Source: Cystobasidiopsis lactophilus (taxonomy: Eukaryota > Basidiomycota > Agaricostilbomycetes > Agaricostilbales > Chionosphaeraceae). Taken from it: a stretch of 64,000 bases of DNA. Location: the NCBI GenBank assembly GCA_001599975.1, contig BCIO01000003.1, forward strand, positions 1,916,677-1,980,676, read 5' to 3'. The notes under the pieces were generated by a model. That model searched no databases and was not told the origin of the DNA. It saw nothing but the letters and a program-made list of their open reading frames with translations. Numbering within the stretch: position 1 is the first letter of the stretch; every line of letters begins with the position of its first letter. The translations under genes were made by a program, and so were the position numbers. Below are positions 1-64,000 of this stretch, piece by piece.

Positions 1-450
1 GACTATCCATCACCTGTTCTCTCTTCGCGCATTTGCACGACCCCAGGACTTTGTCAGACTTTACGATAGGTGAGGCCCTTTACTTCATGCTGGGTCCTCA
101 CTAAGAGCACTTTGCTGTAGCACTGGCGTTTACCTTTACGACTTTACACGCATTCGTACCGAAGGTAGGCCTTTTGGCCTCGACAGAAGCTTTCAATCAC
201 CATCTTACCTGTCATACTCCGAACAGATCGATTTCCAACTTTCCGTGCTCTCGAAGAATGTCCAAGCAGGCTCAAAGTTGCCTTGCGGTCAATACCCCAG
301 CATCCCCAGAACCCTCTCTGAAATTTTCGACACGATACCATCATCACTCCTGGGTAGAAGGCATTCATTCCTTTGAAACGTTGTACAGCTAGTCTACATC
401 TTCTCGTCCTGAGCTCGCTCGCTCGCGTGAAATTGTACAAAGCCACACTT
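1..450. other. Unassigned left edge
   Basis: No convincing gene is seen on either strand. The short open frames here have no recognisable motif and no fitting splice partners. The stretch holds the 3' flank of the RNase P subunit gene on the minus strand and possibly the flank of a gene beyond the window. Confidence 0.4.
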
Positions 451-1240
451 TCATGTAGCCATCTCTACGTCGCCTTCTTCCTCGTCCTCGTTGTCGTTTC
501 CTCCAGAGGTGTGTGCCGCAGTCGGGACCACCTTGAGCCCCTGGAACACAACATGCTCTTTGCGTTGGTGGAACACGGGCTCCGCTCTGGACTGCCTCAG
601 CCTCTTGCGCTCCCTTTTGCTCAGCTTCTTGCTGCTCGCTAGTTGTTCCGATTTGTCTGGGACGATTGGAGGGGCCGGCAGGCGCTTGGCTGTCTGGCAG
701 GTCAAGCAGGTCGTTTTGATTAAATGGCGGTGTGGGCCCGATGCTGCCCTGAACTTGAGCTCTCCAAGTCTTCGAAATACAACATGCAATCAGAAGCTCA
801 CGCTTGACTCGAACAGACGAGGTGATACCGGGGATTAACTGGGTGTTGCAGACCTTGCACAAGCTGCGCTTCAATTCCGGATCCCTGTTCGAAAGGCCCA
901 ATCAAACAACTGTCAAACACTTCCAAGCAGCCCACGGACTCACAATCTTTGGACGACTTTCATGCCGAGCTCCTTCATGTTGCCGACCAGACTCCTCGAC
1001 AGCCTGGCTGAGTACTTTCGGTGCTTCCGGGACTCCTTGGGCTTGGTGGAGCTGGAGGTAGCTTGTGCCAGGTAGGAGGAGGCCTGCTGGAGGTAATTCA
1101 AGCGCTGGATGACCTCCCTATGGAGCGCGGAATGATCAGCTTCAGCTCTCAAGGGTGGCAAAGAGGCAGAGTCCTGCTCACTTGTTGGGCACGGCGCGCG
1201 GATTGGCCTCCAGCTGATCATTTGGCTTCTTCTTGGCCAT
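451..1240 (-). CDS. RPR2: RNase P protein subunit Rpr2/Rpp21
   Basis: Protein subunit of nuclear ribonuclease P, which trims the 5' leader of pre-tRNA. Four exons can be joined in frame. Exon 1 encodes MAKKKPND at the N-terminus. Exon 2 has the helical RLNYLQQASSYL segment typical of the family. Exon 3 carries the first zinc knuckle, CKVCNTQLIPG. Exon 4 carries the second, CLTCQTAKRLPAP, followed by a lysine-rich and then acidic tail (KKLSKRERKRLRQ, DNEDEEEGD). The two CxxC pairs are the family's zinc ligands, and the spacing after the RLDPELKRSLCKVC segment matches Rpp21. The start is the first ATG of the exon that splices in frame. The gene is divergent from GDP-mannose pyrophosphorylase. 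Family identity is secure; exact exon edges are inferred. Confidence 0.85.
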
Positions 1241-1686
1241 GATTGTATCCAAAGACGTCAGGCAGAGATCGCCGACCGAGGTCAAGCGCGAGACAAACAA
1301 TGTTTTGCATTTCTGTTTTCTCGCCTGCGAAAGACAATCGCCCTCGACCAGTGACTTGACGTTGCCCACTTATCACCTCCAAGTAGGTAAAGTCCTTGCA
1401 TCTTTGTGTTGCTCCCAATCCGCCGCGTCCGCCGCAGCGCCCTAGACGTCAACGCTCAATTCAATCCAGCGGCCCTTGCAACAGGGGCTCAATCAGAACT
1501 GCACGTTGGCCTCCTTTGCCCTCAGCTTCTCTCTTCAGCTCCTCCTGTTCTTGCTCCTGCTCGACGATCCCATAGCAGCCCCGCGCACAAAGCTAACCCT
1601 TGCTGCCCTGACCAGATCCGGATCCGCATTAAACGCGCCTTTGACAGCTCTCTCCCACTCGACGAATCCAGCACTCCAGTTCCATC
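1241..1686. promoter_or_regulatory. Divergent promoter region RPR2 / MPG1
   Basis: About 450 bp between two start codons pointing away from each other. It is pyrimidine-rich towards the GDP-mannose pyrophosphorylase gene (blocks of tcctgttcttgctcctgctc type around 1540-1565). No TATA box or other named element could be assigned with confidence. Confidence 0.4.
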
Positions 1687-3429
1687 ATGAAGGCACTCAT
1701 TCTAGTCGGCGGTAAGCTACATGACCTCGCCCTGGTGCTTGGATCAAGCTAAATTGCACGCCGCGACAGGCTTTGGCACTCGCTTGCGCCCTTTGACGTT
1801 GACGCTTCCCAAGCCGCTGGTTGAGTGAGCGGTCTCCTCTCCTGAGCACCAACAAGTCAGTGCTGAGAGTGAACTTGCATCACAGGTTCTGCAACAAGCC
1901 CATGATCATGTCAGTCCGCGGCGAGCTGTCAAAGCGCATTGGACTCTTGCTCACATCTGCCTGTGATTGCGCAGCCACCAAATCGAGGCCTTGGTCAAGG
2001 TAGGCTCGCCTCGTGCGCGCTGCCCAGATCACACGCTGATCAGAGGCCCACGCGCACCCACCAATAGGCTGGCGTCAAGGATGTCGTGCTCGCGGTCAAC
2101 TACCGCCCCGAGGTCATGGTCTCCATCCTGTCCAAGCTGGAGGACCAATACGGCATCAAGATCACCTTCTCCGTCGAGAGCGAACCATTGGGAACGGGTG
2201 CGTTGGCTCGGACCTGCTGTTCCTGTTGGGTGGTGTGCTCAACTGCATCCGTTGTTGGTGGACGCACAGCTGGACCGCTCGCTTTGGCTAAAGAAGTGCT
2301 CGGCAAGGACGACAGCCCGTTCTTCGTGCTCAACTCGGACGTCACCTGCTCCTACCCCTTTGAACAGCTGCGCGATTTCCACGTCGCCCACGGCTGCGAG
2401 GGCACCATCATGGTGCGCCTACCTCTCCCATACTCGTTTTATCCGAGTGTGCATTCAATGAAGCCGCACAGGTCACCAAAGTGGAAGAGCCGTCGAAATA
2501 CGGTGTGGTGGTGCAGATGCCCGGTGCGTTTGGACCTTACTTCTGTCAGGACTCTGTGACTGACGTGTCGCCATTCATGCACAGGCAAAACGACCATCGA
2601 CCGCTTTGTGGAGAAGCCGGTCGAGTTCGTGGGCAACCGCATCAACGCCGGCATCTACATCTTCAACCCCTCTGTGCTGTCGCGCATCGAGGCCAAGCCG
2701 ACGTCGATCGAGACGGAGACCTTCCCAGCCATGGCGCGGGACCGACAGCTGCACTCGATGGACCTGGAGGGCTTCTGGATGGACGTGGGCCAGCCCAAGG
2801 ACTTCCTCTCCGGCACCTGCCTCTACCTCAGCTACCTCGCCTCCCAAAAGTCCAAGCTGATCGTCGACCCGGCCCAAAACCCTTACGTCCAAGGCGGCAA
2901 CGTCATGGTTGACCCCGTGGGTGTTTCCCTCCCTTGGTACCTTTAGGCCACCATTTTCAGAGACTGATGGGGAGGATCTGGATACCTGCAGACTGCCGAG
3001 ATCGACCCTACCGCCGTCATTGGCCCCAACGTGGTCATCGGCCCCCGCTGCAAGGTTGGCAAGGGCGCGCGGCTGCAGCGCTGCGTGATCATGGACGGCG
3101 CGCGGGTCAAGGACCACGCGTGGATCAAGAGCTCCATCATCGGCTGGAACTCGGTCGTCGGCCGCTGGGCGCGCGTGGACAACATCACCGTCCTCGGCGA
3201 CGACGTGGCCATCAAGGACGAGGTCTACGTCAACGGCGCTTCCGGTGGGTGGTGTCCCCTACCTCAGAACCCATGAATTGGGTTCTCAAGCATGTGTCTG
3301 CCTACAGTGCTCCCCCACAAGAGCATCTCGGCCAACGTGAACGCGCCCGCTATCGTTATGGTGAGCTTGCCCTTCCTTGTTGGCCTCATTGGCCATCTCA
3401 TCAGATTCTTCGGTGCACCACCACAGTGA
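1687..3429 (+). CDS. MPG1: Mannose-1-phosphate guanylyltransferase (GDP-mannose pyrophosphorylase)
   Basis: Makes GDP-mannose from mannose-1-phosphate and GTP in the cytosol, the donor for N- and O-glycans, GPI anchors and mannans. The protein opens with MKALILVGG and, after an intron, the nucleotidyltransferase signature [19 protein letters not shown]. Further blocks follow in order: [26 protein letters not shown] (metal-binding Asp), [20 protein letters not shown] and [13 protein letters not shown]-terminal left-handed beta-helix follows with hexapeptide repeats ([26 protein letters not shown]). The family ends in Ile-Val-Met or similar, and here ...APAIVM ends exactly at a GTGAGC donor, so the TGA at 3427-3429 appears to stand alone in the last exon. 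At least eight short introns. Identity is secure. Confidence 0.93.
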
Positions 3430-3806
3430 TTTTCGCCACCCTCCCCAAAAACCCGCCTTTTCTGCATTTTCCCACACCAACACACCACCTCACGCTCAGC
3501 ATTCTACCCCCTCCTTTCGCATACTTCCTCGGGGCTCATTCCCTTTTCATAATGGGTTGAAAAAACGGACTTTTCTCTTTTTCGAAGTCTTTTGTTTTTG
3601 CTCTGGTGCTGGTGGCGCGCCAGAGTGTTTTCGTAGATCCCAGTTTTTACCCTCTCGCTCATGCATTCGTCAAAAATACAAGCAAAGACATGTGTAAAAC
3701 TCGAGGCGACGGGAACCACGGGTGGGAAGGCGGGAGCGGGAAAAGTTTTCGTTTGGGAGGTTTGGCAGCCTCTTCGACCCCCTCGAAACGACCACCGCCC
3801 TTCAAA
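3430..3806. promoter_or_regulatory. Intergenic, RPL35 promoter
   Basis: No gene seen. The stretch is C/T-rich with T runs (for example ctttttcgaagtcttttg near 3577-3597), as is common upstream of strongly transcribed fungal ribosomal-protein genes. No specific factor site was identified. Confidence 0.4.
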
Positions 3807-4502
3807 ATGTCGTCGTCCATCAAGGTCAAGGCTCATGAGCTTGTCAGTTTGTTGAAGTGTTGTGCTTAGAAGGAAGAGAGAGTTGAATGGGGTGTGGTGT
3901 GAACAGACGTCCAAATCCAAGACCGACTTGCTCAAGCAGCTCGATGAGCTCAAGCTCGAGCTTCACAAGCTCCGGTGCGTTGTCCCTACTTCCCTGATCA
4001 TCTAGCATGGTCTGAGGTGGGAGACACTGTTCAGCGTCGCCAAGGTGGCCACTTCCAACTCGAACAAGCTCACCAAAATGTATTGCTTCCCTCTCCCTTA
4101 AGATGTTCCCTCATCTCACGTGCATGGGACAATACAGCACCGCCGTTCGCAAGGGCATCGCCCGCATTTTGACCGTCATCACCCTCAAGCAGCGGCAGGC
4201 GCTCCGGGAGCACTACAAGGGCAAGAAGTTCCTCCCCTTGGACCTGCGGGCCAAGAAGACGCGCGCCATCCGCAAGAAGCTCACCAAGGTTCGTTCTTCC
4301 CTTCTGCTATTAAGGATGATAAAGAAGCCTTAAAGTCACTGTATGGCGAACAGCACGAGAGCCATTTGGTGACGGAAAGGCAAAAGAAGAAGCGGGCGGC
4401 TTTCCCCAAGCGAAAGTTCGCAGGTGAGCCTGGCTGCCCTACCTCTATCAATGACCAGTTCGTTGATAACACCTGTTGTACATGCTCACAGTCAAGGCAT
4501 AA
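3807..4502 (+). CDS. RPL35: 60S ribosomal protein L35 (uL29)
   Basis: Component of the large cytosolic ribosomal subunit near the polypeptide exit tunnel. Joined exons give roughly 123 residues, the normal length: [56 protein letters not shown], the conserved [16 protein letters not shown] block, [12 protein letters not shown], then [19 protein letters not shown] and stop. Six exons separated by short introns are needed. The last exon codes only for the final residues VKA after a GTGAGC...ACAG intron. The protein is strongly basic, as expected. The first ATG directly precedes the conserved start of the family. Confidence 0.93.
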
Positions 4503-4773
4503 GAAGAGTTTCTTGGGCTTGTCTTGCCGGTTTCCAGGTCTCTAGGAGGGGGGGTTCGACTTTTGGAAGGGGATTCGCTGTGCATTTGGGATCCCTCTCG
4601 GGTTGGCTTCTGTCTTCAAAGGCTGGGAAAACGGCTAGGACTATCTTCTCTTCTCTTGACGGTGGCCTCCTTTGCATTTCCTTCCCACTTTTGGATCCAC
4701 ATTCGATTTCACGCGAGCCCCCGTCGGAAATTTTCTCCTTGCGCTCTGACCATCTTTCAAAAGCCTCCCAATA

Positions 4774-6703
4774 ATGATGTTCCCAGTGCCTGGCTTCTCT
4801 CTGCCCGCCGAGCCTGAAGCTGGCCCTTCCAACCACTCGAGAAAGCGCAAGTCCAAAGCTGCTGCCTCTGACACTGTGACAGCAGAAGACTCGGGCTCAG
4901 TGACTGCCGCTATTCAAAACTTTGAGCCGGACGTGGCTCGCATGCTTTCTAAGTATGAAGCCATGATGAGAGGCAACAACCCTCAACCGGTGTCGAAGAA
5001 GGCGAAGAAGATTCAGAACCACCCTAAATCTGTCACTGCTGCGTCAACCCAGGGGGACAAGACTTCTTCTTTGGCTCTTCCCACCACAACGACCAAAGCT
5101 ATGGGCTCGGACAACAAGAAGGAAGTTGCTGTTGAAGGACAAGGACAAGGCAAGAAGAGCAAGAGGCAGCAAAAGAAGGAGAAGAAGCAGCTCCAATCCG
5201 CTTTGACAACCTCCGAAGAGGACCCCTTGGCTTCTTCACCTTCGAAAACCAACCAAGGCGATGGAGAGGGCGGGGAGAAGAAGAAGAAGAAGCGCAAGAA
5301 GTCCAAAGCTGTCCCGGAAGACCAGTCGGACGTGGATTTGGACAGCGAACCACCACCAATGCCCTCTGCCGAGCCTCAGGACGTGGCAGATGGCCACAAG
5401 AAGAAGAAGCAGAAGAAGCGCAAGTCTGCTGCTGTCCAGGAGGAGGAAGAAGAGGAGGTCAGCTTCAAGTCGAGCCAGGACGCCAAGTTCTTGGATGACC
5501 CCATGGCTTTCATGGATGAGGACGAAGGAGAGGGCGAGTTGGCTTTCCTGAGGAGCGAAGGCGAGGGCGGCGGCGGCATCATGTTTGACTCGATGGGCAA
5601 CCCCCTCTTCACCTCTGTTGTCAAGAAGCCCGGCAAGAAGGACAAGCAGCAGCAGAAGGCCAAGCAACAACCCCCTTCCTCCTCCTCTACCTCCGCCATC
5701 CCTGCTGCGTCGGCTTCCAGTGGTATGACCGACATGCAAAAGAAGATGAAGGAGAAGCTCGGTGGGGCTAGGTTCCGATGGATCAATGAGCAGCTGGTGA
5801 GACTTGGCCCTCCTTCCCTATCAGCCAATAGGCGCTGATGACGCGGTATTTGGCTATCTCGCAGTACACCACCAGCGGCCCAGAGGCGCTCAAGCTGATG
5901 GAGGACGACCCCTCCGTCTTTGACGAGGTATGGAGCTCTCCCTACCAGTTGAGAAGGGTTCTTCTCAAATTGCGATGAGAGATACAGTACCACGAGGGCT
6001 TTCGATCCCAAGCCGCCGCCTGGCCCTCCAACCCCTTGGACCTGATCATCGCCTCCATCTCCGCCTCCAAGCCGGCGGCGGCCGCCAGCACCTTCATCGC
6101 CGACCTGGGCTGCGGCGACGCCCGCCTGGCCCAGGAGCTCGTCCCCAAAGGCTACAAGGTCGCCTCGTTCGACCTGGTCGCCGGCAACGCGTACACCCAG
6201 GTGGCCCAGTGCTCCCGCCTCGTCCCCCTGCCCGGCGACGCGGAGGGCAGGTCGAGCATCGCCGATGTCGTCGTGTGCTGCCTGAGCCTGATGGGCAAGG
6301 ACTGGTTCGGCGTCGTCTTGGAGGCCCACCGCGTCCTCAAAGTTGGGTGGGTGATCGCCTATTCTAGCCCTTAGAAAACCATTCTGATGCCTAGCGTGCA
6401 ACTTTGGCCTACAGAGGCGCTTTCAAGATCGCCGAAGTCAGCTCTCGCTTCACGGACATTGCCGCCTTCCAAAAAGCCGTCCAGGCCGCCGGCTTCAACT
6501 TTGTCTCCAAGGTTGGTTCACCACTTGTCAATTCTTGACAGAAACGAGCACAAGTTTGATTGTTGTGAATTTAACAGGACACCAAAAACTCGCATTTCAA
6601 CCTGTTCGAGTTCACCAAAAAGGCCCGACCGGCGGCCGCCGCTGTGCCCTCTGCGTCCGCTTACGAGGGCTTGCTCAAGCCTTGCGAATACAAGCGTCGT
6701 TGA
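4774..6703 (+). CDS. RRP8: Ribosomal RNA-processing protein 8 (25S rRNA m1A methyltransferase)
   Basis: Nucleolar SAM-dependent methyltransferase that modifies an adenine in large-subunit rRNA. The first ~300 residues are low-complexity and lysine-rich (several KKKKKRKK-type runs alternating with Ser/Glu), which fits nucleolar targeting. The conserved part begins at GGARFRWINEQLYTTSG and continues with EALKLMEDDPSVFDEYHEGF. Next come the SAM motif FIADLGCGDARLA and the segment VVVCCLSLMGKDW, then AFKIAEVSSRF and the terminal FNLFEFTKK. The large first exon is followed by at least four small introns. The stop lies 22 bp from the stop of the convergent GH17 gene, so their 3' UTRs must overlap. 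Family assignment is secure. Confidence 0.92.
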
Positions 6704-6725
6704 AATCACCAAATGCGCGAAGGGC

Positions 6726-8183
6726 TCAGCACGTCTGGATCTTGAAGTCCCACTTGGGCTGGCCTTGCTCATCTAGCAGGCCGCTTTTGTTCCACCGTGT
6801 AACTTTTAGCTGGGCGAGCCTTTAGTGCACGCAAGACTTTTGGGAGCTCACAATTGGTTCCTGTTTTCGACTTGAGTGGCTTAGTGTCTTTTGAGATTAT
6901 TTGAGGCGCTGAGCCACTCAACTCGCCCGAGGCGTCCGAGTAGACATGGAGGAACCAGCCGATGCTGTAATTCTTGAAGACCGCGCAGTGCGTGTTGAAG
7001 TTGGTCCAGTACGCCTCTTCGTCTGGCACCGACATGCCGCTGGCCCGGTCGTGACCTCCGGATTTGCTAGCCCATTGGGTCTTGGTGATCATGATCTGCC
7101 GCCCGACCGCGATGTCTTGGAGGAAGCCGAGCTTGTCTTCGATGTAAGGCCACGCCGCCGCCCCGCTGGGGATAGAACTTTGATAATAGGGCATCACTGT
7201 GCGAGGACCCGATGAGTTTTCGCCACCTGGACTGAGAAGTGGCCAAAAGCAGCTCACCGTGCGCGTTCACAAGGTCGGTGGCATTCATGAGCTTGGCACC
7301 TGCAGCCGTGAGAGAGCGGTCGGAGGAAGACTTGATGAGGGTGCCGGACCGATACCAGTCTTCCGACATGGTGACCGGAATGGAGAAGGAGGACAGGCTG
7401 GCCTTGAAATTGATCAGGTCGTTTGTGAAATTGTCAATCCCGCCATCAACATCATCTCCGATTCTGCGGTGTGGCAAGTCAACAAAGAAAGCCGGTAAGC
7501 TTTGCAGAAAAGCGCGCTCACGGCTCCGAGCCAAATTGGATCGAGTAGAAGACGTACGGTGCCAAAGGGTTCGAGGTGATTTCGGCTAGGAGCGAGGCTT
7601 GGGTTTGCTTGCGCAGCTCCTCCGAGTTGTCTTCAAAGCCCCACCAGACCTGCGGGAGAATCGCCAGATTGTTGGCCACTCCAGCCTTAGCCAGCGTCGT
7701 CCAGATAGACTGGTCTCTACACTCTGGCGCATAGATCCGAACGAATCGACTTTGGTAGTCAGACCGCATGTCTGCGAAATCCGTCGAAATCTTGGAGAAC
7801 GAATTTGACGCGCTCGAACAGTCGGCATCTTCCAGAGGATAGCTGAAGCCAAGGAATCCAGTTATCCGTGATGCATCGCAAAACCACTCGGAGCGAGAAG
7901 TGGCGGGCGGCGAAGATGAGTTCGAAGGAAAGCTGGCATCGTAGGGGAAGCAGCCAGTAGGCTTGCTCGATGAAGTTGGCTGGGGTAGTGAGGAGGGAGA
8001 TGAAACTGAACCGATTGACACGGGAAGGATCGAGCTAGCTGTAGTCGATGGAAGAGCTGAGCATTGTCGAAAGACACGCTGGAAATTGCGCTTGGCGTGT
8101 ACGCGAGTGCCAAAGCCAAAGTGACGTGCATCGACTCCGCAGAGAAAAAGAAAGGCCCCAAAGAGAGCTCGCAAGGTGGCCAT
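6726..8183 (-). CDS. Secreted GH17-type glucanase-like protein, nucleophile replaced (copy A)
   Basis: Glycoside hydrolase clan-A barrel of the GH17 type, probably exported to the cell wall. The N-terminus MATLRALFGAFLFLCGVDA looks like a signal peptide, followed by a Ser/Pro/Thr-rich linker. The barrel starts at GFLGFSYPLEDADC and includes VRIYAPECRDQSIW and LPQVWWGFED. The acid/base motif FGSEPIGDD is present. At the position where the neighbour has VSEMMW (aligned with the GH17 ETGW nucleophile motif) this copy reads MITKTQW, so Lys replaces Glu (codon 7081-7083). It ends with GLLDEQGQPKWDFKIQTC, the same ending as copy B. It is a tandem paralogue of the gene at 8893-10419. I infer it is catalytically weak or inactive, perhaps glucan-binding. 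Confidence 0.8.
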
Positions 8184-8892
8184 TTTCAAATTGGGCGGAC
8201 ATGGGCAGAGGTGCGAGCGCAAGAAGAATGGCACGGAGTTAACGCCACCCCACCTCGTCGCTGAAGCACTCGAATCCATCGGCCACGTCCAGTGTAGAGC
8301 ACGGAATCAGAAGGCGATCGTCAAGTACGAGCACTATTAGCGCGAGTCCGATGCATACTATGACTTGCCAAGGACCGGGCAAGAGCAAGCGCTGGCGCAG
8401 ACCAGAGCACTCGCAAGACGTCAACCGTGCTGTGAAAGCAACCAGACGATCCATTGGACATGATCCACTACCAACGCAAGCCGGGGACCGTGCATCATCA
8501 TCAAATTGGGATGAGCTGAATCGCTTTCGTCGCACATTCAACTTGGCTCGCGACGACGGCGTCGGTGATCCCATCTGCTCTCGTTGTGTCTGGCAAGACT
8601 GCTTCTAGAGACGCTTGCCATCGACCAGCGCGTGCGTTTGCTCAATCGGCGGGCCAGAATTCGGTAGTGTCGCCGACAAGGTCTGAGAGAATGTCGAACG
8701 CGGTACGAGGACTGGATGAACGCGCAGCTGGTGTCTGCATCTGGTGGATGTCCTCAGTACCAGATGCGTCTGTTGTGGGCAAGAGCGCAGGTTCTCCAAT
8801 CAAAGGAATGTTTTTTTTAACGCAATCGAAGCTCAGCTTCACACCGACTACAAGCAGCAAGATCCTGTCTCCGCCGCTGAAAGGAAGCCTGT
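8184..8892. other. Intergenic between the two GH17 genes
   Basis: About 710 bp upstream of copy A and downstream of copy B. Open frames here are short and motif-free. A run of T at 8812-8818 lies near the copy B end. No gene is supported. Confidence 0.4.
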
Positions 8893-10419
8893 CTAGCAGG
8901 TCTTGATCTTGAAAGGGAATTTGGGCTGGTTGTTGCCATCCAACAGGCCGCTGCGGAATACTCGTCAGTTTTAAGAACGATCAGCTCTGGGCGAGCAGCT
9001 CACAAGTAAGGCCTGCAAAGAAACCGGGTCAGCTTCCTTGCTACAGCAGTAGAACAGAATGTGCACTTACTCCTGGGCATCGCTCCAAGTGTGGAAGAAC
9101 CAGCCGACGCCAAGCTTCTTGAACGTCGCGCAGTTGGAATTCACGCCATCCCAGAAATCCTGCTCATCCTGCAAGCTGACCCCTTGAGAGCCAATGTCGC
9201 GACCATGGTAGCCCATCTGGGAGCTCCACATCATTTCTGAGACAATGACTTGCTTCCCTCCGGCGATATCCTTGTAGAAGCCGAGCTGGTCATTGGTGTA
9301 GCCCCAAGCCGAGGCACCGCTGGGAGAAGGGAACTGAGAGTTTCCTCCGGAATAGTATGCCATCGCTGTCGAGGCGTGAGGCAAGAAATAGACAGAAACA
9401 AAGGCGAGGAAGCTCACGATGAGCGTGCACTTGGTCCATGGCGTCCATCAGCTTGCTCCCGGCGTCGGTCAACGATCGATCCGAGTTGATGAGGCTGCCG
9501 ACACTGTTCCGCATCCCAGAAGTGAGTCTCGAGAAGCAGTGGCTGCAGGGGAGCTTCGAACCGATTCCAATCCTCAGAGATGGTGGCCGGGATCCCGCTC
9601 TTGGACAAGCTCGACTTGAAGGAGATGAAGTCCGTTGTAAACTGGTCAATTCCTCCATCCACGCCGTCTCCAATTCTGTCAGAGCAAAGAAGTGGTGAGC
9701 CGGCACGACTCTATGGAAGTGAAAGTAGAGCAGACGCACGGCTCGGACCCAAACTCCACGGAGTGGAACGCGTAGGGAGCGAGAGGGTTGGAGTTGATCT
9801 CGGCAAGAAGGGCGGCCTGCGACTGCTTGCGCTCCTCCTCCGCGTTCCCGTCGAAGCCCCACCACACCTGAGGAATCACGCCCATGTTGTTCGCCACCGC
9901 GGCCTTGACCAGGGTGGCCCAGATGGTTTGGTCGCGGCACCCGGGCGCATAGATGTGCACATAGGTGGCTCCGTAGTCCTTCTTCATCTTGGCAAAATCG
10001 GCGCTAATGGATTCGTAGGAGTTGCTTTGGCCAGAGCAGTCGCTATCCTCCAGAGGGTACGAGAAGCCCATGAAGCCGTGCACTGAAGGACACCACCACT
10101 TCTTTCTGCTCATCGAGGGTGCACCAGAGCTTGGGAAGGAGGTGGAAGCCGGGAAGCAGTTTTTCGAGCTCGGTGCTCCTGTGGAGGTTGGCGCTGCCGT
10201 CTTTGAGCGCGTCTTGGTGGTGAAAGTGGCCGTGGGCGCGCTGGGCCGGCTGGTCTTGTGGTGGCCAGACTTGCACTTGCTCCTCGGTTGAAGGCCCCTT
10301 CGGTGGACGACTTTGCCAGCGTGGTGCCTCCTGTGTCGAACAGTGTGCTCGCCCGCAAAAGAGGGAAGGGCTAAAGAAAGAGCGACTAGAAGCCAAATTG
10401 ACGCTCGCAGAGCTGCCAT
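8893..10419 (-). CDS. Secreted GH17-type beta-1,3-glucanase (copy B)
   Basis: Probable cell-wall beta-1,3-glucan hydrolase or transglycosidase. Signal peptide MAALRASIWLLVALSLALPS is followed by a His/Arg-rich then Ser/Thr-rich linker. The catalytic domain starts near GFMGFSYPLEDSDC and has VHIYAPGCRDQTIW and IPQVWWGFDG. The acid/base Glu is in VEFGSEPIGDG and the putative nucleophile Glu in IVSEMMWSSQ (codon 9235-9237), so both GH17 catalytic residues are present. The C-terminus reads GVGWFFHTWSD and, after an intron, GLLDGNNQPKFPFKIKTC. The start is the ATG immediately before the hydrophobic stretch; a methionine further upstream would spoil the signal peptide. It is paralogous to the gene downstream on the same strand, so a tandem duplication is likely. 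Confidence 0.85.
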
Positions 10420-11589
10420 GGTATCAAACTGAAAGAGAGAAGAGAGGAAAACGCGTTTTTGGACGACGAAGGACAAGAGGAGGCCGTGGAGGCTCGAGCG
10501 TCACGGTGGTTCGTGCCGATCCTTCTCCGAGGCGTGACGAACATGCAAAGTCTACGCAAAGCCACTACTTTGTTCCAGCACCAGCACTACTACCTATTAA
10601 GAAGCCCTTGGCACGGATGCAGCAGCCTTGGCAGAGCGGCGCTGCCTTTGCCTTGAAGATGTAGATGCTTGGTCAATCTTTGGCCACACGAGCAAAAGCG
10701 CCACCATCGAACTTTGGCCATCAAAGGATCGTTCCAGAGCCACCGCATGAGCAGAAAACCGACATCGAGCAGTTCGAAGGAGAGCCAGACAGGCAGCCGG
10801 CAGAATGCACACACGGCGACGTCGACCAATTTTGGCTCATGCGCGCGAAGGACTTGGATATGCCTGTTTTCGTGGCTTCGCGTTGGCGTATTTGCAGTGG
10901 ATGCAAGCCTTGTTGTTCATTGGTGGACAAGGAACAACGTCCAAGACCCGAGAGACGACTGCGCTTGGCTCCTTGCTGCGGATTGGTTCTGCTCGTTTTC
11001 CAGGGCCAGCAGGCTTGCACTCTAATCTGCTCAGTCTCTTCTCGCTTACTTCCTTGCAATGTTGTCTCAGAGTAGATGGCGAGCAAGATGTGCCGCTCGT
11101 CAGGTTTTGTGCGGGAGCCTGCGCTTGGATTCTTCCAACTGCCCTATGTACCAGCTGTCACCTTAGATCTGCCATGCTGGTGCTATCATCGATCCTTCTT
11201 GCTCTGGGCTGGATATGGCGGCTTCTAGAGCAGCATTACAAGCTGACAGCTGGCGCCCCTGCAAATGGCCTTTCGCCAATGCAGTTCGCTGGTCAACCTC
11301 TCGCCATCCCAGTCCCTTCCTCAGCCTCTAGGCTACCCTCTTCCAGATCTAGAGACCACGAAGACCACGGTCCCTTTTCTGATCGCCTCTCGCGCATATC
11401 CACCAAACATCGACCCACCCGCGGCTTTCGCGCATGTGTCGCCTTGAAAAGCCGCTCTATTTCTTTGGTCTCTGACCACGACCTGCGACTGACTAGCCTC
11501 ATATTTTCGCTCATATCTTACCTACCCTTCCCAGTGAGTAATCCTGTGAAGTTTTAGGCCTAGCTCAAGGCCAAGCAGCTCTCAAAAAC
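10420..11589. other. Long intergenic stretch with unsupported frames
   Basis: Nearly 1.2 kb between the GH17 copy B start and the next plus-strand gene. An ATG-to-stop frame of about 250 codons runs on the plus strand (10805-11557). It has one hydrophobic segment (LVLSSILLALGWIWRLLE) but otherwise looks random, rich in Ser, Arg and Leu. On the minus strand, two overlapping cysteine-containing frames between 10590 and 11090 could be parts of a small spliced gene, but no family was recognised. I call no gene here. Confidence 0.35.
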
Positions 11590-12110
11590 ATGTCGTCACC
11601 CGTGCCGCTCCCCTACCGCGTGCTCTTCTTCGTGTTGGACTTTGCCCTCCCCGTCTTTGGCGCCAGCGCCCACATCGTCGCGCCCAAAATGATCCTCGAG
11701 GGCTTCGCTACGCGCATCACTTTCCCACCGACGCCGGAAACGCTGGTCGTTCTCGACGGCATGGCGGTAAGGCAGCTTTCTCACTCGGCCCCCCGACCCC
11801 TTTGTTCTAGCTGAACTTGTTCTTTCAGGGCTTCTTTGCCGGCATGGCGTTCCTCCACGTCTTTGCATTGGTCAAGCGCCCGCGCGACTTGGGTCTCTGG
11901 AAGGCGCTGCAAGTGTTCGGCACCCTCCAGGACGTCTTTATGATTGGAGGCTTCCTCCAGTCACTTCAAGCGCAAGGAAGAGGTGATATCTCGGCGTGGA
12001 CGGGCCAGGACTATGGCAACGTCGTGGGCTACTCAGCGATCGCCCTCTTGAGGCTCAGCTTTGTGGCCTTTGTTGGTCCCTCCAAGGCCAAGGATGGCAA
12101 GGCGCTCTAA
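11590..12110 (+). CDS. Small four-helix membrane protein (DUF7704-like)
   Basis: Two exons with one intron at 11767-11828 give about 152 residues. The sequence has four hydrophobic segments: LFFVLDFALPVFGASAHIV, then GFFAGMAFLHVFALV, ALQVFGTLQDVFMIGGFL and GYSAIALLRLSFVAFVG. The order and the aromatic, Asp-containing second pair resemble the fungal DUF7704 family of unknown function, often found in fungal membrane protein sets. No catalytic residues are evident. The stop lies only 103 bp before the start of PRP31. Existence as a gene is well supported by the clean splice. The family name is from memory of its general pattern and is less certain. Confidence 0.75.
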
Positions 12111-12213
12111 TTACATGTACAAATCGTGGATTAGAAACAAAGAAATGCCGTGGCAAAAGGGACCCAAAGGGGCAATTCAACTGTTTCCAGCAAACGTCCA
12201 ACAACTTCACAGG

Positions 12214-14063
12214 ATGGATTTGGCGGACGAGCTCTTGAACGATTTGGGCGATGACTTTGACGACGCCGAGCCTTCCTACGTCGATGAAGAGGCAGTAGCA
12301 GCAGCGGCAGCGGCGGAGGCAGGGCCCAGCTCGCTCAAGCGCAAAGCAGATGAGCTCGAGGAGGAGGCGGAAGGGGACGATATGCTGGTGGACCTGCCCG
12401 AGGGCGGCACTCGGCCCGCTGAAGAGCTGGATGCCGACGAGGTGCAAGAGATGAACCTCAACCTCATCGCGGACGTGGCCAAGGTCGCAAAGCTCGGCTC
12501 CTCAGCGGCCTTCACCGAGTGCCTCGAGGCCATCAAGCACTACCGCACCCGCCCGCCCTCTGACATGTCCACCTCCGAGTCGCCAGAGTATCAACTGATC
12601 GTCAAGGCCAACAACTACGCCGTCGAGGTCGACAACGAGGTCTTGCTGGTCCACAAGGTGAGCTGTCGCTTTTTTCGCCACCAATCCTTTGACAGCGGCT
12701 GATGCATTTGCGATGGCGCACAGTTCGTCAGAGATCACTATGCACCTCGATTCGAAGAGTTGGAGCAGTTCGTCAACGCCCCCGGCGACTACTGCAAAGC
12801 CGTGCTGGCCATTGGCAACCCGACAGACCTGAACGGCCTCAACGCCCGCTTGCAAGGCTTGGTCTCTGGGCCGGTGCTGATGGTCGTGGCTGTGACAGCT
12901 GCCACCAATGAAGGGCGGCAACTCACCACCGCCGAATGGAACGCTGTCGTCAAGGCTTGCGAGATGTGTGCCATGCTCGAGAACGCCAAAACAGAAGTGC
13001 GTTGCCTTATCCTCCCTTTTGCACTTAATTGGCCTTTGAGCTCATGAACTCGCACAACAGATCCTGACCTACGTCGAGTCGCGGATGAACCAACTCGCTC
13101 CCAACCTGTCTGCCATCATTGGCACCCGAACCGCCACCAAGCTGCTGGGCATGGCCGGCGGCCTCTCTTCCCTTGCCCGCCAACCTTCCTGCAACATGCA
13201 CCTGTTCGGGGCCCAGAAGAAGGGCGTTTCCCTCGGCATGTCCACCGGCTCCTACTCGCACCAGCGCCGCCACGTCGGCTTCATCTACAACTCGGAGCTC
13301 GTGCAGGCTGTCGGCGAAGAGTTTCGGCTCAAGGCTCAACGCACCGTCGCCGCCAAGTGCGTCCTGGCCGTGCGCATGGACGTGACCAAGTCATACCAGG
13401 ACGGCTCATATGGCCTCAAGGTGCTCATCGACTTGGAGAAGAGGCTGGAGAAGCTGCAGGAGCCACCCCCGTCGAAAGTGATCAAGGCCTTGCCAAAGCC
13501 AGACGAGAAGCCCTCCAAGAAGCGCGGAGGCCAAAGGTGGGCCTCCTCTTCATTCTGTCTTCTGCCTGATCTCATCGCTTGCTGTCATAGAGCACGAAAG
13601 GCCAAGGAAGCCTATGCCATGACCGAGCTCCGCAAGCTGCAAAACCGCATGAAGTTTGGCGAGCAGGAGGAAGAGGATGGCGCTTACGACGAGACCAAGG
13701 GTCTGGGTATGATCAGCTCTTCTGGCAGCGGCCGACTCAGAGCAGCGTCGGCGGCAGAGGGCACCAAGGCCAAGTTGACGCAGAAGCAGCAAAAGAGGCT
13801 AGCGGCCATCAAAGGGGCGACCGGCGGAGGCGGCAGCGTGTCCGGGTTGACTTCTTCTTTGGTTTTCACGCCGCATCAAGGTATGCCCATTACCGTAAAT
13901 TTGCTTTTTGTGATCAATAGCTGACTCTTTTCAAACAGGGATGGAGCTGGTGGACCCGTCGTTGCAAAAGCGGAAGCTGGAGGCTGCCAACGACAGTTGG
14001 TTCAAGAATGAGACGCCGGGATCCTTCTCGGTGGTGCCGGGCAAGAAGAAGCTGATTCAATGA
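12214..14063 (+). CDS. PRP31: U4/U6 snRNP protein Prp31
   Basis: Nop-domain protein that binds the 15.5K-U4 snRNA complex and bridges U4/U6 with U5 in the spliceosome. It begins MDLADELLNDLGDD with an acidic, Ala-rich leader. A coiled-coil/Nop N-terminal part follows (ELDADEVQEMNLNLIADVAK, YQLIVKANNYAVEVDNE). The Nop domain reads NQLAPNLSAIIGTRTATKLL and GMAGGLSSLARQPSCNMHLFG, then RHVGFIYNSELVQ. The C-terminal Prp31 region has KRGGQRARKAKEAYAMTELR, NRMKFGEQEEED, and SWFKNETPGSFSVV before the stop. At least five short introns. The start is the ATG of the acidic leader. An upstream open frame beginning at 12061 overlaps the previous gene and is not used. Confidence 0.94.
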
Positions 14064-14618
14064 GATGCAATCTTCCATCATTGCAACTGGGATTTGCGAC
14101 CATAACTGGAACACTTCTGCCACCATCATCATGGGCAACTTGAAGGTGGCAATCGGCTCTCTACCCGGGCCCATGATTGTGGATGTGAGGCCTTCACCAC
14201 CAGTTGTGTCTGTACAGCACCAACACTTGGATGTAAATCAGGTCCTAGTGGCTGAGCCTGTGCCATTCGAAACTTCGGCTTTTGCTGCGCTGGCCACCAT
14301 CATTCCGCATCATCTGGACAATACCTGCCCTTACTGTTTACTTTCGCATTCTGAGCTCTCTTGACATGCTCTCATTACCCCCCGTGCCTGGTCCCGTATC
14401 TGCGCTGCTGCTGAATGGACACGAGAGTTTCCTAGGGCGAGCGATGTGCTGCGCTGTGTTTTTCTTGAGCGATGTGCTGTAAATCTGGCCAAATCTGCCT
14501 TTTTTTGTCCATCTGCACCATCTGCACAAAGGAACCCGCGGTAGGCGCCGCACTTCTGCTGATTCATTCGCTTACCAAGATGCTGTTTGCGAGCCCATTA
14601 ATCAGCAATCTCATTCTC
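14064..14618. other. Intergenic upstream of transporter
   Basis: About 550 bp without a supported gene between PRP31 and the repeat block in front of the transporter gene. Short frames on both strands lack motifs. Confidence 0.4.
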
Positions 14619-14822
14619 CAAAGCTCTTCTTCTTCTTCTCCTAGCAATCTCATTCTCCAAAGCTCATAGCAATCTCATTCTCCCAAGCTCTTCTTCTTCT
14701 CATCCAAAGCTATCTCATTCTCCCAAGCTCTTCTTCTTCTCATCCAAAGCTCTCTCATTCTCCCAAGCTCTTCTTCTTCTCATCCAAAGCTCTCTCATTC
14801 TCCAGAGCTCTTCTTCTTCTTC
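14619..14822 (+). repeat. 40-bp pyrimidine-rich tandem repeat
   Basis: About five imperfect copies of a unit of the form tctcattctcccaagctctt followed by cttcttctcatccaaagct. The central copies have an exact period of 40 bp (catccaaagc begins at 14701, 14741 and 14781). The first copies are shortened and degenerate. It ends 17 bp before the start codon of the transporter, so it is in the 5' UTR or core promoter. Confidence 0.85.
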
Positions 14823-14839
14823 CCCTATCATCCGCCAAG

Positions 14840-16758
14840 ATGGTCAAGACATCAGCAGATACTAGCGGAACCAGCACGTTGGTCGACGAGGCAGCCATCG
14901 CCCGCAAGATCGATGAGCCCATCAACAAGAACCCGTACTCGACGAAGGGTCGCCGCGCCTTGCTCCTGCTCGTCTTCTCCCTGTCGCAGTTCTTCGACAT
15001 CCTCAACGTCTCCGCAATGTTTGTGGTGACGCCCACCATTGCTGCCGACTTGCACCTGAACTTTGGAGCTGAGACGTGGATTGTGAGCTGAGGTTATTCA
15101 ATGCTAACGGCTGCAGCTCATTGGCATTTCCAGATAACTGCCTACTCGATGACCTTCGCCGGCATGCTCCTACTGAGCGGAAGACTGAGCGACATCTTCA
15201 ACGCGACCCATCTCTTTCTGGCTGGATTCGGCGGCATGGCGCTCCTGTCGCTGATCATCTCCTTCGTCCACAACAAGTACGGCTTCCTCGTCCTTAGAGC
15301 TCTCACCGGCGTGTTCGGCGCCTTGACCATCCCAAGTGCCATCAGTACGTTTCGTCTTCATAGCAGGTGTGAGACATGCGCTAAATTGAAAGCAGAGCTC
15401 ATCGTCAAGCTGTACCCCGACCGCGCCGAGCAGACGCAAGCACTGTCCCTCTTTGGCCTCAGTGGCGCGGTTGGCAATGTTATCGGTGCGGCGCTTGCTT
15501 CTCCTCGGGTTGGATGCACCTGCTGACTGATATTGTGCAGGTACCGTTCTTGGTGGCTTGTTCTTGCTGGCAAGCTGGGAGTGGTTCTTTCGCTGGATGG
15601 CAATGACTATTGCACCTCTCGTCGTCCTGGCCGTCTTCCTCATGCCCAAAGCCTTTTGGTCATTCCAGCTCGAGCGCCATCACCAGTACTCACTACTGCG
15701 CCGCATGGACGTTGTGCGTTCCGCTCTCTTCTTGTAGTCTCTGCACAGTGCCTAAAAGCTAAAGGACAATGCAGCCCGGCACTCTCATGATCACTGCGGC
15801 CCTGTTGCTCTTCATCCTCGGTCTCACGCAAGGCACAGTTCTCGGCTGGCAGGACGCCGAGTTCATCGCGCCCTTCACTCTCTCCTGGGTTCTCGCCATC
15901 GCGTTCTTCGTATGGGAGTACTTTCTGCCGCAAGAGGTCGCGCTCCTTCCAGCCTCCGTTTGGAACCTAGTTGGGTTTGCGGGCTTTGTGTCTGTGGCCT
16001 TGGTGCCTTACGCCTGGTGGGCATCATCGCAAGCGCAACTGGCGGCATACTGGGTGCGCTTCCTTTTTCACTCACCGCGACGTCGTGCAAGTCACTAATA
16101 CAGAGATCACAGCAACTGGTCTTGGGCTACTCGCCGATCTTGGTCGCTGCCCGACTGCTCCCTCAAGGCTTCGCTGCCCTTTTGCTTGGCGGCCTCACCT
16201 CTTCCAAGCCCGTCTTGCTGTCGCGCCCCAGAATCAGCATACCACTCGGTCTGCTCTTTGGCATCGTCGGCAACGTCTTGATCATTGTTTCTCACGGCGG
16301 ATCGGGCACCGGATATTGGCGCTATCTTTTCCCTGCTTTCCTCTTGGGATCTGCTGGCACCGCCGTCAGCTACTTCAGCGCGAACACTGGTCTCATCCAA
16401 GCTGTCCCTGAAGACACTTCTGCTGTGGCTGGGTGCGTAACCTCGGCCTCGTTTCTGAAGCAAAGCTGAAAAGTGCACGCGTAGGGCCTGGTTCAACGTC
16501 TGCCTTCAAGTCGGCGCAGTGGTGGCGCTCTCCGTCCAAGCCGGCCTCACCTCATCGACCCCTCAAGGGCTATACGAGTGGAAGTCGTCGCAAAATGGCT
16601 TCTACTACTTGATCGCCTTCCAGGTGGTTGTTGGCCTTTTCTTCCTGTTCTCGACGCGAAAGGTCGACACCCAAGCTTTGGCGGCTTCTGTCGCGGACGC
16701 CAATCTGCAAGCATCCACTGGCACTGACACTCCTGTCAAGGCCGAGCAGCAAGTGTAA
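14840..16758 (+). CDS. Major facilitator transporter, DHA2-type (14 TM)
   Basis: Plasma-membrane or vacuolar transporter of the drug:H+ antiporter-2 type. It starts MVKTSADTSG with a short cytosolic tail. The first helix reads LLLVFSLSQFFDILNVSAMF. A second exon has ITAYSMTFAGMLLLSGRLSD, where GRLSD is motif A between TM2 and TM3. Later blocks include LRALTGVFGALTIPSA, LFGLSGAVGNVIG and GGLFLLASWEWFFRW (the motif C region and following helix). The C-terminal half is split by several short introns and ends YYLIAFQVVVGLFFLFSTRK with a hydrophilic tail. Substrate cannot be read from sequence; relatives include fungal ammonium- and aminotriazole-related carriers. A relative lies at 45451-47332. 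The family is secure and the substrate unknown. Confidence 0.85.
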
Positions 16759-17217
16759 TAGAGATTCATAGACCCGTCTTGTTAGAACAACCCCAAAAGA
16801 CCATCGTGCATTGCATTCCTCTAGATTATCGCGCAATCTCCTGCGTAGTACAGTTTCCTTCGACCTCCTCCATGCCTTGGTCTTCATGCAGGCGCTTATC
16901 CATTGGGCGCTGAGACAAGGCTGGGCCACTCGATCACTTGCCACCATCTGCCGCTGCGGCGGGCGCAAAGGTGCCCCATAGCTGGAATCGACTTCGACAG
17001 AGCATCTTCTGGCGGGCCCTTGAGAGTCGCGCTCTCGTTGCCAACTAGGCCGCCAGAGTGCGTTGGGCCCAGCCTAACTAAAGGTAACATCAGAGAAAGC
17101 TAGCTTGAACACCTTTGAAAACCTTACCGTTGAACCAATCACATTCATTCCGTAATGGAGACGCATGTGTACTCGAAGGCACGCAAAGCCCGACAGCGCA
17201 GGAAGCAAGGGAACCCG
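16759..17217. other. Intergenic, convergent ends
   Basis: About 460 bp between the stops of the transporter (+) and mL54 (-). No gene supported; presumably 3' UTRs. Confidence 0.4.
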
Positions 17218-17627
17218 TCAAGCCGCTGAGGAAAAGTTTGCGGTGCGAACGGCTGCCTTTCGGGCCTTCCTTATGGCTTGCTTGGGCGTCTCGTTGTCCT
17301 CTTCGGTGAGTTTCCAGACCCAGGCTGGGTATTCAGAGTCCTCGAGCTGTTCTCCAAAGGACCGTCAGGCTGAATGAAAAATTGCGAGGACACCGGGGAA
17401 AGCCGAACCGCGATGGCCTCTGCGCCAGTCTTGAGAAAGTTGATCCCTTTGAGAGGAGTTCCAGGAGCGATGATAGACTTGATCGGAGCTGCAAAAAGAG
17501 GATCAACTGCGGCTCTTTGATGCCAGGGAAGGGGAAACCGACTTGATGCTGGCGCGGTCGCAGCAGGGGCCGCCGCCTGGGCCACTGTCGATGCTCGCCG
17601 TATTGCCAGCTTGAAAAATCGCGACAT
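17218..17627 (-). CDS. MRPL37: Mitochondrial large-subunit ribosomal protein mL54
   Basis: Component of the mitochondrial ribosome. The N-terminus MSRFFKLAIRRASTVAQAAA is an amphipathic, Arg-rich mitochondrial presequence. After an intron (donor GTCGGT, acceptor TTTGCAG) the conserved block reads PGTPLKGINFLKTGAEAIA. A further intron leads to the hallmark DSEYPAWVWKL, followed by a charged helix (KQAIRKARKAAVRTANF) and the stop. The order LKGxNxLKxG then xEYPxWxWxL is that of the mL54/Mrpl37 family, and the size of about 100 residues fits. The donor of the first intron is slightly atypical, so that junction is less certain than the rest. Confidence 0.85.
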
Positions 17628-17827
17628 TGTTGAAGGAACCCACGGAAGGTGATCACGGACTGCAGCGAAGGGATCGACGGGCTGCCAAAGCTATTTTGAT
17701 GCCGCGTCTCGCCTCTTGCGGTTCTGCGTCCACCTTCGCGTCCACAACCTGCTCTGGCAGCTAGTTTAAACGACCATGACACTATAAATCCGCTTGGTTA
17801 AGCCCCAAGCCCAGCGGCGCACAAGAA

Positions 17828-20755
17828 ATGGTCTCCCTTGAGCGCAATCTGAGCGCTTCGAGCTTCGACTCGTCGGACCTCGAGCATGGGACGGCCCTCA
17901 AGCCCACTTTGTCGCGTCTTCAAACCGACCTGCCATCCCCTTCAGGTGCTAATGGCATCGCAAAAACGCTGTTCGACGACGGGTCTCTGCCTTCGCCCGT
18001 GTCTGCCTCTGCCCACCAAAGCAGCAGCGGCCCACACCAGCGGCACAACACCTCGCCGGCCAAAAAGCCCGTAGCGGCGTCTTCCTCCACCTCATCAAAA
18101 GCCAAGGCCTACACCAAACGCAAAACGGGCAGCTCTAAAGGCAGCGGGTCCTTCTCGTTTCGTGGTGGGCCCTCGCGCTGGCGATCCGGCTCCTCCGCTG
18201 GCCCGCCCTCTGCGTCCATCGGGTCAGACCAGCAGGGGCTGCTGGATGTCGCGATCAAATGGGTGCAAGCGGTCCTCCGCTGGCTGTTCAGGAATCAAGT
18301 GTCGTGGAGGGGCACGAGGGCCATTGTCCGCAACCTCTGCGTGCTCGCCGTCTTGGCTTGGGCGCTGTTTGCGCTCGGTTCCAAATGGTTCAAGAGGAAA
18401 CCGGTCAAGCCAAAGTTGTGGCCCATTGACCCATTCGCAGGTCCGTGCCTACTCCACGTCCATTCTGTTCAGCCCAGTGCACTAATCTTCCGGCGTGGGC
18501 AAAGCAGGGGGCGCAGCGCGGCGGCAGGCTGCTCTCAGGCTCACCAACCCAGAGACCGTTCCCTATGCCGAGCTCGAAGACCTTCCCAGTTCGTTGGACC
18601 CGGCGGCGGAAGCTTTCAATGTGTCCATCCTCTTTCTTCCCCAGCCCGACGCCACCATCCAAGAGTTGGAGTCGCGCTTAGCCCAATTCCAGTCCTCTAA
18701 CCTCCAGCCCATCGGCTTCCACCTCTTCCCAGCACTTACACCCAACACTCTCTCCCAAACTGACTTGGCGAACACGTCGATACCGGATCTACTGGCCTCT
18801 CAGTTCACATTGATCTTGCCTCTGATGGACAAAGGAGGGATCTACATTGGCCCCAACCTGCTCACGCGCCTTATCCACCTCTCGGGCACCCGCGAGTTTG
18901 CCGGCGCTCTCCTCGAAATCGGCTGCTCTCAGGCCGCCTTTGTTCAAACAGCATGGATCGATAAGCTTAACCTTGGTCTCAAGAAGGACATGTCTAAAGG
19001 GGCGCAACTTTCTTGGCGGCGGCGAGGCCTGTCCGACATCCGAGTGCCCATGCGCGACTCGAGCAGTGGCACCAATGGCTTCTGGGTCAACTTTCTCCAA
19101 GATTGCCCTGCGACGACCGTTGCAGTGGCAGATCCAGATATCCCGGGGTCAATAGCAAAGGGCACAGGCTCCATCTCGTTCTTGGTCGAAGGGACGACCC
19201 GGTGGGAGCGCGGGTGGCAAGACCTGATTTGCGAGTTCACTACTCGGTCGGCCCTGTGGCCCAACACGCAGGTCATCTTCATCTCTTCGCCAAGGAAACG
19301 GGAGCTGCGCTGTCGGGACGGCAAGACGGTGGCTTCGATCGAGAGCGTCTCGTTGGACGACCAGTGGCAAGACAAAGTTGGCGATGTTGCCGTTTTTGTC
19401 ACGGACGGCCTGGTGGAAGTAGAACTCAAGAGGTGGCTGAAGAGAAACCCCAGGCAGAAGGTCACGCCGATCGGTCTGCCAGAGGCAGATTTGTCGAGTG
19501 CGGTGTGGATGGCAGCACTAGAGCCCGAGTCCTTGAAGCGTGCGTCCATTGATCTCAGTGAAGGATGTTTGGCTGATTCGACGTCTATTTGCTCGCAGAT
19601 TGGAATGTGCCGAGGATCGACCTGACAGTCATCACTAACAACCGGGCGAGATCGCTGGACCGCTTGCTGGCCTCCCTCGAGTCGTCCCATTTTTACGGCG
19701 ATTCAGTGCACCTCGCCCTCAGCATGGAACAGACGGCCGACTTTGCGACCCAGGAGATGCTTAGCAACTTCGAGTGGCCCTTCGGCCCGCATCTCGTCCG
19801 CCGCCGCGTTATCCTAGGCGGCCTCATGCCTGCCATCGTCGAGTCGTGGTACCCGACGAACAACCACTCCTACGGCGTCTTCCTGGAGGACGACGTGGAA
19901 GTGTCGCCGCTGTTCTATGCCTGGCTAAAATTCGCCATCCTCAAATACCGCTACAACCCCGCAGAGAAGACCGCTGGCTCTCGCCTCTTCGGTGTCTCCC
20001 TTTACCAAGCCAAGAACCTCGAGCTTCGCCCAGAAGGTCGACAGCTGTTCGACGCTCACACCCTATTTCAAGACCTCTCGTTGCCACTGGACTCGCCCTA
20101 CCTGTCCCAGGTGCCCTGCTCGTGGGGCGCGGCCTACTTCCCCGAGATCTGGCGCGAGTACCACGAATACCTCGCCATTCGGCTGTCGGAAGTCGCTCTC
20201 GAGATCGGCGACATCATCGTGCCGGACGTCCGCTCAAACCGGTGGCCGCGCTCCTGGAAGAAGTACTTCATCGAGCTCGTCTACCTCCGCGGGTACACCA
20301 TGCTGTACCCCAACTACCCCAACTTCGACTCCTTTTCAACGAACCACTTGGAGAAGGGCACGCACGTCCACGTGGACCAGGTCGAGCTCAAGAAGAAGAT
20401 GCAGTTCGAAGTCCCGCTCATGTCCGACTCCGATCCCTCTCTTCTTCTCAACCTCCCGGACGCCTCCTTACCAACCTGGTCGCGCCTTCCGGTCTTGGAC
20501 TTTTGGGGTTCGGTGGTCACGGAGGAAGAGGTCATCGGCAGAGGGTGGTCAGCCGTCGCCGGGCTGGCCACTTGTGCTGACGCTTCGGAGCCTCAGCCTT
20601 ACGACCTGGCCAAGCCGCCGTCTTACGATCCCAAGGAGCTGCTTTGTCCACGACCTTACGAGCCCACTTTGAATCTCACAGCGTGGGAGGAGCAGCAACA
20701 AGCGGCGGCGCTCGCCGCTGTTGGCGACCAAGAGATTCGGTTTGGTCCGGCCTGA
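17828..20755 (+). CDS. Type II membrane glycosyltransferase (GT2-like fold)
   Basis: Large predicted Golgi or ER glycosyltransferase of about 930 residues in three exons. The ~180-residue cytosolic N-terminus is Ser-rich. It is followed by one membrane anchor (NLCVLAVLAWALFALGSKWF), giving type II topology. The lumenal part has LTVITNNRARSLDRLLASLE, the typical first strand and helix of a nucleotide-sugar fold. Next come the acidic metal-binding motif GVFLEDDVEVSP (DxD-like) and SWGAAYFPEIWREYHEYL. Near the end is YPNYPNFDSFSTNHLEKGTH. The arrangement resembles a fungal and plant family of uncharacterised GT2-like transferases. Acceptor and donor are unknown. The frame joins the two main exons cleanly at CGCAG|GT...AGCAG|GG and again before NVPRIDLTVIT. 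Confidence 0.8.
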
Positions 20756-21373
20756 TGATTTTCACGAAAGGTGTAATAGAGGGGAAGGGGTGGCGAGTCT
20801 TTATGGGGCGAATTGATATCGAGTTCATTTTATTCCACGTCCGTTCTCTCACGCATACAATAGCATATTGCTTCACATGTCTATTGGGCGCATTCGGAGA
20901 AATGCACCACCTCCGGCGACTTTTGTCGACCTCGCCACCTCGTGGTCTTCCCTAGGCGCTGCCTGCCTTCCTCACTTCCGCTCTTCGTCACTTTTGCGCT
21001 TCTGTCTTGTGCCCTGCACCTTCGAAATATTGCTGTCGAACGCGCAACGCGAAAGATAGTCGAAGCACTGGCTGTCTCTAATGCTCATCTCAGGCTGAGA
21101 CGCTTGAGTCGCATGTCTCTTGCCTATCGAAAACCGGGTTTTGGGCAATATGCAACCTGTCTGTTCTCTGTCCGTCCGAACGCAGACTAGTCTGCATTAC
21201 GCAGGCTCCCACGAAACGAGGGAAACGAGGCAACTGGGCCCCTTTGTCTGGTTGCGTTCCAAGTCCCCCAGGAATGAACGTGAATTCCTCTCGGTGATAC
21301 TGTAAAGACGTCTTGGGCACCTCTTGCCCTCCTTCACCTCTCTTGTCCGCCTCCTCCAGCACACACCTGCAGT
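20756..21373. other. Intergenic
   Basis: About 620 bp between two plus-strand genes. Only short motif-free frames were found. The first part is A/T-richer (ttcattttattccacg near 20823-20838), consistent with a 3' UTR and poly(A) region. Confidence 0.4.
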
Positions 21374-22140
21374 CATGCCTCGCAAGCTCTCCCTCATGAA
21401 TGCCCGCGAGGCGAAGGAAGCTGTGAAGTTCCAGCTGAGGTCCGTCTCACTTGATGCGGCATTGATGAGCTGTGAACTAATCCTGACGTGTACAGCCTAT
21501 GCCCCTTGGACGAGAAGGCTGTGGTCACCGACTTTGCGCTGGATAAGCTGGACGAAGACTGCTTCATCACGATGTTCCAGACTTTGCTCCTGGATGCTTG
21601 CTTGACGTTTTGCGCCTACCTCATTCATGTAAGCTGCAAAGACCTCTTGGTCGCTTTTTGCTCAGAGGAGTTACCCACAGTCGGCGCTGGAGCTTCAGAC
21701 GGAGCGAACCAAGATGCGAATGTGCACCAAGTACGCCATCGATGATGCGGCCGTCTGCTCCCCCTCTGTCGATGCGGTCACCGACAACCCCTTAAACACC
21801 ATCTACTTTGCTCTCGCCAAAGCGCTGGTGGCGTACCTCATTATCTTGCGGCCCAAGAACGGATGGAGTTCGTTCTCGTATCTCACCCTGGCGTGCACCG
21901 GCCACATGCTAGCTCTGGTGAGCCCCTAATGCTCTCTACTGGAGCGTTGCTGATCCATAAGAATAGGAATGGATTTTCCTCGGGCCGTTCTTGACTGGCT
22001 TCGATCAGGACATCTTCTCGCTCGACATTCCTGTCCACACTTTTCTAATCGCCCTCACCACCTGTGCAACAGCAGCAGTCGGGTATGCCGCATATACCCA
22101 CTTCTTTAAGAGCAGGGCCTCGGGCATCGTTTTGGCTTGA
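21374..22140 (+). CDS. Small multi-pass membrane protein, unrecognised
   Basis: Joined exons give a protein of roughly 200 residues. It has a hydrophilic start (MPRKLSLMNAREAKEAVKFQ) and the conserved-looking LCPLDEKAVVTDFALDKL. About four hydrophobic segments follow: LLLDACLTFCAYLIH, TIYFALAKALVAYLIIL, SYLTLACTGHMLALEWIFLG and TFLIALTTCATAAVGYAAY. At least four introns fit in frame. The polar start, clustered helices and short hydrophilic tail suggest an ER or Golgi membrane protein, but I do not recognise the family and no function is proposed. The stop is 31 bp from that of the convergent NUDT19-like gene. Confidence 0.6.
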
Positions 22141-22171
22141 CTGACTGGACAAGGGATTGTATGCAGGCGCT

Positions 22172-23564
22172 TTACAATTTGGATGTTGCAATACCAATAG
22201 AGGCATCTCCGCACTCGAAGTCGTCCCACCCGGGCCCTAGGACTGGCAGTAGGCCCTTGCGACGAACGGCAGTGACTTTGACCCCAGTCTTCTTTGACTG
22301 AGGCAGAGTCAGGCTGCGGTGCTCCTGCTGGGTCCCAGCTGCCGACGGAAAGCCTTTGGGAAGCTCTAACGTGTATTCGCTGTTGGATTGCCATCTGTCA
22401 CCGAGAGCATGCGCCACCTTGAATGGTCCTTCACTTACTGGTCGCCGGGCAACAAGTTGGCGGTCTTGGTCATTTGAGGCTCCATAGGGAAAATCTTTCT
22501 AGGTCGGATCGCATTCGTTTGGTGGTTTAACAGCTTCTCTGGGGTGAGAGAGAATCAACGAGACTCCCTAGTGTCAGGGGATTACTTACTCCAGTCCATG
22601 GTTTGCAGAAGCTCCCCGATGATGTAAAATTGCCTAGGGAGCAAGTCAGACTTGTGCAAAGGTTCCAAACAGCACGCGCGTACGGTGGCATCATAAAGAT
22701 TCCCTTGTCCTCGCCGCTGTCGAGCATAGCGGTAGCATGCAGGAGCGCTTGCTCGATAGCTTCTTGAGGCGTTAGCCACTCTGCCAATACACTGTGTCTA
22801 CTGTTTAGCCTCGTCTGGGCAAATAGAGAAGGCTTTACGTCTCGGCGTCGTCTGCGGTGGCGACGGGCTCATCCTGGTCCGGGGCCACCGCGTCCTCAGG
22901 AAGCATCGAGATGAAGAAAGAGGTGTCAAAGCGCCTCTTGTTTACTCGTGGCGTAACCCATCGGCCTCTTGCAGCCAGACTCTGGGGGCACGATGTTACT
23001 TGAGACAGGCTTAAGCGCGCGAGAACGGCTCGCCTCTAGATCGGGTTTCGCCTTGTACTGCTTGAAAAGCTTGATGAACTCTCCAGCAGAATCGTGCACA
23101 CGCTTTCGCCATTCGGCACGGTCCGAAGGAGAAAGCTTCTGGGCCAGCCCTTTGGCATAGCTAGCCGGGGGCTTCAGGTTTGGACTATCAATGACCAGGT
23201 TTGCCACAGCTTACAGCACTCCACATTCTTCAAATGTCTCTCGAATAGCACAGATCTTGTGAACGCGAAGCTCGTCGTTAGCCACTCCGGGCAACAGCTC
23301 GTCCCACTCGGCGGACGAATCTGCTGCATCGACAGCGCCGCCGGGAAAGACATGCGCGCTCTTGAACGTCGAGGATTGGGAAGAGCGCTTTAGCAGCAGG
23401 AGCTCAAAGTTGAATTGGGTTCTGGAAGGCGACAAGGGCGCGAGGATCACAAGCGAAGCGGAAGGAGTCGGCGTCGAAGGCGGCATGCTGGCCAGTGAGC
23501 GTCGCTGCTGCAATTGTGCAAAGGCTCGTGGCTGGAGCTGTCCAAGGGCGCGTCTGGTACTCAT
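22172..23564 (-). CDS. Peroxisomal Nudix hydrolase, NUDT19-like (CoA diphosphatase)
   Basis: Likely hydrolyses CoA and acyl-CoA in peroxisomes. Exon 1 has MSTRRALGQLQPRAFAQLQQ, a Nudix beta-strand ASLVILAPLS, then AHVFPGGAVDAADSS and the Nudix box core IRETFEECGVL. The insertion between the GG and the REtxEExG part is characteristic of the NUDT19 branch. Downstream exons have WVTPRVNKRRFDTSFFI, WLTPQEAIEQALLHA and LPGDQ. The last exon ends VLGPGWDD...IGIATSKL, where SKL is a canonical type 1 peroxisomal targeting signal at the very C-terminus. The final intron is best read as 44 nt (GTAAGT...GACAG). Five or more exons. The presence of a PTS1 in the same frame as the family's C-terminal block is strong support. 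Confidence 0.85.
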
Positions 23565-24077
23565 ATGAACATCATGATGTGGAGCCGGCCGATTGGAAGG
23601 GAGAAAAAGCGTGCAAAGAGGGTCGCCGACGGAAGGGCGCGGGGCCCAATTTATGGACGAGGAGCTCTCGAGGACCATGAGTTGTAGGCCGTCGCGGGTG
23701 GCAAATCAGGTGATGCGAAGGGAAAAGAAAAATGGAGCAAAGGGACAAGCTCTTCGCTCTCCACTGATCGATAGACTTGTAGCCCTCTGGAGACAAGTGA
23801 TTCGAAGTTCTGGGCTCCACTACTGCACGTACTCGCGATGGCCACTGGCGAGGTCCATCGCGATTCGCGATCGCCGTCTAGTCCGAGCCTGATTTGCTGA
23901 TGATCGCCGTCGTCGTCCCGCCTCGTAGCCAATCTGAACCACAGTGGCGTTGTCTCAGAAGATTGCCTAGAGCTTTTTTGTGAAGCTCGATGCTCCGGCG
24001 TCAAATTGGATTCTTCCCGCATTTCTCTCCCTCTTCAAGCCTCTGCACATCTCCTCCTTCTCCCACCGCAATAGATC
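23565..24077. promoter_or_regulatory. Divergent promoter region
   Basis: About 510 bp between two start codons facing away from each other (NUDT19-like gene and a secreted-protein gene). C/T-rich just upstream of the plus-strand start (ctccctcttcaagcctctgc, 24026-24045). No named site was identified. Confidence 0.4.
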
Positions 24078-25116
24078 ATGCGGCTCTTCTTCTTTGTCGC
24101 CTTTGCCCTTCTTCCTTTCCTCTCTTCGTCTACCGCTTGCACTACACCTGGGCAGAACCCTTGTCAGAATGGGCTGTCCTGCACCGATGCTACCAATGGC
24201 GTTGAAGTCGTCGAGACGCTTGCCGATGGCACCAAGCGACCCTTTGGGCACAACATTACAGATCCAGACGACATTGTTGCTACCATCTATGTGCAGGACT
24301 ACAACATCTTGTCCAACTTGACTGGTGGCTGTTATTGCGTCTATCACACCCCAGACCATTGGTCAACCCGTATATTTCTCACCGCATGCCTTCACGGGGA
24401 GCCTCCATGGTGGGATGGTGCTTCCATTCGGATTGGATCAGATGGATGGGACGGCTGGTTCGACTGTTACTCGGTGCGTAGCACATCCTCGCTGCTCAAA
24501 TCGGGCAGAATGACAGCTAACGCCATGTGCGCTTGCAGCAAGATGACAAGAACCCTTATACCGTGCCAGCAGCCTTGGTGAAAGACGCATCGATCACCGA
24601 CATGAGCACGCTCACCTACTTCGAGCTCTACTGGCCAGCGCCTCAGTTCCACCTGAACAACCCGTTCCCGCAGGGCGCGGTCAGCAACCCAGACGGAATA
24701 TGCTTAGGCTACCCTGCCGATTATCAATGTACGTTTTGACCTTGTGTGCTCTGCTCTGCCGTGACTCAGCCCGACGTTCTAGATTCAAACGGAGAAGTGG
24801 GCGCCCCAATCGTCGCCGGCATCAATTGCACGTGTACAACGACCTGGACGGTTATCAACGACGGCTCGTACCATGCGTCTACGGCAACGCAATCTTGGAA
24901 CACTGTGTGTGACCAGGGCCTCAATAATTATTGGCGAGTCTTCTCTGCACGTCTTAATGTGCTCGCGCTCATCTCCAGGCATGTCACTACAGGGTGGGCG
25001 ATGGTGCAGCTCCAGTGCGGAGGGATCATCCAAGTGGCAGCACCAGTTGGTTTAGCGATGCCTGCACAAGCACGGTTGACTTGAATGCCGGCCCATTGAT
25101 TGCATACATGGCTTGA
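24078..25116 (+). CDS. Secreted protein of unknown function
   Basis: Begins with a clear signal peptide (MRLFFFVAFALLPFLSSSTA) followed by the Cys-rich CTTPGQNPCQNGLSC. Later segments read IYVQDYNILSNLTGGCYC, GWDGWFDCYS, FHLNNPFPQGAVSNPDGICL, NCTCTTTWTVINDGSYHAS and CTSTVDLNAGPLIAYMA before the stop. Several NxS/T glycosylation sites and paired cysteines indicate an extracellular, disulphide-bonded protein of about 270 residues. At least three introns are needed. I do not recognise the family. The frame of the last exon was chosen because the other two frames end in low-complexity sequence. Confidence 0.65.
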
Positions 25117-25194
25117 GGGTCCCTGTGAATATGTTCTCGTTTCTTGGTGTACCTAAGATGGACGAAATGCATGCAAGGAGGAATTTGCCGCCGT

Positions 25195-26703
25195 TCATGC
25201 CACCCGTTCATCAATCTGGTCCCGCAACTTCTCCATCTTGGCGCGATGAGATATCACCCGAGTCCCAAGAGTATCAAGACAAGCCTGGATCTGATCTCGG
25301 GTCGTCTTTGCTAGCCGCTTCCACCGCTTGTCATTGCTGGCCTGGGCGATGCGCTCGGCAAACGTCCTGCCAAGAGGCTTTGTTAAGGGTAGCTTAAACT
25401 GCAACTGTTCACCCACTTACTTGTATAGTCGATCGCTGGAAGAAGCGGGTCAGCCTGAGAAGGTGGCGAATGAAGACGATCACCCACTCTCGAGCGAACT
25501 GATAAAAAGGCAGCTCGGCACCAGCGACAGAATCCGTAACAACGTTCCATAACCCAATCATCACCAGATCGCATGTTGCATTCGAGAGATAGTCTTGAAC
25601 AGAGGCGATGGAAGCCGTTTTGTCGAGGCTTCGAAGCTCCGCAGTGGCAAAGTCTGCGATTGACTTGTAGGCAGTGGCAACCGGCAATCCTTTGAGGCCA
25701 GCTCGAAGAGCCAGTGCCACATTCTGGCTTTGAGTTTTGATCCACTGACAAAATGAAGTTAGGCCTGGATGGGCAGCAACAAGCGGAAAGAGAAGCTCTA
25801 ACTTTGTCCCCTTCGCTCATCCTGTAGCGAGCACATCATCAGCGACTGCATACAAAAACAACACGGAAAAGCAACTGACACGATCACTTGGAGATAGCTA
25901 GACACGAGGTTTGTATCGTTCGTCGCCAAACTGTGGTTAATGGCAAGTTTCAAGTTGACCCGAACTCCGCGAAGGAGCGCTTTGGTCTCCTTAGACGGCT
26001 CTTCGTCACTTGGCAAGTTGTTCACGAATCTCGACAGCGCGCCGGTGATCAAGATGGCAATGTCGTGATGCGATTTGCCGATGCGGATGGCCTGACAAAG
26101 GTTCAGCTGGCCAGATTAGAGAAATATTGCGGTACACACGTGGAGCAAAGGGGTGATGCTGGCCTGTGAGGACACCAGCAGCCCAAAGGCCGAATCTCGA
26201 GCCTCGAATATCAACCCCAAGTCCTTCTTTTCAATCGCACGCAGCAGCTCCCAGTGCTGCAGTGTCCTCTTGGTGGAAACTGCAAGGCCACAACTGTGAG
26301 CAGAAGCCTCGCGCGAAAGAGGAGGGGACACCTCACTGCCACCTGACAGCACGCCGGCCCCTTTGACCCCAGGATTGGAGATTGAGAACGTCCGCCGCTT
26401 GCCGGGTCTCTGAGTCCCTTCTGAAAGGTCTGAAGCTTCAGATTCGGACCGCTTCCGGGACCCTTGCTCGGGGAGCGGATTGACTGGACGAGGTAGCGGG
26501 GAGGCCAACGCCCGTTGGATGGAGGCAGTGGTGATGGCATCAGTCTTGGCACTGCGTTCTATCACGGCTAAGGGCGGAAGGCGAGAGATCAAACAGGAGT
26601 GTCGTGGCTGCATGGACCTGGCCATGGGCTTTGAAGATGGGCCCGCCTCTGCTTCTGGTGGGCTGAGGCTTTGGAGCATCCATGTGTAGTTCAATCCGAC
26701 CAT
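25195..26703 (-). CDS. Conserved fungal helical protein, unknown function
   Basis: A predicted protein of roughly 420-450 residues in four or more exons. The first ~110 residues are low-complexity and Ser/Pro/Arg-rich (RSMQPRHSCLIS, RKRSESEASDLSEG). The conserved part starts at LQHWELLRAIEKKDLGLIFE and continues through helices such as AIRIGKSHHDIAILITGALS, ETKALLRGVRVNLKLAINHS and NLVSSYLQV. Then come VQDYLSNATCDLVMIGLWNV and a basic, coiled-coil-like end (TRDQIQACLDTLGTRVISHR). The helical pairs vaguely resemble ankyrin-type repeats, but no repeat consensus is met. The pattern recalls an uncharacterised family of fungal proteins. The N-terminal ATG may not be the true start. Confidence 0.6.
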
Positions 26704-27058
26704 TGTACCAGTATCTGACCCTGTTAAGCCTCGGGAGGCAAGCTCTAAGGACCAGCTACAGTGCGGTCTGGCAAAATCGAGGTGGCGGCTGTGGAAGGGG
26801 AAGTGACGCCGAACACCCCGCCCTTTTCGGTTCGCGTCCGCTTAGCGGTCCCTGATGGTAGCTCTGAAAATGTACTCTGCTAAATCTTTGGTTTTCAAAC
26901 GTGAAGAGTTCCGTGTGATCGCTGCCCGTCAATAGCATACGACGCCGACTTCTCATGGCTACATGAACTCTATCTTATGTCTACCGCAATCCCTGTCTCT
27001 TGTCACCATATAGATGGATCACAGTGAACAGTGAGGGAACTCGTAAGCGAATGTCGTT
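26704..27058. other. Intergenic
   Basis: About 355 bp separating two minus-strand genes. No gene or notable element seen. Confidence 0.4.
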
Positions 27059-27767
27059 TCAGAGCTTCGATTTGCGATGCGGCGCATTGGTGTTGGCTCG
27101 AGCATCGGTCGCAACGACAATCAGCTGGCCGTCTCGCTTCCGAACGATCTTCACTTCCACTATGGCAGATTGTCTGCCCTGCTTGAGTGTTGTACAGGTG
27201 ATGCTATCGGCTCGCGTCCATGAGCAGATGTCGTGCTGAGCGAGAGCGAAGGACATCTCACTCTAAAATGTCGTTAAGAAAGACGGGAGCCAGATAGCGA
27301 ATCTCAAGAGAAGTGCTGACCCCCCTGTCGAGAAATATCAGCCGCGTTTGTGCTGAAAAGTACTGCGAATGTCGTACGTGTTCTCGAAGGAAAACGGTGT
27401 CGAGAAGATGCTAACGGTCAAGCCTGAGCAGCACTCGAGTAATGTCGCTATGCAGCCTGATTCCGTGAGAAAAGTCAACGACAAGATCACTGGGGTGGTA
27501 TCTTGAGAAGTCCGAACCTCCATGGATAAATGTGCCCATGTTGCGCCACTCCTTTTGATCCATTTTGAGCTCAAGAACCATAACAGCCCGTGAGGTGGCG
27601 TGAGGGATGAACCTCTCGTCGACAAATGAGCCATCGTCGATTTCCAAGTCAATCAAGCGCAAGTTTTGGGCCAGGGCGGCGTCCCATCCTTTAAATGCTT
27701 TAGCTTGCGAGACGGTGCTTATTATCCGAGACGCAATACGCTGGACAGAGGGGTTGGGGAGCCGCAT
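27059..27767 (-). CDS. Hotdog-fold acyl-CoA thioesterase, PTS1 SKL (copy A)
   Basis: Small thioesterase of the PaaI/THEM2-like hotdog superfamily, expected to hydrolyse acyl-CoA. Exon 1 ends in the active-site motif MGTFIHGG. After an intron the frame continues CIATLLECCSGLTVS, so a Glu stands where THEM2-type enzymes have Asp. Another exon has GVSTSLEIRYLAPVFLNDIL, the standard second strand pair. The last exon has SAIVEVKIVRKRDGQLIVVA, the final two strands, and ends ANTNAPHRKSKL. The SKL ending is a canonical peroxisomal targeting signal. Copy B upstream shares HGGCI-TL--CC and the ANTNAPH / ASTNAPH ending, so the pair arose by tandem duplication. Start ATG at MRLPNPSVQR; an earlier exon cannot be excluded. 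Confidence 0.82.
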
Positions 27768-28196
27768 CGTCGTTGGTCGAAGAGAAACGGGGGCTCCTAT
27801 ACGCCCGTGTACGCAAGAAAGCTACGCGCCGACAAAGGTCAGAACCCACCCTCTTTTGAGTAGCAGCATGTCCCTACTACTGCCTTCAATTGAAAATCGA
27901 CATCCATTCACGTAAAGTGCGTACAGTAGCAGATCGGGGAGCTCCGAGTGCTGAAGTGTCCATTCAGGGGACACCTTGGGATTCAGGTCTGCATTCTCCT
28001 TAGGCCGAGAATCAGTCTACATGAGAGACAGACGGAGATCCAGGAAAGCATAAGGAAACACAGAACATCGAAAAACGAAGACGCCAACTCGCAAAAACTC
28101 ATAGGCAAATTTGACGAAAAAGGAGGCGAACGCAAGTCTGGGAGTGAACATTCCTGGACCGGTCTGTTTCATGGCGCATTCATAGCCCAGGACTGA
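27768..28196. other. Intergenic between thioesterase copies
   Basis: About 430 bp with no recognisable gene; the promoter of copy A should lie here. Confidence 0.4.
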
Positions 28197-28932
28197 CTAC
28201 AACCGTGCTTTATTGTGTGGAGCGTTGGTGCTGGCTTTGGCGTGGATGCCGAACGCAATGAGCCGTTGATCCGCGTGACGGACCACTTTCGCCTCCACCA
28301 CTACCGTATTATCATCTTGTTTGAGAATGGTGGAGGTGATGCTGAGCGGGCACATCTTAGGTCGTTTGCAAACTGGAGGAAGGCCACGGGCCATAGGCTC
28401 TCGAAAGCATCTTACATGAGTCGGTCCTTCAAGAAGGCGGGGCGAACGAAATGAATGCTCAGTGATGTGCTTGCTCCCCTGAGACAGAGGAAAGTGAGAT
28501 CGTTTTAGGAAAGGTGGATGGGCGCTCAGGCTCACATGTTCCGCCAAGCAGGTGAGTCTGGCGTTGCTAGGGCGCTCACAGCCAGCGAAGTGCAGCAGTC
28601 AATCAGTGTCAATATACAGCCTGTATCGAAGGAATTCAGACTGGCATAACGTTGCTAATGAAGGAGGGCTTCTCACCGCCATGAACGAATCGGACGTGAT
28701 TGAGCATGAGGGCTTCCACTTCGATTGAGCACACTAGCTTGGCCTTGGAAGATTGAGAACGAGGCAGCAGGCTGGCGGAGGTAGAAGATGCGTGGTTGAT
28801 TTCGATGCTAACCAAAGCGAGACCTCGAACAAGCGCCGAATCCCAACCGTCGTTCTCTTTCACCTGGCGAAGGATCGCATCTAGACGCAGGGCCACATTT
28901 TGAGCGTTTGTGGACGGGTCGAGCAAGGACAT
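28197..28932 (-). CDS. Hotdog-fold acyl-CoA thioesterase, PTS1 ARL (copy B)
   Basis: Tandem paralogue of copy A. Exon 1 starts MSLLDPSTNAQNVALRLDAI and ends HVRFVHGG at a GTGAGA donor. Exon 2 reads CILTLIDCCTSLAVSALATP with the Asp expected of THEM2-type hotdog thioesterases. Exon 3 has SKHITEHSFRSPRLLEG, a degraded form of the usual GVST strand. The last exon has NTVVVEAKVVRHADQRLIAF and ends HAKASTNAPHNKARL. ARL fits the PTS1 consensus (small residue, basic, Leu), so the enzyme is probably peroxisomal. It is divergent from the HAD phosphatase gene. Further upstream the frame stays open for more than 80 codons, but the sequence there looks random. Confidence 0.82.
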
Positions 28933-29343
28933 CGCTGCGCAAGGACAAGCCTTGCTTTTCTCAGGCGCATGGGCAATTAAGAGCGGATTCCACACGTAAG
29001 AGCAGAAGGTTTGCCGCCCTAGAACGATTTGACGACGAGAGGTCGATCTGGAGTCAATTTGATCAGAGGGCAAACCGGCTGACCAGCGAGCAGAGTACAG
29101 TGCAGAGCCGCCAGATTCCCGATTCACATCTCGTTCACATTGGAGCAAAGGACAGGGCTTTCGAAGCGCCGCAGCAGTCGCGTGCATCGCAATGCAGCTA
29201 GCGTCGCTGGGTTAGATTGATAAGAACCAGCGAGATGATGCCAAAAGAAAGCAATGGCCAACAGAAAGCAACCCGAGAGAAAACATGCATCTCAGACCTC
29301 GACCACCACCACCCAGCAGGCCTGTAGCAGGTAGGAGTCGAAA
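28933..29343. promoter_or_regulatory. Divergent promoter region
   Basis: About 410 bp between thioesterase copy B (-) and the HAD phosphatase (+). The pseudo-open frame continuing upstream of copy B lies here and is not thought to be coding. Confidence 0.35.
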
Positions 29344-30377
29344 ATGATCAAAGCGTTGCTGCTCGACTTGAGCGGTACATTGCACATCGGCTCCACGCCA
29401 ACAAGGGACGCGGCCAAAGCCCTGCGCCGCCTGCGAGATGCGCAAATCCCACTTCGGTTTTGCTCCAACACTACCAAAGAATCCCGTTCGTGCATGTGCA
29501 TTGGATAGGTTCGACGATCGCTGAGAGAGCATATAAAGGGGCGGCGTTGTTGAAGCGCTTGAACGAGATGGACTTTGAAGTTCGGGCCGACGACCTCTTC
29601 ACAAGTTTGAGCGCGGCGCGGTCATTAGTGGGCGCCAAGAAGTTGAAGTACGGCTGATATCTCGATCAGAATGTTATAGCGAGTCAAAGGCTGACCTTAT
29701 ACGCACCTGGAAAGCCCGCTGTTGTTGCTTTCTGATTCGGCGCTGGACGAATTTGCAGATCTGCCCGCATCGGACCGGCCATACGACAGCGTTGTGTAGA
29801 TAGCAATCCACTCTTCGCTTGCTGCTGGACGCGCTGACGCTTTGAGAACCAGGGTCGGATTGGCGCCAAGTCGGCTTTCGTATGCCCACATGAACGAGGC
29901 TTTCCAAGTTCTGTCAGAGAAATCGGACCCGCCACCGGCATTAATAGCAACTCACAAAGCGTCATTTTATCGATCAGACGACGGAAAGCTGTCACTTGGT
30001 CCAGGTCGGCCCTCTCTGTCCTGGCAGCCTTCCGGACCCTGTCTGATTCCTCTCTCTTTGGCACGCATTGAACAGGCCCGTTCGTGCTAGCTCTAGAGTC
30101 TGCCGCCAAGGTACAGGCGACGGTGTGTGGCAAGCCCTCGGAAGCCTTTGTGCGGATCTGTCTGGACAGCTTGGGCTCGGACGTGGACGTGAACGAGGTC
30201 GCCATGGTAGGCGACGACATCAATAATGACTTGGGCGGCGACGTGGCAAAACTGGGTTTGAAGAGGTTGTTGGTGAAGACAGGCAAGTTTCGAGAGGGCG
30301 ACGAGCAGGCGGCCGGGTTCGACGGCGTGTTTGAGGACTTTGCCTCCTTGGTGGACCATCTATTGGCTCATCGATAG
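29344..30377 (+). CDS. HAD-superfamily phosphatase, HDHD2/LHPP-like
   Basis: Haloacid-dehalogenase type hydrolase with a C2 cap. Motif I is ALLLDLSGTLHIGST: the nucleophile Asp is present, and Ser replaces the second Asp, as in LHPP (DISG) and comparably to HDHD2 (DLNG). RFCSNTTKESRS is motif II (NTT). Further exons have LSYAHMNEAFQVL and LIATHKASFYRSDDGKLSLG, the typical cap region. The last exon has VQATVCGKPSEAFV (motif III Lys) and EVAMVGDDINNDLGG (motif IV). It ends VDHLLAHR. The substrate is uncertain (small phosphate esters or phosphoramidates in relatives). At least five short introns; the start ATG is directly before motif I, as in the family. Convergent with the dynein light chain gene. 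Confidence 0.85.
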
Positions 30378-30475
30378 ATCTGGATAGCATACTAGAGTGT
30401 TAAGGATGGCTGTTATTGAACCACAATGGAGGGACACGCACAACAGCCATTAAAGACACGATTAGAGCGCTATCT

Positions 30476-31019
30476 TCAATAGGCCACTCTACATGCAATG
30501 GCAGTGGCAGTGGCGACGATCTTGTCGTTGGTGTAGACTGCCTGAGAGATGCTGTCCGATGCGCTGTCCCTGTCCCGCGGCCAGGTCAGCTTAGCTCGGA
30601 GAGCCTAGAGTGGGAGGAGATCAACTGAATGCGTACCAGTGTGTGCAGGCAACCCCAAGTCCTTCTGAGCCCGCCACTTGAATGGACACCGTAACACAAT
30701 ACTTGTATCCAACTGGGGCCAGAGCCACCATAGCGCCCTTGATCAGCCCTCCGACCAAGTTGGCCATCTCCTTGCTTCCGGCTTTTGAGTAGGAAGCGTT
30801 CGCTAGATGGGACTTTAAGATGGCCTGCATGTCGAGTTGAGAAGGGTCAAACCTGGTTGGAGCAAGAACCAGCACAAGAAGTCAGCCCAATCGCAAGGAA
30901 TGGCCTCGATAAACAAGGATGGCGCACGGCACGATTCGAGAGGAGCGGGAGAACGAGGCCTCGCTGGACCCTGGGCTCAAAGTGTCGGGCTTGCTAGGCA
31001 CAGGCGTCCTGTTGAGCAT
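30476..31019 (-). CDS. Dynein light chain, Tctex type
   Basis: Small dynein-associated light chain that binds the intermediate chain and cargo. The central exon reads FDPSQLDMQAILKSHLANAS, then KEMANLVGGLIKGAMVALAP, then YKYCVTVSIQVAGSEGLGVA and CTH. This is the Tctex1 pattern of an N-terminal helix pair followed by YKYxVT and a strand. A last exon (TWPRDRDSASDSISQAVYTN, then DKIVATATAIAC) corresponds to the usual Cys-Trp-Asp strand and terminal strand. The first exon is proposed as MLNRTPVPSKPDTLSPGSSE; its borders and the start are weak. The total of about 125 residues fits the family. Stops of this gene and the HAD phosphatase are 98 bp apart. Confidence 0.75.
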
Positions 31020-31120
31020 ATCTTGTGGGCTCTGCGGTGGCGGAGGGAGGGAGGGAACTCGATACATTGTTTCGTGGTGGTGAATCTGGGACAAGACTAT
31101 TCTATACAAGTGGGCTCGCG

Positions 31121-33130
31121 CTAGCGGCTGATGACCGCTTCGAGCTGGGAAGGAGTGCGCTGTTCCTCCTCGCCGATACTGGAGATGCGGACGGAGAAGC
31201 GGTGATGCTGCTGCTTGTCCATGCTGTCTGTGCTCGACTGAGACGCAACCCTCGGCACGCCCAATGGGCCGCCCTCCGAGCAGCTCGGTCCCTCGGGCAG
31301 GTCCTCGAGCGGGTCGTAGATGAGCAGTGTGCCAGGCGTGGGCAGGGGGCGGCAGGGCGAGCAGCTGATTTTTGTGTGCGCCATTTGGCGGACATCCGCC
31401 AGGTCGTTGGTGGTGAGAAAGAGCATGACCGCCACGATGCTCACGTCCAACGGCGTCTCGGCGTGCGTTTTGAGGCCGATGCGGCGGTTCAGGAATGGTG
31501 GAAGGATGAGGTGGATGTCAGAGAACGAGGGATGGGTAGTGCCCGCTGTGTTCCTCGTTCGTCACACCAACGCATAGCGGAAGGATAAAAAAAGGACGCA
31601 CTGATGCTGAGGATGCAAGAGTCGGAAATAGTGGATGTCATCTTGGCCAGTCTCTTGTAGTCCGGCGAGAGCGTGAACTCCTCGCTGTTGATCACCAGCA
31701 CGCTCTGGTTGATTTGGCCGGTCCATGGCTCGAGTCCTGCGTCTCAGAGAATAAATACTGTGAGAGCCAGGCAAAATAAGAGGTCCCCTTACGTTGGACG
31801 GCTGGGTCGAAGGCAGTCACTGAGGCGAACTTGAACCTTTCGTCGGCTGCGGCAGCAATGGCGAGCGTGCCGCCAAACGAATGGCCGCACATGTGGATCT
31901 GGTTGAAATCCATGACTTCGGTGTACTTCAATGCGCGGCGATTGGCAGGTCGGCGAATCCAGTGTGGCCTCTCGCCGTGAGCGCCTTTGTGAAGGATGTC
32001 GAGGAGCTGGTAAGTTTCTTCCAGCCGCAGTTTCAGTTGCTCCTTTCGAAGGGTCGTGTCGTCTAAAGGCTGCTCTTCTAGATCGGGCCACCTAATGGAC
32101 GCCTCTGAGCAAGGTTCAGGCCTGGCGCAAATTAGGCACGTACGACAACTCTTTCCAGTCGAGCCAGTCGACAGACTTGGTCTTGCCATCTTCCAGCTGC
32201 ACCGTGCTCGCGGGTCCAGATCCTGTGCGACAATTTTGAGGCGCTGCACGGCTAATTTTGGAAGTCAGCTCACCGTCTCGGTGTTCGATCGCAATGACCA
32301 TGTAGCCTCTCGAAGCCATCTCGCCGCAGAACGCTGAGTACATTAAGCGCGAGCAGCCAACACCATGGCTGAAGATCATGATCGGCCATTTGCCTTCGTC
32401 GCCGACCGGCTTTAGCAGTGGGCCGTCGCGCTCTGCTGGGAAAGTGGTGCCAAAGATTGCTGCCGCTGCCAGAGGATCTGAGAGAATGGATTGAGAAAGT
32501 TGGGATGGCAATGGGTCAAAGAGGTCACGAACAGGCCATCCACCGGTAGAAGACATTGATGCGCCGGGCCATCCGCAAGAAGCCATCCACCGTCTGAGAG
32601 AGGTTTGGAAACCAGATGGAGTTCTTTTGCTTCTTGCTGGCCGGCGTTTCAGAGGGGTAGAAGACGGAGAACAAGACAGTGTCGAGAGCGATGCCGCCCT
32701 CGCGGTCCGGCCAACGCTTGTGCTTGAAAGAGCCAAAGCGCGAATGTGGGACTTTGATCTCAATATCGCAGCATCCCACTCGGTGAGGCTGTAAGGACTT
32801 TGAGCGTGGTTCGGCACGAAAGCTGGGCCAGCGAACTTACTCCGGAATCTGCAACAAAGGGAGTTCAGCTTCGAATACTACAACCTGAGAACGCCGCAAA
32901 GAGCCAAGCCTACATTTTGGCAAAGCACGGCTCCAGAGAGCGCCCATCCAGCCCGCTCTCTTGTTGGCCACCACCCTGTCGCCATGCCCCAAGAGAGCGC
33001 TCGCCTGACCTTTGATGTCCTGCAGAAGCTGCTTGTTGCGGTCTAGGGCGTCGTTCAAAGAGACCTGAGAGCCATTGGCAGAGTTGTTGGCGTAGGGCGG
33101 CGCATCAGCAATGAGGCTATTGGGCGGCAT
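31121..33130 (-). CDS. Platelet-activating-factor acetylhydrolase-like esterase
   Basis: Serine esterase of the alpha/beta-hydrolase fold, PAF-AH II / plasma PAF-AH type, cleaving short or oxidised acyl chains from phospholipids. Segments in order: an N-terminal leader with NDALDRNKQLLQDIKGQ; GCCDIEIKVPHSR; IALDTVLFSVFYPSE; the oxyanion-side motif WPIMIFSHGVGCSRLMYSAF; MVIAIEHRDG; a helical insert; the nucleophile elbow MCGHSFGGTLAIAAA (Ser); TAFDPAVQ with the likely Asp; and SVLVINSEEF. The last exon ends QLEAVISR. The catalytic His is probably in one of the later small exons. Many short introns. The most upstream methionine-like start in the frame is TTG, so the first in-frame ATG (33130) is given. 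Confidence 0.8.
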
Positions 33131-33349
33131 TTGGGGAGGCTGGAATTCGATGAGGCCGCACGACGCGGGCGCTGTGGCTACGGGGGACGGTTGGGATTTA
33201 CAGACGGACGAAGGCAAACAGAGTCAAGGGTATATAAAGCTGGCCGCAAGTGCTGAAGGCAAGGAGAGCGCCGCCGTCGAGGTACAACAAGCTTGTCCGC
33301 CGACGACATCTTCCCGCCGATCCCTACCTACCTCGCACGCGGCCCCAAT

Positions 33350-33743
33350 ATGCTGTTCAGGCAAGCGTGCATCTCAACTGCTTGTCAGTGAAGCTAATGC
33401 GAGAAACCAAAGCAGGACGCTCAACTCAACGAGCCGAGCCAAGGCATTGGGCTGCCGCCTCACTTCGACCGGCCGCCGCCTGTATTCGAGCGAGCAAGCC
33501 AGCCCTTCAAGCCACCGCATCATTTACACCCAACTGATGCCGTCTATGCTGCACGCCTTGGCCTTGGGGAGCATCACCTATTACGGGCTCGAGCTTTTGT
33601 GGACCAAATTGGACGCTTCCTATGCCATCCAGGACAAGCAGGCGGAGGTGGACGGGCTCAAGGCTCAGTGGGAGCAGCAACAAGCGGGCAAGGATGTGAG
33701 CGGAGCGGATGGGCAGCAAAAGGCCTGGTACAAGCTATGGTGA
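33350..33743 (+). CDS. Small mitochondrial membrane protein (Coi1-like)
   Basis: The last exon encodes a basic, Ser/Arg-rich stretch ending RRLYSSEQ, a typical presequence cleavage region. This is followed by YTQLMPSMLHALALGSITYY, one membrane helix (GLELLWTKLDASYAI), a coiled-coil-like EVDGLKAQWEQQQ and the stop. The short C-terminal part resembles small inner-membrane proteins of the Coi1 kind in fungi, but the match is from pattern only. A spliced start at MLFRQACISTACQ with a 28-nt intron containing a CTAAT-like branch site would join in frame, although that intron is unusually short. Alternatively the start lies in an upstream exon. It is divergent from the PAF-AH-like gene. Confidence 0.55.
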
Positions 33744-33819
33744 TACAGCAGCCAGCTGCACCATTTGCTTCAAGCCGATGAACGCTACTGGCACGGTCAG
33801 CATCGCAACTGGCGAAGAG

Positions 33820-34777
33820 TCAGCCGAGTAGAACAAACGCACCAGACAAGAAGCCAGACAGCGCCCGAATCGACTCGGCCCCTCGCTGCACCTCGAAAAC
33901 ATCCCAGAAGGCAAAAACAGCGTCACAGCCCAGTCGAGCCCTCTCCCACCACAAATCCGTCAATTCGAGGCTGAGAGTCGCCAGTTCGGCTGAAGCCATT
34001 TCAGTTTCGTCCTCTTCCGCCACCGGGCTGTCCAACAGCAGCCCCAACGCTTCGAACCGAGTCCGCTTTTGCAATCGCATCTGTTGGACGCGGGACAGCC
34101 CAAGCAAGCTCAGTGCGAACCAAGACACGTCCGCGCAGGTGTCGGCTCGCCGCCGGATCCTGACTGAGAGCGGGCTGGAGGGGAAGGCCAGTGTCAAGAA
34201 GAAGAGGTCGTCGGCCAGGTTGTTGACGACGGACAACAGGCGCTCGAGGATCAGCGACAGAGAGGACGAGAACTGCGAGAAGACCAGGGCCTGGGAAGAT
34301 GGCAGGGAGATCTTGGAGATTTCGTACACTGCATCGAGCAAGGTGTTGAGCTTGCGGGTCAGTGAGAGGGTGGAGACCACGATGAGAAGTCGAGCGGCGC
34401 GAGATTGCTGATTCCCAGGCCGCTCATGCGACCAGATGTAGAGCCGGAGAGTGTATTGGATGGCCCTCTAGAGCCCAACTTTATGTGAGCGAGCTGGCGT
34501 CGGTTGTGAACTAAAGGGAATGGTGGCACTGACAATGAACCGCTCGCGCCCCTCTGCGGTATGCAGCAGGATCTGAACGAAGCGCCGCCTCTGGAAAGTC
34601 GGTTTGGGCTCTGAAGGCACGAACTGGCGAAGGTAAGGCAACTGGTCAGCGAAAGCCGGGCCTCTTGGTGCGAAGGGCACCCACCTTGGTAGAGACGGAA
34701 GAGCTAGACCTGTGTCTTGACACTGGCACTGAACTTGAACATGATGATGGCGCGAAAGACGTGGAAGACATGCTCAT
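33820..34777 (-). CDS. PEX11: Peroxisomal membrane protein, PEX11 family
   Basis: Peroxin that elongates and divides peroxisomes. Exon 1 is a Ser-rich leader (MSMSSTSFAPSSC). Exon 2 has LPYLRQFVPSEPKPTFQRRR and FVQILLHTAEGRERFI. Exon 3 starts RAIQYTLRLYIWSHERPGN, which matches the PEX11 pattern of a first amphipathic helix leading to a conserved Q-Y-x-L-R-L stretch. Then come TLSLTRKLNTLLDAVYEI, SLILERLLSVVNNLADDLFF and a hydrophobic region ending LSGAFVLLG. The overall length is about 270 residues. Two introns (43 and about 66 nt) were verified in frame. The gene is convergent with the small mitochondrial protein gene (76 bp between stops). It sits in the same region as three PTS1-tagged or CoA-related peroxisomal genes. 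Confidence 0.8.
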
Positions 34778-35010
34778 TATGATGGTCGGACCAGAAGAAG
34801 ACCGAAAGTGCGCTTGGCGCCACTCAGCTCAGTGACGAGCGATGGGCGTCGATGGGCAGTGGCGTGGCTGGTCTCAGCTCAGCAGTGGAAAGTGGCAGTC
34901 CAGAGGTGGATACAGCCAAAAGAAGATGTTCTTCAGAGAAAAGGCAGCTGATCCTTCGATTTCTAACAGAAGAAGCTGTGTGTGGGCAGAGTACTGTACA
35001 AGGAGCTGTG

Positions 35011-36686
35011 TTACAAAGAGACGGAACCGCGGTTGCCACCGGCCTTGCGCTTTTCGCGCCAAACCTCGGACGTCTTGACAGAAGCATCGGACAGAAATTG
35101 TCGCCACTTTTCGATGAAGCTGACCGACATCTCCCAGCTCTCCGGGTCCAGGGGATTGTCGCCATCTGCAGCATTAAAAAGTGGTTGTGTCAAAAATTAT
35201 TGGAGCCACTCAGGTAGAGAAGGTCACTTGCGGACTTGGATGTTGCGGAGAAAGTCGGCGACAAACTCGTCGAGCCCGTAGAGGTGGCTAGAGTCGATCA
35301 AGTTGTCGCGCACTTCGGACCATATGATGCTATCGATGACGGAAGAGTGGGACTGGGCCGCTTGCAGAGGGGTTGGGCGGATGGCCATGGGCAGATGGTA
35401 GGCGGCGTCCAGTCGTTTGTTGTGCAAATGGTAATTGATGACCTCCGCAGCTTCTCGGACGTGCCCTTGGATCTTCAAATCTTCGCACGCATGGGCCAGC
35501 GAGTCGTATTTGCTGGCCTTGGTGGCTGGCGTCTCGGATAAGAGGAGGGCAGCTGAAGCTGGAAGGTCCCTAGACATGCTAGGCGTATCGCTCGAAGGGG
35601 GCGACAGGTAGCTGGGCATACTGAAGGAGGGCAACGGGGCGGAAATCGCGGGCGAGGGCATGTGCAGGCCCGGCGAAGTCGAGGGGGCGTAGCCTGCTGG
35701 GTCACTGCCCGCCGCCGGAGGCTGAAACAGGTCGGCAAACATGGAGTTGAAGAAGGTAGTGTCGTAGGGCGGCACGTTCGTGAAGGCGGGCGTCGTGCCA
35801 GAAAAAGACAGGGGCTCGGTGGGCGTGCTCATTGTTGGAGTCGAGGTGGAAGCTGCCGGAGAGTGAGAGGGCAAGGGCTGTGACGTGGGCAGCGAGTCTC
35901 GCTTGCGCTTGGAGCCCCGCTCTTGGCCATCCTTATTCATGCCGAGCGCTTCGAAAACGGTTTGTCCTTCAAGACGTTCGCGTGAGATCTGAAGTTGAAA
36001 GCAATTTGGGCAGTAGCCGCTCACTATCCGTCCGATAAACCAGATCGTTGAATTGTTCCATATCGATGCCGGCTTCCCTCAAAGACGAGGCCGTGTCTCG
36101 AGCCATGAACTTGGCTGTTGTTTGTTTGCCAAGTTCAGCAAGACTGGAGGCGAAAATTCAAGCATCAAATCACTCACAGAAGACCAATATGATTTCTCGC
36201 AACCGTTTGTTTTCTTCCATCAATGCGTATCTGAATTGGTATTCAGCGGGCGGTGCAGATTGCTTTGATTAGAGCACCAATCCTCCTCACAACGCAGTTC
36301 GCAACCTGCGGACGCGTTCCCTTAGTATGAAATGGATCTTGTCAAAGCGATCACAAACATGTCCTTCTGAGTATCGGTAGGCTGCGACAAGACTTTGATG
36401 CGGGCCTCCTGCCGAATAAAGTCCGCCGCGGTCAGCCGCTGAAAGAATCGGAAGAAGCTTCGAACTTGCCAACTCTTTGACTGGGCAACATGAAAGACTG
36501 TAAATTAGCACGCTGAGAGGCGGAACTGTATGCAGGGAGACGTGCCATATTGCGCTTTGCGCTGCCTGAATTCTCTTTGTGCCAATCTGTTCTGCGTTTT
36601 GCGGTCTCTGCATATTGCCGTTTTCCAGCATCAGGACACGAACGAGCTCTCGTTCACAGGCACTTGCTTGGCCAAATGCTCAGCAT
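35011..36686 (-). CDS. bZIP transcription factor, Pap1-type basic region with DUF3425
   Basis: DNA-binding regulator. The basic region DRKTQNRLAQREFRQRKAQY contains NRLAQREFR, which fits the NxxAQxxFR motif of the fungal Yap/Pap1 family. A zipper-like segment VKELAS... and YALMEENKRLREIILVF follows in later exons. The large exon starts SGYCPNCFQLQISRERLEGQ, continues through a Pro/Ser-rich region and ends in the DUF3425 core (SSVIDSIIWSEVRDNLIDSS, LYGLDEFVADFLRNIQVRK). The final exon has DGDNPLDPESWEMSVSFIEK and W--FLSDASVKTSEVWREKR. The intron after the basic region appears to use a GC donor. The start is uncertain; ATG 36686 joins the basic exon in the right phase. No Cys-rich redox domain of Pap1 is seen. 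Confidence 0.78.
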
Positions 36687-36973
36687 GATCGCTTTCCTGG
36701 AGTCAAAATCGCAGCGGTCAGCTCGGTGAGCTCGCCAGCGGAGCTAAGGACACCACTCGCATCGCCAATGTCCGTCATGGCAGTCGGAGTGAGCTTGGGG
36801 CTGTCCTCGGATCGACAAACAGGTCGTGGGCAAGGAGCAAGCTTCGCCGCTGAAGCTCGACGAATTTCGGCGCTCGTCTGGCGGTGGCCTCGGCGTTGAT
36901 TTCTGGTGCGCGCGAGTTACGTTGTTCTCGATGTCAACGAGAAGCATCTACTACAAGGTCTGCTAGAATAACA

Positions 36974-38806
36974 TCAAGTCCATGCAGGTGCAGCGTTGAC
37001 CTTGCTCGCATCCTCCTCCTGCTGTTCCTGTTCCCCTTGCCATGCTCGCGCTCGTCCTCCAACCTGCGACAACAGAATGGTCGCTGGCCAACTACCAATT
37101 CTAGCGGTAGAGGGGATCGCTGCAGCTTGTTCGACGTCAGCCGGTGCCGACTCAGCGACCATCTTGCTTTGCACTCCAGACTTTTGGCGGCTCGCCGGCG
37201 GAAGCGGCGGTGTGGTGAGTCTGGCATGGATGACCGCGGCTCGTTCTCCACTCTGAAGGATGAGTCGATCAAGTGTAGAGATATTTTGCGTGAGCTGAGA
37301 GAGATGTTGGGCTACGACGACAGGGCGTGTCGGGTCGAGGGCGAGATTGGCTGGCGCGTCAGGCAGTTGCAGTAGTTTCAACACGTCTGACTGGTGATGG
37401 AGAAGAGATTTGCGGATTTGATGCAAAAGTTGGCGGCGGCGTTTGACGACCTTCTTCGCTTCGCGGAGTCGACCACGGGTGGATTGCAGGAAGACGAGAC
37501 GGCCGTCAAGCATGATCGTGGGTGCGGCGAAGCGTTGGTGGGTCGGCGGCGGCAGGACAGGGCTCCGGATCGCTTGGCCCAGCATGCCCTCGAAGCGCTT
37601 GATCGCCAGCATGTGCGCATAAAGTGCCAGCTTCCAGACGTAGCCCTCGACCACTGGGCTGTCCAGGGACAATATAGCTTGCGTCAACGCAAAGAAGGTT
37701 GCATGATTGACGATCTGGAAGTCGAATGCCTTGGTGCCAGGCTTGTAAGCCAAGCTCTCGAACAGGGCGAGAGCAAGGGTGGGCCGCTTGGTGTCAATGG
37801 CGTATTGAAGGAGGGTGTTGAGCACGTGTTTGTTCCTGAACTTTGGTGGGATGGATTGAAGGGAGGGGCACTGCAAGTCGAGGTGTAAAAGGTTGGCCAG
37901 CGTTTTGGCGTACAGCTTTGGCGCCTGGTGGAGACGGCACACCCTGAGGTAAAGCGAAAGGACAGCAGTCGATTGAAGCTCGAAGTCGGCCATGATGTCC
38001 ACCACCTTCCTCGACAGGCGATGCACTTGAACCGCCTCCGAATAGGCCAACGCTTGACCGGGAACCTTGCTGGCTTCGGTCCAACGCAAGATGCTCATCA
38101 TTACTGCCACAAAAACGCCCCTCTTGGTGTCCTCCATTGCCGTTTCGTTCGAGCGGTCGCAGAGCGCCCCCCTCTCCATGAGCTCCTGTAGCAGCGCACT
38201 GGCTTGCTGGCCTCCTCCACATCGCACAAAGGGGAGAAGGGCACGCTTTGAATGAAACCAGTTGAGTTCGGCTCCATGTGCCGACAGGAGAGCCAACAGC
38301 TGGCGAAAACGACGCAGGAGGGAATCCGCAATGTGTTGACGGGCGGCCGGGTTTCTCGGTAGCTGCCGAGGCGCCAGTTTCTGGAAGAGACTTAAAAACT
38401 CGAATGGCTTTAGCTGGGACAGCATGCCGCGGTTCTCCGCTTCGCCCAACATCTTCCAGGCTCGCAGCCCCGTTGTCTTGTTGTCGGGATGGCGGAGGAG
38501 GCGAAGCAGCTTGTCGTCGGCCATGTATTGGTAGGAGCGCTTGTTGAGAGCATCTTGCTCGAGGGTGAGGACATCACTCGGCGGGCGCGGCGCACCAGCA
38601 AAGGCTGCCTGCTTGCCGAAGAACCAGTCCTTCCAAAAGTTTGACCTCTTGCCCTCCTTTGCCAGTGTGACCTCCTTGCGCTTGCGGGCTAGTTTTGGGC
38701 GCATGAAGCTCTCGATCGTGCGCTTCGAGGTGCTGGCCACCGGGGCTTGCAGCGGCGGCACGGTGTGCAATGCTCTTTTGAGCATGATCCTGTTTGATTC
38801 CGCCAT
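36974..38806 (-). CDS. Intronless helical protein, probably mitochondrial
   Basis: A single uninterrupted 610-codon frame, unusual in this intron-rich region. The N-terminus MAESNRIMLKRALHTVPPLQ is basic and could be a mitochondrial targeting sequence. Most of the rest is predicted alpha-helical with short repeats of the kind ADDKLLRLLRHPDNKTTG, GLRAWKMLGEAENRGML and LSLYLRVCRLHQAPKLYAKT, which recall PPR-like or other helical repeat proteins of mitochondria. No metal site or enzyme motif was found. The C-terminus is Glu/Gln-rich (WQGEQEQQEEDASK). I do not recognise the family. Antisense frames in this stretch are shadows. Confidence 0.75.
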   Translation of the reverse strand: MAESNRIMLKRALHTVPPLQAPVASTSKRTIESFMRPKLARKRKEVTLAKEGKRSNFWKDWFFGKQAAFAGAPRPPSDVLTLEQDALNKRSYQYMADDKLLRLLRHPDNKTTGLRAWKMLGEAENRGMLSQLKPFEFLSLFQKLAPRQLPRNPAARQHIADSLLRRFRQLLALLSAHGAELNWFHSKRALLPFVRCGGGQQASALLQELMERGALCDRSNETAMEDTKRGVFVAVMMSILRWTEASKVPGQALAYSEAVQVHRLSRKVVDIMADFELQSTAVLSLYLRVCRLHQAPKLYAKTLANLLHLDLQCPSLQSIPPKFRNKHVLNTLLQYAIDTKRPTLALALFESLAYKPGTKAFDFQIVNHATFFALTQAILSLDSPVVEGYVWKLALYAHMLAIKRFEGMLGQAIRSPVLPPPTHQRFAAPTIMLDGRLVFLQSTRGRLREAKKVVKRRRQLLHQIRKSLLHHQSDVLKLLQLPDAPANLALDPTRPVVVAQHLSQLTQNISTLDRLILQSGERAAVIHARLTTPPLPPASRQKSGVQSKMVAESAPADVEQAAAIPSTARIGSWPATILLSQVGGRARAWQGEQEQQEEDASKVNAAPAWT

Positions 38807-39310
38807 TCATTTAGCCAACTGTTTTTGCATTCACCCAATCCAATCTACTGAGAACGTACGATGTGTGTGGCCCTGGATGCTCAGCACGGTCTGGGAGCTG
38901 GGGCAGCACAACAAAATTTTTGAGCGAGCTCAGCCAGTTACGGTGGCGGAAGGGCTTGTGGGGTGGAAATCACGAATCGGCCAGCGAATTGCATTCCACA
39001 GTACAGTATGCGATGAGGGAGCTATGGCAACGAATGGATTGTCTTCCGCGTATCTGTACGAGGCCGCGAAATGCTTTGGCAGCCCGGTCATTGAACGGAA
39101 AAGCCACGAGGGCTTTGCTCTTGGTCTTGCCTGCAAACAGAGTCCGTACACAGTAAAAGATGCGCGAGGCAAGTGTGACGAGCTCCAGCCACCAGAGGTG
39201 ACAGTGGCAATAGACCGGAAAGATGTGTGTCTCACTGAAGCTGAAGGTGGCTGGGAGAGGGCAGAATGAAGAACGATGGTAGTACACGTTGGTTTTACAG
39301 AGCATGATGG
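38807..39310. other. Intergenic
   Basis: About 500 bp between the start of the helical protein gene and the stop of TCA17, both on the minus strand. A plus-strand frame runs through it and overlaps the previous gene antisense. It has no motif and is not called. Confidence 0.4.
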
Positions 39311-40038
39311 TCATGGTGGTCGGGCGATCAGGTCGACAGCAGCAATAAGCCGCTTGCTGATGATGGGCGGCTGAAGTTCGGGTGTCTCCATGATGCCCGG
39401 GGAGAACGGATTAGAGATGTAAGAGATGTAGGCGTTGTAAATGGCCGAAAAGAGCTGTACATGACATCAGCTTGGCTTTCTTCGAGAGCTGAGGCTGGGA
39501 GTGCCCACCGTCTTGACATCGACATCGCGGATGACAGCGTCCACCAGCGCGAAAGCAATGACGAACTTGACTCTAGTGTTTGTTTGAAACCCATATCTGT
39601 GGTTCGAAGTAGGAAAGGGGAACCGAGGCAGAGGGCGCAGGAGGCAACTCACATCGCATAATCCTCCATCGCCACCAGCAGTCCCAGGTATCCATCTTGC
39701 CCTTTGAAACCCGCCGCCTCTGTGTTTGCTCCAGGTGATCTGAACAGTCGCACGGCAATACGGTAGCTAGAGCGCACCTTTCTCCTCGAAAAAGTCCAGA
39801 CTGCAATGGGCGGCATAATGCCATTTCAAGTCGGCTTCCGGCCCTTGTCTCGCTGAGTAGTTGCGGATGAGCAGTGGCTGATTGTGTCGGCCTGCGGACA
39901 GATAGTCAGTATCGCGTTATTGGGGCTGAGGGCAGGTGTCAGAAGCTCACCGATGATTCCGACCGAAAGGATGCTTATGGTGGGCGCTCTCAGCGCATGT
40001 CCTCCCGGTTTTCGGGTAAGTCGGGCTCACTTGGTCAT
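39311..40038 (-). CDS. TCA17: TRAPP complex subunit Tca17 / TRAPPC2L
   Basis: Longin-fold subunit of the TRAPP tethering and Rab-exchange complex, acting in Golgi and endosomal transport. The joined sequence starts MTKAPTISILSVGIIG, continues RHNQPLLIRNYSARQG and WHYAAHCSLDFFEEK. Then come DGYLGLLVAMEDYA, MYGFQTNTRVKFVIAF, LVDAVIRDVDVKT, a helix with NAYISYISNPF, and ends with RLIAAVDLIARPP. The GLL-x-MEDY-x-VYGF-x-TNTRVKFV order is characteristic of TRAPPC2L. The first coding exon is only 8 nt (ATGACCAA, 40031-40038), followed by a 42-nt intron. Without it the reading frame has no in-frame ATG. Five short introns overall; divergent from the holo-ACP synthase gene. Confidence 0.82.
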
Positions 40039-40137
40039 GCTTGAGCCAATAGCCAACTCAAACGCGAGAATGCCAGCCGCTGGTCGGGAGCAAGCCGCCC
40101 GCAATCCGCTTGAGCCGGGTTGGCTTCGAACGACGAG

Positions 40138-40593
40138 ATGCTGGTCGGCATAGGCACTGACATCCTCCACCTGCCTCGTTTGAGCCGTCTCATCAAGCGC
40201 TACGGGGTCGAGAGGCTGGCCAGGCGGATCCTGAGCTCAAACGAGCTACTGCGGTTGGAGCACACGCCGGTGCAACAAGTCCCTGGTTTCTTGGCCTTAA
40301 GGCAAGCTCATTCAGCTTCCAGTGAACAACGAATCTCAGGAGCGGCGGAGCACAGGTGGACGGCGAAGGAAGCAGCCTATAAAGCGCACAATGGTATTAA
40401 ATGGAAACTAACGACAATCACCAAGACCGCGCTGGGCAAGCCTGAGCTGGTCGCCACCCTCCCTGGCATCCGGTGGCACTTGAGCGTCAGCCACGACGGC
40501 GACTTCATGACGGCTTTCGTGGTGGCTGAAGAGGAGAGCGGTGGCGGCGGCGGAAATGGCGGGAGAGAAGAACGGACACCGACGACGAACTGA
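40138..40593 (+). CDS. PPT2: Holo-[acyl-carrier-protein] synthase (4'-phosphopantetheinyl transferase)
   Basis: Transfers phosphopantetheine from CoA to acyl carrier protein, probably mitochondrial ACP. Starts MLVGIGTDILHLPRL with the metal-binding Asp in GTDI. A second block is RILSSNEL, then ALRWTAKEAAYKAHNG with the second acidic metal ligand (Glu), if a GC-AG intron of 54 nt (40302-40355) is removed. It ends WHLSVSHDGDFMTAFVVAEE followed by a Gly-rich tail. Spliced length is about 133 residues, matching AcpS/PPT2; the retained form adds 18 residues in frame. The retained-intron frame stays open, so both forms are possible. Convergent with NOP56. Confidence 0.88.
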   Translation: MLVGIGTDILHLPRLSRLIKRYGVERLARRILSSNELLRLEHTPVQQVPGFLALRQAHSASSEQRISGAAEHRWTAKEAAYKAHNGIKWKLTTITKTALGKPELVATLPGIRWHLSVSHDGDFMTAFVVAEEESGGGGGNGGREERTPTTN

Positions 40594-40643
40594 TGGCATA
40601 GAACAGGATGTGGGAACAAGGAAGAGAAGGAGGAGGAGCTGGA

Positions 40644-42770
40644 TCAGTCCATGGAGACGTCGCCGGCAGCAGCCAGCGACTTCTTCTTCTTCTTCTTTTT
40701 CTTCTCCGGCTCCGCTGGCTCGGCCGCCTCGCTCTCAGCACTGGAGTCGCCATTGAGCACGCGCACGGGCAGCAGGCAAGAAGAAGGACACGCACATAGA
40801 AACGTCGGCAATGGCGAGCGAGTCGCGCTTCTTCTTGTCCTTCTTGGCCTGTGAGTTTTTGTAATTAGCGAATCAGATCGACGACCTAGAGCGAGCCCAA
40901 ACTCACCTTTTTGATAGAGATGGACGTGTCGACATCCATCGCGTCAACAGGCGGGGCAGCCGAGAGCGGGGCTGACGGGGTCTGCAGGTACCAAGCCCTC
41001 GTTAGCTCTTGTAAAACCATAGCTAAAGGCAATGAGAGCAACCCACCTCGTCCTCCGCTCCCAAGCTCTTCTTGGACTTCTTCTTCTTCTTCTTCGCGCC
41101 CTCCTCCTCCGCCTGGCCCTCCGCGATGGCCTCCACGACCGACTCGTCGAGCTCGGCCACCGCGCTCTTTCGCTTCTTGCTCTTCTTCTTCGTCGACGTG
41201 GCTTCTTCCATCTCCACATCCCCCGCCGCGGCGACGGGCACCTCGGCGGCGCGCATGGCAGCGAGCACTTTGGCCATGGCCTCCGAGTTTTTGGTCGGCG
41301 CCGAGCCGTTCTCGTAGAACATGAGCCGCTCCTCCACTTGGTCCCTCAGCGCCTCGCCGAACTTGGTCGACGGTGCGTCTGTAAGTCGCATTGCACCCTT
41401 TGAGCTTCAACGGTTCTCAAAATGGGAGAAGGCAATTTACCTGAGAAGCAGTCGATGCGGGAGGCGATGGAGCACTTGTTGGCCAAGAAGCGGGATATCC
41501 GGCCCTTGTTCTTGCTCATCGCTCGCCCAATGAACGTGCTCTGTGAAACGCACCAGTCGAGGTCAGATGAGAAACTCGAAAGATCATCTTTTCAGGTAAG
41601 GGCCCCTCACATGGTAGATCAAGCCGTATTTGGGGGTGTTGCCTTTGGTCTTGAGCGCGCGGAAGAGGGCCTTCTCCGCGCCCAGGATCTGCACCGTCGA
41701 CGCCGGGTACTTGGACAGGTTGGTGAGCGAGCCGGCGTGGGAGATCAGGCGGGCGGCCACGGTGTCGCCGATGAGGGCGCCCAGGTTGGGGGCGACGAGG
41801 TTCATCTTTTCGTTGAGGTAGGTCTGGAGGGAGAGGCGGTAGGAGTAGAGGGCGATGACGCGGGAGGAGAAGTTGGCGATGTTGATGAGGTCGACGGGGG
41901 AGATGTCCTGGCCCATGGACGTCTTGGCCGCGTCGATGACCTGCCTCGCCCTGGAGTCGTCCCCTAATATCTCGGCCAGTTTGCCGACCAGGCTTTCGAT
42001 CTCGGCCTCGGTTTCCTCGGTGGGCTGCACGAGCAGCTTTTGCTTGTCGCCGACCAAGTGCACCACCTGGGCGTACTGGTAGTTGTCCGGCACGATCTTG
42101 ACCAGCTCGGGGAAGTGCCAGCCGTACCACTCCCGGACGCGCATGCTGAACGTGTTGACGTCCTTGTCGAGCTGGTCCAGCAGGGCGATGGCCTGGATGA
42201 TCATGTTGTCGGACCGGTTGACGTTGAACTTGACCTTGGCCCTGGAGTAAGCGTGGCCCAAGCCAAGCTGGGCGGAGAAGAGGTCGCCAGGTTGCAAGCC
42301 GGGGATGAGCTTTTCAGCATGCTGGCGCAAGGCGCGGACGAGGTCGAGGGTGCGGTCCGAGGTGTCGCATTGCACCCCAATCGCAGACTTGATGGACCCC
42401 GCCAGGCCTTTTTCGGAGAGGCCGAGCACGACGGACGAGCGGTCGGCGGCGGGCAGGTTTTGCTCGAGCATGGACAAGAGGTAGTCGTTCAGCACGCCTT
42501 CCGAGACGTCGTTGCAGTTCTCCAGTGCCTCTGTTCGTCGTGAGAGGATCACATTGAGACCTTCTGATGGTATCAATAAGGGAGGGAGGACGACAAACGG
42601 GCAGCATCGGTAAAAGGCAAAAACGAGACCAAGCTGACCATCTTGCTGAACGTGTTCAAAGTGGACAGCGACTCTTGCACGGCGGCCGTCTTGCTCCCGA
42701 TCTCCTCCAGGCCTGAGGACTTGAAGAGCGCATAGCCAATCGGGCCTTCGTACAGCAAATGGGTGGCCAT
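40644..42770 (-). CDS. NOP56: Box C/D snoRNP core protein Nop56
   Basis: Core protein of box C/D snoRNPs that direct rRNA 2'-O-methylation. The start [20 protein letters not shown] matches the NOP5NT opening. The main exon carries [40 protein letters not shown], then the Nop-domain [20 protein letters not shown] and the RNP core [20 protein letters not shown], where [12 protein letters not shown] identifies Nop56 rather than Nop58 or Prp31. The C-terminal exons are highly charged ([23 protein letters not shown]) and the last ends [11 protein letters not shown]. Several introns interrupt the tail. Together with Rrp8 and Prp31 this is one of the RNA-processing genes of the window. Stop codons of this gene and the convergent PPT2 are 50 bp apart. 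Confidence 0.93.
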
Positions 42771-42966
42771 TTTCTTTTGATTTGCCCTTGGAGCCAAGGG
42801 CTTTTGGTGGGATCAAGCCTGGCCTGGGATCACCTGCTGTTGTTCGCTGCTCTGTTCTGAGCAGTGGCAAGAGCAGAAAAAGGCCAAGTCGCACGTCGCT
42901 GTCCCTGCTCAATGCGCTCAATAAATTTGCTGGCGAAACTTTTTTTTTCTCAAGGCGCAGAGATGC

Positions 42967-45150
42967 ATGAGCGCGTCCTTTGCTTCAGCAGCAGCCATGT
43001 CGACGACGATGAGCCACGCGCAGGGCCGAGCGCCCATCTCGAGCGCGCTGCAAAAGACGGTGCCGCACCCGCCTTTGCCTTTGGACGCCCGCAACGGGTT
43101 CTCCAACCTGGTGCTCGCCGCGCTGGTGCTGCTCTTCCCCTTCGTGGCCGTCCGCTTCATCCCGTTCTTGAGCATCGGCTTTTACTCCTATATCTTCCTC
43201 GTCCTCTTGACGGGCTTGCCGGTGACGGTGGCTTACTGGCTCGCCGTGTCCAACTACTTGGCGGGAGTGAAGGAGCCCCAAAAGCTGCCCAACAAGCCGC
43301 AGTCCGACTACCTCACCCTGAAGCAGCCCGAGCTCATTCGCGAGTACAAGGACAAGAAGATCCCCATGCAGGTCGCCTACGACGCTTACTTTGACAACAA
43401 GCTCGACTTCAAAGGTTGGTTCTCCCCTGCCCTTTTGACACCTGTCACTCATGGATGTCTTGCGTTGGACTTGTGGCCAACAGGGGACGTGCTCGAGGCA
43501 TTGGAGTACAGACACGATTGGGCCACCTTCAACTTCACCCCCGAGATCTGGAAGGTGCGTTTTGACCCTTACTCAACATGTCAAAATGGACTCTTTGCTC
43601 ATGTTTGTTCCCGCGGTCGGCGCACAGTTCCTGTTCACCGGCTTCTTCCCCGACGTCCTCCGCCACACCCGGGAGCAAGACACTTCCCAGATCCGGGACA
43701 ACTACGACCGGGGGACCGACTTCTACTACTACTTCTTGGGACCGCGCATGATCTACACCTCGGGCGTGGTGTCCGACCCCATGGTGGAGGAGACCTTGGA
43801 GGAGCTGCAGGACAACAAGCTCGCTTTGGTCTGCCACAAGCTCGACCTCAAGCCCACCGACCGCCTGTTGGACATCGGCTGCGGCTGGGGCACCCTGGTC
43901 GCCTACGCCGCCAAGAACTTTGGGTGCGACGTCACCGGCCTGACCCTGGCCCAGACCGGCGCCGCGTTTGGGAACGAGCGCATCAAGGCGAACGGCGTCA
44001 GCCCGGACAAGGCCCGCATCCTCTGCCGCGACTACCGGGACATGCCCACCGAGTCCAAGTTCACCAAGATTGTCAGCTTGGAAATGGCAGAGGTGCGTCC
44101 TTCCTCTCCTTTCATTCATCATCGATTTCTGAATTGCTGTTTCGGTTGCGACCACACAGCACGTCGGCGTGTTGAAATACTCCAGCTTCCTCAACCAGAT
44201 TTACGACCTGCTCGACGACAACGGCACCTTTGTCTTCCAGGTCGCCGGCTTGAGGCCCAGCTGGCAGTTCGAGGACCTCGTCTGGGTTGGTTGCTCTTTC
44301 CCTCCTCCCCAATCAGTTTACTCCTCTTTTCTGATTCCGCGACTGCGACCAACAGGGTCTGTTCATGAACAAATACATCTTCCGTGCGTCGATCTTTGCC
44401 TACCTTAGCTAAAGAGACTTGGCTTATCATACTGGGTGCACGCACAGCCGGCGCTGACGCCTCGTGCTCCCTCGGCTGGGTCATCAACAAGCTCGAAGCT
44501 GCCGGCTTTGAAGTCCAAAACGTCGACGTCCTCGGCGTGCATTACGGCGCCACCATCTTCAGGTTCGCGCGGCCTCCTTTCCTCGAGCACTTCCTTCGTG
44601 AGATGCTCACCTGCGATGTGCGAGCAGATGGTACAAGAACTGGCTGACGAACAAGGACAAGGTGGTCGCTAAATACGGCGAGCGCTTGTTCCGCATCTGG
44701 GCCTACTTCTTGGCCAGCTCCGTCATCGTCGCCAGGTTCGTCCTCTCCCCTCCCTTTTTCCAACTTTTTTGCTAGGCAGGATTTGGACTGATTGGTTGCG
44801 AACAGACAAGGAGGCTCGTCATTATTCCAGGTTCGTTCTTGACTTGCCACCGTTAGCTCTGAAGAGCTAAATGATGCTCAAAAACGAACAGATCACTCTG
44901 CACAAAAACGTGGGTTCTGCTCTAACCATAGCTCAATGGAGCTACGTTGAGATTGTATTGTCCCCTCAGTTGAACGCCTACCACCGCATCGAGGGCCAGC
45001 CTTCGCACTCGTCCATCCACATCGGCAAGCGGCCCGAGGTCCAGTGAGTGGCGACGCTCCACTCTTAGGTCTTGACTTTGCCTTTGACCTGCGTGATTGC
45101 CTTGCCCTCACAGATTGATCGACGCCCAGCAAGACTATGAGAAGCACTAA
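42967..45150 (+). CDS. MTS1: Sphingolipid C9-methyltransferase
   Basis: Adds the 9-methyl group to the sphingoid base of fungal glucosylceramide, at the ER membrane. The N-terminus has a hydrophobic pair (LVLAALVLLFPFVAVRFIPF and FYSYIFLVLLTGLPVTVAYW). The conserved core starts FNFTPEIWKFLFTGFFPDVL, then YDRGTDFYYYFLGPRMIYTS. The SAM motif is RLLDIGCGWGTLVAYAA, followed by CDVTGLTLAQT and KIVSLEMAEHVGV. Later exons have GLFMNKYIFPGADASCSLGW, the WYKNWLTNK segment, FRIWAYFLASSVIVARQGGS and an end with HRIEGQPSHSSIHIGKR. One exon is only 18 nt (44892-44909, encoding ITLHKN). Identity is secure; the first ATG in frame is taken as start. Confidence 0.92.
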
Positions 45151-45450
45151 AATGCCCGACATCTCGCCCACTCCAAAAATTATAGACTTTCACACCTCCG
45201 CCTCCTCGCCACCATCAATTAGATCTCTCTTTTCACTACGGCGTTTCCTGTTAACATTCATTTCTTCATTTGGGATAAATCAAGAGAATGGGTTTTTTGG
45301 GTGGCAAACGAAATCGGAGGGTCCGACCTGAACGAGTAAAACGAAGTTCTCCCTCAATGAGACTCACTTTAGAAAATAAGACGACTGTTTCTTGGCATTT
45401 TGATTTCCCTTCTTCAACATTGCTACAAGTTCTGCGAGGCACTAAGAGTT
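45151..45450. other. Intergenic, convergent ends
   Basis: About 300 bp between the stops of the sphingolipid methyltransferase (+) and a transporter (-). A/T-richer than the flanks, presumably both 3' UTRs. Confidence 0.4.
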
Positions 45451-47332
45451 TCATGAGCGGGTAGTCTCCAAAGCGATGGCCTCTGCCTCGGTCGTTTCGT
45501 TGCTGCTCCCATCTCCCACCACCCCCAAATGCCGACAGAAGACCAAGGTGATGACGATGGCCAAGCCAACGCAGCCCGTTGCTGCCCACCCCACCGCCTT
45601 GTACCCATTCAGCAGCGCCTGGTGAGCATCAACGCCTTGCTTGACCTCTTGCGAAGTCACTGCGTTCGCTATTGACGAACAAACTGCCAGGCCTAGGGCC
45701 GAAGCAAGCCTGAAGGGAAGCTTAGTCGGACAACCGCGGTGGCGACTGGGTGCTAGGAACTCACTTCGTGGCCGTGTTGAAGAGAGCGCCAGCCATGCTC
45801 TGGGTTTTGGGGTCCGCGCATTTGGAAATTTGGACACTTGCCACCGTGTACTATACCGCAATCATGAGGTCGCGGTCCCAATCGCTATTGAATGTGGGAA
45901 ACGCACGATAAAGTCTGGGCCAGCGACGAGCAGGATGGTAGGGAAGAGCATAGCCCAATAGCTGACGTGCTCTTTCAAGAAGCTGAAGATGATGGCTGAA
46001 GGTAGAAGGACGAAGAGGCCGACGCCAATGATCCAGATGCCGTTGACTCTCGACAGCAGCCCTGATATCCCAGCTCAACTGAAGCTCCTTCGAAGATCAG
46101 ACAGGATACTTACAGCCCGCCATCAACGCAAACACGGCGCCGCTGAAGATGTCGGGCAAAAATGCGACAGCCGCCTGGAAAGGCGAGTAGGACAGGCCCA
46201 ATTGCTGTGGGAGTGACAGTGAGCAGACCACGACGATGACGAAGAAAGCGAGCCAAACCTACCATGTAGAGATTGATGAAGTACTCTATGGTTTGTAACG
46301 GTACATTGGACAGGAAGGCGAGGGCGAGCATTGGCATAAAGGTGGGAGCGCCCAGGAGCGTCAAGCTGACAAGCGGCACGCGGTTGCGTCGCTCGAGGCG
46401 TCGCTCGTGCCATAGGAAGCCACCAATTAACGAGAATGAGATCGGCAAGAAGGCCAGAATGTACGGCGTCAGCCATCCCTCGGGAGCCGCTTGAGAGTCC
46501 AGGAGCGCGAAGTTGAGCAAGAGCAAGCCTGAGGTGGCGATTCCAGCTCCAATCCAGTCGACGCTTCGATCTCGCTCCAGCACATCCTCTGTACCGTTCA
46601 TCAAAGAGCGTCAATGCGAACAGTGCGGGACACGTACGGTTTTTGGGCAGAGCAAGCCAGCTAAAGAGGATCGCCACGAGGCCCAACGCTGCTTCCAAAA
46701 AGAACGCTCCTCTCCAGGTGAGATTCGCAAAAGCAGAAGACAGCATCAAGCCTCCAAGATATCCCATCAATTGACCAGCACCTAGAATGGCGAACGCAAC
46801 ATTCTTTTTGGGGCCAGCTGAAATCTCAGCACCGAGGATTCCGCTGCCTGCAGGCGTGAAGAGAGCGGGCCCAAGTCCCAGCAAGGTGGTGCTGGGGTAA
46901 ATCTCAGTCAGTTGCCAACCTCGACACGGACACCTGGCTTACAAGATGACCAGCGCCACAAAATTTCGACAGAGCGCGATGGCAAAGGAACAGACGGCAA
47001 AGATGACTGCGCCGACCAAGAAGCAAAGGCTTCGACCATAGACGTCTGTCGAAAAGAGACATCACTTGAGCTCCTCCTATAAAGCTCAACAAGGGAGTCC
47101 AGTCACCACTCAAACGACCTCCCAACAGAAGCATTACAGCGGAAGAAAGGTTGTACAGTGATACCGGCCATACGAGAGCCTCATTGCTGATGTGCAGGTC
47201 CCGTTGAATGAGGGGTAGCAGGATCGAAATGGCCCCAGTGAAATACGACGACAAGATTGTCGCGGCAGAGACTGCTGCGATCAAAGTGTTGTCGGTCTTC
47301 CAAGCGCCTCGAAATGGCATGGTCGTGGGCAT
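45451..47332 (-). CDS. Major facilitator transporter, DHA2-type (second copy)
   Basis: Predicted 12-14 TM carrier. It starts MPTTMPFRGAWKTDNTLIAA. The first helix exon has TILSSYFTGAISILLPLIQR, then the DHA2-typical block RDLHISNEALVWPVSLYNLS with motif A-like LLGGRLSG. Later exons hold GILGAEISAGPKKNVAFAIL, GAFFLEAALGLVAILFSWLA and TSGLLLLNFALLDSQAAPEG, and end in GYKAVGWAATGCVGLAIVIT with a hydrophilic tail finishing ALETTRS. At least five introns. It resembles the transporter at 14840-16758 in architecture, but the two are not recent duplicates by eye. Substrate unknown. Confidence 0.82.
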
Positions 47333-47724
47333 GGTAAGCCGGAGCCCAGGAAAGCAGGGGGGGTTTAAGAGTTCTATTGCACAAGCGTATCCCCACGAGC
47401 TCAGAGAGCTGCGACAAGCGGTAATAGTAAGCACTGGAACAAAATTAATGGATGGGGCGTGGCGCGCTCGATGGCTGCTTTCAGCGCATGAAGCTTAGAC
47501 AGAGACTCGAGGTCCTGAATCAAATCACAAAAAGAATGTCGACGGCAATAGAGAAAGGTGGCCGCAGGAAGGCTAGCAAATGAAGCTGAGCCGGCACTCC
47601 GCCGCCAAGTTGAACTTGAAGTTATAATGTGGCGGGATTCTGCACTATGGCCGGCGTAAGCACAGTTATAGGCACGGTACAACTAGAATATTGCAGAACA
47701 GTACGAGCGAATCTAGATAACAAA
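47333..47724. other. Intergenic
   Basis: About 390 bp between the transporter start and the stop of VIP1, both on the minus strand. No gene seen; the promoter of the transporter should lie here. Confidence 0.4.
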
Positions 47725-50700
47725 TCATTTGGGCGAGCTGCTAGCAACGCTGGCCGACTCGGATGGCACCGCCGAAGGCGGCACAGAGCCTGCGTTGCTG
47801 TATGTCGAAACAGGCCGACTGCTCTGGACGCTGTTGTTGCCGGGAGCTACGAAGTGCCGAAGCTGGGTTGTTTGGTCCTCCTTGCCCAAGAACAGGACGT
47901 CGCCTTCAACGGGAAGCAAGCCTTCGTAGGGCGTCGTGCTCTTCTTCAAAATTTCGGAATAAATAGTATGTCGGGAAAGCTTGCTGATGGCCTCAGGGAG
48001 CTTGATGTGATTTGTCAGAACGCTGCCAGACAGTGCGTCGTCAGTAGACATCCTGTAGCCGGGAGACATCCCAACTCACCGACGAGGTTGCACTTGGAGA
48101 GCATGCTTGGCATCCAAGCTGACGTCCAGAGGAAAGGCGTGCGCCCCTTCGCTTAGCGAAATCCGAACGGAGAACTCCTTCTCGGCCTCCTTGCCGAACC
48201 GCTCGTACACTTCAAACGTGATGTAGGCCTGAGAGATTGTGGGTTAGCTTCCTGAAAACAACGGCTGAAGCCCACACACAAGGTAGTCCAACTCGGGAAT
48301 CTGGGGCATGACAATTTGCAGGTCCGAGAATAGCACCAAGTTGACCAGAGTTTGACTGTTCACTTGGTCAGACACTACCTCGACGAGCAGGCAGCATTAG
48401 GCTCACATATGAGACTCTTTCGTGAAGTAGTAGTTGCCCAGGCCCTCCGATTGTTGGGATGCTTGCTTGAGGTCTTCGATGATCCGGGACAGCAGAGGCA
48501 GCGATGTGAGAAGGCCGATTTCTTCCTTCTCTTCCTTCTCTATACCGTACTCCTGCGGAGCAACTGTTGTTGCTAGTCAAAACCTGGTGCCATTAGAGCT
48601 TGAGAGAAGGCACGAACTGAAATCAAAGAGCTCCTTGGCCCGGCGATACAGCTCCTTCAACTTGGTCGGAGGAGCAGCATTCTTAGTGTCACTGCTCATT
48701 GACGCTGTGCTGACGGAGCTGGACAAAGATCCCTCTTGCGGGCTGAAGATAGTCTCCAAGAAGACGCGGCTGGTGCGAATTGTCAGGGCCGGAGAACACC
48801 TTCGCAAGAAGCGACCTACTTGTGCAGCGCATCGTATTTGAGCGAGTCGTAGAGTTCCGACACCTTTAAAGCAAGGTCGGAAAGGCTTTATGGCCGAAGC
48901 AAGAAATTGCTCACCCGCGAGGGATCAAACTTTTCAGGTTCCACGTCGCAAAACTCGTTGAAATGCTTTTCCCAGCGCTCTGGTGGAGCTTTTCAGCTGC
49001 ATTCATCACTTTGAAAGGCGAACTCACCTCGCCACAGGACAGGGTGTTCGCCACAGCACCTGGAACCCAAATCGGCACACTCTCACAGAGTTAGAAGTTG
49101 CGAACGCACCATCTTGTTTGGATCGCATCGACATCTAAAGTCTGCCAGTTCTTGTTCATGAGGCCTCGGTGGTAGCGCATCAGCTCCATCGTCTTGGCCA
49201 CGACCTGAACCATTCTCTCCCAATCAGACAATGTGGCTGAAAAACGCGCGCATGGGGCACATACCACCAATGGCTCCTCGTCTGGCACCGGCCAGCAGAA
49301 CTCTGGACGCTTGCATTCGCCCGGCCTGAACAAGGTCTTGAGTCGCTTCTTGACCATGTCCATCTGCCCGCTCTCTCAGCATCTGGCGATTTCTCCACCG
49401 ACGAGGCGCTACACACCGGCTCCTTTGCAGCGTTGGAGTCGTCAAGCAAGTCTTTGCGGATCATTAGCGGGTGCTCTTTAGGATTCTCGGCCTTGGGGTC
49501 GTCAAGCAGAGCGGCGCCGAAGGTTTCCGCGGTAGCGATGACACGACGCCTTAAAACCAAAGAATTAGCATTGGGCAAGAGGACACATCAGTTTGCTTAC
49601 TCTGAGCTAGAGAACAAAGACACGTTGTTGAGGATTGATCTGTCGAGCGTCGAGCCGTGAGTGAAACTCGTGCACAATGTCTGGCGAACGCACTTGTTCA
49701 TGATCAAAAGGTCCTTTCGGATGTTTTCGCCGATATCACGAGACTGGTAGCGGGCAGCGTGGGTGTACTGCGATGCGATGTCAGCGTTCGGTCCGCGAAG
49801 CCTTCGTTTGACCTACTTCGCCGCCCCATTTGACGATCAGTTGAATCTTCTCGCAGTTGCCGTTGGCGTCGAAGCTTGGTTTGAGCTGAATCTTGGTGCC
49901 CGTGAAGTCAACCTTCTTGGCGAGAATTTGCTTCAGGTTCGTTAGCTTGTCCACGTCGGCGCCCTCCACAGTCAAGGCGGCGTCGGCGGCATCGGAGACG
50001 TATTGCAGCTGCTCTGGTTTGCGGAGAATGATTTCGTCTCGGCGGCCTTGAAGCAGCTTGATGAACGGCTTGCTGCAGGCATCGGCGCCCTTGAAGGCAA
50101 ACTTGAGTTTCATCTTTGGCGTGCGGTCGGCGTGGCGGAAAACCGTAACAACGCTATGGACACGCCAGGACTTGGTGGCGGAAGTATCGGTGGGAGAGGG
50201 CGTCTTGCCGCCGGAAAGCACCGGTGTCTTGGGAATAGTCGGCAGCTGGACCTGACAAAATTTGGCCAGGCTACGAGACCCTTTGAGCGCAGGTCTAGAA
50301 TCGAGAACAGCAACTCTCACATTTCGGCGCATTTGTCGCTGCTCTCTGTGGTCAGCCTCAAGCAAAAGGCATAATGTCGACGAAGCTTACTAGTAGTAGT
50401 CATTGCCTTTGACAAACGACCAGCCATTCACGTCAATGACATACGACTTGCCATTGGCACGGAGCACATCGAAGCCGCAGATGTTTTGCTTGAAGGCTTT
50501 CGAAATGTCTTCTGCCATCTTGCGCTCTTCGGGCGTGAGCTCGCAGATGAAGCGGATCTCTTTGCCGTCTGTGTTCCTTCGGACAACACCATCGACTACA
50601 GGCGACTTGCGAGTCTCTGCGTGCGCAAAGTTCGGGCCGAGCGTGTAGATCTTGATGTCCTCCGCGTTTTCAACTGTCAGGGCCGACTGATTCAGCAAAT

Positions 50701-51683
50701 GGAACCAGATGGAGTCAGTCTAACTCACCATCCATGAACTTCTCGTAGACATACGAGCCATCGGTGCGGATGTTCGTCAAGTTGGGATCGTGCTCGCTCG
50801 ACTTGTTGCCAATCTACCAACGCGTTTGAGCTTTCTGGGCGGCGTTTAGTTAAAAGAAACGACACTGACCTTTCGGAAGAGCTTTCGACCGCCACCGCCA
50901 CGGCGTTTCGAAAAATAAATGTACACATTATGGTCTTCACCAGACACCGGCTTCTCGACGAACGACTTGTCCAGCGTCTTGTGGCCTACACTGAGGACTT
51001 CGTCGTTCTTCATCTTGGGCTCGATGAAGGGTTTGGGCTCGTTCACTTTGATCTTGAACTCGCGCTCCAGGCGGTCGGCCACACGTGGGTCCAACTTTGG
51101 CCCTCCGTCGCGATTGACCTCGATGCGCTTAGGCGTAGGCACCCCAATAGCCTCCAAGACCATGGCGACAACGCGGCGGTCCCAGAACACCTTTTGGATC
51201 GACAAATCGTTGATGCAGACCGGCTTGCGCAGGGCAATCTAGGCGAAGGTCCGGAATCAGACATAAGCACCCTCATCGGCGACCAAACAAACTTACATAT
51301 TCAATTGCCTTGTCCATGGGAAAGCCAGTGCTGTAGAACGCGACCAGGAAGTCGCAGATAGGCTGCTTCAATTTAAGCCTTAATCCGATTTTCACCCAGC
51401 GCTGAGACCAACCCAATTCTCGATGTCTGCCTCTCACAAATGAGACCAAGGCGTGTGCAATGCAGCAGGCAGCTCACCTTCGTCCAAGATGACCTTGTCG
51501 CCAAAGACGATCACGTCAAACTTCTTCATGTCGAGAAGCCGGTTCAGAATGTTCCGCATTGGCTTGGATCTTGAGGGCAGGGTACATTCAGACGGACTAG
51601 CTAGAGACTTGGCAGAGCGACTCAACACACCTGGCCTTCCTATCCATGGCGCAGACGCCCAAGCGAATGAGAGGCTGCTCCAT
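47725..51683 (-). CDS. VIP1: Inositol hexakisphosphate / PP-IP5 kinase Vip1
   Basis: Bifunctional kinase and histidine-acid-phosphatase that makes and breaks inositol pyrophosphates, acting in phosphate sensing and morphogenesis. Starts [17 protein letters not shown]. The kinase part shows [34 protein letters not shown] with [12 protein letters not shown], and an ATP-grasp core with [20 protein letters not shown] and [19 protein letters not shown]. The phosphatase part has [20 protein letters not shown] (catalytic RHADRTP) and [15 protein letters not shown], and late exons with [10 protein letters not shown] and [20 protein letters not shown]. It ends in a Ser-rich tail. More than ten introns; roughly 1050 residues. 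The start may be further upstream, since the frame is open before the ATG. Confidence 0.9.
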
Positions 51684-51885
51684 GTTTGAAGCGCGGAGAG
51701 GTTCTTCCAGCGCAATCAAGCCGTCTCTATCTCTCGCAAATCTAACAGCGCACTAAAAGGAACAGATGGACAGGCTCGAATTAAGCCCTTGGTCGTGCGA
51801 GAGAGCGGTTTTCTCTGCGAGTTGAGCACTCGGAGAGCGGATGGACGAATGCGCCACTTGAGGGTTTCATGCAATGCAATCTAGA

Positions 51886-52966
51886 TCACAGATGGGCTAT
51901 GAGAGAGCCGAAGAAGCTAAAAGCGGCAACTGAGGCCGGGATGGGAGAGCCCAATGTGAATCCAGCGCTTGACAGCGAGCTGGGCTCAGTGTTGCTGCTA
52001 GGTGGCGAGGAGGACGAAGGCGACGTAGTCGTCCTGTTATCTCTATGAATAAAGGCTAAGGTGGTCGTAAAGGTAGAGGAACTGAGGGGAATTGAGCGCG
52101 GCTCTAAGCGGTCGAGAAAGGACAGGCCTACCTCACGCTTCAAAGGTGTAGTTCAAAGCCCTTCGGCCCGTCAGCGACCACGTCAGGTTGGTGATGACAA
52201 CATTCTTGTCCGTTGTCGGGGCGCCATTCAGAGCCGTGAACTATGACAAATGTCAGTTTAGCGCCTTCGACTTGGGCGCGAACCTACAGCAGACGGAGTC
52301 AAGTCCAGGCTGTACGGTGAGAGCACGTATTTGGCATCGAAGCCATCAATGAGGTCTGTTAAAGGCAATGAGACAGGATCAGGGACCCAAAAGGAGAGCA
52401 CTTACACATCAAAACCGAGTTGCCGTTCGCCGGGTTGGTGGCATTCACTTCGGCGCCACAGTAATTCTCTGCCGCCAGGGTGTAGTTGTTGCCAAAGTCG
52501 GCCATCATAGCGGACACGTTAGGAGCAAAAGCGAACCAGGTGTCGTCCTACGTTAATCTAAGCAAAGACAGTATCTGTTCAGAGTGAGTGAACGAACGTA
52601 GTGCAAGCGACACCAAGAGACGCCGTTGGTCGAGTCACGCGTGCTGTTCGTAGAGAACCAGCTGCCTATGCCTTGCTGCGAGCCATTCTGGGAGGAGAAG
52701 GTTGGCAAAGAGGCGACGTCAAGGGTGGTAAACGACGGGTCGGCGGACGGGCTGGGTGAGGCTGCGCTTGAAGTGGTGGAAGAAGCCTGACTGACAGAAG
52801 CAGATGAAGAGCTAGAGCTGGTAGACTCCGAAAGGGGGGCGTTCGAAAGAGTTGACAGGCTGTCGAAAGTGGAAGTGAAAGGGGCCAAGAAGGAGGACGC
52901 GCTATCCAACGGCGCCGCTTCGCTTTGGGGTAGGGCGAGCGCTATCAGAGCCAGCAGAGGAAGCAT
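51886..52966 (-). CDS. Secreted GPI-type protein with double-psi beta-barrel features
   Basis: The N-terminus MLPLLALIALALPQSEA is a signal peptide, followed by a long Ser/Thr-rich mucin-like stretch. A globular core has DDTWFAFAPNVSAMMADFGN, CGAEVNATNPANGNS and YSLDLTPSAFTALNG, which resembles the RlpA/expansin-like double-psi beta-barrel (a DLTPSAF-type end of the barrel). The C-terminus is Ser-rich and ends in a hydrophobic tail (SVAAFSFFGSLIAHL), suggesting a GPI signal. At least four introns. It is probably a cell-surface protein; the barrel assignment rests on a few short motifs and is tentative. Confidence 0.65.
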
Positions 52967-53329
52967 TTTGGATCACTTGGTAGCAGAACAAGCATTGTTG
53001 ACTGGGCGTTTTTCCATAGCAGCGTCATAGGTTGGTCTGTGCTCTACGACGGCAATTACAGGGAGCAGCACGTCTTCTGGGCACCTAACGAGCTAGCAAA
53101 AGGTTGTAGCCATGCACATTCCTGTCAAAAGCTTAGGAGCAGGCCAGGCGCGCATATACAACAAGCCACTGAGAGGTCATCGTTCGAGTGAGAGAGGGGC
53201 GACGCGCGTTTTGGGTAGCTTTATGTATTAATGCAAGGGGGAGAAGAAAGTGGTGCTTGAAGTTATTCAATATGATGGGGGGAACACAAGGTATGATATA
53301 GAAACAGAACGACGTGGTGTGGTGCCAGT
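52967..53329. other. Intergenic
   Basis: About 360 bp between two minus-strand genes, A/T-richer than the flanks (tatgtattaatgc near 53222). It should hold the 3' UTR of PYM1 and the promoter of the GPI-type gene. Confidence 0.4.
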
Positions 53330-54349
53330 TCAAGCTGCCGACACGGGCACTTGATCCCTGGCCGGGCGGGCATCGCCAACGGAGAACTTGTGCGCCTCCG
53401 TTTCCCCTGGGCCAGCTTCGACTTCCTCGTCGTGGGCGTTGGCTAGCGGGTGGGACAGGTGCACCGGCTCGTCCGGCAGGTTGGAGGTAGGCAAAGCGGC
53501 CGAGTTGGGGAAGTCGACGGCGTTCTCGTCCTCAATCATCTCCAAGGCGGCTTTGGAGGGCGCAGGGGATGGCTTGTCGGAGGATAGGGAGAGGCTTTCG
53601 AGCTCGGCGATCAGGCTGGGGATGGAGGCCACCTTGTCGGTCTGTTCCGGCAGCAAGGTTTCGCCCTTGCTGGCCTTCTCCTTTAGCTGTTCGGCCTGTG
53701 AGATGCCCATCCATTCTTCAGCTCAACGAAAGCGAGCTTAAGTACGGGCCACTCCTCACCTGTCGGATCTTCTTCTGCAAGGCCCTCGCCTTCTTCTCCG
53801 AGTCCGTCTCCTTCGCTGGCACAACAGGCGCTGGCGCAGCGGCCACAGCGGCAGGAGCGTCGTCCTCCGCCTCCCAGTCGTCCGGCACATTGCCAGCGTC
53901 CTGGACGAGCGACTTGCCAAAGTCCTCCTCCGGCTCGTTGGCGAGCGCCTCCTTGCGCTTCTCCTTCCTCTTGGCGTTCTTCTTCTGGGCGGCGGACATG
54001 GCGGCGTTGGCGATGGCTAGGCTGGCGGCCGAGGGGGCCTTCATGCCGATGACCTGGCCCTTGGGCAGCGCTTTGGCGTCCGCCTCTTGCTGGCGAGAAG
54101 GCCGGAACTTGGCCGCGTCCTCGGGCGGCACAAAGCCAGGCCTGATCTTGCGCTCCTTTCGTATCCTGTACAGTCGAACGTCCGCCAATGTCAGTGGAGG
54201 GAGCAGCATTTAAATTTTTGGGAGAACCAAACTGACGTTCCATCTGGCCGCCGAGATTCTGGGACGTAGCGGTCTGAGCCGTCGAAGCGCTCGACGATGC
54301 CAGAGGTGGTGGCTGTTTTGCCGTGCAGGTCCTTGAAGCTGGGGATCAT
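53330..54349 (-). CDS. PYM1: Pym1 (partner of Y14 and Mago)
   Basis: Ribosome-associated factor that disassembles the exon-junction complex by binding Mago-Y14. The N-terminal exon reads MIPSFKDLHGKTATTSGIVE then RFDGSDRYVPESRRPDGT, and the next RIRKERKIRPGFVPPEDAAK. The RYVP-S-RRPDG followed by basic RPGFVPPEDAAKF is the Mago-binding motif of the family. The middle is Lys/Ala-rich (AMSAAQKKNAKRKEKRKEAL). The C-terminal exon starts AEQLKEKASKGETLLPEQTD, resembling the eIF2A-like end of PYM. Retaining an EJC regulator is consistent with the intron-dense genes around it. Head-to-head with the RHEB gene, only 268 bp apart. Confidence 0.85.
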
Positions 54350-54617
54350 CACTGGCTGGTTGGCGGAGTCCAAAATGCGACGGCGCTGATTCGGCGGCTC
54401 TTGGCCAGCAACGGTCTCAAACTGTTGGGTCGCCGTTGAGCCCAGTGCACCTTGTTGTATAGGTTCCCTCACACACTTCGTCGTCTTCTCCAAAAGCAAA
54501 ACAGCATCGCGGCTGGGACTGCGAGGCAATACACTACACACGGCTGCTAGCGCATCTCCATCTGGCGCCTTCGGAGCTCGCTAGCTTCATCCCCGGTCCA
54601 TAGATTCTGGCGCGACC
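54350..54617. promoter_or_regulatory. Bidirectional promoter PYM1 / RHB1
   Basis: Only 268 bp separate the two divergent start codons, so the promoters must be shared. No TATA box or named motif was identified. Confidence 0.5.
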
Positions 54618-55599
54618 ATGGATCTGACACCTTCAGGTGAGGCTGCGCTACCTTTTGGCGAGGTCTGGGATCTGGCCTAAAGCCACTGCGCACGTACAGG
54701 CAAGAAGATTCCCCCAAAGGAGCGCAAGGTCGCCTTGCTCGGTTCTAGAGCAGTCGGTGCGTCGAGGGCCCTTACCATATCAGCTACTGTCACCGCGCTG
54801 ATGCGTTCTGGTTTGTCATCACACAGGCAAGAGCTCGCTGGTGGTGCAATTCGTGGATAGCCACTTTGTGGAGTCGTACTATGTGCGTCGCTTGTCTACT
54901 ACCTCATGTGCCTCTTCAGAATGCTCATGCCATTTTATGCCCAACGTCCAGCCCACGATCGAGTCGAGCTTCAACAAGAAGATCAAGCTGCGCGGCCAAG
55001 ACTTCTCCCTCGAGATCCACGACACAGCTGGCCAGGTTCGTTGTATCTCCCCCTCCACTTGTCTATGTCTACTCAAGTGGGCTCTGTTGTGTATCTCGAA
55101 CAGGACGAATTCAGCATCCTGCAGTCGAAGCAGGCCGTCGGCTTGCACGGCTGGATCCTCGTGTACAGCGTCACGTCCAAGCAGTCGTTCGAGATGATCT
55201 CCATCATCCGGGACAAGATCCTGGACTACACCGGCATAGACTCGGTCCCTTTGGTGGTTGTGGGCAACAAGTCGGATTTGGACGGACAGAGGTTGGTTTG
55301 CCCTTCACCTATAGACACTCAAGTGTGTGTCTAAGGTTGTTTCCGAATCAACAGACAGGTGGAGTTCGAGGTGGGCAAGGCCAAGGCGGACGAATGGGGG
55401 TGCGCCTTCACCGAGGCCTCGGCCAGGGAGAACGAGAACGTCGCCCGCATCTTCGAGCTCATGGTCGGCGAGGTCGAGAAGGGTTCGTGCTGCTCCCCTT
55501 CACCTTCAGGCAACTTTTTGTCTCAGAAGAAGCTCGATGCGAACAGCCATGAACCCGGAGGAGCGAAAGGCAGAAGGCAGCAAATGCACCATCTCTTAG
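54618..55599 (+). CDS. RHB1: Rheb small GTPase
   Basis: Ras-like GTPase that activates TORC1. G1 is LLGSRAVGKSS, with the Arg that marks Rheb at the position of Ras Gly12. The switch I segment reads YYPTIESSF, followed by NKKIKLRGQDFSLEIHDTAG with G3 DTAGQ. G4 is NKSDL in VVVGNKSDLDGQR, and G5 is EASARENENV. The C-terminus SKCTIS is a CAAX-type box for farnesylation. Six exons, with introns inside the G2 and G3 parts. About 185 residues, the normal size. All guanine-nucleotide boxes are present. Confidence 0.94.
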
Positions 55600-56064
55600 A
55601 ACCGCCTTCGCCTTGGCCGCCCACCCGACCTCCTCCCGCCTTCTTTCGCGCCTGTGTCTCCTTGATTTATTTCGGGGCTGCTTCCTTCCTTCCTACTCTC
55701 TTCCGCCTCTCTGACCTTGTTGTGTCTATAATACCGCGTCTCTCACTTTTGCTTTTCCCTCCTTGAGTAATGGCTTTCGCTTTTTCCTGGTTTGTTGTGA
55801 TGTTTTAGACTCTTGGGCATTTTCCTTACTTTGCAACGCTTGGGACAACTCTTTAATCCTCTTGAGCGAGAGACGGAACCAGCACTTTGCAAAGTCTCCG
55901 TGGGATTCAACATCCACACCCACGAAATGCTCTTTGCTTCCTTCCCACCACCTCCGCGTGCTCCAACTGCTCCTCATCCACAGCTAAACTCGCAGTGAGT
56001 GCCCTCATCCTTAAAGCACAGCGCCCGTCCTCACAAGGAGGCGACACGGCCAGGCGAAACGAAT
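55600..56064. other. Intergenic
   Basis: About 465 bp, C/T-rich near both ends. It holds the RHB1 3' UTR and SPO12 promoter. The open frame beginning at 55999 starts with GTG and is not used. Confidence 0.4.
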
Positions 56065-56580
56065 ATGTCGACCGAATCCCGCGAGCCGTCGCCGACCAAC
56101 TCGACCTTCTCCGTCGAGGTCCAAGCCCTGCACCGCCCGGGCCAAGAGGCCACCGTCGTCCCGCCCGCGCACCAGGCTGGCGGCCAGGAGAACGGGGGCG
56201 TCAAGGGCGTCATGACCGGCAAGGCGCTGCTGGCTAAGAAGATGGCCGCTTCGGGGTTCGTTGCTGCCCCCTCCTCCCTTTGCATGCTTCGCAATATGCT
56301 AATGAAGAGTGTGGCCGAACAGCCAAAACTTCTACTCGCCCTCCGACTCGCTCGTGTCCCCTTGCACGGCCAAGTTGCACAACGCCAAGAAGCGCCACCA
56401 CACCAAGTGCGTTGCTTTGACCCCCTTCAATATCAGTCGTTATGGAGCTGATGTATGACCTGGATGACTCACAGAGGCAAGCCTTTGTCCCTGAGCAGCG
56501 CTTTCCGGCAGCAACAGCGCCCTACCTTCCAGCAGCAGCAGTCCTCCGAGCCCGCCGCTCCTGAAGCTACGGAAGAGTAG
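56065..56580 (+). CDS. SPO12: Spo12-like mitotic exit regulator
   Basis: Small, disordered nuclear protein of the Spo12 family, which promotes release of the Cdc14 phosphatase at mitotic exit. Starts MSTESREPSPTNSTFSVEVQ. The conserved core in the middle exon is NFYSPSDSLVSPCTAKLHNA followed by KKRHHTK, which fits the family consensus S-P-(S/T)-D-x-x-x-S-P-x-T-x-K-L. The two Ser-Pro sites are potential Cdk targets. The C-terminus is Gln-rich (FRQQQRPTFQQQQSSE). Three exons, with two short introns. Function is inferred from the family. Confidence 0.85.
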
Positions 56581-56966
56581 GACTACTATAGGACTCTCGC
56601 ATACACCATTCTATGGATCAGCTGCTGGCATAAACCACTCAAGCGCTGTCCTCGCTCTCCCGGTCATAGTGGGAGACCCCATGTTGTCTTTTTTGTTCTA
56701 CCTTTCGTTCTTTCTCTCTGCTCATCATCATGCTGCATGTTTTCTCTCTCTTGTTCGTTTTCCCACGCAGAGAATCTTTTCACACACCACACATGCATTA
56801 GATTTCTTCCACCCGTTTTACTACATAAGCTATTACACAACAGCAGAATGAGATGCGCCCTTCTATACAGCTCTATAAGGATTGGTCTTGAGTCGTGAGA
56901 TGATGCCAGCAGTCATGAGTCGTGAGGAATGGTCGGGATGATGCTTTGTAGAAAGGAGCGAGGAGA
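56581..56966. other. Intergenic, convergent ends
   Basis: About 390 bp between the stops of SPO12 (+) and the GH3 gene (-), T-rich (ttttttgttctacctttcg near 56688-56706). No gene seen. Confidence 0.4.
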
Positions 56967-59900
56967 TCACTGGCGGAGGCAGCTCTTGAGCAAAGGCGAC
57001 AGGTCCACCTCTTGCTCCAACCTGATGTCCCTCGACGACGCGCCCACGGCCACCCGGATCTTGCAGGGCTGCTTGACGAACGAGCGGGTGCCTTGGCAGA
57101 TGAAGCGCCACTCCTGCGCCTCAACGTTCCAGTAGCTCAGGTCGCGCGCCAGCAGGTCCACCGTGACCGAATGCGAGGCGTGGGGGCCGAGCATGGGAGT
57201 CATGTTGAACCCTTTCAAGACTTTAGGAGGCTCGGGCACGAACGAGGTTGAGTTGATCGGCGGCGAGAAGTGGACGAGGTAGACCTGCGACGCCTCTTTG
57301 CCGGCGACGTGCGAGCCCGTATTGGTGATGGAGTACGAAACGGACAGCAGCTTGGTTTTGGGCGAGGAGAGCGCGGGGCAGGCTTTGGTCGGGTCCAAGT
57401 GGAGGATGTGCCGGCCGCCGCTGGGCGGGTGCAGGTGCACAGCGAGGCGCGAGTACTCGAACGTGGTGAAGGATAAACCGAAGCCAAAGGGGAAGCGAGG
57501 CGTGATGTTGAAGGCGTCGAACCAGCGGTAGTCGAGCAGCAGGCCCTCGAGGTAGTTGAGGAGCAGGCTGGGTGGCGGCGAGCCGACGGCGATGGAAGTT
57601 GGGTAGTCCGACGCCGACTTGGCGATGGTGAATGGCAGCTTGCCCGACGGACTTACCCAAAGTTCACAAAATGAGCAATCTTATGCCTCTTTGAAACAAA
57701 GAAAAACGCAAAGAGGGGAAAAGGATGAGAAGGGTGGCTCACTTGGTCTTGCCAAACAGAATGTCGACGACGCTCGGTCCAGTCTGCTCGCCCGGGTTGC
57801 CAGCGTACAAAACGGCCTTGACATTTGGATGCTCAATCCAGTCTTCCATCACGACCGCGGCTGGCGAGTGGACAATGACTACCGTGTTCGGGTTGGCGTC
57901 GGCCACAGCGCGGATCAGCGTCTCGCCGTTGTGCCAGAGCGTGAGGTTTGGTCGGTCGTCGGGCACACCTTGCACGTCGCCGAAGACGACGATCGTGTTG
58001 TTGTTCGCGCCGTTCAAGATTTGCTCGCCCGAGTCAGCATTTACTGTTGTCCCTGGTCACACTAGCAAGATGGCCAAACAAGAACAACACTCACCAAAGA
58101 CCAGGGCCAGGTCAGCGCAGCTTGCGGCCAGCGCGCCGGCTTGGGGGCAGTCGGTCACGCTTTCAACCAGCTCGAGGTGGCGGCAATCATCCGTGGCGTT
58201 TATAAATTGCTCGAGAGCCAGTTGAGGACCAACGATGAAGCTGAGGTTGGCACTTCCAGCTGCAATGATCGCAATTAAACAGGTCAGCGCCAAACTAGCC
58301 AGAGGCTGCGTGGCCTTCTAGTACTCACAACCCCAGCCCACTGTGGCAAGCCTCAGAGTATCAGCATAGGCTACCTACCGGCTCAGCGGAGTCCACTCAC
58401 GTGCGACTGTCCCATCGTTGCACTGGTTGTCTTGGCAGCCAGTTGTGTTGGGCTGAGCGGCGTCTAGGCCGATGACCGCAATTTTGGTCCAATCTTCGGG
58501 GCTCAGAGGAAGCATGGAGTGCTTGTTCTTGAGCAAGACGGTGGAGGCAGAAGCCAATTCGCGAGCCAAAGCCACTCGCTCGCTGCTCCGGGCGTTGACA
58601 TGGCGATCCAGTTCGTCGGCGCCGCTCAGGTTCAAGGAGATTGAGCCGCCTGACTGGAAGAAGTTGGTCGGCGGGTAGTCTGCTGCATCTTGGTTGAATC
58701 TAAACCAGGCTGAAAGGACGTGGATGGCCTTCTCGACGACGAGCTCTTGCGAGACCTGCATGTCCAGCACGGCCTGCACCAAGGAGTCGCCGTAGATGCC
58801 GCCGCCAATCTATCAGTAGTTCATTTGAGCAAAAATGGAGGTTCACTGGCAAGAGGTAGTGGCGCACCAGAACGAAGCCACCGGGCATCTCCACATCAAG
58901 TCCAGCTTCAGCTGTCTCGACCGTAGATGGGTGTGTCGCGCCCCAGTCAGAAATAATGAAGCCACGAAAGCCAGCATTCTTAGCGAGGCCAAAGTCGCCT
59001 ATGAGCTGGAAGGGCCAGAATACGAGAAAGTCAGCGTCGGCACAAAGATCAAGGATTTCGGCCGCTCACGTCGTCGTTTTGACAAGAGTAGGTACCTTCT
59101 CCGGACCCTCCAGATTAGTCACTGCCCCCTTGTAGGGGTCAAGGGGCTCACCATTCACGCGATTGTAGCTGTCCGATGAAATCCGAGGCAAGCAAAAAAT
59201 GTCAGCTTCGGCTGCAACTGCCGAACCACGCTCACCTGCAAAGGAGGCACGCGACCTGTTTATATGCCGCAAGCGAAATTTAGAACTCTCTATTTTAGCA
59301 ATCAGATCTTGCCTGACCTCAGTGTCCTGGAAAGAAGTCTGGAAAGGGGCGAAATAGGCCTGCCGGATTGGGTGAGGTCAGCTCTTAAACCCCGTCAGGC
59401 TTGAGCTAGGGAAGGCGACGTCTCACTTCGTGAAGGGTTCTGTCGTCGATGCGCACGTCGTATTCGAGACGGAATTGCTCTTGCTCTTCGCCAATAAGAT
59501 GCTTGATGCAGGCCATCTGTGGCGGAGCACCATTTTTTGAGCAGCGTTTTATTAGCCTCAGATTTGACTCACGACACCGTTCGAATGAATACCATCGATA
59601 GTAGCTGTAGCTGCAGCGCTTGACAAGAAAGGATCCGGTCCGAACGTCTCGAAGGCACGGCCAGCTGTCAAGAAATAAGATCGCATAGTGGAGCAGGTCA
59701 GGCTGTTTAACTGACCTTGCGGGGAACGGATCTTCGTTATAGGTGTCAGACGAGTTGATTCTTCACATTAGAGAGGAGCTTACCAGGTTCACAGAGGGAG
59801 CCAAAACGACGTTTACTCCCTTGATGCGCGCCTCTGCGGAAATGGCCTGTCCGCGCCTCCAGATCAGATCCTTGTCGAAAGTAGCCGCCGCGTTGATTTG

Positions 59901-60377
59901 AGCAGCATAGGCGGTGACTTCATCTGTGCCTCGAACGCCAGCTGGTCTGAGAACGTCGACGCTGTCAGACGGGGAGCCATGACAACCACCTTCCACAAGC
60001 AATGCTCACCCGTCTTGGAAGCACCTGAGGCACATGTTCAGCATTAGAGAACACAACAGACCAAACTAAGGCCTGACAAGCTTGGTACCCGCGCCGACTC
60101 GCCCGGGAAGACGGTGGTGGAGCCAGTGCACCGAGCCTCGAACAGGCCTTGACCTGAGTGGCTCTGGGTCAAGCGCAGCCCATGAAAAGAAGCAAAAGAC
60201 GCGAAACATACCCGTCAGCAAGCCCACTTGCTGCAGCAAGGTCAGATTTGCGACAGTCGCCTTGGCAAGGTCGAGCGCGGTTTCCCAGCTCCGCAGTGGC
60301 GGCTCAGAATCCCAGGCAGACGTTGGGGAGCAGGAGTGCAGCGCGACTAAGAGCTTCAGAAGAGTTTGGAGACGCAT
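56967..60377 (-). CDS. Secreted GH3 beta-glucosidase
   Basis: Extracellular beta-glucosidase, likely acting on cellobiose or beta-1,3-glucan oligomers. The start MRLQTLLKLLVALHSCSPTS is a signal peptide. The GH3 N-terminal barrel appears in many small exons: PAGVRGTDEVTAYAAQINAA, GRAFETFGPDPFLSS, ACIKHLIGEEQEQFRLE, SYNRVNGEP and the nucleophile segment FRGFIISDWGATHPSTVETA (Asp of SDW). The alpha/beta sandwich has LARELASASTVLLKNKHSML, IAVIGLDAAQPNTTG and VVIVHSPAAVVMEDWIEHPN. The fibronectin-III-like C-terminus has SVSYSITNTGSHVAGKEASQ and ends LSPLLKSCLRQ. About 850 residues. It is split by well over ten introns in the N-terminal half, in contrast to the long exon of the C-terminal half. 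Confidence 0.9.
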
Positions 60378-60939
60378 CCTGGCCGCTGCAAAACAAGAGC
60401 ATCTCTGACAGGTCGAAGACTGAAGGGCAAAGGGGTCACGTCAGAATAAGGTGTTGGGTCCCAAGTTTCGGGCGCTGCGTGGGCAGCGATGCCTATGCAT
60501 GTCCACATCATCCCGTTCGAGGGGATGTCGAGGGTCAAGAAGGGGCCAAAAAGCTGGACGGAGGGCTACTTCTGCCTGGCGGCGTGGGGGCACTTCATTT
60601 GCCCTCGGAAGGCGCATAAGTGCAAGTGCCAAGCAGCATAAGTGACAAGAAGTCAAGCCAAGCGAGTCACAGTAGGCAGCAATGTACCAAGCACACGAAT
60701 ATGCTTGGCGGGAGCAAGAAGAGGAGCTTCGCGCGGCCTGAAGGCGAGCCAGTGGCAAATTGAAGGCGGAATTGAAATCGGCGAGAGTTATGGACAGCAT
60801 TCTCAACAAGCAGGGCAGAAAGTCCTCCAGCGCCCCCAAAAGGGGGTCGACAATGGTGGCAAATGAAAATGCTCGCGTTGCACAAGGACATCAAGCCCTT
60901 CGAACGTCCCGTCCCGTCCTCCCCAGCGAAAAGTGTCGT
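60378..60939. other. Intergenic, GH3 promoter
   Basis: About 560 bp between the GH3 start and the HOM2 stop, both on the minus strand. No gene supported. Confidence 0.4.
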
Positions 60940-62162
60940 CTAGACGATGTCCTTGAGAGCGGCGTACTCGGCGTTGATGATGCTGGAGGTGGCGGCGCCA
61001 ATGCTGACGTTGTTCGACAAGACGGTGAATTTGATGTCGAACACCCCACACGGCCTGACCCTTCCGACTGACACTCCCGCGCCGTCCTGGAAATACCGAT
61101 CCAAACGAGGTTGGGGCCGGTCCTCCTCCTCGTGCACAAAGATGGCCTGCGCCGGCGCGGACGGGCAGCCCAGCGTTTGCGCCTCGCACTTGTATGCCCG
61201 GAGCGCATCGATGACAGCCTGAGGAGAGGGTGCGGGCTGCTTGGAGAACTTGACAGAGACGGATTCCATGTGGCCATCGATGACTGGCACCCGGTTGCAA
61301 GAGGCGGACACCTTGATGGGCTGCTGGGCTCGCAGGTCGAACGCGGTGGCGTCCTTTGACATGCCCCCTAAGATCTTGGCCGTTTCCCACTCTATCTTCT
61401 CGTCCTCCCCAGAGATGAATGGCACGACGTTGTCGAGGATGTCGAGGGACGGCACGCCGGGGTAGCCACCGCCAGAGATGGCCTGCATTGTCACTACAAT
61501 GACCGCCTCTAGCGGCCCAAAGCTGTCTTCCAGGGCCTTGAGGGGCACGACGAGACCGGTTGTAGAGCAGTTGGCGTTGGTGATGATGAAGCCCTTTTGG
61601 AGCGGCGGCGACTGGACGGCCTTTTGGTGAGCGATGATGTCGAAGTGGTCGGTGTTGACCAACGGCACGATCAAGGGCACGACTGGGTCGCGGCGGTAGT
61701 TCTTGGAATTGGAGAAGACGGCCAGCTCTGCCTCCCTGAAGGCCTTTTCTGTTTCGTCGGGGTGTGCCCATGATCAGCCCGCGCGACCCCTTGCAATCGA
61801 ATTCGACTGTAAGACGCTTACCAATGTCGCCGGCCACATCGCTGTCCAAGCCGGAGAAGACGACGTCGCACTCTTTGAAGTATTTTGCGTCGCACTCGAC
61901 GACCGGCAGCTGGCGCACTTTTGCTGGGATGGGGACCGACTGCTTCCACCGCACTGCTTTCTCGTATGGCCTGCCAGCGGATCTGGACGAGGCGCCCAGC
62001 GCGACCAGCTCGAAGAAAGGGTGTTGCGAAAGGAGGACGATGAAGCGCTGCCCGACCGTGCCTTTGAATGCTCTTCGACTCAGCGTCCAAGTCGACTGTC
62101 CCAGACGCTTGCAAAGACTGACCTGTGGCACCCAGGACGCCAACTTTCCGTGTCTTCACCAT
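60940..62162 (-). CDS. HOM2: Aspartate-semialdehyde dehydrogenase
   Basis: Reduces aspartyl phosphate to aspartate semialdehyde in the threonine/methionine pathway. Starts MVKTRKVGVLGATG, the NADP-binding glycine-rich loop, with an intron before TVGQRFIVLLSQHP. Later come VVFSGLDSDVAGDIG and FSNSKNYRRDPVVPLIVPLV. The active-site Cys is in FIITNANCSTTGLVVPL. SGGGYPGVPSLDILDNVVPF, SASCNRVPVIDGHMESVSV and the terminal AATSSIINAEYAALKDIV complete the family pattern. About 365 residues in three exons. Fungal-type enzyme. Confidence 0.94.
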
Positions 62163-63145
62163 TGCAGAATTCGTTGATTCGACTCAACAGAAACTCGCCC
62201 TCCTTATTTTTCAATGGACTCCAAGGCGATCTCTCGAACGCGACCAAACGCGTCCGTCTGGATCCTAGGTTTTGGCCCTGACTACAAGGGAGGGCTAAGC
62301 CAGAGAGGGTTGGCCGATTAATGATCTCGTCGAGCTAGGGTGCGTCATTTTGATGGCTCTTTGGGGAGCGCAATTGAGGGGATTTCAAGGTTTGGCAGGG
62401 TCTGGGAGTCTGGCCGCCATCGCCACCAACAAGTCAGAGGGGGTGGGAGGAGGTGATAAAGGGCGGACTTCGGCTCTGCCGCCGCTGCACCTATAAGGAA
62501 AGTCTCAGCGGTTTCAGCGTTGCGGCATCTTCTCGTCGCGCAGTGACCGTAATGAAAATAATGCGCCGGGGCGCGCAGGTCAGGAGTCTGAATTTAGGAC
62601 GCAGAGGGTGTCAAATATGGCATATGTCACCCAGGAACCCGACAGCCGAGAGGAGGGACAAACGGTTTACCCTCGAGCCGCCCTACCAAAAGGGGTCCAT
62701 CATCCACGATAGTGGCCTGCTTCGGCCGTGAGGCGAAGGGGCTGGCAGGAGGGCTTTCGAGGGAGGTCCAAATGTGAGATGGCCAAAGTGCGTTTGTCGC
62801 CACCCTGGATGGATAGCGTTCCGCTCTGGACCTCGGGCTGCACAACAACGATCCACCCTTGAGATTCTATGAACTCTAGCGTAAGGTCAGCGCCGGGCAA
62901 AGGAAAAGAAAAAACAACAAACACTGCTGGTCAAGGGCGAAAGCGCATTTCGCACCACATGGGTGTCAAAACAAAGGGGGGTCGAATTTCGGACCGCTCC
63001 CAAAGTTGCCTCTCTCTCTCTCCTCTTCCCATCCACCCAGTCTCCGGCCTTGTGCGCTCCCTTGCCCTTCTCCTTCTCTGCTGGCCTGTGTTGACGGTCC
63101 TGCCTCTTGACAGCGTGGTTCCCCCCCTCGCCTCGGTCCAGCAAG
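62163..63145. promoter_or_regulatory. Long divergent region HOM2 / PMA1
   Basis: About 980 bp between divergent start codons. Close to the H+-ATPase start is a CT tract (tctctctctctcctcttcc, about 63011-63029). Such CT-rich blocks are frequent upstream of strongly expressed fungal genes. Frames found here on either strand lack motifs. Confidence 0.5.
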
Positions 63146-64000
63146 ATGGCGACACAACAATTCGCTTCGGCGGACGAAAAGCACAACCACTCGGTCTCCT
63201 CCCAGGGCGATAGCGACGAGACTCGCACTGCCACCCACGACTACCTCGGCAAGCCCGACGAGGAGGCGGCCGTCGACAACTCGAACCTCAGCCCCGAGTA
63301 TGCCGCCCTGCTCTCGTACATTGCCGATTCGAGCAATCGCAAGCGGTCTGGCGGCGACAATGCCGATGGCGAGACCGTCGAGAAGAAGCGCATCTGGTAC
63401 AAGCCGTGGGCCACCCGGGAAGTCCGCTACGCACGGGACGGCACCGAGATCAAGTCGGATGCCGTCAAGGCCACTCCCCCCGAATGGTGAGTGTCTTCCG
63501 CTGCCCGCTCTGGAGCTGCCCGCTGACTGCTGTGTGCAGGCTTGAGACCAACATGTCCCAGGGCTTGACCGAGGACGAGGTCAAGCGGCGCCGTGGCATT
63601 TCCGGCTGGAACGAGCTCGAGGCGTATGTTCCCCCTCTTTTGGAGCTCCTAAAAATTTTTGGAGGCCAGGAACTGACTCGGCTGCCCTTCACAGCAAGCG
63701 CGAGAACCTGTTCATCAAGTTCTTCACCTTCTTCACTGTTTGTTTTGCCCCCTTCCGAACGTCACCCTGTTGTTTTGGTCGGCTAAAGCTCCTATCTTCT
63801 GATGATCGCAGGGCCCTATCCTCTACGTTATGGAACTGGCAGTCGTCCTCGCTGGCGGTCTGCAAGACTGGATTGGTGCGTCGCCGCCCGCGCACGTTTT
63901 ATCAAAATTGTGATCCTGACCAAAATCCGGCAATAACAGACTTCGGTGTGATCGTGAGCCTCCCTGGCCTTGTCTCCGACCTGAGCCCTGCTAACCTGCT
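63146..64000 (+). CDS. PMA1: Plasma-membrane H+-ATPase (5' part)
   Basis: P-type proton pump that energises the plasma membrane. Only the N-terminal region lies in the window; the rest is beyond the right edge. Exon 1 (to 63486) is an acidic, Ser-rich cytosolic tail ending WATREVRYARDGTEIKSDAV. After an intron come LTEDEVKRRRGISGWNELEA, KRENLFIKFFTFFTG, PILYVMELAVVLAGGLQDWI and DFGVI, i.e. the cation-ATPase N-terminal domain and start of the first membrane helices. Introns at 63487-63539, in the Glu-Ala codons near 63624, after FFTFFT and within the codons of WID were checked in frame. The last visible exon ends with a GTGAGC donor at about 63953. Confidence 0.94.

Follow-up and report, generated by a model that had tools for sequence, protein, structure and literature searches.

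Four genes linked to peroxisomes reside within 12.6 kb of the window, the whole stretch of 64,000 nucleotides analysed here. They encode a NUDT19-like Nudix hydrolase, two hotdog thioesterases arranged in tandem (TE1 and TE2) and a PEX11-family protein. Probably these are ordinary peroxisomal genes that became neighbours mostly by chance, the tandem pair being the product of local duplication. The sequence-only reading had placed the four genes in this interval, interleaved with others and not co-oriented throughout, with SKL, SKL and ARL at the extreme C-termini in the frame of the conserved strands. Spliced models and Pfam domains found all of this as described: strands are mixed, and HAD-type hydrolase, Tctex-1 and PAF-acetylhydrolase genes lie in between. 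The identities of the genes (NUDT19 being likely), the frames of the tags and a likely peroxisomal location of the three enzymes stand. The functional cluster suggested by that reading, which itself allowed for chance, is the less likely alternative, given the tandem pair and the number of such groups expected by chance.

Genes of the neighbourhood

Table 1. Genes in the peroxisome-linked interval (positions in the window)
Feature	Positions	Strand	Structure	Product or match
NUDT19-like Nudix hydrolase	22172..23486	-	spliced model, 7 exons: 23486-23215, 23184-23000, 22965-22839, 22800-22684, 22633-22590, 22538-22439, 22394-22172	355 aa
Gene lacking a C-terminal tag, N-terminus signal-like by eye	24078..25116	+	read by eye, extent approximate	
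Gene of unassigned kind	25195..26703	-	extent approximate	
TE1, THEM2/PaaI-type hotdog thioesterase	27059..27767	-	spliced model, 4 exons: 27767-27518, 27456-27378, 27324-27262, 27203-27059	178 aa
TE2, tandem paralogue of TE1	28197..28932	-	spliced model, 4 exons: 28932-28677, 28620-28536, 28478-28416, 28341-28197	182 aa
HAD-type hydrolase	29344..30377	+	introns not placed	PF13242, 44.2 bits on last 98 residues
Tctex-1 (dynein light chain)	30476..31068	-	extent approximate, last exons hand-spliced	PF03645, 34.4 bits
PAF-acetylhydrolase (isoform II type)	31121..33130	-	extent approximate	PF03403, 67.4 + 32.3 bits, two exons
Small gene-like ORF, convergent with PEX11	33537..33743	+	start uncertain	no Pfam match
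PEX11-family gene	33820..34771	-	spliced model, 3 exons: 34771-34685, 34641-34534, 34467-33820	280 aa

The NUDT19-like protein ends GIATSKL (stop codon 22174-22172, minus strand). Its Nudix domain (residues 28-96) scores 23.4 bits in Pfam against a cut-off of 21.1, the only PDB match is a weak one (3qsj, E 0.0073), and an NCBIfam search with the protein gave zero matches. All 5 matches reported by a genome search correspond to this same gene. The Nudix box features a long stretch separating FPGG from RETFEECG, which we take to be of the NUDT19 and not of the NUDT7 type. The protein is likely NUDT19-type, as far as motifs can tell.

TE1 and TE2 end NAPHRKSKL and NAPHNKARL, respectively, and both tails are in frame with the final strands of the hotdog fold. 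Their 4HBT domains score 47.7 and 46.8 bits (Pfam cut-off 20.6). The proteins are 42% identical, and the DNA of their last exons just 54%; judged from sequence, the pair is an old tandem duplication. TE3, a third paralogue which resides on another contig and terminates in KSKL, was found by a genome search with a protein query. The genome-wide search with the 4HBT profile retrieved zero genes, missing TE1 and TE2 themselves, presumably because the domain is divided among exons.

The PEX11-family protein matches PF05648 over profile positions 7-215 of 222 (44.2 bits, cut-off 23.8). PEX11 proteins have a role in membrane elongation and division. Two other PEX11 loci are present in the genome, and the six-frame match of the gene described here is weaker than that of the copy on C5 (24.5 versus 55.8 bits).

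The HAD-type hydrolase ends LLAHR, hence lacks a PTS1, and the PAF-acetylhydrolase gene ends AVISR. No Pfam match was obtained for two tested exons of the gene of unassigned kind, and no family recognised as peroxisomal emerged when 124 of the window's 126 remaining ORFs of 125 aa or more were scanned with Pfam.

PTS1-type termini

PTS1-type tripeptides, defined as [SAC][KRH][LM], terminate the coding frames of the NUDT19-like gene, TE1, TE2 and TE3. The PTS1 expression applied to the basidiomycete Ustilago maydis accommodates both SKL and ARL, according to the available part of PMC11842775. The ORF that overlaps the acyl-CoA oxidase match on C5 served as a control and terminates in SAKL (C-terminus by eye). 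PTS2 signals were absent from the eight N-termini checked. Across 164 kb there are 3,513 stop-to-stop ORFs with a length of 30 aa or more, and 24 of them (0.7%, the NUDT19-like, TE1 and TE2 ORFs included) end in a PTS1-type tripeptide; 7 of these 24 ends were inspected in sequence. Ten ORFs of at least 35 aa with such an end are found in the window, three of them being NUDT19-like, TE1 and TE2. Against the 0.7% background, PTS1-type ends in 3 of 10 genes exceed chance (P ~4e-5), as do 2 of 9 when the tandem pair is counted once (P 1.6e-3), both values being post hoc.

Some or all tags might be accidental, the proteins being cytosolic or located elsewhere. This is very unlikely, though accidental matches do occur: a flank ORF that by eye looks like the nuclear protein DNA polymerase delta terminates in ASKL, and tripeptides of this type close the 24 ORFs just mentioned. 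The tail frame of the NUDT19-like protein moreover lacks homologue support. A weak coding model gives this last-exon frame a lead of 19.7 bits over the others, its absolute score being below zero (-12.2), and does not prefer the end frames of TE1 and TE2 (-1.5 and -0.1); the model had 20 training ORFs and is too weak for gene calling. Set against an accidental origin, the NUDT19-like tail has the strict SKL form, and all three thioesterase loci found carry a tag (KSKL, KARL and KSKL in TE1, TE2 and TE3) at 37–42% identity, with Lys at position -4 throughout. Since the tag is kept in three paralogues despite this divergence and that of the last exons, the thioesterase tail looks constrained. 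The thioesterase tags look genuine, and the NUDT19-like, TE1 and TE2 proteins are likely peroxisomal.

Other PTS1-type ends were noted. TE3 lies tail-to-tail with an epoxide hydrolase gene ending SRL, the two stops being 72 bases apart; a gene that looks kinase-like by eye, located ~45 kb from PEX11, terminates in AKSKL; and an ORF at C3:1877016 ends VSRL. The TE3/epoxide hydrolase pair and the AKSKL gene hint at a weak genome-wide tendency of PTS1 genes to cluster. Two candidates were discarded: a second PTS1 pair on C4 formed by acyl-CoA oxidase and hydratase-2, as the hydratase appears to end ATLA, and VLSKL at window position 63910 (plus strand) as a gene end, as the frame continues past a GTGCGT donor (by eye). 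Eleven peroxisomal anchor loci were found; six lie within the neighbourhood stretches read, and a second C5 MaoC gene, SCP2 and three catalases lie outside them.

Chance proximity or functional grouping

With the tandem pair taken as a single locus, the neighbourhood has three independent peroxisomal loci among about nine genes. If peroxisomal genes are placed at random among an assumed total of 7,000–10,500, such groups are expected 0.2–4.2 times per genome for an assumed 100–200 peroxisomal genes. Chance is not certain, since the same grouping is expected just 0.08–0.22 times if peroxisomal genes are 70 (numbers assumed, choice post hoc). The latter figures favour a loose functional cluster, in which selection holds enzymes hydrolysing CoA and acyl-CoA together with a peroxisome-division gene for co-regulation, for example on fatty acids; so does TE3, which likewise adjoins a PTS1 gene. 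Such a cluster is nevertheless unlikely. Besides the higher expectation, strands are mixed and genes of other kinds intervene. The NUDT19-like gene and TE2 are each divergent in start from an untagged gene (by eye), so that any promoter region of theirs would be shared with untagged genes, and PEX11, being convergent with its plus-strand neighbour, shares no promoter with it. TE3 is unlinked, and none of the neighbours of the two other PEX11 loci was recognised by eye as peroxisomal. The titles and abstract starts listed in literature searches disclosed neither a peroxisomal neighbourhood of this kind nor PTS1-tagged THEM2-type thioesterases in fungi, which is not proof of absence. Comparative evidence is required before the term cluster is applied to the grouping.

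Under chance proximity, the preferred reading, the NUDT19-type CoA diphosphatase and TE1/TE2 would be imported into peroxisomes via their C-terminal PTS1. TE1 and TE2 would hydrolyse acyl-CoA to CoA and free acids; the Nudix enzyme would cleave CoA or acyl-CoA to 3',5'-ADP and (acyl-)phosphopantetheine; together, if family knowledge applies, they would adjust the matrix CoA pool. The closeness of the genes beyond the tandem pair, PEX11 included, would need no further cause. The value of the region is mostly one of annotation, three PTS1 candidates being supplied. More speculatively, and with rather low probability, the NUDT19-type enzyme and three THEM2-type thioesterases, all PTS1-tagged, may form an overlooked basidiomycete peroxisomal CoA-recycling set, in which PTS1 genes would tend to adjoin, as in this interval and in the TE3/epoxide hydrolase pair.

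Relation to known CoA diphosphatases and thioesterases

The Nudix protein has in common with NUDT19, a peroxisomal CoA diphosphatase, the FPGGA.D..D..W motif, the long-insert Nudix box, RFDTSFF and the C-terminal PTS1, which we take to be family features. It differs in that the database support set out above is weak and the host is a probable basidiomycete. A basidiomycete rDNA primer pattern gave no hit in the assembly, which is uninformative because the rDNA may be absent from it, and a Nop56-type protein of the window, whose best matches were Nop56 chains of yeast and others, was likewise silent on the host. From Pcd1/NUDT7, the Nudix CoA diphosphatases of yeast and animal peroxisomes, it presumably departs in the long-insert box; the proposed reaction and compartment are the same (PMC10629195, as far as available). 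According to the available part of that paper, Mucoromycotina are the only fungi to have NUDT19, basidiomycete proteomes not being stated. That a probable basidiomycete carries a gene of NUDT19 type contrasts with this statement, which the CoA-recycling set, if true, would contradict.

The best solved-structure matches of TE2 are THEM2/ACOT13 (PDB 2f0x and 3f5o, E 1.3e-9). Active-site residues of THEM2 are Asn50, Gly57, Asp65 and Ser83, and Glu is an acid listed for 1Q4U (available part of PMC13114782). TE2 and TE3 feature N, HGG, D and S in the same order at these positions, as assigned by reading the alignments; TE1 has Glu in place of Asp (by eye), as in 1Q4U. All three are predicted acyl-CoA thioesterases. 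They differ from THEM2/ACOT13 in the N-terminus, which is ~30 residues longer, and in the C-terminal PTS1 carried by each copy.

Gene models and C-terminal tails

All four peroxisome-linked genes proposed by the sequence-only reading have been modelled by hand splicing, with GT-AG introns of 30-74 bases, in a genome of 22.1 Mb (8 contigs), in which the window occupies C3:1916677-1980676. The products score above the Pfam cut-offs: the NUDT19-like Nudix hydrolase (NUDIX, 23.4 bits), the tandem hotdog thioesterases TE1 and TE2 (4HBT, 47.7 and 46.8 bits) and the PEX11-family protein (PEX11, 44.2 bits).

Features in the window (bare coordinates) and elsewhere (C, contigs; L, stretches of contigs)
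Feature	Position	Strand	Model	C-terminus
NUDT19-like	23486-22172	-	355 aa, seven exons	GIATSKL
TE1	27767-27059	-	178 aa, four exons	NAPHRKSKL
TE1, Glu for catalytic Asp	27456-27378			
TE2	28932-28197	-	182 aa, four exons	NAPHNKARL
PEX11	34771-33820	-	280 aa, three exons	
Probable 4'-phosphopantetheinyl transferase	40114-40590	+		
DNA polymerase delta ORF (by eye)	C3:1874500-1875313 (L012)	+		ASKL
Kinase-like gene	C3:1995200-1996736 (L018)	+		AKSKL
TE3 and epoxide hydrolase gene	C5, L011:933-1686 and L022:4033-5547			DRLKSKL (TE3), KKTTSRL (facing gene)
Acyl-CoA oxidase region	C4:2708000-2728000 (L041, L042)			GKSKL (adjoining ORF)

The terminal tripeptides had been placed at the very C-termini, in frame with the last strands. 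This is borne out in TE1 and TE2, which have an identical four-exon layout, and in which the tail directly continues the last hotdog strands within the last exon; a weak coding model does not favour their end frames (-1.5 and -0.1). For the NUDT19-like product, the last exon reads without interruption from its CAG acceptor to the stop, and its frame is ahead of the others by 19.7 bits in the same model, at a negative absolute score (-12.2). Retention of the preceding 44-base intron (donor GTAAGT) would give the alternative protein end LLPGDQ. Of the three tails, this one is the most open to doubt.

Tags and chance

Across 164 kb there are 3,513 stop-to-stop ORFs of 30 aa or longer; 24 of them, including the three tagged genes, have an end of the [SAC][KRH][LM] type. 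In a post hoc test, tags in 3 of 10 genes correspond to P ~4e-5, and to 1.6e-3 when the two tandem genes are taken as one. Conservation among thioesterase paralogues is better evidence than these ORF-end statistics. Searched against the genome, TE2 gave seven matches, spread over its own locus, that of TE1 and that of one further paralogue, TE3 (spliced model including one GC-AG intron); mutual identity is 37-42%, and Lys precedes the terminal tripeptide in each. The PTS1 (C-terminal peroxisome-targeting tripeptide) expression used for the basidiomycete Ustilago maydis accommodates SKL and ARL (PMC11842775); in the same species, mCherry-SKL used as a reporter localises to the peroxisome (PMC9133605).

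Accidental PTS1-type ends exist. A useful example is the DNA polymerase delta ORF (by eye, catalytic subunit, C-terminal zinc-finger part) ~41 kb before the window, which counts against the tags of the window genes being more than chance. In favour of the tags, SAKL ends an ORF taken as a control, which overlaps an acyl-CoA oxidase match on C5. The four genes are real, the tags of the NUDT19-like protein, TE1 and TE2 are convincing, and these three proteins are probably peroxisomal enzymes.

Grouping of the genes

As had been noted, the four are interleaved with others, and genes in the interval are not all co-oriented. On the intervening DNA lie, on both strands, a gene of the plus strand whose N-terminus looks signal-like by eye, an unnamed gene, a HAD hydrolase, Tctex-1, a PAF-acetylhydrolase gene and a short unnamed ORF. 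The tandem pair is an ordinary duplication; counted as one, three independent peroxisomal loci occur among about nine genes. Under random placement, with peroxisomal gene numbers and totals (7,000-10,500 genes) assumed, equally dense groups are expected 0.2-4.2 times per genome for 100-200 peroxisomal genes, and 0.08-0.22 times for 70. The loose functional cluster suggested earlier is not clearly supported: the grouping as such is not demonstrated to exceed chance expectation, and the other two PEX11 loci have no neighbours recognised by eye as peroxisomal. Among 124 further window ORFs, Pfam matches to 7 and 16 families included none recognised as peroxisomal. The theme was chosen post hoc, and any common theme could have been picked, which weakens the case further.

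Some results speak for clustering. TE3 faces, tail to tail, a gene that has an epoxide hydrolase match in its first, N-terminal exon (EHN, 52.8 bits) and a tag at the end of its last exon, and only 72 bases separate the two stop codons; a tagged kinase-like gene (by eye) lies ~45 kb from PEX11; on C4, an acyl-CoA oxidase match adjoins a tagged ORF in a possible catabolic cluster, an MFE-2 hydratase-2 gene, apparently without PTS1 at its end, being ~14 kb off. These cases are, however, too few and too selectively examined to demonstrate clustering. By eye, the kinase-like gene is phosphotransferase-like, similar to the kinase part of ACAD10/11, and a cytochrome P450-like ORF starts ~2.5 kb past TE3. 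A Gfo/Idh/MocA oxidoreductase adjoins the hydratase-2 gene.

Relation to known enzymes

The name NUDT19 is a likely label, based on features of that family. In the PDB, searched up to E 1, the protein matches 3qsj alone (E 0.0073), with FPGGA, ALRET and RFDTRFF aligned; an NCBIfam search gave no match, and the five genome matches reported are all the gene itself. The probable 4'-phosphopantetheinyl transferase (ACPS among Pfam matches, motif WTAKEAAYK) would, like a NUDT19-type enzyme, release 3',5'-ADP from CoA. Among solved structures, the aspartate-semialdehyde dehydrogenase encoded in the window matches 5cef, presumably from Cryptococcus, at 373 bits, and 6c85, 5jw6, 3hsk and 4zhs, presumably from ascomycetes, at no more than 313. 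This result speaks for a basidiomycete host.

The best solved-structure relatives of TE2 are THEM2 structures (2f0x, E 1.3e-9). Asn50, Gly57, Asp65 and Ser83 are active-site table entries for 3F5O (PMC13114782); their counterparts in TE2 and TE3, assigned by reading alignments, are N, HGG, D and S. In TE1, the single copy of the tandem pair affected, Glu replaces the catalytic Asp, a change that may reflect substrate divergence between the copies. TE1 need not be dead, because Glu73 is given for 1Q4U in the same table (PMC13114782).
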